DNA of 57,889 nucleotides, taken from assembly GCA_005881435.1 (NCBI GenBank), contig VBHP01000096.1:1-57889 (forward strand). Direction: 5' to 3'. This stretch comes from Chloroflexota bacterium (lineage in GTDB: Bacteria; Chloroflexota; Limnocylindria; P2-11E; CF-107). Below the pieces are notes generated by a model. The model was not told the DNA's origin and ran no database searches. It worked only from the letters and a program-made list of their open reading frames with translations. The position numbers and the translations under genes were made by a program. This document shows, one piece after another, positions 1 to 57,889 of the stretch. Position 1 is the stretch's first letter. Every line of letters begins with the position of its first letter.

Positions 1-48
1 GATCAACTGGAGCGGCTCGTGGGCCGCATGCGGGGCGCCGTACTCTAG
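1..48 (+). CDS. C-terminal end of an upstream gene (partial)
   Basis: Reading from base 1 gives 15 codons ending in TAG at 46-48 (DQLERLVGRMRGAVL). The peptide is helical and charged. It ends 9 bases before the ChrB-domain gene, so it may be the end of a co-transcribed chromate-resistance gene such as a separate ChrB N-terminal domain. That is inference from position only; the stretch is too short to identify. Confidence 0.35.
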   Translation, partial: DQLERLVGRMRGAVL

Positions 49-57
49 TCGCCGCAG

Positions 58-513
58 ATGGCGGCATGGGTCACGCGCGAGCATCCGCGAGTCGATCGGG
101 TCGCGTGCCCGTGGCTGATCGAGAAGTTCGTCGACCAGCAAGCCGAATTCCTCTACGTGCCGAGCGCCGAGGTCATGGCGGTCGCCGAGCGTCTGCGGGC
201 GACGCCGTACGACGTGCCCGGCGTCGCGCTCGGGCACCACGGCCCGGAGTGCAGCTTCGACGCATTCGTAACCCAGTTCCACCTGGACCAGCAAGATGAG
301 GCGCTGGCCTACATGGCCAAAGTCATCCGCGGCGCCGACACCGCCGACAAGAGCCTCACGCCGGAGTCGCCGGGCCTCGAAGCGTTGCTCGACGGCATTC
401 GCGAGCTGCACTACCCCGACGATCAGGCGCAGCGCAGAGCGTCCTATCCGGTACTGGATGCGCTGTACGCGTACTGCCGCGCCAAGACACGCGCGGCCGC
501 CACGACTAGCTAA
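58..513 (+). CDS. ChrB C-terminal-domain protein (chromate resistance family)
   Basis: This 151-aa protein matches the C-terminal domain of ChrB. It opens with WVTREHPRVDRVACPWLI and has the family blocks EFLYVP, PYDVPGVALGHHGPECSFDAF and VIRGADT. Family members accompany the ChrA chromate efflux pump or act as sensors or regulators of it; the exact activity is unsettled. Full-length ChrB is about twice as long, so this is a stand-alone C-terminal domain, possibly partnered by the gene whose last codons lie at 1-48. The ATG at 58 has no obvious Shine-Dalgarno sequence. The 3' end overlaps the convergent cdsA stop by 8 bases. Confidence 0.8.
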   Translation: MAAWVTREHPRVDRVACPWLIEKFVDQQAEFLYVPSAEVMAVAERLRATPYDVPGVALGHHGPECSFDAFVTQFHLDQQDEALAYMAKVIRGADTADKSLTPESPGLEALLDGIRELHYPDDQAQRRASYPVLDALYAYCRAKTRAAATTS

Positions 514-1426
514 AGCGCAGCGCGAGCTCGAAGAAGATTGCCAGGGCCGGCGCGATGAAGATCAGGCTGTCGAGCCGATCCAGCATGCCGCCATGCCCCG
601 GCAGCAGGCCACCTGAGTCCTTGGCCGCGGCCGCGCGCTTGATCGCGGATTCGACGAGGTCTCCAAGCGGACCGACGATGCCGACGATCAGTCCCACGCC
701 CACCCCGACCCACGTCGGAAAGTCCAGCAGCGACACGAGCGCGACCGCCACCAGAATGCTGGCGACGAGTCCGCCGAGCGTCCCCTCCACCGTCTTGCCC
801 GGGCTGACGTGCGGCAGCAGCTTGCGCCGGCCAAAGGCGGCGCCGACCCCGTAGGCGGCGACGTCGTTCGCCCAGGTCGGCAGGATCGCCAGGAACAGGC
901 CGGATCGCTGCAGGACGTAGCCCTCGATCGACGTCGGGTCGACGTGCGGACCGGCGGCGATGACCCCGAACGACGCGACATCGATGAGGTACCCGAGCAG
1001 CCAGCCACAGTAGATCGCGCCGAGGATGGTCAGGCCGCTGGAGAGCAACGCGTACGGGAGGTCGCGTCGCGCTAACGCCAGCGCGCCGCCGATGATGATC
1101 GAGAGCGCGATGACACTGCCGACGATGATGGAGAAGAACACACCGGCTCCGAACGTGAGATCGAGGCCGCGCAGACGCACCTGCGACCACACCTCGTGCA
1201 CGATCAGGAACGTCAGCACCAGCACGATGCCGCCCGGCAACGACGGCGCGTAGCGCTCGCGCGCGAAGAGCCGCCACAGCTCGTAGTACGCCAGCACCGC
1301 GCCGGCCACCAGTGCCAGCAAGAACAGCAGCTCACCGAAGTGGATGGCCACGAGGACGACCGCGCCGTAGACCATCGCCGTCGGCACGCGGCGCCGCAGC
1401 GAGGAGTCACGAGCGATCGCGGTCAC
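506..1426 (-). CDS. cdsA: Phosphatidate cytidylyltransferase (CDP-diglyceride synthase)
   Basis: CdsA makes CDP-diacylglycerol from phosphatidate and CTP at the membrane, feeding phospholipid synthesis. The 306-aa protein is a string of hydrophobic segments with the family end block: SPGKTVEGTLGGL, then IKRAAAAKDSGGLLPGHGG and MLDRLDS with the metal-binding Asp. I start at GTG 1426 rather than further upstream because a perfect AGGAGG (1435-1440, minus strand) sits 8 bases before it and the GTG overlaps the uppS stop (GTGA). It is the last gene of the rpsB operon; uppS and cdsA adjacency is common in bacteria. Confidence 0.95.
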   Translation of the reverse strand: MTAIARDSSLRRRVPTAMVYGAVVLVAIHFGELLFLLALVAGAVLAYYELWRLFARERYAPSLPGGIVLVLTFLIVHEVWSQVRLRGLDLTFGAGVFFSIIVGSVIALSIIIGGALALARRDLPYALLSSGLTILGAIYCGWLLGYLIDVASFGVIAAGPHVDPTSIEGYVLQRSGLFLAILPTWANDVAAYGVGAAFGRRKLLPHVSPGKTVEGTLGGLVASILVAVALVSLLDFPTWVGVGVGLIVGIVGPLGDLVESAIKRAAAAKDSGGLLPGHGGMLDRLDSLIFIAPALAIFFELALRFS

Positions 1427-2106
1427 CGGCCGAACCTCCTGTCGCGCGAGGCGTAATCGGCGAGAGCCCGGTCCAGATCGCCCTCGGCGAAGTCCGGCCA
1501 CAGCACCGTGGTCGCGTGCATCTCGGCATAGGCGACCTGCCACAGCAGGAAGTTGCTGACGCGTGTCTCACCGCCGGTGCGGATCAGCAGCTCCGGATCG
1601 GGAGTCCCCACGGTGTAGAGAGCGCTGGCGAACGCCTCCTCATCGATAGCCTCCGCATCGAGGCCGCGCCGAACGAGGGCGCGCGCGGCGTCGACGATCT
1701 CCTTCCGGCCGCCGTAGTTGAAGGCGATGGTCAGCGTATTCGCCGTGCCCGCGGCGGTCCGCTCCATCGCGCCCGCGATAGCCCGCTGCAGTCCCTCCGG
1801 CAGCTCCCACAAGCGCCCGATCACGCGCAAACGCACGCCATCGCGAACGAGGTCCGGCACTTCTGAGGTGACGACCTCTTCGAGCAGGCGCAACAGACCG
1901 CGGACCTCCTCGTCGGCGCGCTGCCAGTTCTCGCTGGAGAACGCGTAGGCCGTGACGTAATGGATCCCGCGTGTCCGAGCCGCCCGCAGCGTGCGCCGCA
2001 GCGCTTCGACACCGGCACGATGTCCGGCGATCGCCGGAAGGTGCCGCGCGCGGGCCCAGCGCCGGTTGCCGTCCATGATGATCGCGACGTGTTGCGGCGG
2101 CGCCAC
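1423..2106 (-). CDS. uppS: Isoprenyl (undecaprenyl) diphosphate synthase
   Basis: This cis-prenyltransferase makes the C55 lipid carrier for cell-wall precursors. The 227-aa protein shows all signature blocks: IIMDGNRRWAR near residue 9 with the catalytic Asp and diphosphate-binding Arg, AYAFSSENW near 54, and LLIRTGGETRVSNFLLWQ near 174. Length is normal to slightly short. GTG start, two bases after the frr stop; translationally coupled to cdsA through a GTGA overlap. Confidence 0.96.
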   Translation of the reverse strand: MAPPQHVAIIMDGNRRWARARHLPAIAGHRAGVEALRRTLRAARTRGIHYVTAYAFSSENWQRADEEVRGLLRLLEEVVTSEVPDLVRDGVRLRVIGRLWELPEGLQRAIAGAMERTAAGTANTLTIAFNYGGRKEIVDAARALVRRGLDAEAIDEEAFASALYTVGTPDPELLIRTGGETRVSNFLLWQVAYAEMHATTVLWPDFAEGDLDRALADYASRDRRFGR

Positions 2107-2108
2107 GG

Positions 2109-2669
2109 CTACCGCTCGAGGATCTCGCGCTCCTTCGCTTGACCGACCTCTTCCGCTTGCAGGATGTAGCGGTCATGGAGCTTCTGGAGCTCGGCGAGGA
2201 TCCGTTTCATCTCGTCGGCGGAGACGCCCGCATCCTTTTCTTTCTTGTGCAGCTCGTCCGCAGCGTGCCGGCGATGGGTGCGGATCTCGACGCGGGCGTC
2301 TTCGAGCTTCTTGTGCACGACCTTCACCAGGTCGCGCCGGCGCTCCTCGGACAGTGGCGGCATGGCGACGCGAATGAGCGCGCCGTCGTTCGAGGGCGTG
2401 ATGCCCAGATCGCTGGCGAGGATCGCCTTCTCCACGGCTTTGAGCAGGCTGCGGTCCCACGGTTGGATGACCAAGAGGCGCGGCTCGGGAGCGCTGATGG
2501 CGGCGAGCTGGATCAGCGGCGTGGCGACGCCGTAGGCCTCGACCGGCACCTGCTCCACGAGCGCTGGCGCGGCGCGGCCGGTGCGCACCGTGGCGAGCTC
2601 ACGGCGCAACGCCTCGATGGCCTTCTTCAGCCGTGCCTCGGTCTGTCCGATGACGTCGGTCAGCGCCAC
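2109..2669 (-). CDS. frr: Ribosome recycling factor
   Basis: RRF splits post-termination ribosomes together with EF-G. The 186-aa length is standard. The family blocks are clear: LATVRTGRAAPALVEQVPVEAYG, IQPWDRSLLKAVEKAI, LGITPSNDGALIRVAMPPL and EERRRDLVKVVHKKLEDARVEIR. It starts with GTG two bases after the pyrH stop, in the normal order tsf-pyrH-frr-uppS. Confidence 0.97.
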   Translation of the reverse strand: MALTDVIGQTEARLKKAIEALRRELATVRTGRAAPALVEQVPVEAYGVATPLIQLAAISAPEPRLLVIQPWDRSLLKAVEKAILASDLGITPSNDGALIRVAMPPLSEERRRDLVKVVHKKLEDARVEIRTHRRHAADELHKKEKDAGVSADEMKRILAELQKLHDRYILQAEEVGQAKEREILER

Positions 2670-2671
2670 GG

Positions 2672-3391
2672 CTAGCCGCTCGTCACGAGCGTGCCAACGC
2701 GCTCGCCCTGCACCGCGCGGACGAGGGCGTCCGGCTCGTTGAGGTCGAACACGATGGCCGGAATCCGTCGTTCGTTGGCGTGCGCCGCGGCCGTGGCGTC
2801 GATGATGCGGAGGTTGCGCGCCAGCACATCGCCGTACGTCAGCTCGTCGTACTTGCGCGCGTTCTTGTCCAGTTTCGGGTCAGCCGAGTAGACGCCATCG
2901 ACGCCGTGTTTCGCCATCAGGATGACGTCCGCGTCGATCTCGGCCGCGCGTAGGGCGGCAGCCGTGTCGGTGGTGAAGAACGGATTACCCGTGCCCGCGG
3001 CCATGATCACCACGCGACCCTTCTCGAGGTGACGGATGGCGCGACGGCGGATGTACGGCTCGGCGACCTGCTCCATCTGGATGGCGGTCTGCACCCGCGT
3101 GGGGACCTCTTGCGCCTCCAGGGCGGCCTGCAACGCCAGACCGTTGATCACGGTGGCCAGCATGCCCATGTAGTGCGCGGTCGTCTCTTCGATGCCATGG
3201 TCCGAGGTGTCGGCGCCGCGGATGAAGTTGCCGCCGCCAACGACGACAGCGACTTCGACGCCGCGGTCGTGCAGCTTCTTGATCTCCAGGGCCATGTAAC
3301 GCGTGTACGTCGGGGAGATGCCGAAGGCCTGGTCGCCCAGCATCGCTTCGCCGCTGAGCTTCAGAAGTACCCGGCGATATTTGGGCTCGAT
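2672..3391 (-). CDS. pyrH: UMP kinase, start codon apparently ATC
   Basis: PyrH phosphorylates UMP to UDP. The 239-aa frame from 3391 covers the whole family: YRRVLLKLSGEAMLGD (phosphate-binding), VVGGGNFIRG, RVQTAIQMEQVAEPYIRRRA, GTGNPFFTTDTAAALRA and GVYSADP. No in-frame ATG, GTG or TTG lies near the expected N-terminus. The first in-frame ATG (in GEAMLGD) would delete the phosphate-binding block, and upstream the frame runs inside tsf with no candidate in its last ~80 codons. The codon in the right place is ATC at 3391-3389, five bases past the tsf stop, giving (M)EPKYRR. GGAG lies only 2 bases before it and a GGGGG about 10 bases before. A base-call error is the main alternative. Confidence 0.9.
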   Translation of the reverse strand: MEPKYRRVLLKLSGEAMLGDQAFGISPTYTRYMALEIKKLHDRGVEVAVVVGGGNFIRGADTSDHGIEETTAHYMGMLATVINGLALQAALEAQEVPTRVQTAIQMEQVAEPYIRRRAIRHLEKGRVVIMAAGTGNPFFTTDTAAALRAAEIDADVILMAKHGVDGVYSADPKLDKNARKYDELTYGDVLARNLRIIDATAAAHANERRIPAIVFDLNEPDALVRAVQGERVGTLVTSG

Positions 3392-3396
3392 GGCTC

Positions 3397-3858
3397 CTAG
3401 CCCCCGATCTTGAAGAACGCGATGCGCCCGATCTGCACGTTCTCGCCGGTCTTGGCGGCGAGCTCGGTGACGAGCTCTCGGATCGTCTTCGATTGGTCGC
3501 GGATGTAGGCCTGCTCGAGGAGCTCGTCGACGTCCTGCGTGCCCATTCCGGCGACCTGCATCGCGATCTCGCGGGCGAGCTTGCGGAATTCGTCGTTGCG
3601 GGCTACGAAATCGGTCTCGCTGTTGAGCTCGACCAGAGCGCCCTGCTTGCCCGCGTGCACGTAAGCCTCGACGACGCCTTGGGTCGCGGCGCGACCGGAC
3701 TTCTCTTTGGCCTTGTCCAGGCCCTGCTCGCGCAGGATCGCCTTTGCCTTTTCCAGGTCGTTCTTGGCCTCTTCCAGGGCGCGCTTGCAATCCATGACGC
3801 CGGCGCCGGTCTGCTCGCGCAGGCGCTGCACGTCCTTGGGATTTATCTTCACGATCAC
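3397..3858 (-). CDS. tsf: Elongation factor Ts, short form
   Basis: EF-Ts recycles EF-Tu by nucleotide exchange. The N-terminal UBA-like domain ([20 protein letters not shown]) and the EF-Tu-contacting block TDFVARND are intact, and the end [13 protein letters not shown]...AKTGENV is typical. At 153 aa it lacks the segment that normally lies between the IAMQV helix and the LLEQ-YIRD block. Only GMGTQDVDE bridges the two. Short EF-Ts proteins are known in Chloroflexota and Thermus-like bacteria. GTG start overlaps the rpsB stop (GTGA). Confidence 0.95.
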
Positions 3859-4952
3859 TCTTCAGCCTTCTTCGTTGCGGTGGTCCGCCGCGTCGTCGTG
3901 CGACGTGGCGTCTTCGCCGCCGGCTTCTCCGCCTCAGGCGCGGCGACGGGCGGCGTCTCGGGCAGCACGGCGGTCGCCGCGGGGATCGCGGCGCCAGCGA
4001 CACCGGCCGCGACGGGCTCGCCGGCCGCGACGGGCTCGCGGGCCGCGACGGGCTCGCCGGCTGGTGCTTCAGTCGGCTCGGCCGGGGCGGCCACGGATTC
4101 CTCACCGGCGGCGACGGCCGCTGCGATCTCCAGCTGCTCCTGGATCTGTGCTTCCTCTTCCTCGTCCGGCTCGTAGACACGCGGCGTGCGCCGGGCGCGT
4201 GGCAGACCGAGCGAGGCCGTCGTCGGCGCCTCCGTGACTTCGGTCGCGTCTTCCTTCTTGGTGGCCTCGTATTCGGCGCGACCCTCGAGGATCGCATCGG
4301 CCATCTTCGCGCAGATCAGTTTCACCGCGCGGATGGCGTCGTCGTTCGCCGGGATGATGTGGTCGATGAGATCGGGATCGCAGTTCGTGTCGACCATCGC
4401 GACGATCGGGATCTCTAAACGGCGTGCCTCCGCCACAGCGATGTGCTCGCGATGCGGATCGACGACGAAGAGCACGCCCGGAAGCTTTCGCAGATCCTTT
4501 ACGCCCTGGAAGACGCGGTCGAGGTGGGTCAACTCATCCTCGAGCCCTTGCGCTTCCTTCTTTGGCAATCCGGCGAACTCGCCGCGCTCCTTCTTCTCCA
4601 CGAGATCGTTGTAGCGCGCGATCCGCCGCTGGATGGTGATGAAGTTCGTCAGGAAGCCGCCCAACCAGCGCTGATTGACGTAGTGCATGTTGGCGCGCTT
4701 GGCCTCTTCGGCGATCGACTCCTGCGCCTGCTTTTTGGTGCCGACGAACAGGACCTGCTCGCCGCGGCCTGCGGTGGCGCGCACGAAACCGTACGCGTCC
4801 TCGAGGCGCGACAGCGTCTGCTGCAGATCGATGATGTGGATGCCGTTGCGCTCCATGAAGATGAAGCGCTTCATCTTCGGGTTCCGGCGGCGGGCCTGAT
4901 GGCCGAAATGGACGCCGCTCTCGAGGAGCTGTTTCATAGTTACGACGGGCAC
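3855..4952 (-). CDS. rpsB: 30S ribosomal protein S2 with long low-complexity tail
   Basis: S2 belongs to the small-subunit head. Residues 1 to about 230 are ordinary S2 ([70 protein letters not shown]). The protein then continues for about 130 residues. The tail has an acidic patch ([13 protein letters not shown]), an Ala/Pro/Glu/Val part with tandem six-residue repeats, and a basic end ([16 protein letters not shown]). Bacterial S2 is usually near 230-300 aa, so the tail is unusual. The GTG at 4952 gives MPVVTMKQ, as in Firmicutes and actinobacteria; a GGGGAGG lies about 12 bases upstream. Confidence 0.97.
4003..4056 (-). repeat. Three tandem 18-bp repeats in the rpsB tail
   Basis: On the + strand the unit ccggccgcgacgggctcg occurs at 4003-4020 and 4021-4038, and with one change at 4039-4056. 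It encodes the repeated six-residue (P/R)EPVAA(G)-type units of the S2 tail. Slipped-strand expansion of a disordered segment is the likely origin. Confidence 0.9.
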
Positions 4953-5117
4953 GTAGGTTCTGGACCTCCCCTTTTTCTTGCCTCCGCTCCCGTCATTCCG
5001 GACGAGGGGCCGGCGATCCGTCCAAATCGGGCCCTTCTCGGTGCGCTAGGACACCGAGGGGGTCGACCCGGAAGGCGCGCGCAGTCAGGGCTTCGTATCC
5101 GGTCTGGGAACGTGCGT

Positions 5118-5150
5118 AGTTGAACACAAGTATACGCACGCCGGTATACG
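5118..5150. promoter_or_regulatory. Divergent promoter region with paired GTATAC palindromes
   Basis: The 250-bp gap between rpsB and the small + strand gene contains two copies of gtatacg, at 5130-5136 and 5144-5150. On the + strand TTGAAC (5120-5125) stands 19 bases before TATACG (5145-5150). On the minus strand TATACT (5134-5129) is a candidate -10 for rpsB, which would give a leader of roughly 170 bases. The symmetry suggests overlapping divergent promoters or a shared regulator site. I see no other structure in the gap except the sigma-54-like site. Confidence 0.35.
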
Positions 5151-5174
5151 AAAGAAAGTGCGGGGATATGGAAC

Positions 5175-5189
5175 TGGCACGACCCCTGC
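5175..5189 (+). promoter_or_regulatory. Sigma-54-like -24/-12 element
   Basis: TGGCACGACCCCTGC matches the sigma-54 consensus TGGCACG-N4-TTGC at 10 of 11 defined bases, with the required GG-N10-GC spacing (GG 5176-5177, GC 5188-5189). Transcription would start near 5200, just before the small gene. Sigma-54 is rare in this kind of bacterium, so a chance match is possible. Confidence 0.3.
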
Positions 5190-5221
5190 CGTGTTGTATG
5201 GATATGCCTAGATACGACCAG

Positions 5222-5584
5222 ATGAAGGTTCCCTCCGGACCCACGCGGAAGTGGGAGATCGTCATGGACGATGCGCGCGAGCGGGAGGCCGCCACCCTGA
5301 CGGCCGCCGACGTGAAGAACGAGCACCGGGTGCTCCGCGACATCGCCGAGGACGAGCTCCGCGAACTTCCGCTCGTTCCGGTCGGCGCCTTCTTGGAGCG
5401 GGGTGAGTGGTACCTCGACCTGCACAATCCGGCCCGCGGCGAGTTCCCTGGGAACAGCCGCGAGCACGTACGACCGGGGCAGCGCGTCATCGCGCGCAGC
5501 TCTGCGTCCCGTGATCTCTGGCGACGCCTCGTCGACGCATGTGACGACGTGCTCGGCAGGCGCCGGAGCTCGCCGGCAGCCTAG
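5222..5584 (+). CDS. Hypothetical small protein
   Basis: I do not recognise this protein. From ATG 5222 it has 120 residues: MKVPSGPTRKWEIVMDD, a charged helix rich in Glu/Arg/Leu (residues about 18-48), a middle block WYLDLHNPARGEFPG, and a basic C-terminal helix. It has no signal peptide or membrane segment, so it is probably cytoplasmic. Upstream in-frame ATGs at 5168, 5198 and 5204 are possible starts; none has a good ribosome site. The open frame, coding-type amino-acid use, its own promoter-like region and a strong terminator right after it support a real gene. It is divergent from rpsB. Confidence 0.7.
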   Translation: MKVPSGPTRKWEIVMDDAREREAATLTAADVKNEHRVLRDIAEDELRELPLVPVGAFLERGEWYLDLHNPARGEFPGNSREHVRPGQRVIARSSASRDLWRRLVDACDDVLGRRRSSPAA

Positions 5585-5606
5585 TCGACCTCAACCTGCG
5601 ATTACG

Positions 5607-5644
5607 TCGATCGCCGGCTCCGATGGGCCGGCGATCGATTTTTT
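5607..5644 (+). terminator. Rho-independent terminator of the small + strand gene
   Basis: A perfect 12-bp stem (tcgatcgccggc 5607-5618 with gccggcgatcga 5627-5638), an 8-base loop and a run of six T (5639-5644) follow the stop at 5582-5584. The convergent helicase gene ends two bases further on. Confidence 0.95.
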
Positions 5645-5645
5645 G

Positions 5646-8321
5646 CTATCCGGCCTCGCACCATGCCGCCACCGTCGCGCCCACGGCTTCGCGATCGGGA
5701 TGGGCGACGGCGCAGTCGGGCAACGAGCTCAAGAACGTCTCGCCGTACGTCCGCGACGACAGGCGGCGATCCAGCAGCACGACCGCGCCACGATCCTCTC
5801 GGGTCCGGATCAGCCGGCCGAAGCCCTGTCGCAGCCGCAGCGCCGCGACCGGGACGTGGTACTCGCGGAACGGATCCTCGTAGCGCTCGGAGCGTCCGGC
5901 CACCACCGGATCGTCGGGGACCGGGAACGGCAGCTTGGCCACGATGACGCAGCGCAGGACGTCCCCGGCCAGGTCGATGCCTTCCCAGAACGTCGACGTG
6001 CCGAGCAGCACCGCGCGTCCGGCGACGAACTGCTCCAGCAATTGCCGGCGCGAGCCGCCGCTGCTCTGCGCGAGCAACGCCAGACGCTGCGCTTCGGCCC
6101 ATTCGCCGAGACGCGAGTGCACCGCGCGCAGCATCGAGTGCGACGTGAACAGAACCAGCGTCCTGCCGTCGAGGCGCGTCGCTACGTCGGCGACGACCGC
6201 CGCGGTCTGATCGACGAACGTGGCGTCGTATGGATCAACGAGACCAGTCGGGAGCACGAGTAGTGCCTGTCGCCGATAGTCGAATCCGGAGCCGACGCGA
6301 AGCGTCGCGGCGCGATCACCGAGCCCGAAGCGGTCGAGCACGAAGCCGAATGAGCCCGCGACCGCGAGCGTGGCCGAGGTGAAGATCGCGGCGTGCCGTT
6401 CGCGGGCCAGGGCGCGGTCGATGTACGCGCCGGCGTGCGCCGGCGCCGACTGCAACGCCACCGCGCCGGTCTGATCCAGCGACAGCCAGCAGATCTCGCC
6501 GCGTGGCGGCAGATGCACGACGCGGTTCACGGCGGCATCGAGGCCCCGCAACTCCGCGAGCGCGGATTCCAGCTCTGCTCCTGCGTCGGCCAGGGACGGC
6601 TCGTGGGACACACCCAGGATCGATATCCCCTCGCGCTGGACCGCGGCCAGCCCCTCCCGAAGCCGCTCCGCGGCGACCTCCGCGGCGAGCCATTCATCCG
6701 ACCCGCGCAGCGCCGGCGTGATCCGGCGTTGATCTTCATAGCCGCGCTCTGAGGGATCGCGCATCAAACGCCCCAGCGCCAGGAACGTCTCCTCGATCGA
6801 CAGCAACGTCGTCTGCGCCGCGTCGCGTAGCGGCGATACGTCGACGTCCACAGCGGCAGCGGCCGAGGCCGACTGGGACGACCGCTGCACCGCCCGCCGG
6901 ATCTCTGCCGCGGTCACCCGCACCCCGAACACATGCGAGGCGACCTCGTCCAGATGATGCGCCTCGTCCGCCACGACGATGTCCACGTCCGGCAACAACC
7001 GGTTGCGGCTGCGCGCGTCGGAGAGGACCAGCGCGTGGTTAGCGACGACGAGCGGTGCGCGCGCCGCGGCGTCGCGAGCGCGGTCCAGATAACAACCGCC
7101 GCGGACCATCGCGCAGCGCCGCGCTGTGCAGGTCTCATCTTCGGCGCAGACACGGGCCCACGCCAGCTGCTCGCCGCTCCCGAGCAGGTTCAGCTCGGCC
7201 CGGTCGCCGGTCGTGGTGTGCTCGCGCCAGACCAGCGTCTTCATCGCGAAGCGCGCCTCGTCGGCGTCCTCGGCGGAGAGGCGGAAGAGGTGCCAGCGCC
7301 GGGGACAGAGGTAGTTGGAACGACCCTTCAGCACCGCGACCTCGAGGTCGAGCCCGAGCGCGCCCGCGAGCCGCGGTAGGTCCGCCCCCGCGAGCTGATC
7401 CTGCAGCGTGGTCGTGTGCGTCGACACCAGCACTCGCTTCCCGCGTGCGACGGCGCGCAGCGCCGGGATGAGGTACGCCAGCGACTTCCCGGTCCCGGTG
7501 CCGGCTTCGACGACCAGCGCACCGCCGTCACGCATGACGCCGTCGACCGCCTCGGCCATCTCGATCTGCTCGGCGCGCTCCTCGTATGAAGCGAATGCGG
7601 CGTCAAGGGCGCCGCCCGTCGCGAACAATCCGCGGATGGACTCGCGGGTCAGGGCCTGCGCCGCGCCGGGAGCCGCCGCCGCGGGAGCGCCATCGACCGG
7701 AGCCTCGTTCACGGCGGGGGCGGTGAAGGCCATGCGCGCCCGGAACACCAGGGCTTCGCGGAGGAACCACGCCACGGCCTCTCCGAGCGGCTCAGCCAGC
7801 TGCGACAGGCCTTCAAGCGTGCTCGGGGAAAGCGACGAGGCTTCGCGGAACAGCCGCGACAACAGGAGCGCCGCGGCCTCGGCGTCGTCGAGCGCGCGAT
7901 GGGCTCGTGTCGGCGAGCGGAGCTCCTCGGCGAGACGCTGCAGCGCATACGACGGCGCGCCCGGAAGCAGGATCGACGCGAGCTCGGCGGTGTCCAGGCG
8001 CACCGCACTCGGCGGCAGACCCTGCGCTTCGAGGAAACCGAGATCGAAGGCGACGTTGTGTCCGACCACCCAGGCATCGCCGACAAATGCGGCCAGCTGC
8101 GAAACGACGGTCTCGGGAGGCGGCGCCTCGGCGAGCTCGGCCAGCGTGATCCCGGTGAGGCGCTGTATCACCGCCGGGATCTCGCGATCGCAGGCGACGA
8201 GCGATACGAACCGCTCGCGGATCCCGGCGGCGAGATCGAACCGAACCGCACCGACCTCGAGGAGGCGGTCGGCCAGCGGATCGAAGCCGGTGGTCTCGAT
8301 GTCGAGCGCTACGAGGTCGAT
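5646..8321 (-). CDS. dinG: DnaQ-type exonuclease / DinG-family helicase, start apparently ATC
   Basis: An N-terminal DEDDh 3'-5' exonuclease domain (ALDIETTGFDP, VVGHNVAFDLGFLE, HRALDDAEA) is fused to an XPD/DinG-type superfamily 2 helicase. The helicase part has Walker A (VEAGTGTGKSLAYLIPAL), four spaced cysteines of an Fe-S cluster (NYLCPRRW, then CAEDETCTARRC and GGCY), DEAH (VVADEAHHLDE) and end motifs GRLIRTREDRGAVVLLDRR. Known relatives unwind damaged or structured DNA. The nearest canonical start (GTG 8171) would cut off exonuclease motif I. The frame is open up to a hairpin at 8340, and the only position giving a family-like N-terminus (MDLVALDIETTG) is ATC at 8321-8319. With that start it is 891 aa. 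It lies downstream of gdhA. Confidence 0.92.
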   Translation of the reverse strand: MDLVALDIETTGFDPLADRLLEVGAVRFDLAAGIRERFVSLVACDREIPAVIQRLTGITLAELAEAPPPETVVSQLAAFVGDAWVVGHNVAFDLGFLEAQGLPPSAVRLDTAELASILLPGAPSYALQRLAEELRSPTRAHRALDDAEAAALLLSRLFREASSLSPSTLEGLSQLAEPLGEAVAWFLREALVFRARMAFTAPAVNEAPVDGAPAAAAPGAAQALTRESIRGLFATGGALDAAFASYEERAEQIEMAEAVDGVMRDGGALVVEAGTGTGKSLAYLIPALRAVARGKRVLVSTHTTTLQDQLAGADLPRLAGALGLDLEVAVLKGRSNYLCPRRWHLFRLSAEDADEARFAMKTLVWREHTTTGDRAELNLLGSGEQLAWARVCAEDETCTARRCAMVRGGCYLDRARDAAARAPLVVANHALVLSDARSRNRLLPDVDIVVADEAHHLDEVASHVFGVRVTAAEIRRAVQRSSQSASAAAAVDVDVSPLRDAAQTTLLSIEETFLALGRLMRDPSERGYEDQRRITPALRGSDEWLAAEVAAERLREGLAAVQREGISILGVSHEPSLADAGAELESALAELRGLDAAVNRVVHLPPRGEICWLSLDQTGAVALQSAPAHAGAYIDRALARERHAAIFTSATLAVAGSFGFVLDRFGLGDRAATLRVGSGFDYRRQALLVLPTGLVDPYDATFVDQTAAVVADVATRLDGRTLVLFTSHSMLRAVHSRLGEWAEAQRLALLAQSSGGSRRQLLEQFVAGRAVLLGTSTFWEGIDLAGDVLRCVIVAKLPFPVPDDPVVAGRSERYEDPFREYHVPVAALRLRQGFGRLIRTREDRGAVVLLDRRLSSRTYGETFLSSLPDCAVAHPDREAVGATVAAWCEAG

Positions 8322-8339
8322 GTGGACTGCGCTTTCTAG

Positions 8340-8372
8340 GAGCGACGCGGCGCCATTTGCGCCGCGTCGCTC
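8340..8372 (-). other. Perfect 14-bp hairpin between gdhA and dinG
   Basis: gagcgacgcggcgc (8340-8353) pairs exactly with gcgccgcgtcgctc (8359-8372) around a 5-base loop. It lies 9 bases after the gdhA stop and about 18 bases before the presumed dinG start. There is no T-run on either strand. It could stabilise the gdhA 3' end, act as an RNase site, or be a Rho-type or pause element. Confidence 0.85.
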
Positions 8373-8381
8373 AGAACGCTT

Positions 8382-9656
8382 CTAGGGGTAGATGCCTCGG
8401 ATCATCGTCGCATCGGCGACGCGCTGCACCGCCAGCATGTACGCCGCGGTGCGCATGTCGACCTTGTGCTTCTCCGAGATGTTCAGCACGTCGGAGAACG
8501 AGCGCACCATGACCTCCTTGAGTCGGGCGTTGATCGTGGCCTCGCGCCAGAACAGGTTCTGCAGGTCCTGCACCCATTCGAAGTACGAGACCGTCACGCC
8601 GCCGGCGTTGCACAGGATGTCCGGGATCAGGAAGATCCCGCGCTCGAACAGGATGCGGTCGGCGTCGGGGCTGGTCGGCCCGTTCGCGGCCTCGGCGACG
8701 ATCTTCGCCTTGATCCGCGGCGCGTTGTCGCGGTCGATCTGGTTCTCGATCGCGGCCGGAACGAGGATGTCGCAGGGCAGCTCGAGGAGCTCGCGATTCG
8801 TCACGCGTTCCGTTCCCGGGAAACCGGACACGCTCCCGGTCTCGCGCTTGTAGGCGTCGACCTTGGCGGGATCGATCCCCTTCTCGCTGAAGATGCCGCC
8901 TCCGGTGTCCGAGACCCCCACGACGATCGCGCCGAGCTCGGCCAGCAGCTTCGCCGAGAACATGCCGGCGTTGCCGAAGCCTTGCACCACCACGCGCGCG
9001 CCCTCGATGTCCATGCCCAGATGCTTCGCCGCCTCGATGATGGTGTAGACGGCGCCTCGCGCCGTCGCTTCATTGCGGCCCTCCGAGCCACCGATCGCGA
9101 GCGGCTTTCCGGTCACGACCGCCGGCACCGAATACCCGCGGTGCATCGAATATGTGTCCATCATCCACGCCATGACCTGCGCGTTGGTGTTCACGTCCGG
9201 TGCCGGAATATCGCGATCCGGTCCGATCACGATGCTGATCTCACTGGTGTAGCGGCGCGTGAGCGTCTCCAGCTGCTGCGGAGTGAGCTGTTTGGGATCG
9301 CAGGCGACGCCGCCCTTGGCGCCGCCGTACGGGATGTTCACGACCGCGCATTTCCACGTCATCCACATCGCCAGAGCCTTGATCTCGTTCAACACGACGT
9401 CGGGGTGATAGCGGATGCCGCCTTTGGCCGGGCCGCGCGTGACGTTGTGCTGGACGCGGTACCCGTTGAAGACCTTCACCACGCCGTTGCCCATCCGTAC
9501 CGGAAAGTGCACCGACAGCTCGCGTTGGCACGTGGAGAGGATCTCGCGCATGTTCGGATCGAGATGCAGTTTGTCCGCCGCGATGTTGAACTGCGCCAGA
9601 GCCACTTCCCAGGGATCCTGTCGCGTGTGGTCGATGACGGCGGTGCGCTCTTTCAC
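8382..9656 (-). CDS. gdhA: Glutamate dehydrogenase (Glu/Leu/Phe/Val family)
   Basis: GDH interconverts glutamate and 2-oxoglutarate plus ammonia with NAD(P). The 424-aa protein has KGGIRYHPDV, the catalytic lysine block NIPYGGAKGGVACDP, PAPDVNT, the Rossmann motif VVVQGFGNAGMFSAKLL, AEAANGPTSPDA and VSYFEWVQ. Length and order are those of the hexameric NAD-GDH group. The GTG start at 9656 has GGAGG 14 bases upstream; an in-frame CTG two codons earlier has ideal spacing (about 7 bases), so the true start is uncertain by two residues. Confidence 0.95.
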   Translation of the reverse strand: MKERTAVIDHTRQDPWEVALAQFNIAADKLHLDPNMREILSTCQRELSVHFPVRMGNGVVKVFNGYRVQHNVTRGPAKGGIRYHPDVVLNEIKALAMWMTWKCAVVNIPYGGAKGGVACDPKQLTPQQLETLTRRYTSEISIVIGPDRDIPAPDVNTNAQVMAWMMDTYSMHRGYSVPAVVTGKPLAIGGSEGRNEATARGAVYTIIEAAKHLGMDIEGARVVVQGFGNAGMFSAKLLAELGAIVVGVSDTGGGIFSEKGIDPAKVDAYKRETGSVSGFPGTERVTNRELLELPCDILVPAAIENQIDRDNAPRIKAKIVAEAANGPTSPDADRILFERGIFLIPDILCNAGGVTVSYFEWVQDLQNLFWREATINARLKEVMVRSFSDVLNISEKHKVDMRTAAYMLAVQRVADATMIRGIYP

Positions 9657-9683
9657 GCTCAGATCAACGCCTCCGTTCTTGCT

Positions 9684-10265
9684 CTACAACTTCTCGATCT
9701 GGAGCCAGTCGTCAGTCGTCTCGCCGGGCCGGTAGCGGCTATTCACCTTCTTCACCACGAACTGCTTGAACCCTTGCCCCTCGAGCGTGTCGCGCCAGGC
9801 GCGGAAGCCTCGGCGCACGTACGGGGTGAGGCGCACGTTCTGGCTCGGTCGCATGATCGCCGCGAGGTGCCGCTTGCGCTCGAGCAGGGGTACCTCCAGG
9901 AGCGAGACGCCGTCGAGCTCCAGGAGGTCGATTGCGACGAAGACCTCGCGTGGCGCGGTCCGGCGGACGAAGGCGTCGTCCCCTTCTCCGGGCTCGAGAT
10001 CCGACTCGTCGACGAAGCCTTCGACGAAGACGCCGTCCACCACGGCCTCGTCGGCGGCGATGACCGCGACGATCGCGTCCAGCAGCTCCCGAGGCACCGC
10101 CACGGGCTTTCGGTCATACCCCACCGCCGTCGGCCGCGGCCCCACCTCGACCAGGGCGCGCGTGCCGCGCCAGGCCGGTTCGAGGATGTAATCGGGGGAT
10201 TCCGCGAACTCCCGCAGGAACCGCGGACGCTGCGGCGCGAGGTTCGAGACCTCTACGTTTTTCAC
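9684..10265 (-). CDS. ATP-dependent DNA ligase-like protein lacking the catalytic lysine
   Basis: This 193-aa protein has the adenylation-domain layout of LigD-type ligases: LEPAWRGTRALVEV where motif I EPKWDGFRALV is expected, FVAIDLLELDG (motif III region) followed by PLLERKRHL, and FVVKKVNSRYRPG...DDWLQIEKL (motifs IV-V). The nucleophilic Lys of KxDG is replaced by Ala and the Asp by Arg, and the Glu of the DGE-like block is Val. It cannot self-adenylate by the known mechanism and lacks the OB-fold domain. A DNA-binding or regulatory role is possible. Start GTG 10265 follows a TATACT -10 (10286-10281). Confidence 0.75.
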   Translation of the reverse strand: MKNVEVSNLAPQRPRFLREFAESPDYILEPAWRGTRALVEVGPRPTAVGYDRKPVAVPRELLDAIVAVIAADEAVVDGVFVEGFVDESDLEPGEGDDAFVRRTAPREVFVAIDLLELDGVSLLEVPLLERKRHLAAIMRPSQNVRLTPYVRRGFRAWRDTLEGQGFKQFVVKKVNSRYRPGETTDDWLQIEKL

Positions 10266-10334
10266 GCTCCGGCGCGACGAAGTATAGGAGCGCGCCTCTC
10301 TGGCGATTTCTCGGAGGCCAGCGCGAACTTCCCC

Positions 10335-10362
10335 TTGACAGTTAGAACAGGCGTTCTATAGT
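10335..10362 (+). promoter_or_regulatory. SOS promoter with LexA box 1
   Basis: TTGACA (10335-10340), a 16-base spacer and TATAGT (10357-10362) form the best sigma-70 promoter in the window. Its spacer contains AGAACAGGCGTTCT (10344-10357), a GAAC-N4-GTTC operator of the Gram-positive LexA type that runs into the -10. Bound LexA would block RNA polymerase. The same arrangement, AGAACAnnnGTTC abutting the -10, occurs before rmuC and the HNH gene. Confidence 0.8.
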
Positions 10363-10377
10363 GCCGCTCTCGCGCTA

Positions 10378-10391
10378 AGAACATACGTTCG
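10378..10391 (+). promoter_or_regulatory. LexA box 2
   Basis: AGAACATACGTTCG contains GAAC-N4-GTTC. It lies 34 bp (about three helical turns) downstream of box 1, within the 5' leader of the small SOS gene, and would allow two LexA dimers to bind one face of the DNA. Confidence 0.75.
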
Positions 10392-10402
10392 AGGTGACGC
10401 CA

Positions 10403-10621
10403 GTGGCCATTGCGACCGCGTTCAGTGCCGTTTTGCAACCGATCCGGGTCGAGCACGAGGCTCCTCCGTTTCGCCTCTATCCCTCCGGGGGCCTGGTCCC
10501 CGCCAGACGGTTGCCACCACGTGCGTACTCGCCGCTCGGGCGCAAACGCCTCCGCGGTCCGATGGCCACGGTCACGTCCAGGCGCGAGCGCGCCGGGTCG
10601 CCGCGACGTGCCGCCCGCTAG
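10403..10621 (+). CDS. Small SOS-regulated protein, unknown function
   Basis: The ORF sits directly behind a strong promoter with two LexA boxes. From GTG 10403 (GAGG about 8 bases upstream; GTG 10394 is the alternative) it gives 72 residues: a short hydrophobic start (MAIATAFSAVLQPI), a Pro/Leu/Arg middle, and a very basic end with many Arg and Ser. I do not recognise the family. SOS-induced small proteins in other bacteria often inhibit cell division or assist mutagenic polymerases; neither can be assigned from sequence. The Arg-rich end would suit nucleic acid or membrane binding. No clear terminator follows before the convergent slipin stop. Confidence 0.6.
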   Translation: MAIATAFSAVLQPIRVEHEAPPFRLYPSGGLVPARRLPPRAYSPLGRKRLRGPMATVTSRRERAGSPRRAAR

Positions 10622-10674
10622 GGCGCATTCCGGCGACCCACCGCGCGAACATCGAGGTCACGCGCCGAGCCGGC

Positions 10675-11556
10675 CTACTTCCGGTCCGGCGATCCTCCGT
10701 CTCGTGTGAAGCCGAGTAGCGGCGCCGCCAAGGCGGTGAACTCCGTGGGGATGACGAACTTCGTGGCCGGGCTAGCGCCGAGCGCACGCAGCGCGTCAAG
10801 GTACTGAAGCGTCATCGTCTTCGCATCCACAGTCTGAGCGGCCTCAAAGATCTTCGACAGCGCCAGCGCAAAGCCCTCGGCTTTGAGGTACTGCGCCTGC
10901 CGCTGCCCCTCGGCCTCGAGGATCGCCGACTGCTTGGAGCCTTCAGCCACCAGAATGGCTGACTGCTTCTTGCCTTCGGCCTCTAGGATCGCCGCGCGGC
11001 GATTCCGCTCCGCCGACAGCTGACGGCTCATGGCGTCCTGGATCTCGCGGGGCGGATTGATCTGGCGGATCTCGACGCGAATGATCTTCACGCCCCACCG
11101 CCCGGTCTCCTCGTCCAGCTTCACCCGCAGGACCTCGTTGATCTGCTCGCGCTTCGATAGCACGTCGTCCAGGCTCATGTCACCGATCACGGCGCGCAGC
11201 GTCGTCGAGGCGATGCCCTGCACGTTCTGACGGAAGTTCTGGACCTTCAGTACCGAGTCGGCGGGCTCGACGACCTTCTGGAAGATCAGGAAATCGACGC
11301 CGATCGGCGCGTTGTCCTTGGTGATGGACGTCTGTTCGGGGATCTCGACCACGAATTCGCGGAGGTCGACGGTCTGCGAGGTCTGGATCGGAGGCGGAAA
11401 GAGCACCACCAGGCCGGGCCCATAGATGCCCTTGTAGGCGCCGAACTGCAGCACCACCAGGCGCTGGTACGCCGGCACGATGTGGATGATCGCGCGCACC
11501 AGCACCAGCACGATCAGGAGCGCGATGACGAGGATCGCGAGCGTTGTCGGATTCAT
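10675..11556 (-). CDS. Slipin / SPFH (band 7) membrane protein
   Basis: An N-terminal membrane segment (LAILVIALLIVLVLVRAII) is followed by the SPFH domain (HIVPAYQRLVVLQFGAYKG, GPGLVVLFPP, VEIPEQ, IGDMSLDDVLSKREQIN). Next come a helical region with repeated E-A-E-G units (ILEAEGKKQSAILVAEG) and a C-terminal oligomerisation part. Slipins form membrane microdomain scaffolds and are processed by their NfeD partner, which is the overlapping upstream gene here (ATGA). 293 aa is normal. Confidence 0.93.
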   Translation of the reverse strand: MNPTTLAILVIALLIVLVLVRAIIHIVPAYQRLVVLQFGAYKGIYGPGLVVLFPPPIQTSQTVDLREFVVEIPEQTSITKDNAPIGVDFLIFQKVVEPADSVLKVQNFRQNVQGIASTTLRAVIGDMSLDDVLSKREQINEVLRVKLDEETGRWGVKIIRVEIRQINPPREIQDAMSRQLSAERNRRAAILEAEGKKQSAILVAEGSKQSAILEAEGQRQAQYLKAEGFALALSKIFEAAQTVDAKTMTLQYLDALRALGASPATKFVIPTEFTALAAPLLGFTRDGGSPDRK

Positions 11557-12876
11557 GCGGTTCCCCTTCCCTTGCCGAGGTTATCGGCAGGCTCAACGAT
11601 CAAGCGCACGGAGTCAACGCTCCGCACGCGGACAGGCTGACCCTTCGCGATCGGTCCGCCCGCGCTGGTCGCGGACCACTCTTCGCCACCGACCCAAACG
11701 ACGCCGGATGGTCCGAGATCGCTGGTGGCCACGCCGACCGCGCCACGCAACGTCTCCGTGCCGACGACGACGGGCAGCGAGCGGTGCGCCAGCGCCGCCC
11801 GGATCACCAGCACGAAGAAAGCGGCGGTGAACAGTGTGATCGCGCCGATGACCAGTGGATCGATCGACAGGCGCAGGCCAGGCAGCGTCGGCGTCCACGG
11901 TGGAAACAACAGGATGAAGCCGAGCACGAGCGCCACGACGCCGCCGATCGTCAGCATGCCGTGGCTCGCGACCTTCACCTCCAGCGCGAACAGCACCACG
12001 GCGAAGACGAGCAGCGCCAGACCCGCGGCATTGGCGTCGAGCGTGCCGAGGGAGAACAGCGCCAGCACGATCGCGACGACGCCGATGATGCCGGGGAAGA
12101 TCAAGCCCGGATTCCCGAGCTCGAAGATCAGACCCCAAGTGCCAAGCGTGAACATCAGTGCCGCGATCTGTGGATCGACGATGACGTGCAGGAACGCTTC
12201 GATCGGATTCGGGTCGTCGCTCTCCGTCGGGAGTCCCGCCGTCGCGAGCGTGACCGGCCCGCTCGGCAGCTGCACCGTCTTGCCATCGGCTTTGCGCAGC
12301 ACGTCAGCGAGGTCGCTGGCCTGGAAGTCGACGACGTGCATCTGTACCGCCTGGTCGTCGCGGATCGAGACACTGTTGCGCACGGCGTCCTCGGCCCATT
12401 GTGCGTTCCGGCCGCGCGCCAGCGCGATCTTCGTCGCCGCGGCGACGGTGTCGTTCACGACCTTGGTCCCGAGGTCGCCCGAGATGTCACCGCCCGATGC
12501 GTCGACCGGATGCGCGGCGCCGATATTGGTCGCGGGCGCCATTGCGGCGATGTGCCCGGCCATGGTGATGAAAGTCCCCGCCGACGCGGCGCGCGACCCT
12601 GAGGGCGCGACGTAGGTGATGACCGGTACGCGCGCGTTGAGGAAGCGGGTCGTGATCTGGAATGTCGAATCCGAGAGCCCGCCGGGCGTATCGATCTGGA
12701 ACAGCACCGCCGCAGCGCGTCTCGCCGAGGGTGACGAGACGGTCGACGTATTGCGCGGTGATCGGATTGATGACCCCGTCGATGCTGCCTACCAGCACCA
12801 CGCGTTCCTCGGCCTGCGCCGCCCCACCGAGGGCGATGCCCGCAAGGACCATCGCCAGCCAGATCAGCTTTCGCAC
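11553..12876 (-). pseudogene. nfeD: NfeD-family membrane serine protease, frame broken once
   Basis: The N-terminal frame from GTG 12876 has a signal peptide (MRKLIWLAMVLAGIALGGAAQA) and the domain start VVLVGSIDGVINPITAQYV. The rest lies in another frame: VLFQIDTPGGLSDS, APSGSRAASAGTFITMAGHIAAMAP with the ClpP-like catalytic Ser, several membrane helices, and the C-terminal OB domain. The frames join if one base is skipped near 12715-12723 (LVTLGE then RAAAVLFQ), giving a normal 440-aa protein. Either a one-base assembly error or a real mutation explains it. Downstream frame preservation argues for error or a very recent event. NfeD cleaves slipin in archaeal models. Coupled to slipin through ATGA. 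Confidence 0.88.
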
Positions 12877-12923
12877 GCCTCTTGAACGAGTGTAGACACC
12901 TAGGGCTCATACACTCGCCTCCG

Positions 12924-14186
12924 GTGGAAAGCGTGCTCGCGGTCGAGCGACCGGCGCGGCCACCGCGCGCGAACGTGCGCGTTCCGGCCTCGAAGAGCGT
13001 CGCCAATCGCGAGCTGGTCCTGTCCGCGCTGGCGGCCGGCACTTCGCGCGTCGGACTCGGGGCGCTTGATCCCGGCGAGGACGTCCGGCGCATGATCGCC
13101 GCGCTGCGAACGCTCGAGTTCGCGCTGGAGGATGCCGGCGATGCGCTCGTCATCCGCGGCGAGGACGGGGCGGTCCCGGCGCAGCACGGCCGGATCGACG
13201 CCGGCGATGCCGGAACGGTGGCGCGTTTCGGCGCCGCGCTGCTGGCCCTGGGCGACGGTCCGTACGTGCTCGACGGCTCGCGACGCATGCGCGAGCGGCC
13301 GATGGCGCCGCTGGCCCGCGCGCTTCGCGCGCTCGGCGCTGCCGTGGACGGCGACGCGCTCCCGCTGACGATCTCCGGCCCCGCGAGCGGCGGCGAGATC
13401 GACCTGGCGGTGGACGTCTCCAGTCAGTTCGCGTCGGCCCTGCTCGTGGCAGCGCCCCTGTTCGAGGAAGGTCTGGTGCTCCGGCTTATCGGCGTGGCCG
13501 TCAGTGCCCCGTTCATCGATCTGACCATCGCCCGGATGCGGGAGCGCGGCATCGAGGCCAAACGGAGCGCGGCGGAGATCGCCGTGGTGCCGGGCTCGTA
13601 TCGCTCGCGCGATGTCGAGATCGAGGGCGACGCCACGGCGGCCTCGTACTTTCTGGCAGCGGCCGCGATCACCGGTGGCGAGGTGCGAGTCGAGAACGTC
13701 GACGCCGCCACCGAGCAGGGCGATCTCGCTGTCGTCGAGCATCTGCGGGCGATGGGCTGCGCCGTGGAGACCCACGGTGCCCTGACCGTTCGCGGCCCCG
13801 AACGCCTCGCCGCTCTCGACGCGGACCTGTCGGACATCTCGGACACATTCCCGACGCTCGCGGTCTGCTGCGCCTTCGCCGATGGCGACAGCCGTTTGAC
13901 CGGACTCGCGCACACGCGCGTGCAGGAGAGCGATCGCATCCACGCTGTCGCGACCGAGCTCCGTCGTCTCGGCGCCGACGTCGACGAAATGCCGGACGGT
14001 GTCCGGATCCGACCGCGACCGCTGCATGGCGCCGTGGTGCGGACCTACCGCGACCACCGCATCGCGATGGCATTCGCGCTCGCCGGGCTTCGCGTCGAGG
14101 GCGTGGCGATCGCCGATCCGGAGTGCGTTGGAAAGACCTTCCCGGACTATTTCGCGCTGCTGTCCTCGCTCGCGCGATCGAGCTGA
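12924..14186 (+). CDS. aroA: 3-phosphoshikimate 1-carboxyvinyltransferase (EPSP synthase)
   Basis: AroA joins shikimate-3-phosphate and PEP, the sixth step to chorismate. The 420-aa protein has VPASKSVANRELVLSALA, DAGDAGTVARF (normally GNAGTA), SRRMRERPM, SSQFASALLVAAPL, GDATAASYFLAAA and the end block RTYRDHRIAMAFALAGL. The GN-to-GD change in the PEP loop is notable because that loop sets glyphosate response. I chose GTG 12924: TACACT (12910-12915) stands 8 bases before it with no Shine-Dalgarno, as in a leaderless gene. It converges on the trp supraoperon and overlaps tyrA by 40 bases. Confidence 0.93.
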   Translation: MESVLAVERPARPPRANVRVPASKSVANRELVLSALAAGTSRVGLGALDPGEDVRRMIAALRTLEFALEDAGDALVIRGEDGAVPAQHGRIDAGDAGTVARFGAALLALGDGPYVLDGSRRMRERPMAPLARALRALGAAVDGDALPLTISGPASGGEIDLAVDVSSQFASALLVAAPLFEEGLVLRLIGVAVSAPFIDLTIARMRERGIEAKRSAAEIAVVPGSYRSRDVEIEGDATAASYFLAAAAITGGEVRVENVDAATEQGDLAVVEHLRAMGCAVETHGALTVRGPERLAALDADLSDISDTFPTLAVCCAFADGDSRLTGLAHTRVQESDRIHAVATELRRLGADVDEMPDGVRIRPRPLHGAVVRTYRDHRIAMAFALAGLRVEGVAIADPECVGKTFPDYFALLSSLARSS

Positions 14187-14989
14187 GCGCGCATATCCCT
14201 CGCCGCGGCGAGCTCCGCGCGCACCGGCGGGAGATCGTCGCGCACGATCTCATCGGCCCAATCCGTCAGCGTGCCGGCGATCACCCGCAGGACGACGGCG
14301 AGCCGTTCTCGATCCGCGCCGAACAGCAGCTCCTCGGCGAGCGCCGCCGGTGTCGTCGCCAGGCGCGTGGCGTCGCGGAATCCCGGGCCGGCCAGCTCGG
14401 TCAATCCCTCCGGAGACTCGATCGAGGCCGACCACGCCAGCGCCGACGAGACCGCCAGCGGTGCGCGCACGAGCCACGTCATCAGCGCTTCGTGACGCTG
14501 CTGACTGAGCACGATCGGCCGCGCGCCCGCACTCCGCGCCAGCTCACCCACCGCGCGGACTGAGTCCGTGTCGCTGCGCGACGTGGGCACGATCGCCCAG
14601 GCACGTCCGCGGAACAGATCCGCCGCCGCGGCCTCGACGCCGCGGCCGGTCGAACCGGCCAGCGGATGGCTTCCGACGACGTGCGCGCCAGGCGGCAAGC
14701 TCGCGGCGAAGCCCTCGAGGTCGCGCTTCGACGAGGCCACGTCGGTAAGAACGGCCGAGGGCGCGAGCCGGGCGGCAGCGGTGAATGTCGCGGCGACGCC
14801 GTCCGGCGGGACCGCCGCGACGACAATGTCCGCGCCGCGGACCGCTGACGAGACATCGTCGGCGACATCGACACCGCGGCTGCGCGCTATGCGGCGGGCT
14901 GCCTCATCGTGATCGAAGCCGCGGGTGCCGGGGACGGCGAGGGCCAGCGAGCCGCCGATGAGCCCGAGGCCGATGACGGCGACACGCAT
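14147..14989 (-). CDS. tyrA: Prephenate dehydrogenase
   Basis: TyrA oxidatively decarboxylates prephenate to 4-hydroxyphenylpyruvate for tyrosine. The 280-aa protein starts with the NAD-binding motif [17 protein letters not shown]. It continues with VAAVPPDG, LTDVASSKRDLEGF, VVGSHPLAGSTGRGVEAA and the helical C-terminal domain with LSQQRHEALMTWLVRAPLAV and LAGPGFRDATRLA. No ACT domain follows. ATG 14989 overlaps the aroF stop by one base (TGATG). It is the last gene of the trp supraoperon. Confidence 0.93.
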   Translation of the reverse strand: MRVAVIGLGLIGGSLALAVPGTRGFDHDEAARRIARSRGVDVADDVSSAVRGADIVVAAVPPDGVAATFTAAARLAPSAVLTDVASSKRDLEGFAASLPPGAHVVGSHPLAGSTGRGVEAAAADLFRGRAWAIVPTSRSDTDSVRAVGELARSAGARPIVLSQQRHEALMTWLVRAPLAVSSALAWSASIESPEGLTELAGPGFRDATRLATTPAALAEELLFGADRERLAVVLRVIAGTLTDWADEIVRDDLPPVRAELAAARDMRAQLDRASEDSSAK

Positions 14990-16020
14990 CACGAGACCGG
15001 CACGCGCAGCGACCGGCCGACGGCGGCGGCGACGGCGGGGATGGCGCGCATCAACGAACCGAAGTTCTCGAACGTGAGCGACTGAAACCCGTCCTTCAGC
15101 GCGTGATCCGGCGAAGGGTGGACTTCGATGAGCAGGGCGTCCGCACCGGCCGCGACCGCCGCGAGCGCGATCGGCGCGACGAGATACCACTTGCCGGTGC
15201 CGTGGCTCGGATCCGCCACCACCGGAAGGTGCGTCAGGCGCTTCAGCAGCGGGATGGCGTTGATGTCGAAGGTGTTGCGCGTGTACCGCTCGAAGGTGCG
15301 GATGCCTCGCTCGCACAACAGCACATTGCGATTGCCGCGGGCGAGGATGTAGTCCGCGGCGAGCAGCAGCTCTTCGATCGTCGCGGCGAGGCCGCGCTTC
15401 AGCAGCACCGGCGTCTGGGTCTCGCCCACGGCATCGAGCAGCGCGAAGTTCTGCATGTTGCGGGCGCCGATCTGGAGGCAGTCCGCGACGGTCGCGACGC
15501 GCTCGACATCGCCCGGCGCGAGCACCTCGGTGACGATCGGGAGTCCCGATTGCCGTTTGGCTTCGGCGAGGATCTCGAGCCCGCGCTCCCCCAGTCCGCG
15601 AAAGTGGTACGGGGAGGTCGAGGGCTTATATGCGCCACCGCGGAGGATCACGGCGCCGGCGTCCCGCACCGCGCGCGCAGTGGCGAAGGTCTGCTCGGGT
15701 GACTCGACGGAGCACGGTCCGGCCATCACCGCGACGTCCTGCCCCCCGCCGACGCGCACCCCGCCGACGCGGACGGCGGTGTCGTGCGGCTGCACCTCGC
15801 GCGAGGACAGCTTGAACGGGCGACTGACGAGGACGACGCGTTCGACGCCCGGCAACGCCTCCACCGAGTCGGCGTGATCCTGTGCCGCGACCCCAAAGGT
15901 GCCGATTGCCGTGCGTTCCTCGCCGGGGAGCGGGATCGCGGTCAGCCCGAGCTCCTGCACGCGCTCGACGACGTGCTCGATCTCGCGTTGCGTCGCACCC
16001 TTCTTCATCACCACCAGCAC
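14989..16020 (-). CDS. aroF: 3-deoxy-7-phosphoheptulonate (DAHP) synthase
   Basis: DAHP synthase is the first enzyme of the shikimate pathway. The 343-aa protein is the type with an N-terminal ferredoxin-like regulatory domain (residues about 1-70, [21 protein letters not shown]) followed by the TIM barrel: [54 protein letters not shown] and [13 protein letters not shown]. In Thermotoga-type homologues that domain carries Tyr/Phe feedback. GTG 16020 has GGAGGAG seven bases upstream. It lies between aroH and tyrA. Confidence 0.95.
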
Positions 16021-16024
16021 GGCA

Positions 16025-16390
16025 TCACTCCTCCGCCAGATCCGGCCGCAGCCGCGCGGCGTCATGCAGATATGCGTGACGCACCTCGCGCTGCGACCGG
16101 TCGGTGTTCCAGTGGATCAGCACCCGCACGCAACGCTGCAGCGCGCCGGGCACCGGGATCTCGCGCGCGCAAAGCAGCGGCACGCGCTCCCATCCGGCGA
16201 TGGCGCGCGCGGCATGCGCCGGGAAATCGGCGTCCAGGTCGGACGTGGTCGTGAAGATCGCGCTGGCCACGTCGTCGGGACGGATGTCGTTGCGGTCGAC
16301 GAGCGCGCGCAGCAGCTCGGCGGTGCGCTCACGGACCAGCGCGGCGTCGTTTCGCTCGACCGTGGTCGCGCCGCGGACGCCGCGGATCAC
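16025..16390 (-). CDS. aroH: Chorismate mutase, AroH type
   Basis: This 121-aa trimeric-type chorismate mutase converts chorismate to prephenate. [15 protein letters not shown] contains the active-site Arg. The blocks [44 protein letters not shown] and the C-terminal REVRHAYL are those of Bacillus subtilis AroH. It feeds TyrA two genes on. GTG start overlaps the trpA stop (GTGA). Confidence 0.94.
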
Positions 16391-17174
16391 GCGGTCGCTT
16401 CCCGGAGCGCCCGCACCAGGGACGACAGCTCGTGCTCCCCGCCGCGATCGATCGCGTCGATCAGCGCGCTACCGACCACGACGGCATCGGCGACGCCGCG
16501 CAGCGCGCGCACGTGTTCGGGCCGCGAGATCCCAAAGCCGACCGCGACCGGCGCGGTGGCGTACCGACGCACCCGCGCCACGAACGTCGCGACGTCGTCC
16601 GCGAGCGCCGCGCGCGCGCCGGTGACGCCGGTGAGCGATACGCAATAGACGAAGCCGCGGGCCGGCGGGACCAGTCGGGCGAGACGGTCGTCCGGTGTCG
16701 TGGGCGCGACGAGACAGATCTGCGTCAGGCCGGCAGGCGCGAGGGCCGCCGCGAGATCGCTCGACTCCTCGTGTGGCAGATCGGGCACGATCAGGCCCTC
16801 GACGCCCGCGGCGGCGAGATCGCGAGCGAGCTCGGGCAGGCCGTAGCGGTAGAACGGATTGGCGTAGCCCATCAGCAGGATCGGGACATCGCGTTCGCGG
16901 CGTAGGTCACGCGCGATGGCGATGACGTCCGCGACGGTCATGCCGTTCGCGAGGGCGCGTTCGGACGCGCGCTGCACTGTTGCGCCGTCAGCGAGTGGAT
17001 CGGAGAAGGGCACGCCGAGCTCGAGGACGTCGGCGCCGCCGTCGACGGCGATGCGCCCCAGCCGCAGCGTGGCGTCGGCATCGGGATAGCCGGCCATCAG
17101 ATACGCCACGAGACCGAGGCGCTTCGCGCGCGTCAGCGCCGTCAACGACTGCTCGAGTCGCGCCAGGGCGACGG

Positions 17175-17178
<4 letters not shown>
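16387..17178 (-). CDS. trpA: Tryptophan synthase alpha chain
   Basis: TrpA cleaves indole-3-glycerol phosphate to indole. The 263-aa barrel shows [11 protein letters not shown], the catalytic Glu and Asp in [56 protein letters not shown] and [14 protein letters not shown] overlaps the trpB stop. Confidence 0.97.
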
Positions 17179-18346
<1,168 letters not shown>

Positions 18347-18350
<4 letters not shown>

Positions 18351-19153
18351 GACGACACTTCCGCGCGGCGCGCGTCGGCAAGATCGCGCACGAGGGCGCG
18401 CGCCTCGGCGGCACGGACGAGCGCGGAGCCGACAAGGACGGCGTCGACTCGCGGTGGCAGCGCCCGCACGTCCGCGGGGACTGCGACGCCGCTCTCGGCG
18501 ACAAGCACGCGATCGGCGGGCACGTGGCCGGCGAGCCGCGCGACGGTCCCGCGATCGAGCTCGAGCGTACGCAGATCGCGCTGGTTGATCCCGATGATGG
18601 TGGCGCCGCTGGCGATGGCGCGGTCGAGCGCCTCCGGCTCGTGCGCTTCGACCAGCGGGCTGAGCCCGAGATCGCGCACGGCGCGGACGAGGCCGGCCAA
18701 GACCGCGTCCTCGAACAGCTCGGCGATGAGGAGCGCGGCGTCGGCGCCATACGCCAGCGCCTCCAAGAGCTGCAGCTCGTCGACGATGAAGTCCTTGCGC
18801 AGAACGGGCAGGCGGACGCAATCGCGCACGCGCGACAGATCGTCCAGCGAGCCGTGGAAGTGCGGACCCTCCGTCAGTACCGAGATCGCGGCGGCGCCGC
18901 CGACCGCGTACTGCAGCGCCAGCGCGCCCGGATCGGTGATCGCCCCGAGCTCGCCCGCGGCCGGTGAGCGGCGCTTCACCTCGGCGATGATCGCGACGGC
19001 GCCGCCGGCGCCGGCGGAGCGCAGCGCGGCCGCGAGGTCCAGCGGCGTGCGCCCGAGCGACTTCGCGTGTCCCGCGAGCTCGCGACGGCGCGACCGCAGC
19101 GCGGCCACACGCGCGCGCTGCTCTTCCGCGACCGTCGCCAGAAAGTCGCTCAC
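18347..19153 (-). CDS. trpC: Indole-3-glycerol phosphate synthase
   Basis: TrpC closes the indole ring. The 268-aa barrel contains [72 protein letters not shown] and [12 protein letters not shown]. These include the catalytic Lys and Glu residues of the family. It is monofunctional. GTG start overlaps the trpD stop. Confidence 0.96.
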
Positions 19154-20169
19154 GCCATGGCCGCCGGCGCCAAGGCTTGAGACCGTTCGACGAAATGCGC
19201 GAGCGTCCGGCGTGCGTCGCCGGAATCGATGGCGCGGGCCGCGACCTGGACGCCTTCGCGGATGTCCTTCGCCTTGCCGGCGACGTACAGGGCGGCGCCG
19301 GCATTGAGCAACACCGCGATTCGCGGCGCGCCGTCGTCACCGTCGAGCACCCGCTCGGCGATGTCCCGGTTGCGGGCCGCGTCGCCGCGCCGCACCGCAC
19401 GAAGCCCGACGTCCTCCGGTCGGATGACGCTTTCCCCGAGATCACCGTCCTTCAGCTCGTAGAGGCGTGTGGGCCCGCAAGGCGAGATCTCGTCCAAACC
19501 GTCCTCACCGTGCGCCACCAAGACGTGCTCCGCGCCGAGGACGCCGAGCACCCGCGCCATCCGCTCGCCGAGCCTCGCCGTCGCGACACCGAGCAACTGC
19601 CGCCGGACCCGTGCCGGGTTCGACAGCGGTCCCAGGACGTTGAACACCGTACGCACCCCGAGCTCGCGGCGGACCGGTATCGCGTGCTTCATCGCCGGGT
19701 GATAGCGCGGCGCGAACATGAACCCGAGACCGACCTCGGCGACGCACCGCGCGACCTCGTCCGGGCCGAGGTCGATGCGCACGCCCAGGGCCTCGAGTAC
19801 GTCGGCGCTGCCGCAGGCGCTCGAGGCCGCACGGTTGCCGTGCTTCGCGACCGGAGCACCGGCCGCCGCGCACACGATGGCTGACACCGTCGAGATATTG
19901 AAGGTGCCTGCGGCGTCGCCACCGGTGCCGCAGGTGTCGATCGCGTCGGCGCTGACGTGCACCGGAACCGCGAAGGTGCGCAGCGCGGCCGCGAAACCGG
20001 CGATCTCGTCGACGCTCTCCCCCTTCGTCGAGAGTGCAGCCAGGAGGGCGCCGAGCTGCGCCGGCGTGGCTTCTCCCTCCATCACGCGGCGCATTACGGA
20101 CTCGGCCTCGTCGCGACTCAGGTCCCGACCGGACAGGATCCGTGTGAGCGCGTCTCGAAATTCCATCAC
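19150..20169 (-). CDS. trpD: Anthranilate phosphoribosyltransferase
   Basis: TrpD transfers phosphoribose from PRPP to anthranilate. The 339-aa protein shows [21 protein letters not shown], the PRPP loop [67 protein letters not shown] and [11 protein letters not shown]. Start is GTG 20169, overlapping the trpG stop; the ATG one codon on is possible. Confidence 0.97.
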
Positions 20170-20738
20170 GCCAGCCCGAGGAAGTTCCGCATCATGCGCT
20201 CGCCATCCGCGGTCAGGATCGACTCGGGGTGGAACTGGACGCCCTCGAGCGGCAGTGTGCGATGACGCACGCCCATGACGACGCCGTCGTCGCTGCGCGC
20301 GCTCACGGCAAGGTCGTCAGGCAGCGTGGTCTCGTCGATCGCGAGCGAGTGGTATCGCGTCGCGACAGTAGGCGACGGGACGCCGCGAAAAAGACCTTCG
20401 CCGTCGTGACGCACAGCCGACGTCTTGCCGTGTCGCAACGTCGGCGCCCGCACGATCCGTGCGCCGAGGGCAGCACCGATGCACTGATGTCCGAGGCACA
20501 CCCCGAGCGTCGGAACGCCATCACCGCTGAACGCCCGGATCGCCTCGCAGGACACGCCTGCCTCGCTTGGATCACCAGGGCCCGGCGACACGATCACGCG
20601 GCCCGGGCGCAGCGCGAGCAGCGCCTCGACCGTGACCTCGTCATTGCGTCGCACGACGACGTCGGCCCCGAGCGATCCGGCGAGCTGGACCAGGTTGTAC
20701 GTAAAGGAGTCGTAGTTGTCGATCACGAGCACTCTCAC
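20166..20738 (-). CDS. trpG: Anthranilate synthase glutaminase subunit
   Basis: TrpG supplies ammonia from glutamine to TrpE. The 190-aa class I amidotransferase has VLVIDNYDSFTYNLVQ, SPGPGDPSEAG, the nucleophile loop GVCLGHQCIG and the His-Glu pair in VQFHPESI. I start at GTG 20738, which has GGAG 8 bases upstream and overlaps the stop of the small ORF between trpE and trpG (GTGA). Confidence 0.96.
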   Translation of the reverse strand: MRVLVIDNYDSFTYNLVQLAGSLGADVVVRRNDEVTVEALLALRPGRVIVSPGPGDPSEAGVSCEAIRAFSGDGVPTLGVCLGHQCIGAALGARIVRAPTLRHGKTSAVRHDGEGLFRGVPSPTVATRYHSLAIDETTLPDDLAVSARSDDGVVMGVRHRTLPLEGVQFHPESILTADGERMMRNFLGLA

Positions 20739-20938
20739 GCGCGACGCTCCGAAACGGTGACCTGCGAACAGGGTGGTGTCGCGACGGGCGCGCGCCGACG
20801 GCGACCGTTGCGCAACGGACGCGGGGAAGGCTCGGCACGTGCTTCGGCGCCGAAGAGCGCGCCGAAGCAGGCGCACAGGGAGCCGTGGCGCGACGCCCGC
20901 GCGGCACCAACCAGCGCGGCACCAATTAGCGCCCTCAT
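20735..20938 (-). CDS. 67-aa ORF coupling trpE to trpG
   Basis: This ORF fills the trpE-trpG gap exactly. Its ATG overlaps the trpE stop (ATGA) and its TGA overlaps the trpG start (GTGA), the same joints used throughout this operon. The product has a small hydrophobic start (MRALIGAALVGAARAS), two cysteines in SLCACFG and a basic end with a run of Arg. I do not recognise it. The exact fit suggests a translated gene that couples trpG to trpE, or a recent insertion kept in frame. Codon content is less clearly selected than in its neighbours, so it may only carry ribosomes across. Confidence 0.5.
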   Translation of the reverse strand: MRALIGAALVGAARASRHGSLCACFGALFGAEARAEPSPRPLRNGRRRRAPVATPPCSQVTVSERRA

Positions 20939-22317
20939 GTTCGGAGCTCGCGCGCGAGCTCGACTGCTCGTCGGATCGCGTTCGACTTCGCGATCGTCTC
21001 CTCGAACTCGCTCGCCGGATCGCTGTCGGCGACGATGCCGGCTCCGGCCTGGACGTGCAGCGCGCCACCGGCCAGAACGCCGGTGCGGATCGCGATGCAG
21101 GTGTCGAGGTCGCCGTCGAAGTCGGCGTATCCGACGGCGCCGGCGTACGGGCCGCGGCGGTCGGGCTCGAGCTCGGCGATGCGTTGCATCGCGCGGACCT
21201 TCGGCGCGCCGCTGACGGTGCCGGCGGGGAAGCAGGCGCGGAAGGCGTCGAGCGCGTCGAGGTCGCCGCGCAGCGTTCCTTCGACGATCGACGTGAGATG
21301 CATGACGTGAGAGAACCGATCGACACGCATGAAGGTCGGCACGCGTACGCTTCCCATCTCGCTCACCCGACCCAGGTCGTTCCGCGCAAGGTCGACCAGC
21401 ATGACGTGCTCGGCCCGCTCCTTCTCGCTGGCGCGGAGCTCGGCCTCGAGTGCGGCGTCGTCCGACTCATCGCGGCCACGCGGCCGCGTGCCTGCGATCG
21501 GATACATCGTCAGGCGTCGGCCTTCGACCCGAAGGAACGGCTCCGGGGACGCTCCGACGAGCGTCGCCTCCGGACTGCCCAGCAAGAACATGTATGGCGA
21601 CGGGTTCACGCTGCGCAGCGCGCGGTAGAGCGATAGCGCATCCGGCGGATCGTCGAGCGCGAAGCGCTGCGAGAGCACGATCTGGATGCAATCGCCGCCA
21701 TGGATCAGCTCCACGGCGCGACGCACTGACCCCTCGAACTGCTCCCGGGTGAGATTCGCGCGCCACGCCGACGGACGCCCCGGCCGGGCGGCCGGTCGCG
21801 CCACGCGATCGAGCAGCGTTTCGATGTCGTCGAGACGGCGCTCCGCGGCGCCGCCGGCGGTGTCGCGCTCGTGGTGCGCGATGAGGCGCATCGTCCGGCG
21901 CACGTGATCGAACGCGATCACGGTGTCGTAGATGCCGAAGCTGGCAGTGGGCAGGACCAGGACGTCATGCGCGGCGGCCGGCACGCGCTCGAATGCGCGG
22001 ACCGCCTCGTAACCGACGTATCCGACCGCGCCTCCGGCAAACCGGGGCAGGCCTGGCACACGGTCGCGGCGGTAGCGCGCCAGCATCTGCCGCAGCGCCG
22101 CGACCGCATCCCCTCCTTCGCGCACCACCAGACGTTCACGCGGCAGGACACCGATGAAGGAGTAGCGCCCCAGACGCTCGCCGCCTTCGACGCTCTCCAA
22201 GAGGAACGCGCCATCGAGGTGCGCGAGCTTGGCGAACGCGGAGACGGGCGTCTCGAGGTCGGCGAAACGTTCCCGCATCACGGGCACCAGCTCGGCGACT
22301 CTCTGCGCGACGGCCAC
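20935..22317 (-). CDS. trpE: Anthranilate synthase component I
   Basis: TrpE makes anthranilate from chorismate. The 460-aa protein carries the Trp feedback motif LLES (AFLLESVEGGERLGRYSFIG), GGAVGYVGYEAV, VLSQRF, SPEPFLRVEGRRLTMYPIAG, VDLARNDLGRV and FPAGTVSGAPKVRAM. So it should be allosterically inhibited by Trp in addition to the T-box control. GTG 22317 is preferred to GTG 22323 because GGAGG (22327-22323) then has proper spacing of 5 bases. Confidence 0.97.
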   Translation of the reverse strand: MAVAQRVAELVPVMRERFADLETPVSAFAKLAHLDGAFLLESVEGGERLGRYSFIGVLPRERLVVREGGDAVAALRQMLARYRRDRVPGLPRFAGGAVGYVGYEAVRAFERVPAAAHDVLVLPTASFGIYDTVIAFDHVRRTMRLIAHHERDTAGGAAERRLDDIETLLDRVARPAARPGRPSAWRANLTREQFEGSVRRAVELIHGGDCIQIVLSQRFALDDPPDALSLYRALRSVNPSPYMFLLGSPEATLVGASPEPFLRVEGRRLTMYPIAGTRPRGRDESDDAALEAELRASEKERAEHVMLVDLARNDLGRVSEMGSVRVPTFMRVDRFSHVMHLTSIVEGTLRGDLDALDAFRACFPAGTVSGAPKVRAMQRIAELEPDRRGPYAGAVGYADFDGDLDTCIAIRTGVLAGGALHVQAGAGIVADSDPASEFEETIAKSNAIRRAVELARELRT

Positions 22318-22334
22318 GGGCACCTCCGAACAAC

Positions 22335-22365
22335 AAAAATCCCTCGCCCGGTACGGGACGAGGGA
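22335..22365 (-). terminator. T-box-controlled intrinsic terminator
   Basis: On the minus strand TCCCTCGTCCCG (one bulged T) pairs with CGGGCGAGGGA, a 3-base loop lies between, and ATTTTTG follows. The left arm overlaps the T-box antiterminator, giving the two exclusive folds expected. Confidence 0.9.
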
Positions 22366-22600
22366 CGACTCGTGGTGCCACCCGAATGCGCGCGGATTGT
22401 CCGCGCCTCAGCCTCCGACGATCATCGGAGCGGGCTTGCTAACGGTGCCCAGCCGGCCCCACGTACTCCTTTCGTTTCCGCGGGCATCTCCCGAGACCCA
22501 TTCCGCGTCCATCGCCGGCCCCTCCTCACACCACTCCGGGAGGGTTCGCTGCGCCGGGTCCATACGCGTACTCGCTCTCGGTCGAACGACGTTGACCAGA
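22335..22600 (-). promoter_or_regulatory. T-box riboswitch, Trp specifier
   Basis: The leader before trpE carries the T-box signature GGGTGGCACCACG (22383-22371), which pairs with the acceptor end of uncharged tRNA. It is followed at once by a terminator. The region upstream folds as long stems as in stem I and contains an AGTA motif (near 22575) and GGAATGGGTC, whose TGG (22500-22498) after GAA fits a Trp specifier codon. Uncharged tRNA-Trp would stabilise the antiterminator and switch on the trp-aroH-aroF-tyrA operon. Exact stem boundaries are not resolved by eye. Confidence 0.88.
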
Positions 22601-22629
22601 CTCTAGCGCCGGCGGCCGGGGCTAGGCAA
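22600..22629 (-). promoter_or_regulatory. Candidate promoter of the trp supraoperon
   Basis: Minus-strand TTGCCT (22629-22624), an 18-base spacer and TAGAGT (22605-22600) lie just upstream of the T-box leader, overlapping the end of thpR. Match to consensus is moderate. Confidence 0.35.
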
Positions 22630-23194
22630 GGGCGTCGCGACGGGTGGGAACGCGTTCGAGCGGGATATAGGTCGGGCCGCTCCGCGCCAACTTGCTCTCG
22701 AAGAGGATGGCTTCGTCGATGCGAAATGACAGGGGCTCGATCCGCACCGAACGCAGCGACTCAGCGATCGCGGCGCGAGCCGCGCCGTCGACGTCGTCCC
22801 GCACCCGCGCCACGGTCAGATGCGCGACCGCCGGCTTCTCGTCGAACGGGACCCGCGCCTCTCGCAGCGCCTCGCGCACCGCGTCGGCTCGTTCACGAAC
22901 GGCAGCGGCACCCTCGGCGAGGCCGACCCACACCACGCGGGGACGATTCGCCGTCGGGAACGCGCCGGCGTCGCCGAGACGGCACGCGATGGACTCCTTG
23001 CCCGCCAGCGAGTGGCGCAGCGCCGCGGCGGCGGCGGCCGCCGTCGTGTCAGGTACGTACCCGATGAACGCCAGCGTGAGGTGCATCAGTTCCGGCGCGA
23101 CACGCTTCACGGCGTCCGTCGAGAAACGCTCGCCCAGGCGGGCGCACTCTTTCGCGACGTCGGACGGTACGGGGAGGGCGACGAAGAGGCGCAG
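22622..23194 (-). CDS. thpR: RNA 2',3'-cyclic phosphodiesterase (2'-5' RNA ligase family)
   Basis: The protein has the two HxTx motifs of the 2H phosphoesterases (MHLTLAFIG and AHLTVARV) and the end block FILFESKL-like (AILFESKLARSGPTYIPL). Family enzymes open 2',3'-cyclic phosphates or join RNA through 2'-5' bonds. No ATG/GTG/TTG precedes the family N-terminus; GTG 23110 would remove the first strand. CTG at 23194 gives (M)RLFVALPVPSD, exactly the usual start, and TACTCT (23207-23202) stands 7 bases before it, as in a leaderless transcript. An ATC two codons earlier (23200) is the other option. From CTG it is 190 aa. Confidence 0.85.
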   Translation of the reverse strand: MRLFVALPVPSDVAKECARLGERFSTDAVKRVAPELMHLTLAFIGYVPDTTAAAAAAALRHSLAGKESIACRLGDAGAFPTANRPRVVWVGLAEGAAAVRERADAVREALREARVPFDEKPAVAHLTVARVRDDVDGAARAAIAESLRSVRIEPLSFRIDEAILFESKLARSGPTYIPLERVPTRRDALA

Positions 23195-23214
23195 GCTGAT
23201 CAGAGTACGCGGAG

Positions 23215-23319
23215 CTAGAAACCGATCGCGTGCGCGATCCGGTCGTCGAATGCCAGCAGCGCGGCGAAGACCGCGCCGAGCAAAATGTTCACCGCGGTCC
23301 AGACGGCGACCTGGGCCAT
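23215..23319 (-). CDS. 34-aa single-pass membrane peptide
   Basis: ATG 23319 follows GAAGGGTGAG, a usable ribosome site. The peptide MAQVAVWTAVNILLGAVFAALLAFDDRIAHAIGF has one hydrophobic segment of about 20 residues and a short polar end. It is too short for usual gene callers. It lies between ftsH and thpR and could serve as a leader peptide or a small membrane partner, for example of the nearby FtsH protease; that is speculation. Confidence 0.55.
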   Translation of the reverse strand: MAQVAVWTAVNILLGAVFAALLAFDDRIAHAIGF

Positions 23320-23379
23320 CTCACCCTTCGCTGCCTGCGTCGATCGCGACACAAATCGAGTCAGCACTTCGGGTCAGGG

Positions 23380-23404
23380 AAAAGCACTCGGCGTGCCAGC
23401 GCCG
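23380..23404 (-). terminator. Weak terminator-like hairpin after ftsH
   Basis: CGGCG-CTGGCA-CGCCG, then AGTGCTTTT, lies about 60 bases after the ftsH stop on the minus strand. The stem is only 5 bp, so termination would be partial. Confidence 0.3.
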
Positions 23405-23461
23405 GTAGCTACTGCGTCTCTTGTTGCTGGTCAGGCGAGCGAGGTTTAAGCCGGAGAGCTT

Positions 23462-25390
23462 CTAAGCCGGGGAGGGCGCGGTCTGCGGGCCTTTGCCTTC
23501 CTTGCGGCGTGGCTTCTCGTCTCCGGCGGAGACATCGCCCGGAGCGCTCGGTGGTGTCGATGTCGGCTCGGCGACCGACGCGGCGGCACGGATCTTTTCG
23601 TCGCCGAACATCTTCTCGAATTCCTCGCCCTCGATCGTCTCCTCGGCCATGAGCCGCTCGACTATCTGGTCGAGCTTCTCGCGGCGCGCGCTCAGGACCT
23701 CCTTCGCGCGGCGGTAGCCACGATCGATGATCTCGTGGACTTCCTCGTCGATCTGCTTGGCGATCTCCTCGGAATAGTTCCGCTCCTCGGCGATCTGGCG
23801 GCCGAGGAAGATCAACTCGTCGCGACGACCGAACGCCAGCGGCCCCAGGCGCTCGCTCATGCCGTACCGCATCACCATCTGGCGCGCCATGTCCGAGGCC
23901 TTCTCGATGTCGTTCGAGGCCCCGGTCGTGGTGTCGCCCGTCGCCAGCTGCTCTGCGACCCAGCCGCCGAGAGCCATAGCGATGTCGTCTTCGAATTCCT
24001 TCTTGCTCCGCAGGTACTTGTCCTCTTCGGGAAGCGACCAGGTCACGCCGCCGGCCATGCCGCGCGCGACGATCGAGATCTTGTGGATCGGATCGCAGTT
24101 CGGCAGCAGGTGACCGACGAGGGCGTGCCCGCCTTCGTGGTAAGCGATGACGCGCTTCTCCTTCTCGGAGATGACACGCGAGCGGCGCTCCGGTCCGAGG
24201 GCCACTTTCTCCAGCGCCTCCTCGAATTCGGTGTGATTGATGGTCTTCTTGTTGCGCCGGGCGGCCAGGATCGCCGCCTCGTTGACCACGTTGGCCAGGT
24301 CCGCGCCCGAGAAGCCTGGCGAGATCTTCGCGATCTTCATCAGATCGACGTTCTTGTCCAGAGGCTTGCCCTTGATGTGCACGTCGAGGATCGCCTTGCG
24401 GCCACGGATGTCCGGTCGGTCGAGGACGACCTGCCGGTCGAATCGTCCGGGCCGCAGGAGCGCCGGGTCGAGGACGTCGGGGCGGTTCGTGGCGGCGACG
24501 ACGATGACGTTGGTGCCGGTGTCAAAGCCGTCCATCTCCACGAGGATCTGGTTCAGGGTCTGCTCGCGCTCGTCGTGCGAACCGCCGAGGCCGGCGCCAC
24601 GCTGGCGGCCAACCGCGTCGATCTCGTCGACGAACACGATGCACGGCGCATTGCGCTTGGCCTGATCGAACAGATCACGGACGCGGGAGGCGCCGACGCC
24701 CACGAACATCTCCACGAACTCCGAGCCGGAGATGGAGAAGAACGGAACGCCGGCTTCGCCCGCGACGGCGCGCGCGAGCAATGTCTTTCCGGTGCCTGGC
24801 GGGCCCACCAGGAGCACGCCACGCGGGATCCGCGCCCCAAGTGTCGAGAACTTCTCCGGGTACTTCAGGAACTCGACGACTTCCGTGAGCTCCTGCTTGG
24901 CTTCGTCGACCCCGGCGACATCGTCGAACGTCACGGAGGGCTTGTTCCCCATGAACATCCGGGCGCGTGACTTTCCGAAGGAAAGCGCCTGGTTATTCGT
25001 GCCCTGCGCCTGCCGCATCATGTACAGGAAGAGGCCGGCGATGAAGACGATCGGGAGGATCGCGATCAACAGCTGGCCGAGCCACTGGAAGGTCTGACTC
25101 TCCTGGACTGGCCGGTAAGCGATCTGCTGGTCGGGCGACGGGTGGGCTGCGTTGTAGTCCGTCACCAGCTTGTCGAAGTTGTCGGGGCTGGAGATCGTCG
25201 TCTGCTGCTTCTTCCCGTCCTTCAGCTCGATCTGGGCGGTATTGCCGCCGATCGTGGTCGTGATCGACTTGACCTGGCCCGTCTGAATCTCCTGGACGGC
25301 CTTCGAATAGTCGACGGTGTCAGCGGGCGTCTGCTTCTGGCTGTAGGCGTAAAGCGCCGCCACGCCCATCACGACGAGCAGGAGCGTCAC
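23462..25390 (-). CDS. ftsH: ATP-dependent zinc metalloprotease FtsH
   Basis: FtsH degrades membrane and regulatory proteins. The 642-aa frame has an N-terminal membrane segment, a periplasmic part, a second membrane segment ([19 protein letters not shown]), Walker [15 protein letters not shown], Walker [13 protein letters not shown], the SRH ([20 protein letters not shown]) and the zinc site [12 protein letters not shown]. The tail is Pro/Ala/Lys-rich. GTG 25390 lacks a ribosome site and removes the usual charged start. An in-frame ACG at 25426 with AGGA seven bases upstream would add (M)SFDNRIFKNGI, a typical FtsH beginning. I keep GTG but the true start may be 25426. The 98-base leader also holds two small inverted repeats (25451-25465, 25488-25502). 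Confidence 0.96.
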
Positions 25391-25524
25391 GATGCCGTTC
25401 TTGAAGATGCGGTTGTCGAAGCTCGTGGCTCAGTCCTGCCTTTCCCGACCCAGGGGTAGCCCCTGAGCACGAAGTGACACCAAGCGGGAGGTCCTAAACC
25501 TCATAACGAGTATCCCACCAAAAG

Positions 25525-26847
25525 TCATGCCCGACTGGGCTTTCGGCGCCGGGCGGCGAGAGTCATATCGGACTCACTGCCTCCGACGGCCGCGCGTGCG
25601 AGCCCCGGCACCCACAACACGTCACCCGCGGGGGTGACTACAACTGGATACACGGAGCGTACCCGTCGCGGAACTTTGGCGTCAGTAAGAACATCTTGAA
25701 CTTTGCCGCCGCCGACAAGTCGATCGCCCGGTCGCCACGCGCGTACTGACAACTCGACTTTTGGCACGCGAATGCGAAGTGACGACAGACGGTCGCCCGC
25801 TCCGGCGTCGAGGCTGAAGGCCCAATCACCCCACTCGATCGATCGCCCCGGTGTCAGGGGCGTCGGCGGCGGCGGCTCGTCCTGTTCTTGTTTCGGCCCG
25901 ATGGTCAAGCGGCGGTACTCGCGCCAGGCGACGACGCCGTGAGGGAGATCCATTCGCGCACTGCCGCGATCGTCGCGGGACAACGCCAGCAGCGCCGAAC
26001 GATGGCGCTCGGAGAGGCCGGATGCGCCGGCTCGTTCCGCGGCCAGGGCCAACGCCTCACCGGCGACGGCGTCGTCGAGCGGTAGCCGGTCCAGATCCAG
26101 CGCGACGCCCTCAGCCTTCGCCTCGAGTGCGACGTCCAGCGCGTTCGAGGCTGCGGATCGCAGCACGTCGGCCAGCAGGGCGGCGTTGTCGGCGATGCGC
26201 GACAGGGCCTCGCGGGCCTTCGGATTCAGACGCTCGAGCAGCGGCACGACGCGGAGACGGACAAGGTTGCGGGCGTATCGCTCGCTCGCGTTCGTCGGAT
26301 CGCGGACCGGACGGACGCCCATCGTCTTCGCGTAGCCGACCGTGTCGGCTCGCGTCAAGCAGAGCAACGGACGCGCCAGGTCATCGCGTCGCGGCCGCAT
26401 CGCGGCCAGGCCGAGTACGCCGCTGCCGCGGACGAGATGGAGCAGCACCGTCTCGGCCTGGTCGTCGCGGGTGTGCCCGAGCGCGATCGACTTCGCGCCG
26501 GTGCTCTTGGCCACCTGCCGCAGGAACCCATATCGAGCCTCGCGTGCTTCGGCTTCGCCACGCGGCGGCTTCGCGGCGGCGCCGTTATGGGTCGGCAGCC
26601 CGAGGGCCCGCGCCGCGCGCTCGACCACGCGCACGTCCTGTCCTGATGTCGCCCGCATGCGATGGTCGAAGTGCGCGACGTGAAGGACCAGGCCGAGCTG
26701 ACCGGACAGGGCATGGAGGATGCCCAGCAGCGCCAGCGAGTCGGGCCCGCCGGAGCAAGCGACGACGACCGGACCGGGCTCGAAGATCGAATGCGTCGCG
26801 ATGAACTCGCGAACGCGGCGCTGGATCGTGGTTGAGGTAGTCGCCAA
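25525..26847 (-). CDS. tilS: tRNA(Ile)-lysidine synthetase
   Basis: TilS converts C34 of the CAU anticodon of tRNA-Ile2 to lysidine so that it reads AUA. The 440-aa protein has the PP-loop VVACSGGPDSLALLGIL, HFDHRMRATSGQD, SIALGHTRDDQAETVLLHLVRG, RPLLCLTRADTV and PTNASERYARNLVRLRVVPLLE, then the helical and C-terminal domains (WRPGDRL). It starts with TTG only one base after the 3' end of a CAU-anticodon tRNA gene, so both share a transcript. The order tilS-ftsH is common. Confidence 0.94.
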   Translation of the reverse strand: MATTSTTIQRRVREFIATHSIFEPGPVVVACSGGPDSLALLGILHALSGQLGLVLHVAHFDHRMRATSGQDVRVVERAARALGLPTHNGAAAKPPRGEAEAREARYGFLRQVAKSTGAKSIALGHTRDDQAETVLLHLVRGSGVLGLAAMRPRRDDLARPLLCLTRADTVGYAKTMGVRPVRDPTNASERYARNLVRLRVVPLLERLNPKAREALSRIADNAALLADVLRSAASNALDVALEAKAEGVALDLDRLPLDDAVAGEALALAAERAGASGLSERHRSALLALSRDDRGSARMDLPHGVVAWREYRRLTIGPKQEQDEPPPPTPLTPGRSIEWGDWAFSLDAGAGDRLSSLRIRVPKVELSVRAWRPGDRLVGGGKVQDVLTDAKVPRRVRSVYPVVVTPAGDVLWVPGLARAAVGGSESDMTLAARRRKPSRA

Positions 26848-26848
26848 G

Positions 26849-26924
26849 TGGCTGGGGTGGGATTCGAACCCACGAACCTGGCGGTTATGAGTCGCCTGCT
26901 CTAGACCAACTGAGCTACCCAGCC
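26849..26924 (-). tRNA. tRNA with CAU anticodon (elongator Met or Ile2)
   Basis: A full cloverleaf is readable: acceptor GGCTGGG/CCCAGCC, discriminator A, D-loop with TTGG, anticodon loop CTCATAA, T-arm GTGGG-TTCGAAT-CCCAC. CCA is not encoded. The anticodon stem GGCG/CGCC with the string AGAGCAGGCGACTCATAA resembles tRNA-Ile2, while the acceptor and T-arm resemble elongator Met. The gene directly precedes tilS, whose substrate is tRNA-Ile2 (CAU), which favours Ile2 by context. Its first ten bases overlap the end of the HNH gene. Confidence 0.9.
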
Positions 26925-27421
26925 TCGGGAGATGGGAGAAGTTTAACGGCTTCGGCTGCGAGCCGAGCGCGGAATTCCTCTTCCGTCAGAACATGCTTGC
27001 GGTTGTTGCAGCGGGGACACGCGGGAATGATGTTTGAGATCGTGTTCGTGCCGCCCCTCGCAAGTGGAATTCGATGATCCGCATGGAGGGGGCCGGCTGC
27101 GCCGCAATACGCGCAACGGTTGCCGTATGACGCCACCAGTGCGATCCACGCTCGCGTCGTGAACGAGCCGGCGGCAGCCAGGGATCGAGCGCGCCTATTT
27201 TGCGCACACGTGCGACGCACTTCCGGGTACGATGCCTTATACGCGGCGATGCGCGCCCTGACGCGATCCTTGTTCCTCTCGTAGTAGAGGTGGCTCTCGG
27301 CAAGGTGCTCCTCGGGGTGGTTCTTGCGCCATCGCCGCATGCCTTCGCGCGCCTTCTCTGGATTGCGCTTCACCCAATCCCGGCCATACGCGCGCCGCCG
27401 TTCGATGTCGCGGTAGGGCAC
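26915..27421 (-). CDS. HNH endonuclease under LexA control
   Basis: The C-terminal HNH/zinc domain is complete: NRCAYCGAAGPLHADHRIPLARGG, TISNIIPACPRCNNRK, with two CxxC pairs and the catalytic His. The N-terminal half is a basic helix rich in Arg (MRRWRKNHPEEH, LYYERNKDRVRARI) suited to nucleic-acid binding. The protein is 168 aa from GTG 27421; ATG 27424 is the alternative. The -10 TACTCT ends 6 bases before the GTG, so the mRNA is probably leaderless. The stop codon is bases 8-10 of the downstream tRNA. The gene sits between two CAU tRNA genes, as would a homing-type or inserted nuclease gene. Target and role are unknown. Confidence 0.85.
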   Translation of the reverse strand: MPYRDIERRRAYGRDWVKRNPEKAREGMRRWRKNHPEEHLAESHLYYERNKDRVRARIAAYKASYPEVRRTCAQNRRARSLAAAGSFTTRAWIALVASYGNRCAYCGAAGPLHADHRIPLARGGTNTISNIIPACPRCNNRKHVLTEEEFRARLAAEAVKLLPSPEAG

Positions 27422-27427
27422 CATGGC

Positions 27428-27457
27428 AGAGTAGAACAGATGTTCTTGGCCCGTCAA
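27428..27457 (-). promoter_or_regulatory. SOS promoter with palindromic LexA box
   Basis: Minus-strand TTGACG (27457-27452), an 18-base spacer and TACTCT (27433-27428). The spacer holds the perfect palindrome AGAACATCTGTTCT (27446-27433), a GAAC-N4-GTTC LexA site touching the -10 as in the rmuC and 10.3-kb promoters. Confidence 0.75.
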
Positions 27458-27520
27458 GAGGGGGTTGACACAAGAGCGATGCCGATTTCCGCCACAAACG
27501 AACACAGCCGAGGCGCCAAC

Positions 27521-27556
27521 CAAACAAAGAGACAGCCCCGTTGCCGAGGCTGTCTC
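27521..27556 (-). terminator. Terminator after the initiator-type tRNA
   Basis: GAGACAGCC (27556-27548) pairs perfectly with GGCTGTCTC (27537-27529) around a 10-base loop, followed by TTTGTTTG. It separates tRNA transcription from the HNH gene, which has its own promoter. Confidence 0.88.
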
Positions 27557-27561
27557 CGCTG

Positions 27562-27633
27562 TTGCGGGGGAAGGACTTGCACCTTCGAACTTTGGGTTAT
27601 GAGCCCAACGTGTTACTGCTACACCACCCCGCG
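27562..27633 (-). tRNA. Initiator-type tRNA-Met (CAU) with unusual D- and T-loops
   Basis: All four stems pair perfectly: acceptor CGCGGGG with a C1-A72 mismatch, D-stem GTGT/ACAC, anticodon stem TTGGG/CCCAA around CTCATAA, T-stem GAAGG/CCTTC. The C1-A72 mismatch and three stacked G-C pairs beside the anticodon loop are initiator hallmarks. The D-loop is only 7 bases (AGCAGTA) without the G18-G19 pair, and the T-loop is TGCAAGT, with G in place of T55. CCA is not encoded. TATGCT (27644-27639) is a -10 candidate 5 bases upstream. Confidence 0.85.
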
Positions 27634-27658
27634 ATGAGAGCATAACGATACCACCGCA

Positions 27659-28048
27659 TCACGGATGAAAGAAGAGCGCGAGCCACCGCTGCAGGCGCTC
27701 GATGACGGTTTCCTTCGCGTCCGGCGCAGCGGTCGTTCTCGTCTGCTGCGGCGCTGCGTCGCGCACGCTCGCCAGCCCCTCGCCCGGCTTCACGTATCCG
27801 TGCTCGCGCGCCTTCTGCTCGATGTACGCGGGCGTCTGCTGCGTCGCGATCTGCGCATTCAGGACCGCCTGCTGCGCTTCCAGCATCGCGATCTGTCCTT
27901 GGACGCCGACGGCCTCGCGCGCGAGCGCGTTGTCTTGCAGCGTCACTCGGACGAACGCCGACCCGACCAGCGCGGCGCCGATGAGGACCGCGAGGAAGAC
28001 CAGCCGCCGGGTCGGAAGTCTGTGAGGTCGTGTTCGCCGGCGCGACAT
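27659..28048 (-). CDS. FtsB/DivIC-family septum protein
   Basis: The 129-aa protein has a basic cytoplasmic start (MSRRRTRPHRLPTRR), one membrane segment (LVFLAVLIGAALVGSAFV), a coiled coil (GVQGQIAMLEAQQAVLNAQIA) and the family's short C-terminal block AREHGYVKPGE. Such proteins link FtsL and FtsQ in the divisome. The start is fixed by TATAGT (28061-28056) exactly 7 bases before ATG 28048, a leaderless arrangement. The initiator-type tRNA follows. Confidence 0.82.
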   Translation of the reverse strand: MSRRRTRPHRLPTRRLVFLAVLIGAALVGSAFVRVTLQDNALAREAVGVQGQIAMLEAQQAVLNAQIATQQTPAYIEQKAREHGYVKPGEGLASVRDAAPQQTRTTAAPDAKETVIERLQRWLALFFHP

Positions 28049-28055
28049 CGCGCGC

Positions 28056-28061
28056 ACTATA
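28056..28061 (-). promoter_or_regulatory. -10 element of a leaderless ftsB-type gene
   Basis: TATAGT ends 7 bases before the ATG. The -35 region is weak, as usual for extended or leaderless promoters of this kind. Confidence 0.55.
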
Positions 28062-28077
28062 CGACACGCAAGCGGTG

Positions 28078-28872
28078 CTAAGCGACCTCCGGCGGCAGTT
28101 CCGGCCCTGTTCCTCCGGCCTCGCGATAGGCGAACCACCCCGCCAGACCCAGCGCGACCTCGCCCTCCGACTCTCTGGCCAGGTCGCGCGTGAACGCGGC
28201 GAGGATGACCGGCCGCGACACGCGAATGATCGCGATGTCGTTGCGCACCCCGTCCAGCCGCCCGGTCTTGTTCGCGGTCGACACGTCGCCGGAGAGATAG
28301 CGCCGGGCCTTCCCGTCGTACATCGTCGCGGCGAGCAGCTCGAGCACCGCGTCGCTTGTGGCGCGATCGACCAGCTCGCCGCGCACCAGCATGGCCAACA
28401 GGTGGGCCGATTCGCGCGGCGTCATGACGTTGTCCAGCCCCTTTGCGCGCGCATCGAGATCGAACATCTTTCGCCGCAGTCGCGTACGCGGACAGCCCCA
28501 GCGGTCGAGATAGGCGTTGACGACCTCGATCCCGACGCGATCGATGATCCGATTCGTCGCCATGTTGTCGCTGACCATGATCGTCAGCATGGCGTAGTCG
28601 CGCAGTGTCAGCTCGTGCACATCACGGAGACGCGCGAGCACGCCGGTGCCGGCCACACGCTCCCCCACTCCGACGCACTGCTCCAGATCCACCGCACCGC
28701 GCGCGGCGTCGGCGTACAGCGCCATCACCAGCGGCACCTTGATCACGCTCGCGGCCGGAAAGATCTCGTCGGCATCGCGGGAGAAGCGGGCGGTCTCGTC
28801 GGCTTCGCAGATGAACACGCCGGCGCGGCCGCGAAGGGCGTCGAGATGACGTTCGAGCGCCGCGTACTCCAT
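28078..28872 (-). CDS. Class A beta-lactamase-fold serine hydrolase
   Basis: The three active-site motifs are present: SxxK in ASVIKVPLVM, SDN in IMVSDNMATN and KTG in ANKTGRLDGVRND. There is no signal peptide, and the omega-loop block with Glu166 (ExxLN) of true penicillinases is missing; DLDARAKGLDNVMTP stands in its place. That suggests a D-Ala carboxypeptidase or esterase activity, or an inactive relative, rather than antibiotic hydrolysis. The 264-aa start at ATG 28872 lies 6 bases after TACGCT (28884-28879), consistent with leaderless transcription. Confidence 0.85.
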   Translation of the reverse strand: MEYAALERHLDALRGRAGVFICEADETARFSRDADEIFPAASVIKVPLVMALYADAARGAVDLEQCVGVGERVAGTGVLARLRDVHELTLRDYAMLTIMVSDNMATNRIIDRVGIEVVNAYLDRWGCPRTRLRRKMFDLDARAKGLDNVMTPRESAHLLAMLVRGELVDRATSDAVLELLAATMYDGKARRYLSGDVSTANKTGRLDGVRNDIAIIRVSRPVILAAFTRDLARESEGEVALGLAGWFAYREAGGTGPELPPEVA

Positions 28873-28887
28873 CACGACAGCGTAGGA

Positions 28888-30189
28888 CTAGGACGCCAGC
28901 GACGAGATGACCAGACCGAGCAGCGCCAAGAACATCGCGATCGTCGTGGCCCAACCGAGCAGGGTCAGCACCGGGCCGATCGGCTGATCACCCATGACCC
29001 GACGATTCCGCGCCGCCAGCATGATCAGCACCAGCAGCGGCGGAGCGGCGATGCCGTTGAGGACGGAACTCCAGTACAGCGCATCGATCGGTTTGATCGG
29101 TGTGAAGTTCAGCACGACGCCGACGAGCGTCGCGACCGCGATCACGCCGTAGAACGCCTTCGCGCGCCGCCAGTCCTCGTTCAGGCCACGTCGCAGATTC
29201 AGCGCCTCGGACACGGCGTATGCGGCGGAGCCGGACAGCACCGGTATCGCCAGCAGACCCGTGCCGATCATTCCCGCGGCAAAGAGCCAACCGGCGAGAT
29301 CACCGGCGACCGGTCGGAGCGCCTCGGCCGCGTCGGCGCCGGTCTGAATTTCCGTCTTGCCGCTGGCGTGGAGCGTCACGGCGGTGGCGAGGATGATGAA
29401 ATACATCACCAGGTTCGAGATGAACATGCCGATGTTCACGTCGATCGTGGCGATCCGCAGCTGCAGTCGAGTCGCTCCTCTCTTTTCGGCCTTGGGGTTG
29501 CCCGACTCCTTCTCCTCCTCGACCTCGTGACTGGCCTGCCAGAAGAAGAGATACGGCGAAATCGTCGTACCGAGGATCGCGACCAACGTCGTGACGTAGT
29601 TCTGGTCCAGCACCACCGTCGGCACGAACGTCGCCCGCAACGTTTCGCCCAGGTCGGGATGCACCAGGACCGCCTCGGCCACATAGGCCAGCAGAGCCAG
29701 CGTCAACACCTTGAACACGCGCTCGATCACGTGATAGCTGGCGAAGATCTGCAGGGCCAGGATGCCGACGGCGACGGGCACCGCCATCCACACGGCGCGG
29801 ACCCCGCTGACGATTCCCAGTGCGTCGGCGATCGCTCCCAGGTCGGCGCCGAGGTTGATCGTGTTCGCGACCAGCACGATCGCGACCGCTGCGTACAGCA
29901 CCGGCCGCGGGTAGTAGCGGCGCAGGATCCCGGCCAGGCCGTGGCCCGCCACCAGACCGAGGCGAGCGCAGATGTTCTGCACCGCGGCCATCAGCGGGAA
30001 CGTGAGCAGCGCGGTCCACAGCGTCGCCAGCCCAAGCGATGCGCCGGCGACGGAGTAGGTGCCGATCCCGCTCGGGTCATCGTCGGCCACGCCGGTGATG
30101 AAACCGGGACCGAGCAGGAGCGCGACGCGCTTGGCCGGACTTCGCTCACGAACGACCTTCTGCGCGCGTGTCGCCATCGCGGACGTCAA
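28888..30189 (-). CDS. Nramp-family divalent metal transporter, divergent clade
   Basis: About eleven hydrophobic segments over 433 aa and the opening GPGFITGVADDDPSGIGTYSVAG mark the Nramp family. The canonical TM1 motif DPGN reads DPSG here, and the TM6 block usually containing MPHN is ISPYLFFWQ, so the metal-binding Met is absent. Such variants in related clades prefer other ions such as Mg2+ or have broader selectivity. An acidic loop (EVEEEKES) follows TM6. TTG 30189 or ATG 30177 may be the start. It follows the sugar kinase by 22 bases. Confidence 0.88.
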   Translation of the reverse strand: MTSAMATRAQKVVRERSPAKRVALLLGPGFITGVADDDPSGIGTYSVAGASLGLATLWTALLTFPLMAAVQNICARLGLVAGHGLAGILRRYYPRPVLYAAVAIVLVANTINLGADLGAIADALGIVSGVRAVWMAVPVAVGILALQIFASYHVIERVFKVLTLALLAYVAEAVLVHPDLGETLRATFVPTVVLDQNYVTTLVAILGTTISPYLFFWQASHEVEEEKESGNPKAEKRGATRLQLRIATIDVNIGMFISNLVMYFIILATAVTLHASGKTEIQTGADAAEALRPVAGDLAGWLFAAGMIGTGLLAIPVLSGSAAYAVSEALNLRRGLNEDWRRAKAFYGVIAVATLVGVVLNFTPIKPIDALYWSSVLNGIAAPPLLVLIMLAARNRRVMGDQPIGPVLTLLGWATTIAMFLALLGLVISSLAS

Positions 30190-30211
30190 TGCACCCGCTG
30201 TGCCGGTGTCG

Positions 30212-31057
30212 CTACAAGAGACGCGCGCCGGATCGCAGGCGATCCGCCACCTGCTCGCGGTCGGCCAGTCCTTCCGTTCCCAGACCCTCCAAACAAAAGG
30301 AGGCGACGCAATTGGCGAACGTCAGCGCCTCCTGCCAGTCCTGGCCGTCGTCGAGCGCGACCAGCAAGCCGGCAGCGAACGCATCGCCCGCGCCGGTCGG
30401 GTCGACGACGCGATCGGGGCGGAACGCCGGCACGTGCAGCTCGCGTCCGCCGCGGAACAGCGACGCGCCTCGCTCGCCACGGGTGATCACGATCGGCGAC
30501 AGCGCCGACCACTGCGCCACAGGGCCCAGGTCGCCGCCAAGGTCCTCCTCGGACAAGACCGCCGCGCGGAGCGTCGGCAGCACGACGTCGGCACGACGCC
30601 ACGGCACCGGCAAGACCGTGCCATCGGCGGCGAAGGCACGCAGCTCGCCCTGCGCGACCAGCACCGACCGCCCGCGGACGCGACCGAAGAGATCCTCGTG
30701 ATGCTCGCCGACGATGCTCCCCAGCAGCACCGGCGCGTCGTCGACGAGATCGCCCAGGTCGCCGGCCCCGAGCGCCGTCGCCCGCGCGCGCAGTCGCAGG
30801 CGTCGCCGGGCGCCGACCATTGAGAACGCGAAGGTCGTCGTCGCGGCACTCGGAAGGCACCGCAGCGCGATGCCGAGATCGGCGCAGCGTGATTCCAGCG
30901 CGGGCCGCTCGCGATCGCCGACACGCGTGATCAGCGTGGCGCCTCGTCCGAGCCGGGCCGCCGTCGCGGCGCAGTACAGCCCCGAGCCGCCGAGCCGCCA
31001 CTCGTCACCGAATTCATCCCGGGCGACGTGTCCGATGGAGACGAACGGCCTAGACAC
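30212..31057 (-). CDS. PfkB-family carbohydrate kinase
   Basis: This 281-aa ribokinase-fold protein has the N-terminal Gly-rich substrate region (WRLGGSGLYCAATAARLG) and the ATP/anion-hole signature VVDPTGAGDAFAAGLL with the catalytic Asp. The region VITRGERGASLF is typical. The substrate cannot be read from sequence. GTG start overlaps the ychF stop by 8 bases. Confidence 0.88.
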   Translation of the reverse strand: MSRPFVSIGHVARDEFGDEWRLGGSGLYCAATAARLGRGATLITRVGDRERPALESRCADLGIALRCLPSAATTTFAFSMVGARRRLRLRARATALGAGDLGDLVDDAPVLLGSIVGEHHEDLFGRVRGRSVLVAQGELRAFAADGTVLPVPWRRADVVLPTLRAAVLSEEDLGGDLGPVAQWSALSPIVITRGERGASLFRGGRELHVPAFRPDRVVDPTGAGDAFAAGLLVALDDGQDWQEALTFANCVASFCLEGLGTEGLADREQVADRLRSGARLL

Positions 31058-32153
31058 TGAAAAGCACGTTCATCGTTTCGCCGTCGGTCAGGACGTAATC
31101 CTTCCCCTCCACGCGCAGCTTTCCTTTCGCCTTCGCCTCCACGAGGCCACCGAGCGCCAACAGCTCGTCCCAGCGGATCACCTCGGCGCGAATGAAGCCG
31201 CGCGCCAGGTCGGTGTGGATCACCCCGGCGGCGTTCTGCGCATTCGTTCCCGCGGCAATGGTCCAGGCCCGCACCTCGTCCGGACCGACGGTAAAGAAGG
31301 ACACCAGGCCCAGGAGCGCGTACGTCTCGCGCGCGATCCGTTCCAGCGGCGGTTTGGCCAATCCGAGCTCGCGCCGGAACGCCGCCGCATCGCTCGCGGA
31401 AAGCTCCGCGACTTCGGCCTCGATCTTCGCGCAGACCGTCGTGACTGCCGTCCCCTGGTGCGTGACCAGCGTGCCGCGCACCTCCGCCGCGATCCGCTCG
31501 GCGTTGGCGATATCGGATTCGTCGAGGTTCACCACCACCAGCTCCGGCTTTTCTGACAGCAGGCGGTAACCGCGAAGCAGCTTGCGCTCATCGGCGCTCA
31601 GCCCGAGGTCGCGAACCGGAGTACCCGCGCCGAGCGCGACACGAAGGCGCTCGAGCAGCGCCGCCTCGCGCTCCTTCAGCTCGCGTTCGGCACCGCGTGC
31701 CGCGCGAGTCTCCGGTTCGAGCCGCTGCAGCCGGCGCTCGATCACGCCGAGATCCGCGATCAGCAGCTCGAGCTCCAAAGCCGCGGCGTCTCGCGCCGGG
31801 TCGACCGTGCTCTCGACGTGCGGCACCGACGGATCGCGAAAGGCGCGCACGACGTGGACCAGCGCCTCGGCGTTGCGCAGCTCGCCCAGCCGCTGCGCCG
31901 CGACGCCCTGCTCGCCCTTGCCCGAACCCTTGGCCAGGCCGACGTCGACGTAGCGGACCTCGGCGTGGGTGGTCTTCTTCGGTTTGAACAGCACCGCCAG
32001 ACGATCGACGCGATCGTCGGGCACGCGCGCGATGCCGACGTTGACGGCGCTCTCCGCGCCGGCGAAGCCGCCGGTCGCGGCGTGGCCACCGGTCAGCAGA
32101 TTGAACAGCGTGGTCTTGCCGACGTAGGGCAGACCGACGATCGCCGATTCCAT
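31050..32153 (-). CDS. ychF: YchF/OLA1-type P-loop ATPase
   Basis: The 367-aa protein has the P-loop IVGLPYVGKTTLFNLLTGG, the Obg-type switch region, VVNLDESD in place of NKxD (the change that gives ATP specificity), a coiled-coil insertion and the C-terminal TGS domain (TDLARGFIRAEVIRWDELL, GKLRVEGKDYVLTDGE). YchF binds ribosomes and regulates translation and stress responses. ATG overlaps the murI stop (TGATG). Confidence 0.96.
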   Translation of the reverse strand: MESAIVGLPYVGKTTLFNLLTGGHAATGGFAGAESAVNVGIARVPDDRVDRLAVLFKPKKTTHAEVRYVDVGLAKGSGKGEQGVAAQRLGELRNAEALVHVVRAFRDPSVPHVESTVDPARDAAALELELLIADLGVIERRLQRLEPETRAARGAERELKEREAALLERLRVALGAGTPVRDLGLSADERKLLRGYRLLSEKPELVVVNLDESDIANAERIAAEVRGTLVTHQGTAVTTVCAKIEAEVAELSASDAAAFRRELGLAKPPLERIARETYALLGLVSFFTVGPDEVRAWTIAAGTNAQNAAGVIHTDLARGFIRAEVIRWDELLALGGLVEAKAKGKLRVEGKDYVLTDGETMNVLFSV

Positions 32154-33004
32154 CAGGCCGCTTCCGGGAGACGGACCTCCTCGACCGCCGGCAGGTCCTC
32201 GCCGAACAGCGTCCGCGCCACGCGACGGAACGTCGCGGTGTCGCTGGTGGTGAACAGCCGATGCTCCGGCCTGCCCGGCGCGGCGAGCATCCCGTGCGAC
32301 ACGAGCACCTCACGGACGGCGAACGCGGTCGTGGTGGCACTGTCGACGACGCGAACGGCGGGCCCGACGACGTCGCCGATCACCGGTCGCAGCAGCGGGT
32401 AGTGCGTGCAGCCGAGCAGCAACGTGTCCACGAGCGGCCCGTCCGGTCCGCGCGTCATCCAACCGACGTACTCCTCGACCGCTGCTCGCGCCTTCGGCCC
32501 CGCGAACTCGCCGGCCTCTACGATCGGCACCAGCTTCGGGCACGCCTGCTGGCGAACGTCGACGAACGGATCGAGGTCCTTGAGCGCGCGCACGTACGCG
32601 CCGCTCCTCACCGTCCCGTCCGTAGCAAGGACGCCGATGGCGCGCTTCGAGGAAGCCGCGAGGGCGGCGGCGGCACCGGGACGGACGACGCCGAGGATCG
32701 GGATCGGTATCTCTTCGCGCACCATCTCCAGCGCCACCGACGTCGCGGTGTTGCACGCGAGCACGATGAGCTTGACCTCGCGCGCCGACAGCCAGCGCAT
32801 GGCCTCGCGCGTGAACCGGCGCACCTCCTCTGCGGGACGCGGGCCGTACGGCATCCGTGCCTCGTCACCGAGGTACAGCATCGATTCGTTCGGCAGCTGG
32901 CGACGCAGCTCCTTGAGCACCGTCAGACCGCCGACGCCGGAGTCGAACACACCGATGGGTGCGTCCCGCCTCACCGGCCCGCCGCGGTCTCCACTCGCCG
33001 GCAT
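32153..33004 (-). CDS. murI: Glutamate racemase
   Basis: MurI makes D-Glu for peptidoglycan. The 283-aa protein has IGVFDSGVGGLTVLKEL, LGDEARMPYG, the two catalytic cysteine blocks VLACNTATS and LLGCTHYPLL, and the PGAAAA loop. About 17 residues precede the conserved start. ATG overlaps the upstream stop (TAATG). D-Glu supply fits the neighbouring D-amino-acid and cell-wall peptide genes. Confidence 0.96.
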   Translation of the reverse strand: MPASGDRGGPVRRDAPIGVFDSGVGGLTVLKELRRQLPNESMLYLGDEARMPYGPRPAEEVRRFTREAMRWLSAREVKLIVLACNTATSVALEMVREEIPIPILGVVRPGAAAALAASSKRAIGVLATDGTVRSGAYVRALKDLDPFVDVRQQACPKLVPIVEAGEFAGPKARAAVEEYVGWMTRGPDGPLVDTLLLGCTHYPLLRPVIGDVVGPAVRVVDSATTTAFAVREVLVSHGMLAAPGRPEHRLFTTSDTATFRRVARTLFGEDLPAVEEVRLPEAA

Positions 33005-34107
33005 TACTTCCGCTTGGTCGCGAGGAGCGTGGCCGCGAGCTGGGCGATGGCCTGACTCACCGGAGCATTCGCGTGCGACAGCACGAGCGGGTTCTGCTTC
33101 ACGGCGGACTCGGGGACCGCTTTGGTATCGCTCGGCATCTCGATCGAGACCGGCAGCTTGAGCGCCTTCTCCACGTTCGCGCGCTGGAGTCCGCCGGTGA
33201 CATCAGCGCGATTGATGACCACGAGGAACCGCTTCTTGTCCTGATATCCGAGCATCTCGAACGCGTCGAGCGCGGCCCGGGCGTTGAAGATGGACGCGGG
33301 GTCGTACGTCAGTACGAGCAGGATCACCGTGGCCACATCGAGCAGGGCGAGCACGTCCTCGGTCAGACGGGACGGCATGTCGACGATCACGTGCTCGTAC
33401 GTCTTGGCCAGATTGGTCACGGCATTGGCGAGGTCCGCACTCCCCACCAGATCCGCCTGCTCCGGGCGAGGCGGCGCCAGCAGCATCATCAGACCGCCCG
33501 GACCTTCCCACAGCGCGTCACCGATCGCCGGTCCCATGCCGGCGCCGGCGGGCAGATCGACGATCGAGCGCGCGTCCATGGGAGCCGGCACGTAGGCGCG
33601 CAGTGAGCTGAACTGCATCACCCCATCGACGAGCACGACGTTCCCGCCGTTCCGTCGCAGGTGCGACGCCAGGTTCAGCGCCACGGTCGTCTTTCCGGTG
33701 CCGCCCTTGGCTGAGAACACCGCGATAACCTGCGCCTGCGGTCCCGCCGGCTCGGGCTTGCCGATGGCCTCCTCCAGCTCGTTGGCGCCGCCGGGGAGCA
33801 CGAAGACGGCATCGATGGCATCCTCGGCGCGAGCCGTGACCGGCCGCTGCGGCACGGTGACGATCACGAGGCGCGTCGAAGGCGACGCCGCACGGATGCG
33901 CTTCACCAGATCGAACGGCGGGACGTTCTTGTCCTGCAGCAGCGCGTCGACCATGACCACGTCGGGCTTCTCGCTCGTCGCGACCTTCAACGCCGCATCG
34001 CCGCTCGGATGAACACCGAGCAGCTCGACCTCCTTCTCGCGAAGGAGCATGCCTTTGAGGTGCTCCGCGACCTGCGGCAAATCCTCGACGATGAGAACGC
34101 GCTTCAT
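33004..34107 (-). CDS. CpaE-like fusion of receiver domain and MinD/ParA ATPase
   Basis: Residues 1-115 are a receiver-like domain (MKRVLIVEDLPQVAEHL, KPDVVMVDALLQD with a candidate phospho-Asp). Residues 125-367 are a ParA/MinD ATPase with deviant Walker A (VFSAKGGTGKTTVALNLAS), HVIVDMPSRLTED and VINRADVTGG. CpaE proteins place pili or secretion machinery at the cell pole; no pilus genes are in this window. Overlaps the upstream membrane-protein gene by ATGA. Confidence 0.9.
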   Translation of the reverse strand: MKRVLIVEDLPQVAEHLKGMLLREKEVELLGVHPSGDAALKVATSEKPDVVMVDALLQDKNVPPFDLVKRIRAASPSTRLVIVTVPQRPVTARAEDAIDAVFVLPGGANELEEAIGKPEPAGPQAQVIAVFSAKGGTGKTTVALNLASHLRRNGGNVVLVDGVMQFSSLRAYVPAPMDARSIVDLPAGAGMGPAIGDALWEGPGGLMMLLAPPRPEQADLVGSADLANAVTNLAKTYEHVIVDMPSRLTEDVLALLDVATVILLVLTYDPASIFNARAALDAFEMLGYQDKKRFLVVINRADVTGGLQRANVEKALKLPVSIEMPSDTKAVPESAVKQNPLVLSHANAPVSQAIAQLAATLLATKRK

Positions 34108-34814
34108 CTAACCGTTCCTTTGTTCGAACGCGCGGCGGCGCTTGAGCGTATCGGAAGGCTCACGAGGCCGCCAACGATGAGGCACAACCCGACGACTGTC
34201 GCCCCCACGCGGAGCGTCACGCCGAGCCAGTACTCCTCGGGATAGACCAGCGTCAGGTTCTCGCGAGTGGGATCGAACAGGAAATTCCCTTGCGGGAAGA
34301 AAACCTCGTGGAAGGCGAGGAACAGCGGCTCGAATGCCACGGCAGCGAGCGCGCCGAACGCGACCACCGCGCCGATGACGACCAGCATCTCGCGCCGCAC
34401 CCGCCATCGCGGCAGCCCGAACGCGGCGACGATCGTGATCAGGCTGGCGCCCACTCCCGAGGCGCGAACGAAACGGAACACCGCTCTGACATCCGCGAGG
34501 TGCGCGATCTCATCCTGCGTGTAGAAGCTCCCGATTCCTGCGGGGAAGCTCGCGTCGAAGAAGCACTGGTCGCACAGGACGAAGGCGCGTGTCGCGTCGT
34601 CGATCCGCACGATCTGGTCTAGCGACAACGCCTGATCGACGCCGTCAATCGGAAAGTGCGAGTGGAAGCGCACCCGATCGAGCCGCGCGTCGGTGGCGAA
34701 CGACGCGTAGTAGGAGCGATCGTTGCCCCAAAAGCTGGCGGCACCCGCTATCGCCGCGACGGCGAACGCGACGCCGAAGACGATCTCGAGCGCGAGGCTA
34801 CCGCGGGATCGCAC
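34104..34814 (-). CDS. DUF1461-family integral membrane protein
   Basis: This 236-aa protein has one N-terminal membrane segment, a soluble loop with RVRFHSHF, a C-x-x-C pair (VLCDQCFFD) and a conserved YTQDEIAHLADVR block, then three C-terminal membrane segments around HEVFFPQGNFLFDP. That layout matches the TIGR01906/DUF1461 family of unknown function. I start at GTG 34814, inside the end of the epimerase gene, because the first membrane helix begins right after it. Confidence 0.8.
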   Translation of the reverse strand: MRSRGSLALEIVFGVAFAVAAIAGAASFWGNDRSYYASFATDARLDRVRFHSHFPIDGVDQALSLDQIVRIDDATRAFVLCDQCFFDASFPAGIGSFYTQDEIAHLADVRAVFRFVRASGVGASLITIVAAFGLPRWRVRREMLVVIGAVVAFGALAAVAFEPLFLAFHEVFFPQGNFLFDPTRENLTLVYPEEYWLGVTLRVGATVVGLCLIVGGLVSLPIRSSAAARSNKGTVR

Positions 34815-35817
34815 CGAGACCGGTCCGTTCCGAGTATGAGAATCGCCCCTGACGCACCTCGACGGCGACGAACGGATCGTCAGTGACGAGCAGGTTACCG
34901 TCGAGATCGGCCCAATCGACGAGCGGAGCGATGTGCGCCGCGGCGGCGATGGCAACGCTCGACTCCGCCGCGCGGCACCCGAGCATCACCTTCAGGCCAT
35001 GCGCATGCGCGGCGGCGATGAGCTCGAGCGCCGGGGCGATGCCGCCGCACTTCTGCAACTTCACGTTGATGCCGTTGACGATGCCCGCGACTTTGGGGAC
35101 ATCGGTGGCGCGCACCACGCTCTCGTCGACGACGATCGGCAGGCGCGACCGCTCGTGCAATTCGGCGAGTCCGTCGAGATCCTGCGGCGGCAGTGGCTGC
35201 TCCACGAACTCGATGCCGTACTGGACGATCGAATCGATCGTGCGCACCGCGCGACGCAGGTCCCACGCGGCATTCGGATCGACGGTCATGCGCCCGCGAT
35301 AGCGCTCGCGGATCTTGCGCACCAGCGCGACGTCATTCGCAGCGCCGAGCTTGACCTTGAGAATGTCGAAACCGCGCTCCGCTGCCGCCGCGGCCCGTTC
35401 GGCCATAACCTCGGGCTCGGCCAGCCCGATCGTGAATGAGGTCGGCGGCGCGCGACGCGCGTCGAGGCCGAGCATGCGGTACAGCGGCACGCCGAGCGAC
35501 TGCGCCGCGCGGTCGTGCGCCAGCGTGTCGAGCGCGCACGAGGCCGCGCCGCCGTGCGGGAATCGCTCGTCGAGTCGGAGCCGTAGCTCCTGCAACGCCA
35601 GCGGGTCGTCAGGCAGCAGCTCCAGCGCCGACTCCAGGTCGGCCCGCACCGACTCGCTGGACTCTCCGAAGTATGGGTCCGGCGACGCCTCGCCACGCGC
35701 GATGCGTCCATCACGCTCCAGTTCGACGAGCACGACGCGCTTCTCCGTGCGCGTGTGCCGCGAGATCGTGAACGGGACTTCGAGGTGCAGGTCGATCTCG
35801 CGGATGCGCGTGGTCAT
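34798..35817 (-). CDS. Dipeptide (L-Ala-D/L-Glu type) epimerase, enolase superfamily
   Basis: The 339-aa protein has the enolase-superfamily capping domain and barrel: FTISRHTRTEK, the KxK acid-base pair in ILKVKLG, metal ligands in TVDPNAAWD, EFVEQPLPPQD and VVDESV, and the opposite lysine in VKLQKCGG. This pattern is that of AEE-type dipeptide epimerases rather than MenC. Beside an N-acyl-D-amino-acid deacylase and an M20 peptidase it points to recycling of cell-wall peptides. ATG overlaps the short upstream ORF (ATGA). Confidence 0.9.
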   Translation of the reverse strand: MTTRIREIDLHLEVPFTISRHTRTEKRVVLVELERDGRIARGEASPDPYFGESSESVRADLESALELLPDDPLALQELRLRLDERFPHGGAASCALDTLAHDRAAQSLGVPLYRMLGLDARRAPPTSFTIGLAEPEVMAERAAAAAERGFDILKVKLGAANDVALVRKIRERYRGRMTVDPNAAWDLRRAVRTIDSIVQYGIEFVEQPLPPQDLDGLAELHERSRLPIVVDESVVRATDVPKVAGIVNGINVKLQKCGGIAPALELIAAAHAHGLKVMLGCRAAESSVAIAAAAHIAPLVDWADLDGNLLVTDDPFVAVEVRQGRFSYSERTGLGAIPR

Positions 35818-35966
35818 CGGGCCACCACGGCTTCGGCGATGACGTCCGCGCCGTAGCGCACCGCATCGGTCGCCGGCAATCCCGTCTGCCGCGCGACCGT
35901 CTCGATCGCCGTCTTCGCGTGGAGCCGGTCGAACGCGCCTTCGGCGAGGATCGCGATGCGCGTCAC
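35814..35966 (-). CDS. 50-aa ORF resembling the N-terminus of DUF1611
   Basis: The ORF starts with GTG overlapping the deacylase stop (GTGA) and ends overlapping the epimerase start (ATGA). Its product MTRIAILAEGAFDRLHAKTA, then a short insert and DAVRYGADVIAEAVVAR, resembles the first strand-helix of DUF1611 proteins (RxAILAEGAFxxxxAKTAxGVIRYG), which usually neighbour dipeptide epimerases. A full DUF1611 protein is over 300 aa, so this is a severely shortened relic or a minimal derivative kept for coupling. Confidence 0.6.
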   Translation of the reverse strand: MTRIAILAEGAFDRLHAKTAIETVARQTGLPATDAVRYGADVIAEAVVAR

Positions 35967-37549
35967 GCCAGGTCGCGACCGCGACGAAGCACACGACCGT
36001 GCAGCGGCTCTCGCACGATTCCATGGTCGAGCGCGATGCCGCCGTTGACCACGACAGCTGCGATCCCTTTCGCGTACTGGTGCGGACGATCGAACGTCGC
36101 CGCATCGGTGATCGTGAGCGGATCGAAGACCACGACATCCGCGTACCAGCCCTCCTGCAGCGCACCGCGCCGGCGCAGGCGCAATCGTGAGGCCGTGAGG
36201 CTCGTCATCTTCCTGATCGCTTCCTCCAGGCTGACGACACCGAGCTCCCGGACGTAGCGCGACAGCACTCGCGGAAAACAGCCGTACGCTCGCGGATGCG
36301 GCTGTCCTTCTGACAGCGGACCCTCGGGGGCGACTGCGGACGAGTCCGATCCGATGCAGACGAATGGGGCACGCAGCACCATCTCCACATCGGCCTCACA
36401 CATCGAGTGGATCACGACGGGCACCGCGGCGTCCTCTTCGACGAGCAGGTCGCATGCGGCCTCGAGCGGTTCGATCCCGCGGTCGGCCGCCACCGCCGCG
36501 ATGGTCTGGCCGACGAGCTCGGGCCGCCGTCTGGCGCGGGCGATAACGATCGCGTCCCAGCGGCGCTCGGTCTCGGTCTCGGCGTCCCGGATCCGTTGGC
36601 GCACGCCGGGGTCGCGCAGCCGCGACACCAACGCGTCGGTCCCGCCCTCGTGGACCCAGTCGGGCACGACCACGCCGAGGCTCGTGCTCGAGGCCGTGTA
36701 GGGATATTGATCCGCGGCCACGTCGACGCCTCCTTCGCGCGCACCGGCGATCAGCGCCAAGGTCTTCTCCACCTTGCCCCAGTTCTGGCGGCCGGCGGCC
36801 TTGTGGTGCGAGAGCTGGACGCGCGCGCCACTGCGGGCGCCGATCGCGAGGCCCTCCTCGACCGCCTCCACCAAACGCGTGCCCTCGTTGCGGATGTGGC
36901 TGGCGTACAGTCCGTCAGCGCTCGAGACCGCTGCGGCCAGGGTCGCGATCTCGTCCGTTTCGGCATACGAACCGGGCGGATAGATCAAGCCCGTCGCCAT
37001 GCCGACGGCGCCCTCGTCCAGGGACGATGCCAGGAGCGCGCGCATGGCAGCGAGCTCACCGGCGGCCGGCGCGCGCCGGTCCCCGCCCATGACGCATTGG
37101 CGCAGTCGGCCGTGTCCGACGAACGAGCAGAAGTTGATCGCGGCGCCGCGGCCTTCGATCGCGCTGAGGTACTCATCGAAAGAGGTCCACGTCCGTTCGA
37201 TGACGAAACGCTGCAGTCGGCGGTCGACCTCCTCAGCGGCGAGACCGATGGCTGGGGCGCTGGAGCTGCCGCAGTTTCCCGCGACGACGGTGGTGACCCC
37301 CTGATGCAGCGTGCTCAGCAGCCGGGGCTCGACGAGCACGGATTCGTCCGAGTGGGAGTGGATGTCGATGAAGCCCGGGGCGACCACCCGACCGGCGGCA
37401 TCGATCCGTTGTTTGGCTGTGGCGCCCGCCAGATCGCCAATGGCGACGATACGCTCGCCGTTGATGCCGAGGTCCGCTCGACGCGGTGGCGCCCCGGTGC
37501 CGTCGCACACCTGACCGCCGTTGATGAGCAGATCGAATGCTGCGGTCAA
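35963..37549 (-). CDS. N-acyl-D-amino-acid deacylase (D-aminoacylase)
   Basis: This amidohydrolase-superfamily enzyme removes acyl groups from D-amino acids. The 528-aa protein has LLINGGQVCDGTG, the metal site APGFIDIHSHSDES, the family cysteine in VVAGNCGSS, YASHIRNEG, VQLSHHKAAG, and the end motifs PRAYGCFPRVLSRYVRE and MTSLTASRLRL. It fits the D-amino-acid and peptide salvage theme of the run. ATG overlaps the methyltransferase stop. Confidence 0.93.
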   Translation of the reverse strand: MTAAFDLLINGGQVCDGTGAPPRRADLGINGERIVAIGDLAGATAKQRIDAAGRVVAPGFIDIHSHSDESVLVEPRLLSTLHQGVTTVVAGNCGSSSAPAIGLAAEEVDRRLQRFVIERTWTSFDEYLSAIEGRGAAINFCSFVGHGRLRQCVMGGDRRAPAAGELAAMRALLASSLDEGAVGMATGLIYPPGSYAETDEIATLAAAVSSADGLYASHIRNEGTRLVEAVEEGLAIGARSGARVQLSHHKAAGRQNWGKVEKTLALIAGAREGGVDVAADQYPYTASSTSLGVVVPDWVHEGGTDALVSRLRDPGVRQRIRDAETETERRWDAIVIARARRRPELVGQTIAAVAADRGIEPLEAACDLLVEEDAAVPVVIHSMCEADVEMVLRAPFVCIGSDSSAVAPEGPLSEGQPHPRAYGCFPRVLSRYVRELGVVSLEEAIRKMTSLTASRLRLRRRGALQEGWYADVVVFDPLTITDAATFDRPHQYAKGIAAVVVNGGIALDHGIVREPLHGRVLRRGRDLA

Positions 37550-38379
37550 CGGCGTCGGCGTTCGGCCGCCTGATCTCCTCGTTCGCGGCGCTTGGCGACT
37601 GCGATGAGGCGCGGCGACCTGGCGTCGACCGGCTCCAAGCCATAGCTGCCGTAAACCGCGTCCACGGTGAAGCCCGTCGCGGCGAGAAGCAGCTCGAGCT
37701 CGCGGCGGTAGAGGTAGTGCAGCCGGCCGGTGCGCACGTAGCGGCGCAAGCGCCCCGCGCCGTCCAGCTCATCATAAATATTAGTGAACGTCATGCCATC
37801 GACGTCTGCGATCGAAGACGAGCTCTTCACCACGGTCTTCCCGCTCGCGTCGACGCGGGACCACTCCTGGACGACCGCGCCCTGCTGGGCCGCGATCCGC
37901 TCCGGATCAGGCTGGAACACGTCGAGCACGAACACGCCGTCACTCGTCAGATGCTCGCGGGCGCGGGCGAGTGCGGCGAGACGATCGTCATAAGAAAGGA
38001 GGAGAAAGCTATTGAAGGGGACGATGATCAGACGGAATGGCTCGGCCAGCGCGAACTCACGCATGTCGCCCAGGACCAGGTCGACCTCGACCTTGGCGTC
38101 CTTCGCCTTGCGGCGCGCGAGATCCAGCTGTGCCGCCGACGCGTCAAGCCCGATGACGCGATGCCCGTCCTGCGCCAGCGGGATCGCGACCCGGCCGGTG
38201 CCGCTGGCCAGCTCGAGGATCGGACCTCCGGTCCGCTTGGCCATGGCGCGGTAGAAGTCCAGATCGTGGGACAGGTCGCGATAGTCCAGCTCGTAGAGCT
38301 CGGCCAGACGAGCCGCCACCGCGGGGTCCGACTCGACGCCCATCCAGTCGAGCGAGCGCGACTCAGGCATTCCCTGCAT
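37546..38379 (-). CDS. Class I SAM-dependent methyltransferase
   Basis: This 277-aa Rossmann methyltransferase has motif I PILELASGTGRVAIPLA, motif II VIGLDASAAQLDLAR, and VDLVLGDMREF / IIVPFNSFLLL. The substrate is not evident. Start may be ATG 38379 or ATG 38370; both lie within the end of the M20 gene. The C-terminus is Arg-rich. Confidence 0.88.
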   Translation of the reverse strand: MQGMPESRSLDWMGVESDPAVAARLAELYELDYRDLSHDLDFYRAMAKRTGGPILELASGTGRVAIPLAQDGHRVIGLDASAAQLDLARRKAKDAKVEVDLVLGDMREFALAEPFRLIIVPFNSFLLLSYDDRLAALARAREHLTSDGVFVLDVFQPDPERIAAQQGAVVQEWSRVDASGKTVVKSSSSIADVDGMTFTNIYDELDGAGRLRRYVRTGRLHYLYRRELELLLAATGFTVDAVYGSYGLEPVDARSPRLIAVAKRRERGDQAAERRRR

Positions 38380-39538
38380 GCGCGCGCCTCGCCCGGCGGA
38401 GGAGATCGGGCGAGGTCAATAGATCGATCGCGGTCATGGCCAGCGCTTTCGCGCCGACGATCATCGCCTCCTGGGCCTGCGGCGTCGCCGCGTAGCGGGC
38501 GAACTCGACCGAATGCGTCGGCGTTCCCTGCGGCGCGATGGCGAGATACGGGTGGATCGACGGCAAGAGGCTGGATACGTTCCCCATGTCCGTCGACCCG
38601 TGCGAGTCGCTCTGCGCGCGACGGCGCATCGCTCTCCCGAGCGCGGCGGCGTTGCCGCTGAAGGCCTCGACGATCGGCTCGTTGGTCGTCAGCGTGTCGC
38701 ACTGGTCGATCCAGCGGAGCTGCAGGTCGGCTCCGGTGGCGACAGCGGCACCCTCGAAGCAGCGCTGCACTTTCACCTTCAGCTGTTCGAGATAGCGATT
38801 GTCCGGGGAGCGCACCATGAATCGTCCCGCGGCATGGGCCGGGATGATGTTCGGCGCGGCTCCGCCGTCGGTGATGATGCCGTGCATCCGGGAGTCGCTG
38901 CGAATGACCTGGCGCAGTGCGCTGATGTTGTTGTAGGACATGACCATCGCGTCCAGGGCGTTGATCCCGAGATAGGGCCGGGCCGCGGCGTGAGCGGCTC
39001 GCCCGGTGTACTCCACTTCGACCGAGACCATCGCGAGCATCAGCGGATCGAGCTCGTCGCCGGTGCCGGCGTGGAACATCATCGCCGCGTCGACGTCGCG
39101 GAACGCACCGGAGTCGATGAGCCGCGCCTTCCCGTTGCCGCGCTCTTCGGCGGGAGTGCCGATGACGCGCACCCCGCCGCCAAGCTTCGGCACAACCGCG
39201 CGCAGCGCCAAGAACGCGCCGACCGCTGCGGTGCCCATGAGGTTGTGGCCGCAGGCGTGGCCGATCCCGGGCAGAGCATCGTACTCGGCACACAGGGCGA
39301 CCATGGGACCCCCGCCACCTCGGATCTCCGAGCTGAACGCCGTCTCCAGTCCGCCGTAGGGCCGTTGGACCGGCGCTCCGCACGATGACAGCAGTGCACC
39401 AAGCCGATCGGCGGAGTGATGCTCCTGATACGCCAGCTCAGGGTCGGCGTGGATCGCTAGAGAGGTTCGCTCCAACGCTGGACGAAGATCGTCGACGGCG
39501 CGCGAAACGGCGGACTTCAGTCCGTCAACATCGGGCAT
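38363..39538 (-). CDS. M20-family amidohydrolase / peptidase
   Basis: The 391-aa protein has the M20D pattern: HADPELAYQEH, VALCAEYDALPGIGHACGHNL with metal-binding His/Cys, GTPAEERGNGKARLID, MMFHAG and the dimerisation domain YTGRAAHAAARPYLGINALDA. It is closest in layout to aminobenzoyl-glutamate or N-acyl-amino-acid hydrolases. It precedes the methyltransferase and D-aminoacylase genes in one run. Confidence 0.92.
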   Translation of the reverse strand: MPDVDGLKSAVSRAVDDLRPALERTSLAIHADPELAYQEHHSADRLGALLSSCGAPVQRPYGGLETAFSSEIRGGGGPMVALCAEYDALPGIGHACGHNLMGTAAVGAFLALRAVVPKLGGGVRVIGTPAEERGNGKARLIDSGAFRDVDAAMMFHAGTGDELDPLMLAMVSVEVEYTGRAAHAAARPYLGINALDAMVMSYNNISALRQVIRSDSRMHGIITDGGAAPNIIPAHAAGRFMVRSPDNRYLEQLKVKVQRCFEGAAVATGADLQLRWIDQCDTLTTNEPIVEAFSGNAAALGRAMRRRAQSDSHGSTDMGNVSSLLPSIHPYLAIAPQGTPTHSVEFARYAATPQAQEAMIVGAKALAMTAIDLLTSPDLLRRARRAHAGNA

Positions 39539-39567
39539 GGATCTACAGCATCATCACACAGCGGGGT

Positions 39568-39912
39568 CTAACCGCGCGCCGACAGCAAGGCCTCGAGCGC
39601 GGCCAGCGCGGCGACGAGAAAGGCCGCGGTCACGGCGCTGAGCGCGTCCGCGACCCGGAGCAACCCCAAGGCACCGACACCGACCCCGACGAGGGCGCCC
39701 CGCCGCAGCGCGATCAGGCCCGACCTTCGCCGGCGCGGGCGCGGTCGCGGCAGGTAATAGAAGATCGTCGACGCGGCCGCGAAAGCGACGACGCCTACTC
39801 CGAGCAAGAGGGCCGAGACCGCCGCCGCGTCCTGGGGCTCGCGCGTCGCGACGATGACCATGACCAGCAGCAGACCGGCGGCAGCGGCGAGAGCCAGAAG
39901 TCGAGCGATCAC
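39568..39912 (-). CDS. Small integral membrane protein, unknown
   Basis: This 114-aa protein has about four hydrophobic segments separated by a basic loop (PRPRPRRRRSG). I do not recognise a family. GTG start overlaps the rmuC stop (GTGA), so it is translated with rmuC and should share its SOS control. Confidence 0.7.
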   Translation of the reverse strand: MIARLLALAAAAGLLLVMVIVATREPQDAAAVSALLLGVGVVAFAAASTIFYYLPRPRPRRRRSGLIALRRGALVGVGVGALGLLRVADALSAVTAAFLVAALAALEALLSARG

Positions 39913-40895
39913 CCTTCCGGCTCAAAGCTGTCGATCGGGAGCACCGCCTGCGTCGGAGGATCGACCGCGGCGGAGGCGCGCGCTCGCTGCAGACGCTCCC
40001 CCACCCGGCCCAGCCAGCGCGAGCCGGCGTCGTGCGCCGATCTCGCGTTGTCCAAGTGTCGTCCGAGCTTCTGATGCTCGTCCTCGAAGCGGGCCAGATC
40101 CTGCGCGACCTGACCGAGGCAGGCCTGGATGTCCTTCGCGCTTTCCTGGATCGCCAAGCCCTGGAGGCCGAGGTGCACCGCGGCGAGGAAAGCCTGCAGC
40201 GTGCTCGGCGACACCGGCACCACGCTGTGCTCGGCGCAATATCCCCGCAGGTCGAAGTCCGGCTCGGACGCGACAGCCAGCTCGTAGTACACCGCTTCCG
40301 AGGGCACGTACATGAAGGCCACGTCGAGTGTCCCATCGGCCGGAACGATGTAGCGCTCGGCAACCGCGTCGACATGGCGCTTTACCGCGGTGATGAAGGA
40401 CCGGCGCCTGGCCCGCCGATCGCCGCCTGAGAGGTTTGTCATTTCCGCGAACGCGTCGAGCGGAAACTTGGCGTCGATCGCGACAAGCTTGTCGCCGATC
40501 CTGACAACCGCATCGACCCGAGTGCGAGTGCTCGGGAATTCGTATTGCCGCTGGAAGCGACCCGGCAGCAGATCCTCGAGCAGCCGCTCGAGCATCAGCT
40601 CTCCGATGCCGCCGCGTAGCTTTGGCGGGCGAAGCAGGTCTTGCAGCGAGCCGATATCGCGCGCGAGCTCCGCGACCTCTCGGGCCTGTTCCTGGAGCGC
40701 GCCGAGACGCTCCCGCACGTCACCGATCGCCGACGACGTCTGCCCCGCGCCGAGCGCGACGACGTGTTGCACCGCGGACGACTGCGACGCGACCATCCGC
40801 TGCAGTGCTTCAAGCTGTGACCGCTGCGCGCGGGTAGCCAGCGCCACCCCGACGAGCGCCATCAGCGCGATGCCGAGGACGACGTACTCGAACAT
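39909..40895 (-). CDS. rmuC: DNA recombination protein RmuC
   Basis: RmuC has an N-terminal membrane helix (FEYVVLGIALMALVGVALA), a coiled coil and a nuclease-like core: PPKLRGGIGELMLERLLEDLLP, YEFPSTRTRVDAVVRIGD, VAIDAKFPLDAF, AFMYVPSEAVYYEL and the VSPSTLQAFLAAVHLGLQ block. It limits inversions and acts on stalled or damaged forks. The start ATG 40895 is set by TATACT exactly 7 bases upstream, preceded by a LexA box. The 328-aa length is typical. Confidence 0.93.
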   Translation of the reverse strand: MFEYVVLGIALMALVGVALATRAQRSQLEALQRMVASQSSAVQHVVALGAGQTSSAIGDVRERLGALQEQAREVAELARDIGSLQDLLRPPKLRGGIGELMLERLLEDLLPGRFQRQYEFPSTRTRVDAVVRIGDKLVAIDAKFPLDAFAEMTNLSGGDRRARRRSFITAVKRHVDAVAERYIVPADGTLDVAFMYVPSEAVYYELAVASEPDFDLRGYCAEHSVVPVSPSTLQAFLAAVHLGLQGLAIQESAKDIQACLGQVAQDLARFEDEHQKLGRHLDNARSAHDAGSRWLGRVGERLQRARASAAVDPPTQAVLPIDSFEPEG

Positions 40896-40902
40896 AGCGC
40901 GG

Positions 40903-40921
40903 AGTATAGAACGCATGTTCT
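40903..40921 (-). promoter_or_regulatory. LexA box and -10 of rmuC
   Basis: Minus strand: AGAACATGCGTTCT (40921-40908) runs into TATACT (40908-40903), then 7 bases to ATG. It is nearly identical to the 10.3-kb site (AGAACAGGCGTTCTATAGT). LexA control of rmuC, and perhaps of the genes behind it, is the natural reading. Confidence 0.75.
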
Positions 40922-40962
40922 TTTGTCTGTGCGCAAAGACGGCTAAACTATGCTTAAGACGG

Positions 40963-43923
40963 CTAGCGCATCGCCGAGGGACAGATCTCGGCGAAGGCGC
41001 AGGTTCCGCAGTTCGCCACCGATGGCTTGGGCGTGAAGTCGCGCTGACGGATGCCGAGCGCCGCGCGCTGGATCCGCTCCAGCGTGCCGCGCAGATCGCT
41101 CTCAGTTTTGACCGCGGAGCCGACGAGACCACTCTCCAGGAAGTAGAGCGTGACGCGAGCGGGGAGTCGGCCGAAAGCGCGACGGAACGCCAGAGCGTAG
41201 ACGTCGAGCTGAAGACTGTCCTTTGCGCGCGAGTCCGCGATCCGCTGTTCTCGAACGTCTGAGCTCTTCCAGTCGACGATGGTCGACAGATCGCGATCGG
41301 CGGAGGTTACCGCATCGAAGCGGCCCGTCACCCGATTCAGCCCGACCATGAAGCTGAAAGGTCGCTCGACGAAATCCGGGAGCGACCCGTTCGCTTCGGC
41401 GCGCGCGTAAAAATCATCGATCGTGCGCAGTCCTTGCTCGAGACGACCAGCAGCGTGTTCGGCGGAGAGAAATCCTTCGGCGACCCAGGCCGCGCGAAAC
41501 GACTCCTTCACCTCCTCGGCGGTGACGGATTGACCGCCGATCCGGCGCGAGTAGTAGTCGGCTACGGCGCGATGCAGTGCTGCGCCATACATCGCCGACG
41601 GGTGCATCGGTACCGGCAAGCGAAGGACGTGCCCGAATTTGTATCGCAGCGGACAGGCCCAGTAGTCCTCGAGACCCTGCCGACTGACGGTGAGGATCTC
41701 GGTATCTGGCATCGGCTCCATCGTTCGTGCCGGTTCGTCACTCGGTGCGAATCGCGCGATCACGCTCGCCGGCGTCTCGGGATGGACGTGCGGCAAAACC
41801 AGCGGTCCGAGCGCTTCGGCGAGGAACGGGCTCGGGCGCCGCGGACGGAGATGGCCGTAGTCGCGCGCCGCGGTGAAATACAGCTCGTCCCGCGCCCGCG
41901 TCATCGCGACATAGAACAGACGGCGCTCCTCCTGCTCGTGATAGTCCCCGGCCGGAAGCCGATCCTTCGCCAGCCCCGTCGGGAGCTCGAGCGCATCGCC
42001 GCGCTGCGCCACCGGAAACCGGCCCTTGGTGCAGGAGCCGACGAACACGATCCGAAATTCCAGCCCCTTCGCCTTGTGCACGGTGAGGATGCTCACGGCG
42101 TCCGAGGTGAGGTCGACTTCGGCAGTGGCCGGATCGTCTCCGGCTTCGAGCAGCAGGTCGATCTCGTCGACGAAGAACGGCACGCGGTCGACGGAGAGGG
42201 TCTCGCCGACGGAACGGACGATGGTGAAGAACTTGGCGATGTTCTTGGCTTGATCCTCGGCCGCGACCGACTCCGCCCGCGCGAGCTGCTCCAGCGTGCC
42301 GCTCTTGCGCAGGAATTCGTACAGCACTTCTCCGGTCGTGCGCTCCCCGGCCATCGCGGTGAAGTGGCGGAGATCGGCGACGAGTCGTCGCGCCGCGTCC
42401 GCCCCCGCTTCGGACACGTCTTCGTCACCATCGGCGATGCGCTCCAAGACATCGCGGAGGGTCACCGTGCGTCGATTGGCACCCTCGAGCGCATGCACCA
42501 GGTCGGCATTCGGAAATCCGTAGAGCGGCGACGCCGCGAGGAGGTACAGCTGTCGGCTCTCCGATGGTCGGGCCACCGCGTAGAGGAAGGCGAGCAGTAG
42601 CCGGATTTCACCACGCTGATAGAGGCCGGCGGTCCCCGAAAAACGATATGGAATCCCACGGTGCGCCAAAGCGGTCATGAACGGCTCGGCGTCGCGGTTG
42701 GCGCGGACCAGGATCGCGAAGTCGCCCGCGCCTCTTCCGCCGGTCATACCATCCGCGATCCGCTCGGCTACGGAGTCAGCCTCGTCGCTTGCGGTCGCGA
42801 ACGGAAGGAATTCCGCCAGTCTCCCCTCACCGCGCGCCGACCAGATCCGTTTGGAGATGCCGAGCTGCACCTCCAGACGGTCGGGGTCGTTGTGGCGTAT
42901 GAGGCGGTAGGCAGGGTCGAGGATTAGCTGGTGCGAGCGGAAGTTTTGGGTCAGGCTGACGAGCTTTGCCTCGGGAAAGGCCTCGCGGAACATGACCATG
43001 TTGGAGAGCGCGGCGCCGCGCCATTTGAAGATCGATTGATCGTCGTCGCCGACGACGGTGATGTTGCGATGGTCGGCGCAGAGAAGCTGCAGCAGCTCGA
43101 ACTGCGCATGGTTGGTGTCCTGGAACTCGTCGACCAACACGTAGCGATAGCGGCTGCGGAGCCGTTTGGCGGCGGCCGGGTGCTCGCGCAAGATCCGCAG
43201 CGCCAGCGAGATCTGATCGGCGAAATCGAGCACGCCGTTTCGCGCTTTCAGCTCCTCGTAGGCGGCGTACGCCTCGGCCAGCTCCTCCTGCTGCTCGGAT
43301 GCTTCGGCGAGTCCGGTGTCATTCGGGTTCGCCTCTGATAACTGGCGCTGCGAACGCGCGTACGAGCGGTACTCCTGCGGCGAGACATCCTCGTCGCGAG
43401 CTCTGCTGAAGAGCGTGATCAGGCTTCGCACATGCCGTGTCGGATCTCCCAGCGGCCGGTAGTGACGGAGCGGAAGCTCGAACAGGTGCGCGCGAAGAAA
43501 GATCGCCTGCTCCGCATCCGACAGGACCTTCAGCTCGCTTCCGATGCCGAGCTCGAGGGCGAACTCCTTGACGATCTGATCGCCGAAGGCGTGAAACGTT
43601 GCGATCGCGACATTGCTCTGACCTAGGGGCGTGAGCAGGTCGACGCGCTCCTCCATCTCGGCGGCGGCCTTCTCGGTAAAGGTCACGGCCAGGATCTCCT
43701 GAGGTCGCGCCCGACCGGACGCGATCAGATGCGCGACCCGCCGCGTGAGGACTCTGGTCTTGCCGGTGCCGGCGCCCGCGACGATCAGCAGCGGGCCGTC
43801 GCCGTGCACGACCGCATCCCGCTGCGCCTCCGTGAGGTCGGCGAGCGGATCGCCGGAAATCTCGATCGGCCCGATCGCGCCGGTGATGAGCTCCAGCTGA
43901 TCAGGTCGACGTGGCGTTATCAA
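40963..43923 (-). CDS. UvrD/RecB-type helicase with C-terminal Fe-S nuclease domain
   Basis: The 986-aa protein has the SF1A helicase motifs: LIVAGAGTGKTRVLTRRVAHL, LAVTFTEKAAAEM, VLVDEFQDTNHAQ, VVGDDDQSIFKWRGA, TQNFRSH, ILTVHKAKGLEF and YVAMTRARDELYF. It ends with a PD-(D/E)XK nuclease (GRFDAV, IVDWKSS). Cysteines YWACPLRY and CGTCAFAEIC mark an AddB/Cas4-like 4Fe-4S clasp. It thus combines helicase and nuclease in one chain, like AddA-type or actinobacterial UvrD-like repair enzymes. TTG 43923 is the listed start, with GGGGAGG 15 bases upstream. It is divergent from the MFS gene by a short gap. Confidence 0.94.
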   Translation of the reverse strand: MITPRRPDQLELITGAIGPIEISGDPLADLTEAQRDAVVHGDGPLLIVAGAGTGKTRVLTRRVAHLIASGRARPQEILAVTFTEKAAAEMEERVDLLTPLGQSNVAIATFHAFGDQIVKEFALELGIGSELKVLSDAEQAIFLRAHLFELPLRHYRPLGDPTRHVRSLITLFSRARDEDVSPQEYRSYARSQRQLSEANPNDTGLAEASEQQEELAEAYAAYEELKARNGVLDFADQISLALRILREHPAAAKRLRSRYRYVLVDEFQDTNHAQFELLQLLCADHRNITVVGDDDQSIFKWRGAALSNMVMFREAFPEAKLVSLTQNFRSHQLILDPAYRLIRHNDPDRLEVQLGISKRIWSARGEGRLAEFLPFATASDEADSVAERIADGMTGGRGAGDFAILVRANRDAEPFMTALAHRGIPYRFSGTAGLYQRGEIRLLLAFLYAVARPSESRQLYLLAASPLYGFPNADLVHALEGANRRTVTLRDVLERIADGDEDVSEAGADAARRLVADLRHFTAMAGERTTGEVLYEFLRKSGTLEQLARAESVAAEDQAKNIAKFFTIVRSVGETLSVDRVPFFVDEIDLLLEAGDDPATAEVDLTSDAVSILTVHKAKGLEFRIVFVGSCTKGRFPVAQRGDALELPTGLAKDRLPAGDYHEQEERRLFYVAMTRARDELYFTAARDYGHLRPRRPSPFLAEALGPLVLPHVHPETPASVIARFAPSDEPARTMEPMPDTEILTVSRQGLEDYWACPLRYKFGHVLRLPVPMHPSAMYGAALHRAVADYYSRRIGGQSVTAEEVKESFRAAWVAEGFLSAEHAAGRLEQGLRTIDDFYARAEANGSLPDFVERPFSFMVGLNRVTGRFDAVTSADRDLSTIVDWKSSDVREQRIADSRAKDSLQLDVYALAFRRAFGRLPARVTLYFLESGLVGSAVKTESDLRGTLERIQRAALGIRQRDFTPKPSVANCGTCAFAEICPSAMR

Positions 43924-43978
43924 GTATTACTAAGCAGCCTCCCCATCCGTAATACCCATGATGCTAGGCTCGCGCGCC

Positions 43979-45193
43979 ATGCGCCTCGGCCTCCCGGCGA
44001 TGCTCGCGTACTCCGCGGGATCGGTCGGAGCCGGCGCCTTCTTTGCCTTCAACAACTTTGTCATTCCCCTGCTGCTCAGCGCGATGAACGCGCCTGATCT
44101 GCTGATCGGCCTGCTCTCGAGCACCAGAAGCATCGAAGGCGTGATCGTGCAGCCGACGATCGGCGCGTGGTCCGACCGGCTAGCGACGCCGCTGGGACGG
44201 CGGCGCCCATTCCTGCTCGTGGCGATCCCGCTCTCGGCGCTGTTCCTGTTCCTCGCGCCGTTCGCGAACACGCTCGTGCAAGTCGCAGTGGCGATCTTCC
44301 TCTTCTCCATCTTCTTCAACGTCGCGGTCGATCCGTATGCCGCTCTTCTGCCTGACATCACACCCGCGGATCAGCGTGGCACGCTGTCCGGTATCTCCAA
44401 TGGGATCCAGCTCGTCAGCCAGGTCGCGTTCCTCATCGTCGTCTCCATCGCGGCGTCGAGTGGCGCGGTCCCCCTTTGGACCTTCGGCTTTTGCGGAGCC
44501 GTCCTGCTCGCGAGCTTCGCCGTCACAATCCGCTTCGTTCACGAGCCGCGGCAGCTGGCTGAACGCGCCGCGCATCTGCCGTTGCGCGCGTATCTGGAAA
44601 CCCTCGTGCGCAACGGGCAGGCGCTGCGCTATCTCGGAACGATCTTCGTATACCAATTCGGATTGAGCGCAGTCATCCCATTCCTGCCGCTCTTCATCAC
44701 CAAAGATCTCGGCCAGTCGAACGAGATCGCGATCGCACTCTCGGCGCTGACGCTCCTGGTCACGGCAGCTTCGGCGATCGCGTTCGGCGCGGCCGCCGAT
44801 CGCGTCGGCCACCGCACCGTACTCGGTGTCGGCTGGACGATCCTTGCCGTTGCGGCGCTCGGTGGCACGGTCATCCGATTCCTACCTGAGACCATCGCCG
44901 TTGTGGTCCTGGCCGGGATCGGCAACGGGGCGGCTACGGTGGTGAAGTGGCCGCTGCTGACGCTGCTCATACCCGCGGAGGAGACCGGGATCTACGCGGG
45001 CCTTTCAGCCGCGGCCGATTCGATCGCGATCCCGCTGTCGGTTTTTGTGGCCTCCGAGGTCTTCCTCCCGACGCTCGGCTATCGAGGCGTGTTCGCGATG
45101 CTCGCGATCAATATCGTAATCGCGCTGGCGCTGCTGCTCGCGTTTGTGCGTGTGCCGCGACCGGCCGCCGTGCGGAGTCTGACGGCACAATAG
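43979..45193 (+). CDS. MFS transporter
   Basis: Twelve hydrophobic segments over 404 aa, with the MFS loop DRLATPLGRRRPFLLVA after TM2 and YAALLPDITPADQRGTLSGISNG in the middle of TM4-5. The latter resembles the sugar/cation (GPH-like) and SLC45-type porters. The substrate is unknown. ATGs at 43958, 43961 and 43979 are possible; TAGGCT (43965-43970) stands 8 bases before 43979, matching the leaderless pattern seen elsewhere. Confidence 0.9.
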   Translation: MRLGLPAMLAYSAGSVGAGAFFAFNNFVIPLLLSAMNAPDLLIGLLSSTRSIEGVIVQPTIGAWSDRLATPLGRRRPFLLVAIPLSALFLFLAPFANTLVQVAVAIFLFSIFFNVAVDPYAALLPDITPADQRGTLSGISNGIQLVSQVAFLIVVSIAASSGAVPLWTFGFCGAVLLASFAVTIRFVHEPRQLAERAAHLPLRAYLETLVRNGQALRYLGTIFVYQFGLSAVIPFLPLFITKDLGQSNEIAIALSALTLLVTAASAIAFGAAADRVGHRTVLGVGWTILAVAALGGTVIRFLPETIAVVVLAGIGNGAATVVKWPLLTLLIPAEETGIYAGLSAAADSIAIPLSVFVASEVFLPTLGYRGVFAMLAINIVIALALLLAFVRVPRPAAVRSLTAQ

Positions 45194-45201
45194 GTCGGGC
45201 C

Positions 45202-46341
45202 TTGCGCGCTCTGTGGCTGTTGCTGGCGCTGCTGCTCGTCGCCGCATGCGAGGTCGCGCCGGCACAGTCGTCGCCCACGGTCTCGGAGCGGGTCAACATC
45301 GGACCCGACACGCAGCGCGAGCTCGAGGCCGTGCTGCAGAAGAAGTCGGATGCGATCCGCCGGCAGGACCTCAGCGGCTTTCAGGCCACGATCGATCTCA
45401 CTCGAGCCGCCTTCCGGCGGTGCTGGCTCGAGGCCTTCGACGAATTCAGTCGCGGCTCGATCCCCTTCGGCACGCTGGGCACAAAGATCGTGAAGCTCGA
45501 GCCGTACCTCGATGGCTACGTCCGCGCGTACGTCGTCGATGACAGCACCTCGGTCTCGCGCCGCTACTTCCGCAGGAGCGGCGGGAGCTGGGTGCTGACC
45601 GAGCCGCGCGACGAAGAGCTGGGCGGCGAGCGCGGCAAGACCGTGGACGGCCTCGAGCTTTCCTATTGGGGAATCGACGAGGACATCGTCGGTCTCCTGG
45701 CCGATGAGGCCATCGCGACCCGGACGTTCCTGACCCAGCAGCTGCGCACGGCGGCTCAGACGTCCTTCGCGGTGCGCTTCTATCCGACGCGCGAGTCGGC
45801 GCAGCAGCAGGTCGGCTGCCGCACGGCGGGCTCGCACCTGGTCAACGATCCGCGCGACCCGTTCCTGCGCATCTTCATCGTCGCGCTGGCGCCGTCGTTG
45901 CAACAGGTCAGTGACGACACGCGAGCGCTAGTGCGCCACGAAGGGCTGCACTGGGTGCAGGACCAGTTCATCCCCGGCATCAGTGCGCGCATGGATTGGT
46001 GGCTGACGGAGGGCTGGCCGGACTATGTGGCGAACGCGCCGCGGCCGGGCACGGGCCAGCTGATCTGCTCCGGACGGACGCCGGCGCTGGCCGACCTCCG
46101 GCGTGGCGCGCCGCAGGACGATCCGAACTCGCCTCCCGAGCTCGCGAGCCAGTACTACTCGTACGCCCACAGCATGGTCGAGTACCTCTACGCGCACTTC
46201 GGAGCCGACGCCTACTGGAGCTTCATGACCGCGTTCAAGGCGACGACGAATCCCGAGGTGGTGTACCCGCAGGTGGTGAAGCAGACCGCCGATGCCTATT
46301 ACGCGGACTGGCTCGCTTGGGCCAAAAAGAAGTACTGCTAA
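45202..46341 (+). CDS. Lipoprotein zinc metallopeptidase-like protein (HEGLH)
   Basis: TTG 45202 gives a lipoprotein signal, MRALWLLLALLLVAAC with Cys at residue 16. A tail region follows, then at about residue 240 RHEGLHWVQDQF, an HExxH zinc motif. Twenty-odd residues later comes WLTEGWPDYV, whose Glu can be the third ligand as in gluzincins (peptidase MA clan). The C-terminal part YSYAHSMVEYLYAHFG fits the same clan. So an outer-face, membrane-anchored peptidase is likely. It starts 8 bases after the MFS stop and overlaps the convergent pepA stop by 4 bases. Confidence 0.82.
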   Translation: MRALWLLLALLLVAACEVAPAQSSPTVSERVNIGPDTQRELEAVLQKKSDAIRRQDLSGFQATIDLTRAAFRRCWLEAFDEFSRGSIPFGTLGTKIVKLEPYLDGYVRAYVVDDSTSVSRRYFRRSGGSWVLTEPRDEELGGERGKTVDGLELSYWGIDEDIVGLLADEAIATRTFLTQQLRTAAQTSFAVRFYPTRESAQQQVGCRTAGSHLVNDPRDPFLRIFIVALAPSLQQVSDDTRALVRHEGLHWVQDQFIPGISARMDWWLTEGWPDYVANAPRPGTGQLICSGRTPALADLRRGAPQDDPNSPPELASQYYSYAHSMVEYLYAHFGADAYWSFMTAFKATTNPEVVYPQVVKQTADAYYADWLAWAKKKYC

Positions 46342-47816
46342 GCGGCCCCGTCCGCTAGCGACTCGGCCAGCTCGAACAGCGTCCGGACCGCCGGACCCTG
46401 CGGCCCCTTCGGCGAGTGCAACGTCTCCTCCTCGGCCCAGAAGGTCCCCGCGATATCGAGATGGGCCCACGGGCGGCCGTCTTGCACGTGCGCCTCGATG
46501 AATGCCGCCGCGGTGCAAGCGCCGCCGGGACGTCCGCCGGTGTTCTTGATGTCGGCGATGTCGGACTGGATCTGCAGGCGGTGCTCGGGCGTGATCGGCA
46601 TCGGCCACATCTTCTCGCCGGCGCGCTTCGAAGCGCCGATGACGTCGCCGACGAAGTCATCAGGCTTGCCGAAGACGCCGGTGAGATGGTTGCCGAGCGC
46701 GACCACGATCGCGCCGGTGAGGGTCGCCACCGTGACGACTCGTCGCGCGCCCTGTTGCAGCGCGTACGTCACGCCGTCGACGAGGACGAGCCGCCCCTCG
46801 GCGTCGGTGTTGATGACCTCGATCGTCTTGCCGCCCATCGACGTCACGACGTCGCCCGGCTTCGTCGCGGCGCCCCCGGGGAGGTTCTCGGTCGCTGGCA
46901 CGACCCCGAGCGCGTTGACCTTCGCGCCGGCTTTCGCCAGCGCCCACACCGTCGCGATCGCCACGGCGCCACCGGTCATGTCGCCCTTCATCAGATGCAT
47001 GCCCTCGGGATCCTTCAGCGAGATGCCGCCGGAGTCGAACGTGATCCCCTTCCCCACCACGGCCAACTCGTATCCGCTGCCGCCGCGGCCGTGGTAGCGC
47101 AGGACGATGAAACGCGGCGGCTCGTGGCTACCGTGCGACACGGACAAGAACGACTGCATCCCGAGGCGTTCGGCCTGCTTCTCATCGAGTACCTCGACCT
47201 TGACCTTCGCTTCTTTGCCCAGGGCCATCGCCTCGTCGGCGAGGACGCGCGGCGTCAGCTGATTGGCCGGTGTGTTCGACAGGCGGCGGACGAGGTTTAC
47301 CGCCTGTCCGACGATGTCGGCGCGGTCGACCTCCGCCGCGAGGGATTTGGAATCGCCGACCACGATCTGCACGCTCGCGAGCGGCGGCAGATGACGCAGA
47401 CGCGCCTGGGTCCGCAACGACTCGGGGCGGAACATCGCGAAGTGCACGCCTTCGGTCGCGGCGCGGACCGCGGTCCGATCGTCGAGGCCGCTGTCGAACG
47501 CGATCGCGACGCTGCGCACGCTGAGGTCCCACAGGGCACGAACGCCCGCGCTCGCGACGCGGCGCGCCCGTTCGATATTGAAGTCCGCGCGCTTGCCCGC
47601 GTTCACCACGACGAGTCGATTGATCCCGCCGCGCTCGAGCGTCTGCACCATGCGGTGATACGCGAGCTTCACCGCATCGTCCTTCGCCACGCGCTCGTAG
47701 GCGCTCTGCACGCCGCGCGGCAGACCGCGGATCTGCGCCAGCCCTTCCTCGAACAGCGGCAGGACAAGAGCGTCAGTCGCTTTGAGCCCGGACATGGTCG
47801 TAGCGCGGAACCTCAT
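46338..47816 (-). CDS. pepA: Leucyl aminopeptidase, M17 family
   Basis: The 492-aa protein has the N-terminal macro-like domain and the M17 catalytic domain: VGKGITFDSGGISLKD with metal-binding Lys/Asp, MKGDMTGGAVAIATV, and the signature NTDAEGRLVLVDGVTYAL. It releases N-terminal residues from peptides. ATG 47816 has GGAG 9 bases upstream; ATG 47795 is also possible. Confidence 0.95.
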   Translation of the reverse strand: MRFRATTMSGLKATDALVLPLFEEGLAQIRGLPRGVQSAYERVAKDDAVKLAYHRMVQTLERGGINRLVVVNAGKRADFNIERARRVASAGVRALWDLSVRSVAIAFDSGLDDRTAVRAATEGVHFAMFRPESLRTQARLRHLPPLASVQIVVGDSKSLAAEVDRADIVGQAVNLVRRLSNTPANQLTPRVLADEAMALGKEAKVKVEVLDEKQAERLGMQSFLSVSHGSHEPPRFIVLRYHGRGGSGYELAVVGKGITFDSGGISLKDPEGMHLMKGDMTGGAVAIATVWALAKAGAKVNALGVVPATENLPGGAATKPGDVVTSMGGKTIEVINTDAEGRLVLVDGVTYALQQGARRVVTVATLTGAIVVALGNHLTGVFGKPDDFVGDVIGASKRAGEKMWPMPITPEHRLQIQSDIADIKNTGGRPGGACTAAAFIEAHVQDGRPWAHLDIAGTFWAEEETLHSPKGPQGPAVRTLFELAESLADGAA

Positions 47817-47847
47817 GACGGTGAGCTCCGGTGATCAGCGCGCGGCG

Positions 47848-48360
47848 TTAGGCGCGCCGGGTGCGGGCGCGGGTCGTTCGACGCTTAGCCGCGGGCTTGC
47901 GCGCCGATGCGGCCTTCCGCGTCGTCCGCTTTGCAGCAGTGCGACGGGTGGACGCGCCATTGCGCGCGGCCGAGCTGCGCCGCGCCGATCCGTTGCTTCG
48001 TCCCTGCTGGGCTTGACTCTTCACCAAGCCGACGACGTTGCCTTCGGGATCGGCGAAGAGCGCATAGGTCACGACGCCCATGTCCATCGGCGGCATGATC
48101 GTGCGCGCGCCGAGCTTCTCCGCCTTGGCCAAGGTCTTCGCCGGATCCGGCGTGTCGACGTAGAACGTGAGCCAACTGCGTCCGTCCTGGCTCGGACCGA
48201 TGCCGCCATTGATCCCTCTGCCACTAGCTTGCGTGTCCACCATTCCGTAGTCCTGCGGATTGTTGGTGTCGACGCCCCAGCCGAAGAGGTCTTGATAGAA
48301 CCGCTGCACGGCCTTCGCGTCACGCGCGTTGATCTCGAAATGCGTCACTGGATGTGCCAC
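47848..48360 (-). CDS. VOC-superfamily protein with histone H1-like basic tail
   Basis: Residues 1 to about 110 form the two VOC modules (PVTHFEINARDAKAVQRFYQDLFGW, SWLTFYVDTPDPAKTLAKAEKLGA, YALFADPEGNVVGLV), related to glyoxalase/bleomycin-type folds. The last about 55 residues are almost entirely Arg, Lys, Ala, Ser and Thr (TRRTAAKRTTRKAASARK), like histone H1 tails. GTG 48360 is chosen because GGGAGG stands 7 bases upstream. The combination suggests a DNA- or RNA-associated enzyme. Confidence 0.85.
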   Translation of the reverse strand: MAHPVTHFEINARDAKAVQRFYQDLFGWGVDTNNPQDYGMVDTQASGRGINGGIGPSQDGRSWLTFYVDTPDPAKTLAKAEKLGARTIMPPMDMGVVTYALFADPEGNVVGLVKSQAQQGRSNGSARRSSAARNGASTRRTAAKRTTRKAASARKPAAKRRTTRARTRRA

Positions 48361-48438
48361 GTCGTTGCCTCCCCATGCTCCGATTAGCCCGCACACACTA
48401 CGCCCCATGATGGTCATGCGGAAACGGACGCGAAGAGG

Positions 48439-50634
48439 CTATGGCGTCGAATCGATCGCCGAGACCTTCCAGGCGTCGTTCTGGCGGACCAGCAGCAGGC
48501 GGCCTCTCGCGAGCGGCCAGGTGAATCGCGTCACCGTCGGCGCGGCGGGACGAGCGGCAGCCGGAAGCTGATCCCAATAAGCCGCCTCCGCGTCCTCGAC
48601 CGCCGTCGCCAACGGGGAGATCAGGCCGGGTTCGAGATCGTCCGAGCTTCCGTGGTAGTTAGCAACGACATCGGCGCCCGTCGCGAACGCCGTCGCAGCC
48701 GCCGAGTCGCCTCGCTGCAGCGCGGCCAAGAATCGATCGACGACGTACAGCAGACTCGGATAGAGGCGGGTCGTGGCCGCCGGCACGCTGGTGCCGCGCC
48801 AGATCGTCTGAAGCCTGGCAAGACCCCACTGGGCGTAACCGTCAAACGCCTGATGGAGAAAACCGCCGGGCCCGGAGCTGCCCTCGGCAGGATCGACCTG
48901 GCTCGCAAACAAGACGTCCGCGGCAAGGATCCTGGCCGCGCTTAGGAGCGGCGATCGCCACAGCTCGGTCACCGTGTCTCCCATGCGATACCGCACGAAT
49001 CGGAGCGGCGTGGGGCCGACGCCGCCGCAGCCGCTGCGGCACACCGCAGCCGGGATGACCAGCGCGGCGAAGGTGAGTGCGTCTCCGTCGCGAGTGAACC
49101 AAAGGTCGTTCCAGCTGAACTGTTCTTGTCCGGCTGAGCCGATGGGAAGCACGAATGCGTGGACGCGCCAATCAGCGCCCTGCGGATAGGCGAGGATGCC
49201 TGGCCCGTAGAGCAGTGTGCTCGACACACGGAGGACCTGAACTCCACCGGGATTCGTGATGATGCCCGACTGCAGGCAGGGATCGAGGGCGGCGATCACC
49301 GGACCTGCGTCTTGAATGGTCTTGCCGACCAGACGAACGTGGACGAGAGACTCGAGCTCGTGCCATCGCGCCGTCTCGAGCGACATCTGCGCGACGTACG
49401 AATCGTTTGGCCCGAGGAAGCGCGGCGAACACGAGTCCGCCTGGACCGGCGGCGTTTGTAACGCGACCGGTGGCGTGGGCGTGGCGTTCCCCAGAACGGG
49501 TAGCGCGAGCGTCGTCGCGCCGGCCACGACCGAGATCGTTCGGCCGCCGGCGATCTTGACCACACGGTGGTTGCCGCCATCGGCGACAAAAAGGTCACCA
49601 GCGGCATCGACGGCGATGCCGTACGGCAAAGACAGACCGGACGCGACGGTCGTGATCGTGCCGTTTGGCGCCACGACGCGCAGGCGACCGGTGAAGTCGG
49701 AAAGGTATAGGTTGCCGCTCGGATCCACGGCGAGTCCTTGGGGTGAGATCGGGACACTCGTCGCCGCAACACCGTCGGAGCTCTCGGCGCCATAGCTGCC
49801 CATCCCGTTACCGGCGACGGTCTTGATCACGCCGTCGGTGCCGATACGTCGAACCCGGTAATTGGAGTAGTCCGCGACGAAGAGAGCCCCCGAGGGATCC
49901 GTGGCGAGAGCCTCCGGATCGTGCAGTCGCGCCGATAACGCTTGCCCGCCATCACCGCGATAGCCCTGAGTCCCATCGCCGGCGACCGTCTCCAGGCGGC
50001 CGTCGCTGCGGAGCACCGCGATCCGGACGGGATATCCCTGCACGATGTACAGGTCGCCGGCGGGCCCGAACGCGATCCCGCCTGGATTCGGGAATTCACC
50101 GCGGCCGGTTCCGCCGACGACCGTCGAGATCACGCCGCCCGGGGTCACTTTGCGGATACGCGGCCGCGGACCGGTGTCCGAGATGTAGAGATTGCCATCT
50201 CGATCGATGGCCAGGTTTCGCGGCAGGTGCAGGGTGGCCTCGACCGCAGGCCCGTTGTCGTCCTCTTTGACCGTTCCCGTGCCATTGCCCGCGACCGTCG
50301 TGATCCGGCCGTCTGTGCCCACGCGCCGGACCCGGCGGTCCTCGGGGTCGGCGATGAACAGATTGCCGCCAGCGTCGAACGCCAGGCCCCACGGCTGGTT
50401 CAGCGCGGCCGCGCTCGCGGTGCCGCCGTCCCCCGGCGCAGCGATGACGCCAGCGAACGCGAGTCGCGGACTCGCGCTCGGCGCTGCGGACGGGGTCGGG
50501 CCCTGCGACAGCCCATCCTGCGGCGATGCGGACTGAGTCGGGCCTTGCGACAGCCCATCCTGCGGCGATGCGGCGCACGCCGCGATGATCAGGACTGCCG
50601 CCAGGGTGACGGTGCTCAGGCGGACGGCGAACAT
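48439..50634 (-). CDS. NHL-repeat beta-propeller lipoprotein
   Basis: A lipoprotein signal (VTLAAVLIIAAC) leads to a Ser/Pro linker made of two 14-residue repeats, then about six NHL repeats (NQPWGLAFDAGGNLFIAD, LPRNLAIDRDGNLYISD, GGIAFGPAGDLYIVQ, DPEALATDPSGALFVAD, SPQGLAVDPSGNLYLSD, LPYGIAVDAAGDLFVAD). The remaining ~350 residues are a separate, unrecognised extracytoplasmic domain. TAAAGT (50646-50641) lies 6 bases before ATG 50634, another leaderless promoter. The role may be surface recognition or binding; no catalytic motif is visible. Confidence 0.85.
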   Translation of the reverse strand: MFAVRLSTVTLAAVLIIAACAASPQDGLSQGPTQSASPQDGLSQGPTPSAAPSASPRLAFAGVIAAPGDGGTASAAALNQPWGLAFDAGGNLFIADPEDRRVRRVGTDGRITTVAGNGTGTVKEDDNGPAVEATLHLPRNLAIDRDGNLYISDTGPRPRIRKVTPGGVISTVVGGTGRGEFPNPGGIAFGPAGDLYIVQGYPVRIAVLRSDGRLETVAGDGTQGYRGDGGQALSARLHDPEALATDPSGALFVADYSNYRVRRIGTDGVIKTVAGNGMGSYGAESSDGVAATSVPISPQGLAVDPSGNLYLSDFTGRLRVVAPNGTITTVASGLSLPYGIAVDAAGDLFVADGGNHRVVKIAGGRTISVVAGATTLALPVLGNATPTPPVALQTPPVQADSCSPRFLGPNDSYVAQMSLETARWHELESLVHVRLVGKTIQDAGPVIAALDPCLQSGIITNPGGVQVLRVSSTLLYGPGILAYPQGADWRVHAFVLPIGSAGQEQFSWNDLWFTRDGDALTFAALVIPAAVCRSGCGGVGPTPLRFVRYRMGDTVTELWRSPLLSAARILAADVLFASQVDPAEGSSGPGGFLHQAFDGYAQWGLARLQTIWRGTSVPAATTRLYPSLLYVVDRFLAALQRGDSAAATAFATGADVVANYHGSSDDLEPGLISPLATAVEDAEAAYWDQLPAAARPAAPTVTRFTWPLARGRLLLVRQNDAWKVSAIDSTP
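50495..50578 (-). repeat. Two 42-bp tandem repeats in the lipoprotein linker
   Basis: Copies 50495-50536 and 50537-50578 differ at a few bases and encode ASPQDGLSQGPT-type units twice. Recent duplication of a disordered linker is likely. Confidence 0.9.
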
Positions 50635-50717
50635 AGCGGCACTTTACGCTCCGTCGATCCCGTGGCGACCGAGCTTCCGCGAGGTATCTACTAGAGCTCC
50701 GCTAGCAGTTGACCCGA

Positions 50718-52625
50718 TCAGGCGACCGGCGACGAACGCGTGAGTGCTTGCTCGAGCCGCGCTCTGGCCTCGCTAAGTGACCGCACCAGGGCCCGCTCTT
50801 CCCCGACGCGGCGGGTGATCCCAAGGTCGTCCAGGTATTGCAGCAGCGGCAGCACGAATTTCCGGCTCGACCTCGTCACGTCGCGCGCGCGCGACACCGC
50901 GATCCGCCCCGTCGCGCCAGCCTCGTCAACGATCGCCAGGCCGAGGCGACGGACACTGTCCGGGAGCAGGACGAGGTCAGGAGCGAGACGGACAAGCTCG
51001 CCGCGTTCGGCAAGGGCGATGACGGTGTCCGCATCGAGGCCGAGCTCATCGGGAGAGGGCGGCCGTGTCTCGTTCGCGGCAAGCTTCGTTCGGGCGATGG
51101 TCCATACGTGTTCCGCGGCAGCGCCCAACGCGACCCGATGGGCCGGACGCGCTATCGCGGCGCCGCGATCGACCAGCGCTTCATCCGCGAGCAGCCGTTG
51201 GAGCAGTGGTGTCCACACTTTTGTCTCCAGACGGAGTGCGCTTCGCAGCTCCTCCTTCGGCATTCCGGCGCGGAGCGGGTGCGCGGCGTGATACGCATCG
51301 GCGGCCGCAATTGCCCCAGACACCAACTGTGCGTATCGATCCCGCGAGAGCAGAAACGGATCGAGCGCCAGGATTCGATCAGCGACGAGGAGTCGCTCGA
51401 TTCGCGCGGCGAGATCCGCGGGCGACAGCTCCAGCCGCCGCGCGAGCTCCGCACGCGTGATCGGCATCGTCAGCAGCGAGACGATGTGCTCGTCGGCGCC
51501 GCCGCTGGCATTGCGTTCGAGAGCGGCGACGGTCTCCGCCCGACGTCGAAGCCTTCGCGCGCTGGCATCGGCCACGGTACCGCCGCCGATGGTCTCCGCC
51601 GGCGAGGGATAGCGCAGCACGAAGCGATCGCCGGCCAGCGCCGCGACAGGCTCGGCGAGACGGAGCTGCGCCCAACCACTCTCACCGGCGGCGAGAGCGG
51701 TGCCATCGAGGACCGAAACGCCCGCGACGACCTCAGCGGTGCCGAGGTGCAGCTTCACCGTCGCGTCGTGGGTCAAGGGCCGGGAGGTCTCTCGCAGAAC
51801 GGTCACGCGGGCGGTGAGGAGCGATGTCGCGCGCAAGGTCCCGGGTCGCACGGCGACCATGCCGCGACGCAGCGATGCGGCATCCACGCCGGCGAGATTC
51901 AGCGCCACGCGGCTTCCGGGCACAGCCCGCTCGATCTTGTGCCGGTGGGTCTGCAGCCCGCGCAGCCGTGCGCGCTGGCCTCCGGGCACGATCTCGACCT
52001 CTTCGCCGACCGCGAAGTAGCCATCACGCAGCGTCCCGGTGACGACCGCGCCGAAGCCAGGCATCGTGAAGGCGCGATCTATCGGTAGTCGTGGTCGTCC
52101 CAGATCGCGGCGCGGCTCCATGTCGCCGAGCACGGCCTGCAGCCTGTCGACGAGATCGTCGAGACCGATCTTCGTCGTGGCGCTGACCTCGACGAGGGTC
52201 GCCGCCGCGAGTGGCGTGGCCAAGAGCGCCTTACGCACGTCATCGCCGGCGAGCGTCGCGAGGTCGTCGTCGACCAGATCTCGCTTCGTCAGCGCGACGA
52301 CGCCGCGCTCGACGCCGAGGAGCTCGAGGATCGCGAGATGCTCGCGGGTCTGTGGCATGACGCCCTCGTCGAGCGCGACCACGAGCAGGACCGCGTCGAT
52401 CCCGCCGACGCCGGCCAGCATGTTGCGCACAAAGTCCTGGTGTCCAGGGACGTCGACGATCCCGATCTCCTCGCCACCGGGCAGCCGCAGCCAGGCGAAG
52501 CCGAGGTCGATCGTCATCCCCCGCTCGCGCTCCTCCTGGAGCCGGTCGGGATCGATGCCGGTCAGAGCGCGGATCAGCGTCGACTTGCCGTGATCGACGT
52601 GCCCTGCCGTAGCGACGACGCGCAT
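50718..52625 (-). CDS. selB: Selenocysteine-specific elongation factor
   Basis: SelB delivers Sec-tRNA to UGA codons. The 635-aa protein has the GTPase motifs TAGHVDHGKSTLIRALTG, ERERGMTIDLGFAW, VDVPGHQDFVRNML and LTKRDLVD, EF-Tu-like domains 2 and 3 (AFTMPGFGAVVTGT), SelB domain IV, and C-terminal winged helices that bind SECIS RNA (GMPKEELRSAL, TRSSRKFVLPLLQYLDDLGIT). It ends an operon with selA. No selC tRNA or obvious selenoprotein is in the window. Confidence 0.96.
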   Translation of the reverse strand: MRVVATAGHVDHGKSTLIRALTGIDPDRLQEERERGMTIDLGFAWLRLPGGEEIGIVDVPGHQDFVRNMLAGVGGIDAVLLVVALDEGVMPQTREHLAILELLGVERGVVALTKRDLVDDDLATLAGDDVRKALLATPLAAATLVEVSATTKIGLDDLVDRLQAVLGDMEPRRDLGRPRLPIDRAFTMPGFGAVVTGTLRDGYFAVGEEVEIVPGGQRARLRGLQTHRHKIERAVPGSRVALNLAGVDAASLRRGMVAVRPGTLRATSLLTARVTVLRETSRPLTHDATVKLHLGTAEVVAGVSVLDGTALAAGESGWAQLRLAEPVAALAGDRFVLRYPSPAETIGGGTVADASARRLRRRAETVAALERNASGGADEHIVSLLTMPITRAELARRLELSPADLAARIERLLVADRILALDPFLLSRDRYAQLVSGAIAAADAYHAAHPLRAGMPKEELRSALRLETKVWTPLLQRLLADEALVDRGAAIARPAHRVALGAAAEHVWTIARTKLAANETRPPSPDELGLDADTVIALAERGELVRLAPDLVLLPDSVRRLGLAIVDEAGATGRIAVSRARDVTRSSRKFVLPLLQYLDDLGITRRVGEERALVRSLSEARARLEQALTRSSPVA

Positions 52626-52628
52626 GGG

Positions 52629-52775
52629 CTAGCGGTTCGCCTCGCAGAGCGAGAACAGCAGCGGGGCGCCGACGAGGGCCAGGAACGTGAAGAACGCGGC
52701 CCACAGGCCGAGCACCACGCCCCACGCCCGACCCGAGATGCGCCGCTCGTCGTCGGGGTCGCGGGCCTGGGTCAC
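52629..52775 (-). CDS. 48-aa single-pass membrane peptide in the sel operon
   Basis: GTG 52775 overlaps the ridA stop (GTGA), and the stop at 52629 lies three bases before the selB ATG. The peptide has a charged start (MTQARDPDDERRISG) and one membrane segment (VVLGLWAAFFTFLALVGAPLLF), ending SLCEANR. It is unrecognised. Its perfect placement between ridA and selB makes it a likely real small gene; it may also serve to keep translation coupled. Confidence 0.65.
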   Translation of the reverse strand: MTQARDPDDERRISGRAWGVVLGLWAAFFTFLALVGAPLLFSLCEANR

Positions 52776-53211
52776 TTCACGAGGGTCGCGACGCACTCGA
52801 TCTCCACTCTCCCGCCGCGCGGCAGTCCAGCTACCTGCACCGTCGCGCGCGCCGGGGCGTGGCCTCCGAACGCCTCGCTATAGACGGCGTTCATCTCGCT
52901 GAAATCGGTGAGGTCCGTGAGGAACACCGTGGTCTTGAGCACGTGCTGGAGATCGGTCCCCGCCGCTTGTAACACCGCGCTGAGGTTCTCCAGCACGCGT
53001 TGCGTCTGTTCGCGGACGGTGCCGCCGATCAGCTCACCGCTGTTCGGATCCAGCGCGATCTGGCCGGAGCAAAAGACCAGATCGCCGGACGCGATCGCCT
53101 GCGTGTAGGGTCCGATGGCCTTGGGTGCGCCCTCGGCCGCGATCCGCTCCAGCGCTGCCCGCCGTCGCACCGGCCGTCGTCCCGTGGCTCGAGACGGACC
53201 TTTATCCGCGT

Positions 53212-53215
<4 letters not shown>
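52772..53215 (-). CDS. RidA-family enamine/imine deaminase
   Basis: The RidA fold is clear (GAPKAIGPYTQAI, VFCSGQIALDPNSGELI, QTQRVLENLSAVLQAAG, VLKTTVFLTDLTDF, PARATVQVAGLPRGGRVEIE), including the Arg that binds the substrate carboxylate. RidA hydrolyses reactive enamines made by PLP enzymes. Here it follows selA, a PLP enzyme that proceeds through an aminoacrylyl intermediate. GTG 53215 has GGAGGA upstream and overlaps the selA stop; about 20 basic residues precede the domain. Confidence 0.93.
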
Positions 53216-54578
<1,363 letters not shown>

Positions 54579-54582
<4 letters not shown>

Positions 54583-55475
54583 GCCGGCGCTGGCGCGACG
54601 ACGGGAAGCGCGCCAGGCAGGCAGCGGATCTCGAGTCGCTCCGCTTGCGCCGGCTCGCCGTCGAACTGCACCGGCAGTGATCGCTCCTGTTCGATGACCA
54701 CCTCGCGGACCTTCAACAGGCGCACCTTCGGGCGCGTCACGTGCGTGCCGCTGTAGACGCGTGCCAGGAGCACGATGCCCTCGGCGAGGGTGGTGTTCCC
54801 GATGATGCACAGATCGAGCACGCCGTCGTCGATGCGCGCGCCTGGAGCGATGCGCATGCCTTTGCCGAAACGCTCGCCGTTCGCCGCGACGACAAGCAGG
54901 TGCGGCCCGATGATCGTCTCGCCGTCGACGTGTACGCGGAGCGGCCTGGGCCGGTACACCGCCAACGTCTGGATCGCCGCCGTCAGGTACGCGAGCGGTC
55001 CGACGATGCGCTTGTGTGTCTCGAGGACGCGCGCGCCAGCGGCGTCGACGCCCGCGCCAACGCAGTTCGCGAAAGCTCGCCCGTTCGCGATGGCGATGTC
55101 GACGGGCCGCGCCTTCCCGCTGACCGCCAGTCGCGCGGCCGCGCGCCAGTCGCGGAGGCCGAGAGCGTGAGCGAAATCGTTGGCGCTGCCAAGGGGCACG
55201 ATCGCGAGCTCGGCGTCCGAGCCAAGGACGCCGTTGACGACCTCATGCACGGTCCCATCTCCGCCGACGGCGATCACGCGGGTGTAGCCCTCCGTGGCGA
55301 CCGCTTCGCGCGCCAGACGAACGGCCTCACCGGTTGCGGGTGTCTGCGTGATGTCGACCCGGGCGCCGGTCTCGCGATAGATGGCGATGAGCTCCTTCAG
55401 TCGCCGTGCCGCCCCGCCGCGTGCCGCCGTCGGATTCACGATCGCCAGCAGACGACCGGGATGCAGGTCCGTCAC
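54579..55475 (-). CDS. Diacylglycerol/lipid kinase family protein
   Basis: The 298-aa protein has the DAGK catalytic pattern: IVNPTAARG, IAVGGDGTVHEVVNGVLG, IVPLGSANDFAHALGL and the C-terminal beta-sandwich with DDGVLDLCIIG. YegS/BmrU-type members phosphorylate diacylglycerol or related lipids. It heads the selA-ridA-selB operon. TAGCAT (55488-55483) ends 7 bases before GTG 55475, a leaderless promoter for the operon. Confidence 0.9.
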
Positions 55476-55482
55476 GCTCGGA

Positions 55483-55488
55483 ATGCTA
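55483..55488 (-). promoter_or_regulatory. -10 element of the lipid kinase-sel operon
   Basis: TAGCAT, 7 bases before the GTG start; no Shine-Dalgarno is present, as for a leaderless mRNA. Confidence 0.5.
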
Positions 55489-55513
55489 ATCGTCGGGTAT
55501 CGTTAGGTCTCCG

Positions 55514-55810
55514 ATGCCGAAGAAACGTCGCTCCCGCGCGCGCCAGCGCACGATCAGCCGCCCCAGCCCGGTTGCCGCGCCGCGCGAAGAGCGCGTGGGC
55601 GGCGCGCCGGCGCCGGTGCGTCCCCGGTTCACCCGCCCAGGCACGATCGCGCGCGCGACCGGCCAGCCGTCGCAGACGCTGACGCGAAACGCGACGGCGG
55701 AGTACGGCTTCGTGGTGCGGGATCTGCGGCGCATCGCGATCACTGCGGTCGGGAGCCTGGTGCTCCTCGGCATCGCCACCGTCGTCGCGGACTTCGTCGT
55801 CTTCAAGTAA
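55514..55810 (+). CDS. Small single-pass membrane protein, basic N-terminus
   Basis: This 98-aa protein has a very basic, disordered first 60 residues (MPKKRRSRARQRTISR) and a C-terminal membrane helix (AITAVGSLVLLGIATVVADFVVF). It is unrecognised. TATCGT (55499-55504) lies 9 bases before the ATG. It is divergent from the lipid kinase and upstream of tRNA-Val. Confidence 0.65.
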   Translation: MPKKRRSRARQRTISRPSPVAAPREERVGGAPAPVRPRFTRPGTIARATGQPSQTLTRNATAEYGFVVRDLRRIAITAVGSLVLLGIATVVADFVVFK

Positions 55811-55852
55811 CCCACGCCGACCTGTCTTCCTCGGCGGCCGAGCGAACGCGCG

Positions 55853-55858
55853 TAACAT
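55853..55858 (+). promoter_or_regulatory. -10 element of tRNA-Val
   Basis: TAACAT lies 9 bases before the first base of the tRNA, so transcription would start at or just before the mature end. Confidence 0.4.
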
Positions 55859-55867
55859 GAGCCGACA

Positions 55868-55940
55868 GGGCGCGTAGTTCAGCGGTAAGAACGCGCGGTT
55901 CACATCCGCGAAGTCGCTGGTTCGATTCCAGCCGCGCCCA
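55868..55940 (+). tRNA. tRNA-Val (CAC)
   Basis: Cloverleaf GGGCGCG/CGCGCCC with discriminator A, D-loop AGCGGTAAG, anticodon loop TTCACAT (anticodon CAC, codon GUG), T-arm GCTGG-TTCGATT-CCAGC. CCA is not encoded. Confidence 0.95.
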
Positions 55941-55941
55941 C
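55918..55941 (+). repeat. att-like repeat, tRNA copy
   Basis: The last 24 bases of the tRNA-Val gene region (tggttcgattccagccgcgc and cac) recur at 57352-57375 with 22 of 24 identical. Duplicated tRNA 3' ends mark integration sites of mobile elements. Confidence 0.6.
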
Positions 55942-55943
55942 CG

Positions 55944-56975
55944 ATGCCACGGCTCGTTGGTCTTCTCGCGGCGATACGGTCCAGCGCACTCGCATTCAGC
56001 ATCGCGACGACGGCATGCGCGCCTCCGAGCATGCAGCCACCAGCCTCGATCTCGACCACGGAGTCGCGAGCGACCATCGTCGAGTACGCGACGCCAGAGC
56101 CGGGCAGCGACCTCGGAGGGATCGTCAGAGGACCTGACGGCGCGATGTGGTACACGGCCGGTGGGCTGCACCACCCATTGCGCATTGGTCGCATAACGTC
56201 ATCAGGTCAGCTGCGCGAGTTCGTCGTTCGCGACCAGTCCCAGTCAGCCAACATGATCGCGGCCGGAGCTGACGGCGCGCTGTGGATCACGCAGACGGGA
56301 GCGGGGCGAACCACGATCGCGCGCGTGACCGTCGACGGCGCCGTTACGGAGTTCACGACGCCGGGGAATCCACCCGATCACCTGCCGCGAAATCTCGTCG
56401 GGATCGTTCTCGGCCCCGACGGCGGTCTCTGGTTCCCTGAGGCGTTCTTCGACAAGATCGGGCGGATTACGACCTCGGGAATGATCATGGAGTTTCCGCT
56501 TGCGACTCGCGGCGCCGAGCCAAGTCACATTGCAGCCGGGCCCGATGGCGCACTTTGGTTCATCGAACCGGGCGTGAACAGGATCGGCCGAATGACGACG
56601 AAAGGCGAGGTCCGCGAATACGACGTCCCCACTCGGGATAGCGATCTCGTGGATATCGCCGCAGGTCCCGACGGCGCGATGTGGTTCACGGAGTACCGGG
56701 GTCAGCGCATCGGACGCGTCGATTCGAATGGCAACGTGACCGAGTTCGCTGTCGCCGAGCTCGGTCCGGTAGGCCTCACGGCCGGTCCTGATGGCGCCGT
56801 CTGGTTTGCCGCCGCGCAGGCGAACGCGATCGCGCGAATAACGACGACCGGTTCGGTGACCGTGTATCCAATTCCTACGGCGAATAGCACACCCTACCGT
56901 GTCGCGTCAGGGGACGGCGGGATTTGGTTCACCGAACAGGCCGCGGCACAGATTGGTCGCGTCGTACTGCGCTGA
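55944..56975 (+). CDS. Virginiamycin B lyase-like beta-propeller lipoprotein
   Basis: A lipoprotein signal (LAFSIATTAC) leads to seven repeats of the Vgb type, each with GPDGAMWFTE-like ends (RGPDGAMWYT, GADGALWIT, GPDGGLWFPE, GPDGALWFIE, GPDGAMWFTE, GPDGAVWFA, GDGGIWFTE) and IGRITTSG. True Vgb lyases need specific His/Glu residues not evident here, so it is best called Vgb-like. The ATG is only 3 bases after tRNA-Val, inside a segment flanked by att-like repeats, so it may have arrived with an integration event. Confidence 0.82.
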   Translation: MPRLVGLLAAIRSSALAFSIATTACAPPSMQPPASISTTESRATIVEYATPEPGSDLGGIVRGPDGAMWYTAGGLHHPLRIGRITSSGQLREFVVRDQSQSANMIAAGADGALWITQTGAGRTTIARVTVDGAVTEFTTPGNPPDHLPRNLVGIVLGPDGGLWFPEAFFDKIGRITTSGMIMEFPLATRGAEPSHIAAGPDGALWFIEPGVNRIGRMTTKGEVREYDVPTRDSDLVDIAAGPDGAMWFTEYRGQRIGRVDSNGNVTEFAVAELGPVGLTAGPDGAVWFAAAQANAIARITTTGSVTVYPIPTANSTPYRVASGDGGIWFTEQAAAQIGRVVLR

Positions 56976-57351
56976 GGTCCGCGGCGTCGCGTCGGCTGCC
57001 GGGCAACAGTGGACCGACGCAGGTCCTCGACGTCGTGCGCACGCTCCTCGACGGCCGCCACTTCGAGGACAACCCGATGCCGTCGGACCTCATTCAGGGC
57101 ATCGCCGAGGCCGGTCGCGTGACCAGAATCTCGATGAACGCCCTCTGCCGGATGGCTGCTACTGCAACGGCAACGGCCGGAAAGCGTCCTGACCAGCGCC
57201 GAGGTCGGTCTTTCAGACCGCTAGGTCTGAGAAGAGAAAGTGCGAACGAGCTGTCGGCCCCCAAACCAACTCGCTGATTCGACCGGCGATTCTGCCCTGT
57301 CAGGGCTAAGAAGCGCCCAACCTCTTCGGAAACTCACTCAAACGTTAGCCG
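56976..57351 (+). other. Non-coding or degenerate stretch between Vgb-like gene and att-like copy
   Basis: I see no intact gene in these 376 bases. One frame (about 57020-57190) reads QVLDVVRTLLDGRHFEDNPM then PSDLIQGIAEAGRVTRISMN, which looks like a piece of a once-coding domain, without start or stop context. A short hairpin cggtctttcagaccg (57209-57223) follows. It is consistent with decayed insert DNA. Confidence 0.4.
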
Positions 57352-57375
57352 TGGTTCGATTCCAGCCACGCCTAC
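57352..57375 (+). repeat. att-like repeat, distal degenerate copy
   Basis: tggttcgattccagccacgc followed by ctac matches the tRNA-Val 3' end at 22 of 24 bases. No complete tRNA precedes it, so it is a tRNA tail copy only. Confidence 0.6.
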
Positions 57376-57392
57376 TGGCCTTCGGCCCTCCC

Positions 57393-57889
57393 TCATTGCA
57401 CCGTGCTGTTGAGCGTCAGGCTGTTGTTGCTCGGATCGATATCGGCCTCCGGCGAGCTGGCGGTGATGGTGCTAGTGAGCGGGCCGGGGGTGGTGGTGCC
57501 GAGGACCACGCGCAGGCTCACCCCACCTTGGTAGTGGGCGGCGACGCGCTCGGCCGAGAGGGCGCTGCCGAACACGGCGACCTCGTCGAGCGAGCCCTGG
57601 AAGGGATAGAAGCCGGCACCGAGGCGGCCGATGAGCGAGATCCCCGCACCGCTGGCGAGAGTGCTCGCGGCCACCGTCCCGGCCAGAGTGGCGTTGACAT
57701 AGAGCCGTAGGTTCGCGCCATCGAAGGTGCCGACCAGATGCGACCAGGTGTTGGTCGCCAGGGTCGGACCGGTGAGGTTGAGATAGGGGCTGCTGGCGGG
57801 CTTGGCGCGGAAGATGACCACGCCGTGCTCCAGCAATAGCGAGTACTGCGTGTTCACCGCACCGGCGATGGTCTTCTCGAAGATGCCCC
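57393..57889 (-). CDS. LamG/concanavalin-like domain protein, 5' end cut by window edge
   Basis: Reading leftward from the edge gives GIFEKTIAGAVNTQYSLLLE and a LamG jelly-roll with NTWSHLVGTFDGANLRLYVN and GSLDEVAVFGSALSAERVAAHY. The protein ends with the tail of a DUF11-like repeat (SPEADIDPSNNSLTLNSTV). It is the end of a probably large secreted or surface protein. It ends 18 bases from the distal att-like repeat. Only about 165 residues are in the window. Confidence 0.85.
   Translation of the reverse strand, partial: GIFEKTIAGAVNTQYSLLLEHGVVIFRAKPASSPYLNLTGPTLATNTWSHLVGTFDGANLRLYVNATLAGTVAASTLASGAGISLIGRLGAGFYPFQGSLDEVAVFGSALSAERVAAHYQGGVSLRVVLGTTTPGPLTSTITASSPEADIDPSNNSLTLNSTVQ

Follow-up and report, generated by a model that had tools for sequence, protein, structure and literature searches.

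The window, a 57,889-nucleotide stretch of a Chloroflexota contig, carries on its minus strand, in this order, tRNA-fMet, a terminator, a promoter with a LexA box, an HNH endonuclease gene, tRNA-Met, tilS and ftsH. Both tRNA genes that flank the nuclease gene have CAU anticodons and are complete (ARAGORN and Rfam). The first-pass annotation of this DNA had described the HNH gene between two CAU tRNA genes, which agrees with these results, and had also raised the idea of tRNA halves, which falls away because both are whole genes. The upstream tRNA (27561-27633), the proposed target of the enzyme, is of the initiator type, with C1xA72 and three G-C pairs in the anticodon stem. It is followed by an intrinsic terminator (27557-27528) with a 13-pair stem and a T-rich tail (-28.1 kcal/mol, z = -5.7), the strong terminator that had been claimed to precede the nuclease gene, and relatives have hairpins in the same position. 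The acceptor sequence GGCU of the downstream tRNA (26848-26924) identifies it as elongator tRNA-Met. The adjacency of tilS (25525-26847; an ORF that is syntenic in relatives and was named from sequence and context) made tRNA-Ile2 a candidate identity, which was rejected since the acceptor is that of elongator Met and the genome has a better candidate for tRNA-Ile2 in another place, a third CAU gene (L060, acceptor GGGCCCG, C4C5), which is the likely tRNA-Ile2.

The HNH gene is alone inside the spacer of about 0.64 kb between the two tRNAs. It encodes 169 amino acids (26915-27424) when read from the ATG at 27424; the GTG at 27421 is the likely start because homologues start there and the -10 element lies 6 nt upstream, and its use would give a nearly leaderless mRNA. 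The predicted promoter consists of a -35 element, TTGACG (27457-27452), matched in a visual alignment to the TTGNCA-like element conserved in relatives, and a -10 element, TACTCT (27433-27428), which aligns with that of relatives at a spacing of 18; a simple sigma-70 scan (9 of 12 matches) missed this promoter. Between the two elements lies AGAACATCTGTTCT (27446-27433, core 27445-27434), a perfect palindrome with an exact GAACN4GTTC match, in agreement with the earlier claim that the gene has its own SOS promoter with a palindromic LexA box. At its other end, the coding sequence contains the promoter of tRNA-Met (-10 element TAAACT, 26945-26940) and borrows its stop codon from the tRNA. This TAG (26917-26915) corresponds to tRNA-Met positions 8-10, as it does in genomes G027 and G028, so the gene indeed ends inside the 5′ end of the next tRNA. 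The tRNA-Met -10 element is found 10-16 nt upstream of the tRNA in nearly every genome, occupied or empty, and falls inside the HNH coding end when the site is occupied.

The protein belongs to the HNH superfamily, with a PF01844 match of 51 bits (cutoff 21.4) at residues 104-144 (26993-27115), and residues C104, D116, H117, N131, C136, C139 and N140 are invariant. The AF2 model (pLDDT 90.7, pTM 0.53) has five short consecutive helices, which match 15-residue repeats, followed by the HNH domain. The best PDB match and closest solved relative of the HNH domain is the Gme HNH nicking endonuclease (4H9D), which covers the C-terminal half only and for which we know of no link to tRNA. This relative nicks DNA, and the tRNA-cleaving effector that had been suggested found no evidence. 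Viral matches were phage HNH endonucleases, and those in PHROGs were phage HNH and endonuclease VII families. A defence or abortive module, another early suggestion, gained no positive evidence: PADLOC returned only weak partial hits to the HNH domain, and no partner gene was seen among the neighbours, which are tRNAs, tilS and a divIC-like gene. The dN/dS values of the HNH gene (0.08-0.30) indicate purifying selection and are rough because dS is high, near saturation.

The gene is intergenic and lies outside introns and inteins with a complete tRNA on each side, the position of a free-standing endonuclease. A group I intron-encoded endonuclease was considered and rejected, as Rfam shows no intron in the window. 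The features of a tRNA-integrated genomic island, an integrase and an att duplication of the tRNA 3′ end, were not found, the flanking tRNAs being complete and different, and neither a prophage nor an integrase was seen between them.

The locus was compared in 29 genomes of the order. The window itself comes from an uncultured Chloroflexota MAG, and the relatives that have names, CF_48 and UBA4730 among them, are Chloroflexi MAGs from soil and groundwater. In all genomes in which the fMet locus came with sufficient flanking sequence, synteny holds for bla, the divIC-like gene, fMet, Met and tilS, and the conserved order of the site is bla, divIC-like, fMet, HNH, Met, tilS and ftsH. While most genomes of four lineages have an HNH gene between the tRNAs, the site is cleanly empty in G015, G018, G024, G025 and G026, where the tRNAs are separated by 24-137 nt, and G019-G021 hold decayed remnants. 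The HNH gene of G003 has an in-frame stop. Two HNH genes each were found in G012, which has an fMet fragment between them, and in G013, G014, G016 and G023. The two fMet-HNH-Met units of G013 have identical fMet genes and lie on two contigs; we infer their tandem order, since both contigs end in the repeat. With occupied, empty, decayed and tandem sites among relatives with and without the nuclease, the arrangement is not fixed. Full-length homologues of the single-HNH protein are essentially absent from 148 other genomes of the class, where one divergent match (G104) has no nearby tRNA. In five genomes, an inverted gene matching the N-terminal region of ftsH lies between HNH and tRNA-Met or between HNH copies (L181, L184, L185, L108 and L092, from G016, G002, G014, G005 and G008; measured in G002, G014 and G016, by eye in G005 and G008).

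In AU tests on the 11 genomes with a single HNH gene, the HNH alignment rejected the tree of bla, tilS and ftsH (p = 1.2e-5), and the reverse also held. This rejection of the flanking-gene phylogeny indicates that HNH alleles turn over at a fixed site, independently of the flanks. In the flanks, the close pairs G003-G006 and G004-G010 have nucleotide identities of 0.75-0.95, as opposed to 0.42-0.67 in HNH; the drop, from about 0.85 to 0.42-0.67, is located between fMet and Met. The empty, tandem and decayed sites and the independent turnover of HNH alleles support a homing-type insert, one of the options offered in the first-pass annotation. A domesticated DNA-repair or stress nuclease, that is, an HNH gene kept vertically in the SOS response with an incidental position at tRNA genes, would account for the LexA box, the long persistence at one site and the purifying selection, but not for the losses, decay and tandem copies or for the conflict between the HNH tree and the flanks. 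With a box that is not conserved and unrelated nuclease families that repeat the tRNA adjacency, both described below, such a nuclease appears unlikely.

Exact GAACN4GTTC sites number 42 genome-wide versus 25 for the reversed control pattern, and any one gene has a probability of about 0.3% of carrying such a box by chance in the 220 nt upstream of it. The lexA gene (204 aa, PF01726 and PF00717) is itself preceded by the box GAACAAATGTTC; other boxed genes encode an ImuA-like protein with a RecA fold, a radical-SAM protein, a DEAD/HRQ1-type helicase, RmuC and a protein with a DNA-ligase domain. Since boxes precede these genes, the LexA of this organism very likely uses the GAACN4GTTC box. A Dehalococcoides LexA uses the same Gram-positive-type box. 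LexA-controlled HNH genes exist in other bacteria, e.g., those of the mycobacterial 13E12-repeat proteins, which combine HNH and SOS control as predicted here; we know of no adjacency of these genes to tRNA. Within the window, an exact box at 40909-40920 lies at the start of the RmuC gene (PF02646, 165 bits), which supports the SOS box assignment, and two exact boxes 34 bp apart (10345-10390) precede an ORF of 193 aa that matches the ATP-dependent DNA ligase domain (PF01068). Another exact box lies between dnaB and a divergent epimerase-like gene (L009 1501; contig C23:12259 of this genome, G000), and an SOS-linked dnaB would be unusual.

Conservation of the box in orthologues at the fMet-Met locus was considered and rejected, the box being present in 1 of 21 HNH genes, that of this genome. 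The HNH genes of relatives keep a promoter with a TTGNCA-like element and a TA-rich -10 that precedes the start codon by about 6 nt, a spacing that suggests leaderless mRNAs. Because this promoter is kept without a box, the LexA operator at this locus is, as far as the sequences tell, specific to this lineage. The LexA control that had been proposed is thus well supported as a sequence feature of this genome, but it is not conserved at the locus, where the other 20 HNH genes have no box.

The box is common at a sister locus, that of tRNA-Gly(CCC), with perfect boxes in six genomes (G000, G003, G005, G007, G010 and G014). In the genome studied here, as judged from individual loci around boxes, five tRNA-linked endonuclease genes have a LexA box: the HNH gene between fMet and Met, a LAGLIDADG gene before tRNA-Pro(GGG), and double-HNH genes before tRNA-Gly(CCC), between tRNA-Arg(UCG) and a truncated tRNA-Arg(ACG), and after a tRNA-Asn(GUU) that bears a group I intron. 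A boxed HNH-like start was also found at the end of contig C19. Two further genes are unboxed, a LAGLIDADG gene before tRNA-Leu(CAA), the stop codon of which lies inside the tRNA, and a decayed HNH gene before tRNA-Gly(UCC). Boxes precede 8 of the 19 double-HNH genes with upstream sequence, with no instance of the control pattern, and the probability of this happening by chance is about 8e-16, using the box density of this genome. That the box in the window is a chance LexA-like palindrome beside an ordinary HNH gene, as its absence in orthologues and the 25 control-pattern sites could suggest, is highly improbable, given that the exact, extended palindrome sits inside the promoter and that four further tRNA-linked endonuclease genes of the same genome are boxed.

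Such pairings are found repeatedly across the order, at one locus after another: Gly(CCC), Arg(UCG)/Arg(ACG), Pro(GGG), Ser(GCU) and also Leu and His. The HNH and LAGLIDADG genes beside these tRNAs are unrelated; Pfam gives weak matches for the double-HNH and LAGLIDADG proteins and PHROGs clear ones, with LAGLIDADG_3 above its Pfam cutoff for the Leu and His copies. Endonucleases of at least two unrelated folds lie beside roughly a quarter to a third of the detected tRNA genes of the order, a pattern that looks like a selfish gene set targeting tRNA genes.

Transfer RNA genes are among the most conserved genes, yet the endonuclease-linked ones turn over quickly here. Every detected tRNA gene was compared in four closely related g2 genomes (G003, G006, G004 and G010), with a tRNA considered linked when an endonuclease ORF was located within 250 nt. 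In all six genome pairs, linked tRNAs had medians of 6-13.5 substitutions and unlinked tRNAs a median of 0 (p = 0.038 to 5.9e-5 over six pairs that are not independent, for a hypothesis that arose from the data; p = 1.5e-4 with tRNA types as units). G004-G010, fetched as a replicate pair, agrees (p = 0.0067). At larger distances linked tRNAs are less distinct (G000-G003, p = 0.0057; G000-G006, p = 0.072) because all tRNAs have diverged. Comparisons at the same place gave similar pictures. Between the tRNA-His of G006, which lies beside a ccmI-like gene, and those of three congeners, 18-28 of about 72 positions differ; two empty genomes have the same Pro(GGG) sequence, whereas the occupied G003 differs from it by 20-22; and Leu(UAG) has 22-24 differences only where LAGLIDADG is present (G010), versus 4-10 among empty sites. 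The latter variation, present even among endonuclease-free sites, is an exception (loci L302, L321, L378 and L371; genomes G003, G006, G004 and G010). Some tRNAs without any endonuclease in these genomes vary too, e.g., Val(UAC) in G004.

The gene for fMet is hypervariable among relatives, with compensatory changes in its stems. Its 15 distinct sequences keep all 20 base pairs (100%) with 46 double-changed cells, and their anticodon loop is invariant, which indicates that the variable fMet genes are, from their sequences, functional recoded tRNAs and not decaying ones. No variation was found in tRNA-Met, which is equally close to HNH, among six g2 genomes. Co-inheritance of fMet and HNH alleles was considered and found no significant support: with the flanks controlled, fMet divergence does not significantly track HNH divergence (partial Mantel r = 0.20, p = 0.22), and so only a suggestive sharing of fMet stems is left, by G005 with G010 and by G001 with G006. 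The fMet of the HNH-free G024 is identical to that of the HNH-bearing G014, G016 and G027. The fast tRNA turnover, together with the tRNA adjacency and the SOS gating, would also fit an anti-phage or anti-integration guard, in which SOS-induced nucleases protect tRNA genes as common integration sites or abort infection at prophage induction. However, the search for a defence family or partner gene, the content of the spacer between the tRNAs and the missing SOS box in most copies at this locus all speak against a guard, which we consider quite unlikely.

We hypothesize instead that the HNH gene is probably one of a set of free-standing homing-type endonucleases that parasitise tRNA loci and are partly SOS-gated, a reading that draws on the position of the genes, their mobility signature, the selection on them, their link to fast tRNA change and the LexA operators. 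Cleavage, homing, immunity and damage induction would then take the following course. In alleles without the HNH cassette or with a different version of it, the enzyme would cut tRNA-fMet or the sequence next to it, and repair of the break would copy the cassette into the cut allele, while the resident fMet, altered by pairing-preserving changes, would escape cutting. In this genome, LexA would repress the HNH gene, so that synthesis of the enzyme would coincide with RecA activity and with the availability of recombinational repair. The fMet alleles that do not significantly track HNH, the fMet shared by the HNH-free G024, the invariant tRNA-Met, the 20 unboxed HNH genes at the site, the in-frame stop in G003 and the variation of Val(UAC) count against this best reading. 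As a more tentative extension, which seems possible but doubtful, the cassettes could be a natural bacterial "cleave-and-rescue", where the nuclease destroys a susceptible essential tRNA gene and the cassette carries a recoded, structure-preserving and cut-resistant tRNA. The same-place cases of tRNA-His, Leu(UAG) and Pro(GGG) support it; if true, tRNAs would be pushed to evolve rapidly, and SOS gating would couple expression to the capacity for recombination.

Free-standing homing endonucleases and the tRNA-cutting SegB are already known. SegB of phages T4 and T6 is a free-standing GIY-YIG endonuclease whose gene is flanked by tRNA genes on both sides; it cuts tRNA genes and biases how the region is inherited (PMC2988022, Table 1; PMC13096335), and it drives tandem amplification of the tRNA and nuclease gene. 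The gene in the window is likewise a free-standing endonuclease gene between two tRNA genes, and the amplification by SegB resembles the presumed fMet-HNH-Met tandem of G013. It differs from SegB in having an HNH domain instead of the GIY-YIG domain of the SegB family, in its chromosomal rather than phage location, in that cutting at this locus is predicted, and in its LexA box, a control that the cited passages on SegB do not mention. Phage-derived cassettes of tRNA and HNH, kept since the variant tRNAs resist tRNA-cutting toxins, with the nuclease travelling as a passenger and amplifying or swapping tRNAs in the manner of SegB in T6, would explain the phage-type HNH and endonuclease families and the duplicated fMet-HNH-Met and have the SegB precedent (PMC13096335). 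Nonetheless, the tRNA genes are structural, syntenic and bacterial, the anticodon loop of fMet is invariant and phage neighbours are lacking at this locus, and a phage origin of this kind is distinctly unlikely.

The homing-type reading has other parallels. Like the mob genes of T4, the gene is an intergenic HNH gene; mob genes adjoin protein genes in phages, whereas this one adjoins tRNA genes. Several T4 free-standing endonuclease genes hold embedded host promoters, which favour their retention (PMC2988022), and the tRNA-Met promoter embedded in the HNH gene is comparable. A group I intron-encoded endonuclease at the tRNA-fMet anticodon (Bonocora and Shub 2001, as cited in PMC3984707) is also aimed at tRNA-fMet; here, there is no intron and the gene lies outside the tRNA. 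Searches of the PMC open-access subset found neither the combination of LexA, a homing endonuclease and a tRNA gene nor a chromosomal set of endonucleases of several folds, spread tRNA by tRNA and accompanied by LexA operators and hypervariable tRNAs. If these nucleases target tRNA genes, they would explain mechanistically how bacterial tRNAs can evolve fast, would show that free-standing homing endonucleases aimed at tRNA genes exist in chromosomes as well as in phages and would be selfish endonucleases wired to a host SOS switch. The joint inheritance of an essential-gene target and its immune version would become testable.

Three tRNA genes at related loci have unusual structures. A group I intron (RF00028, 82 bits) is located on the minus strand of contig C46 of this genome (L194, 8896-8680), in an apparent tRNA-Asn(GUU), between anticodon positions 35 and 36, and is followed by the LexA-boxed double-HNH gene; a second tRNA-Asn was not found in this MAG. 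The sole tRNA-Arg(ACG)-like gene of the genome (L051, about 3177-3235; contig C140:14476-14534) has no T arm and scores 39.6 bits. It may be a pseudogene, an assembly fault or an odd tRNA, and congeners have a full tRNA-Arg(ACG) after the same double-HNH gene. In G024 (L222, contig C7), ARAGORN detected a tRNA-Thr(GGU) with a 201-nt insertion, and a LexA-type box and a double-HNH homologue lie just downstream.
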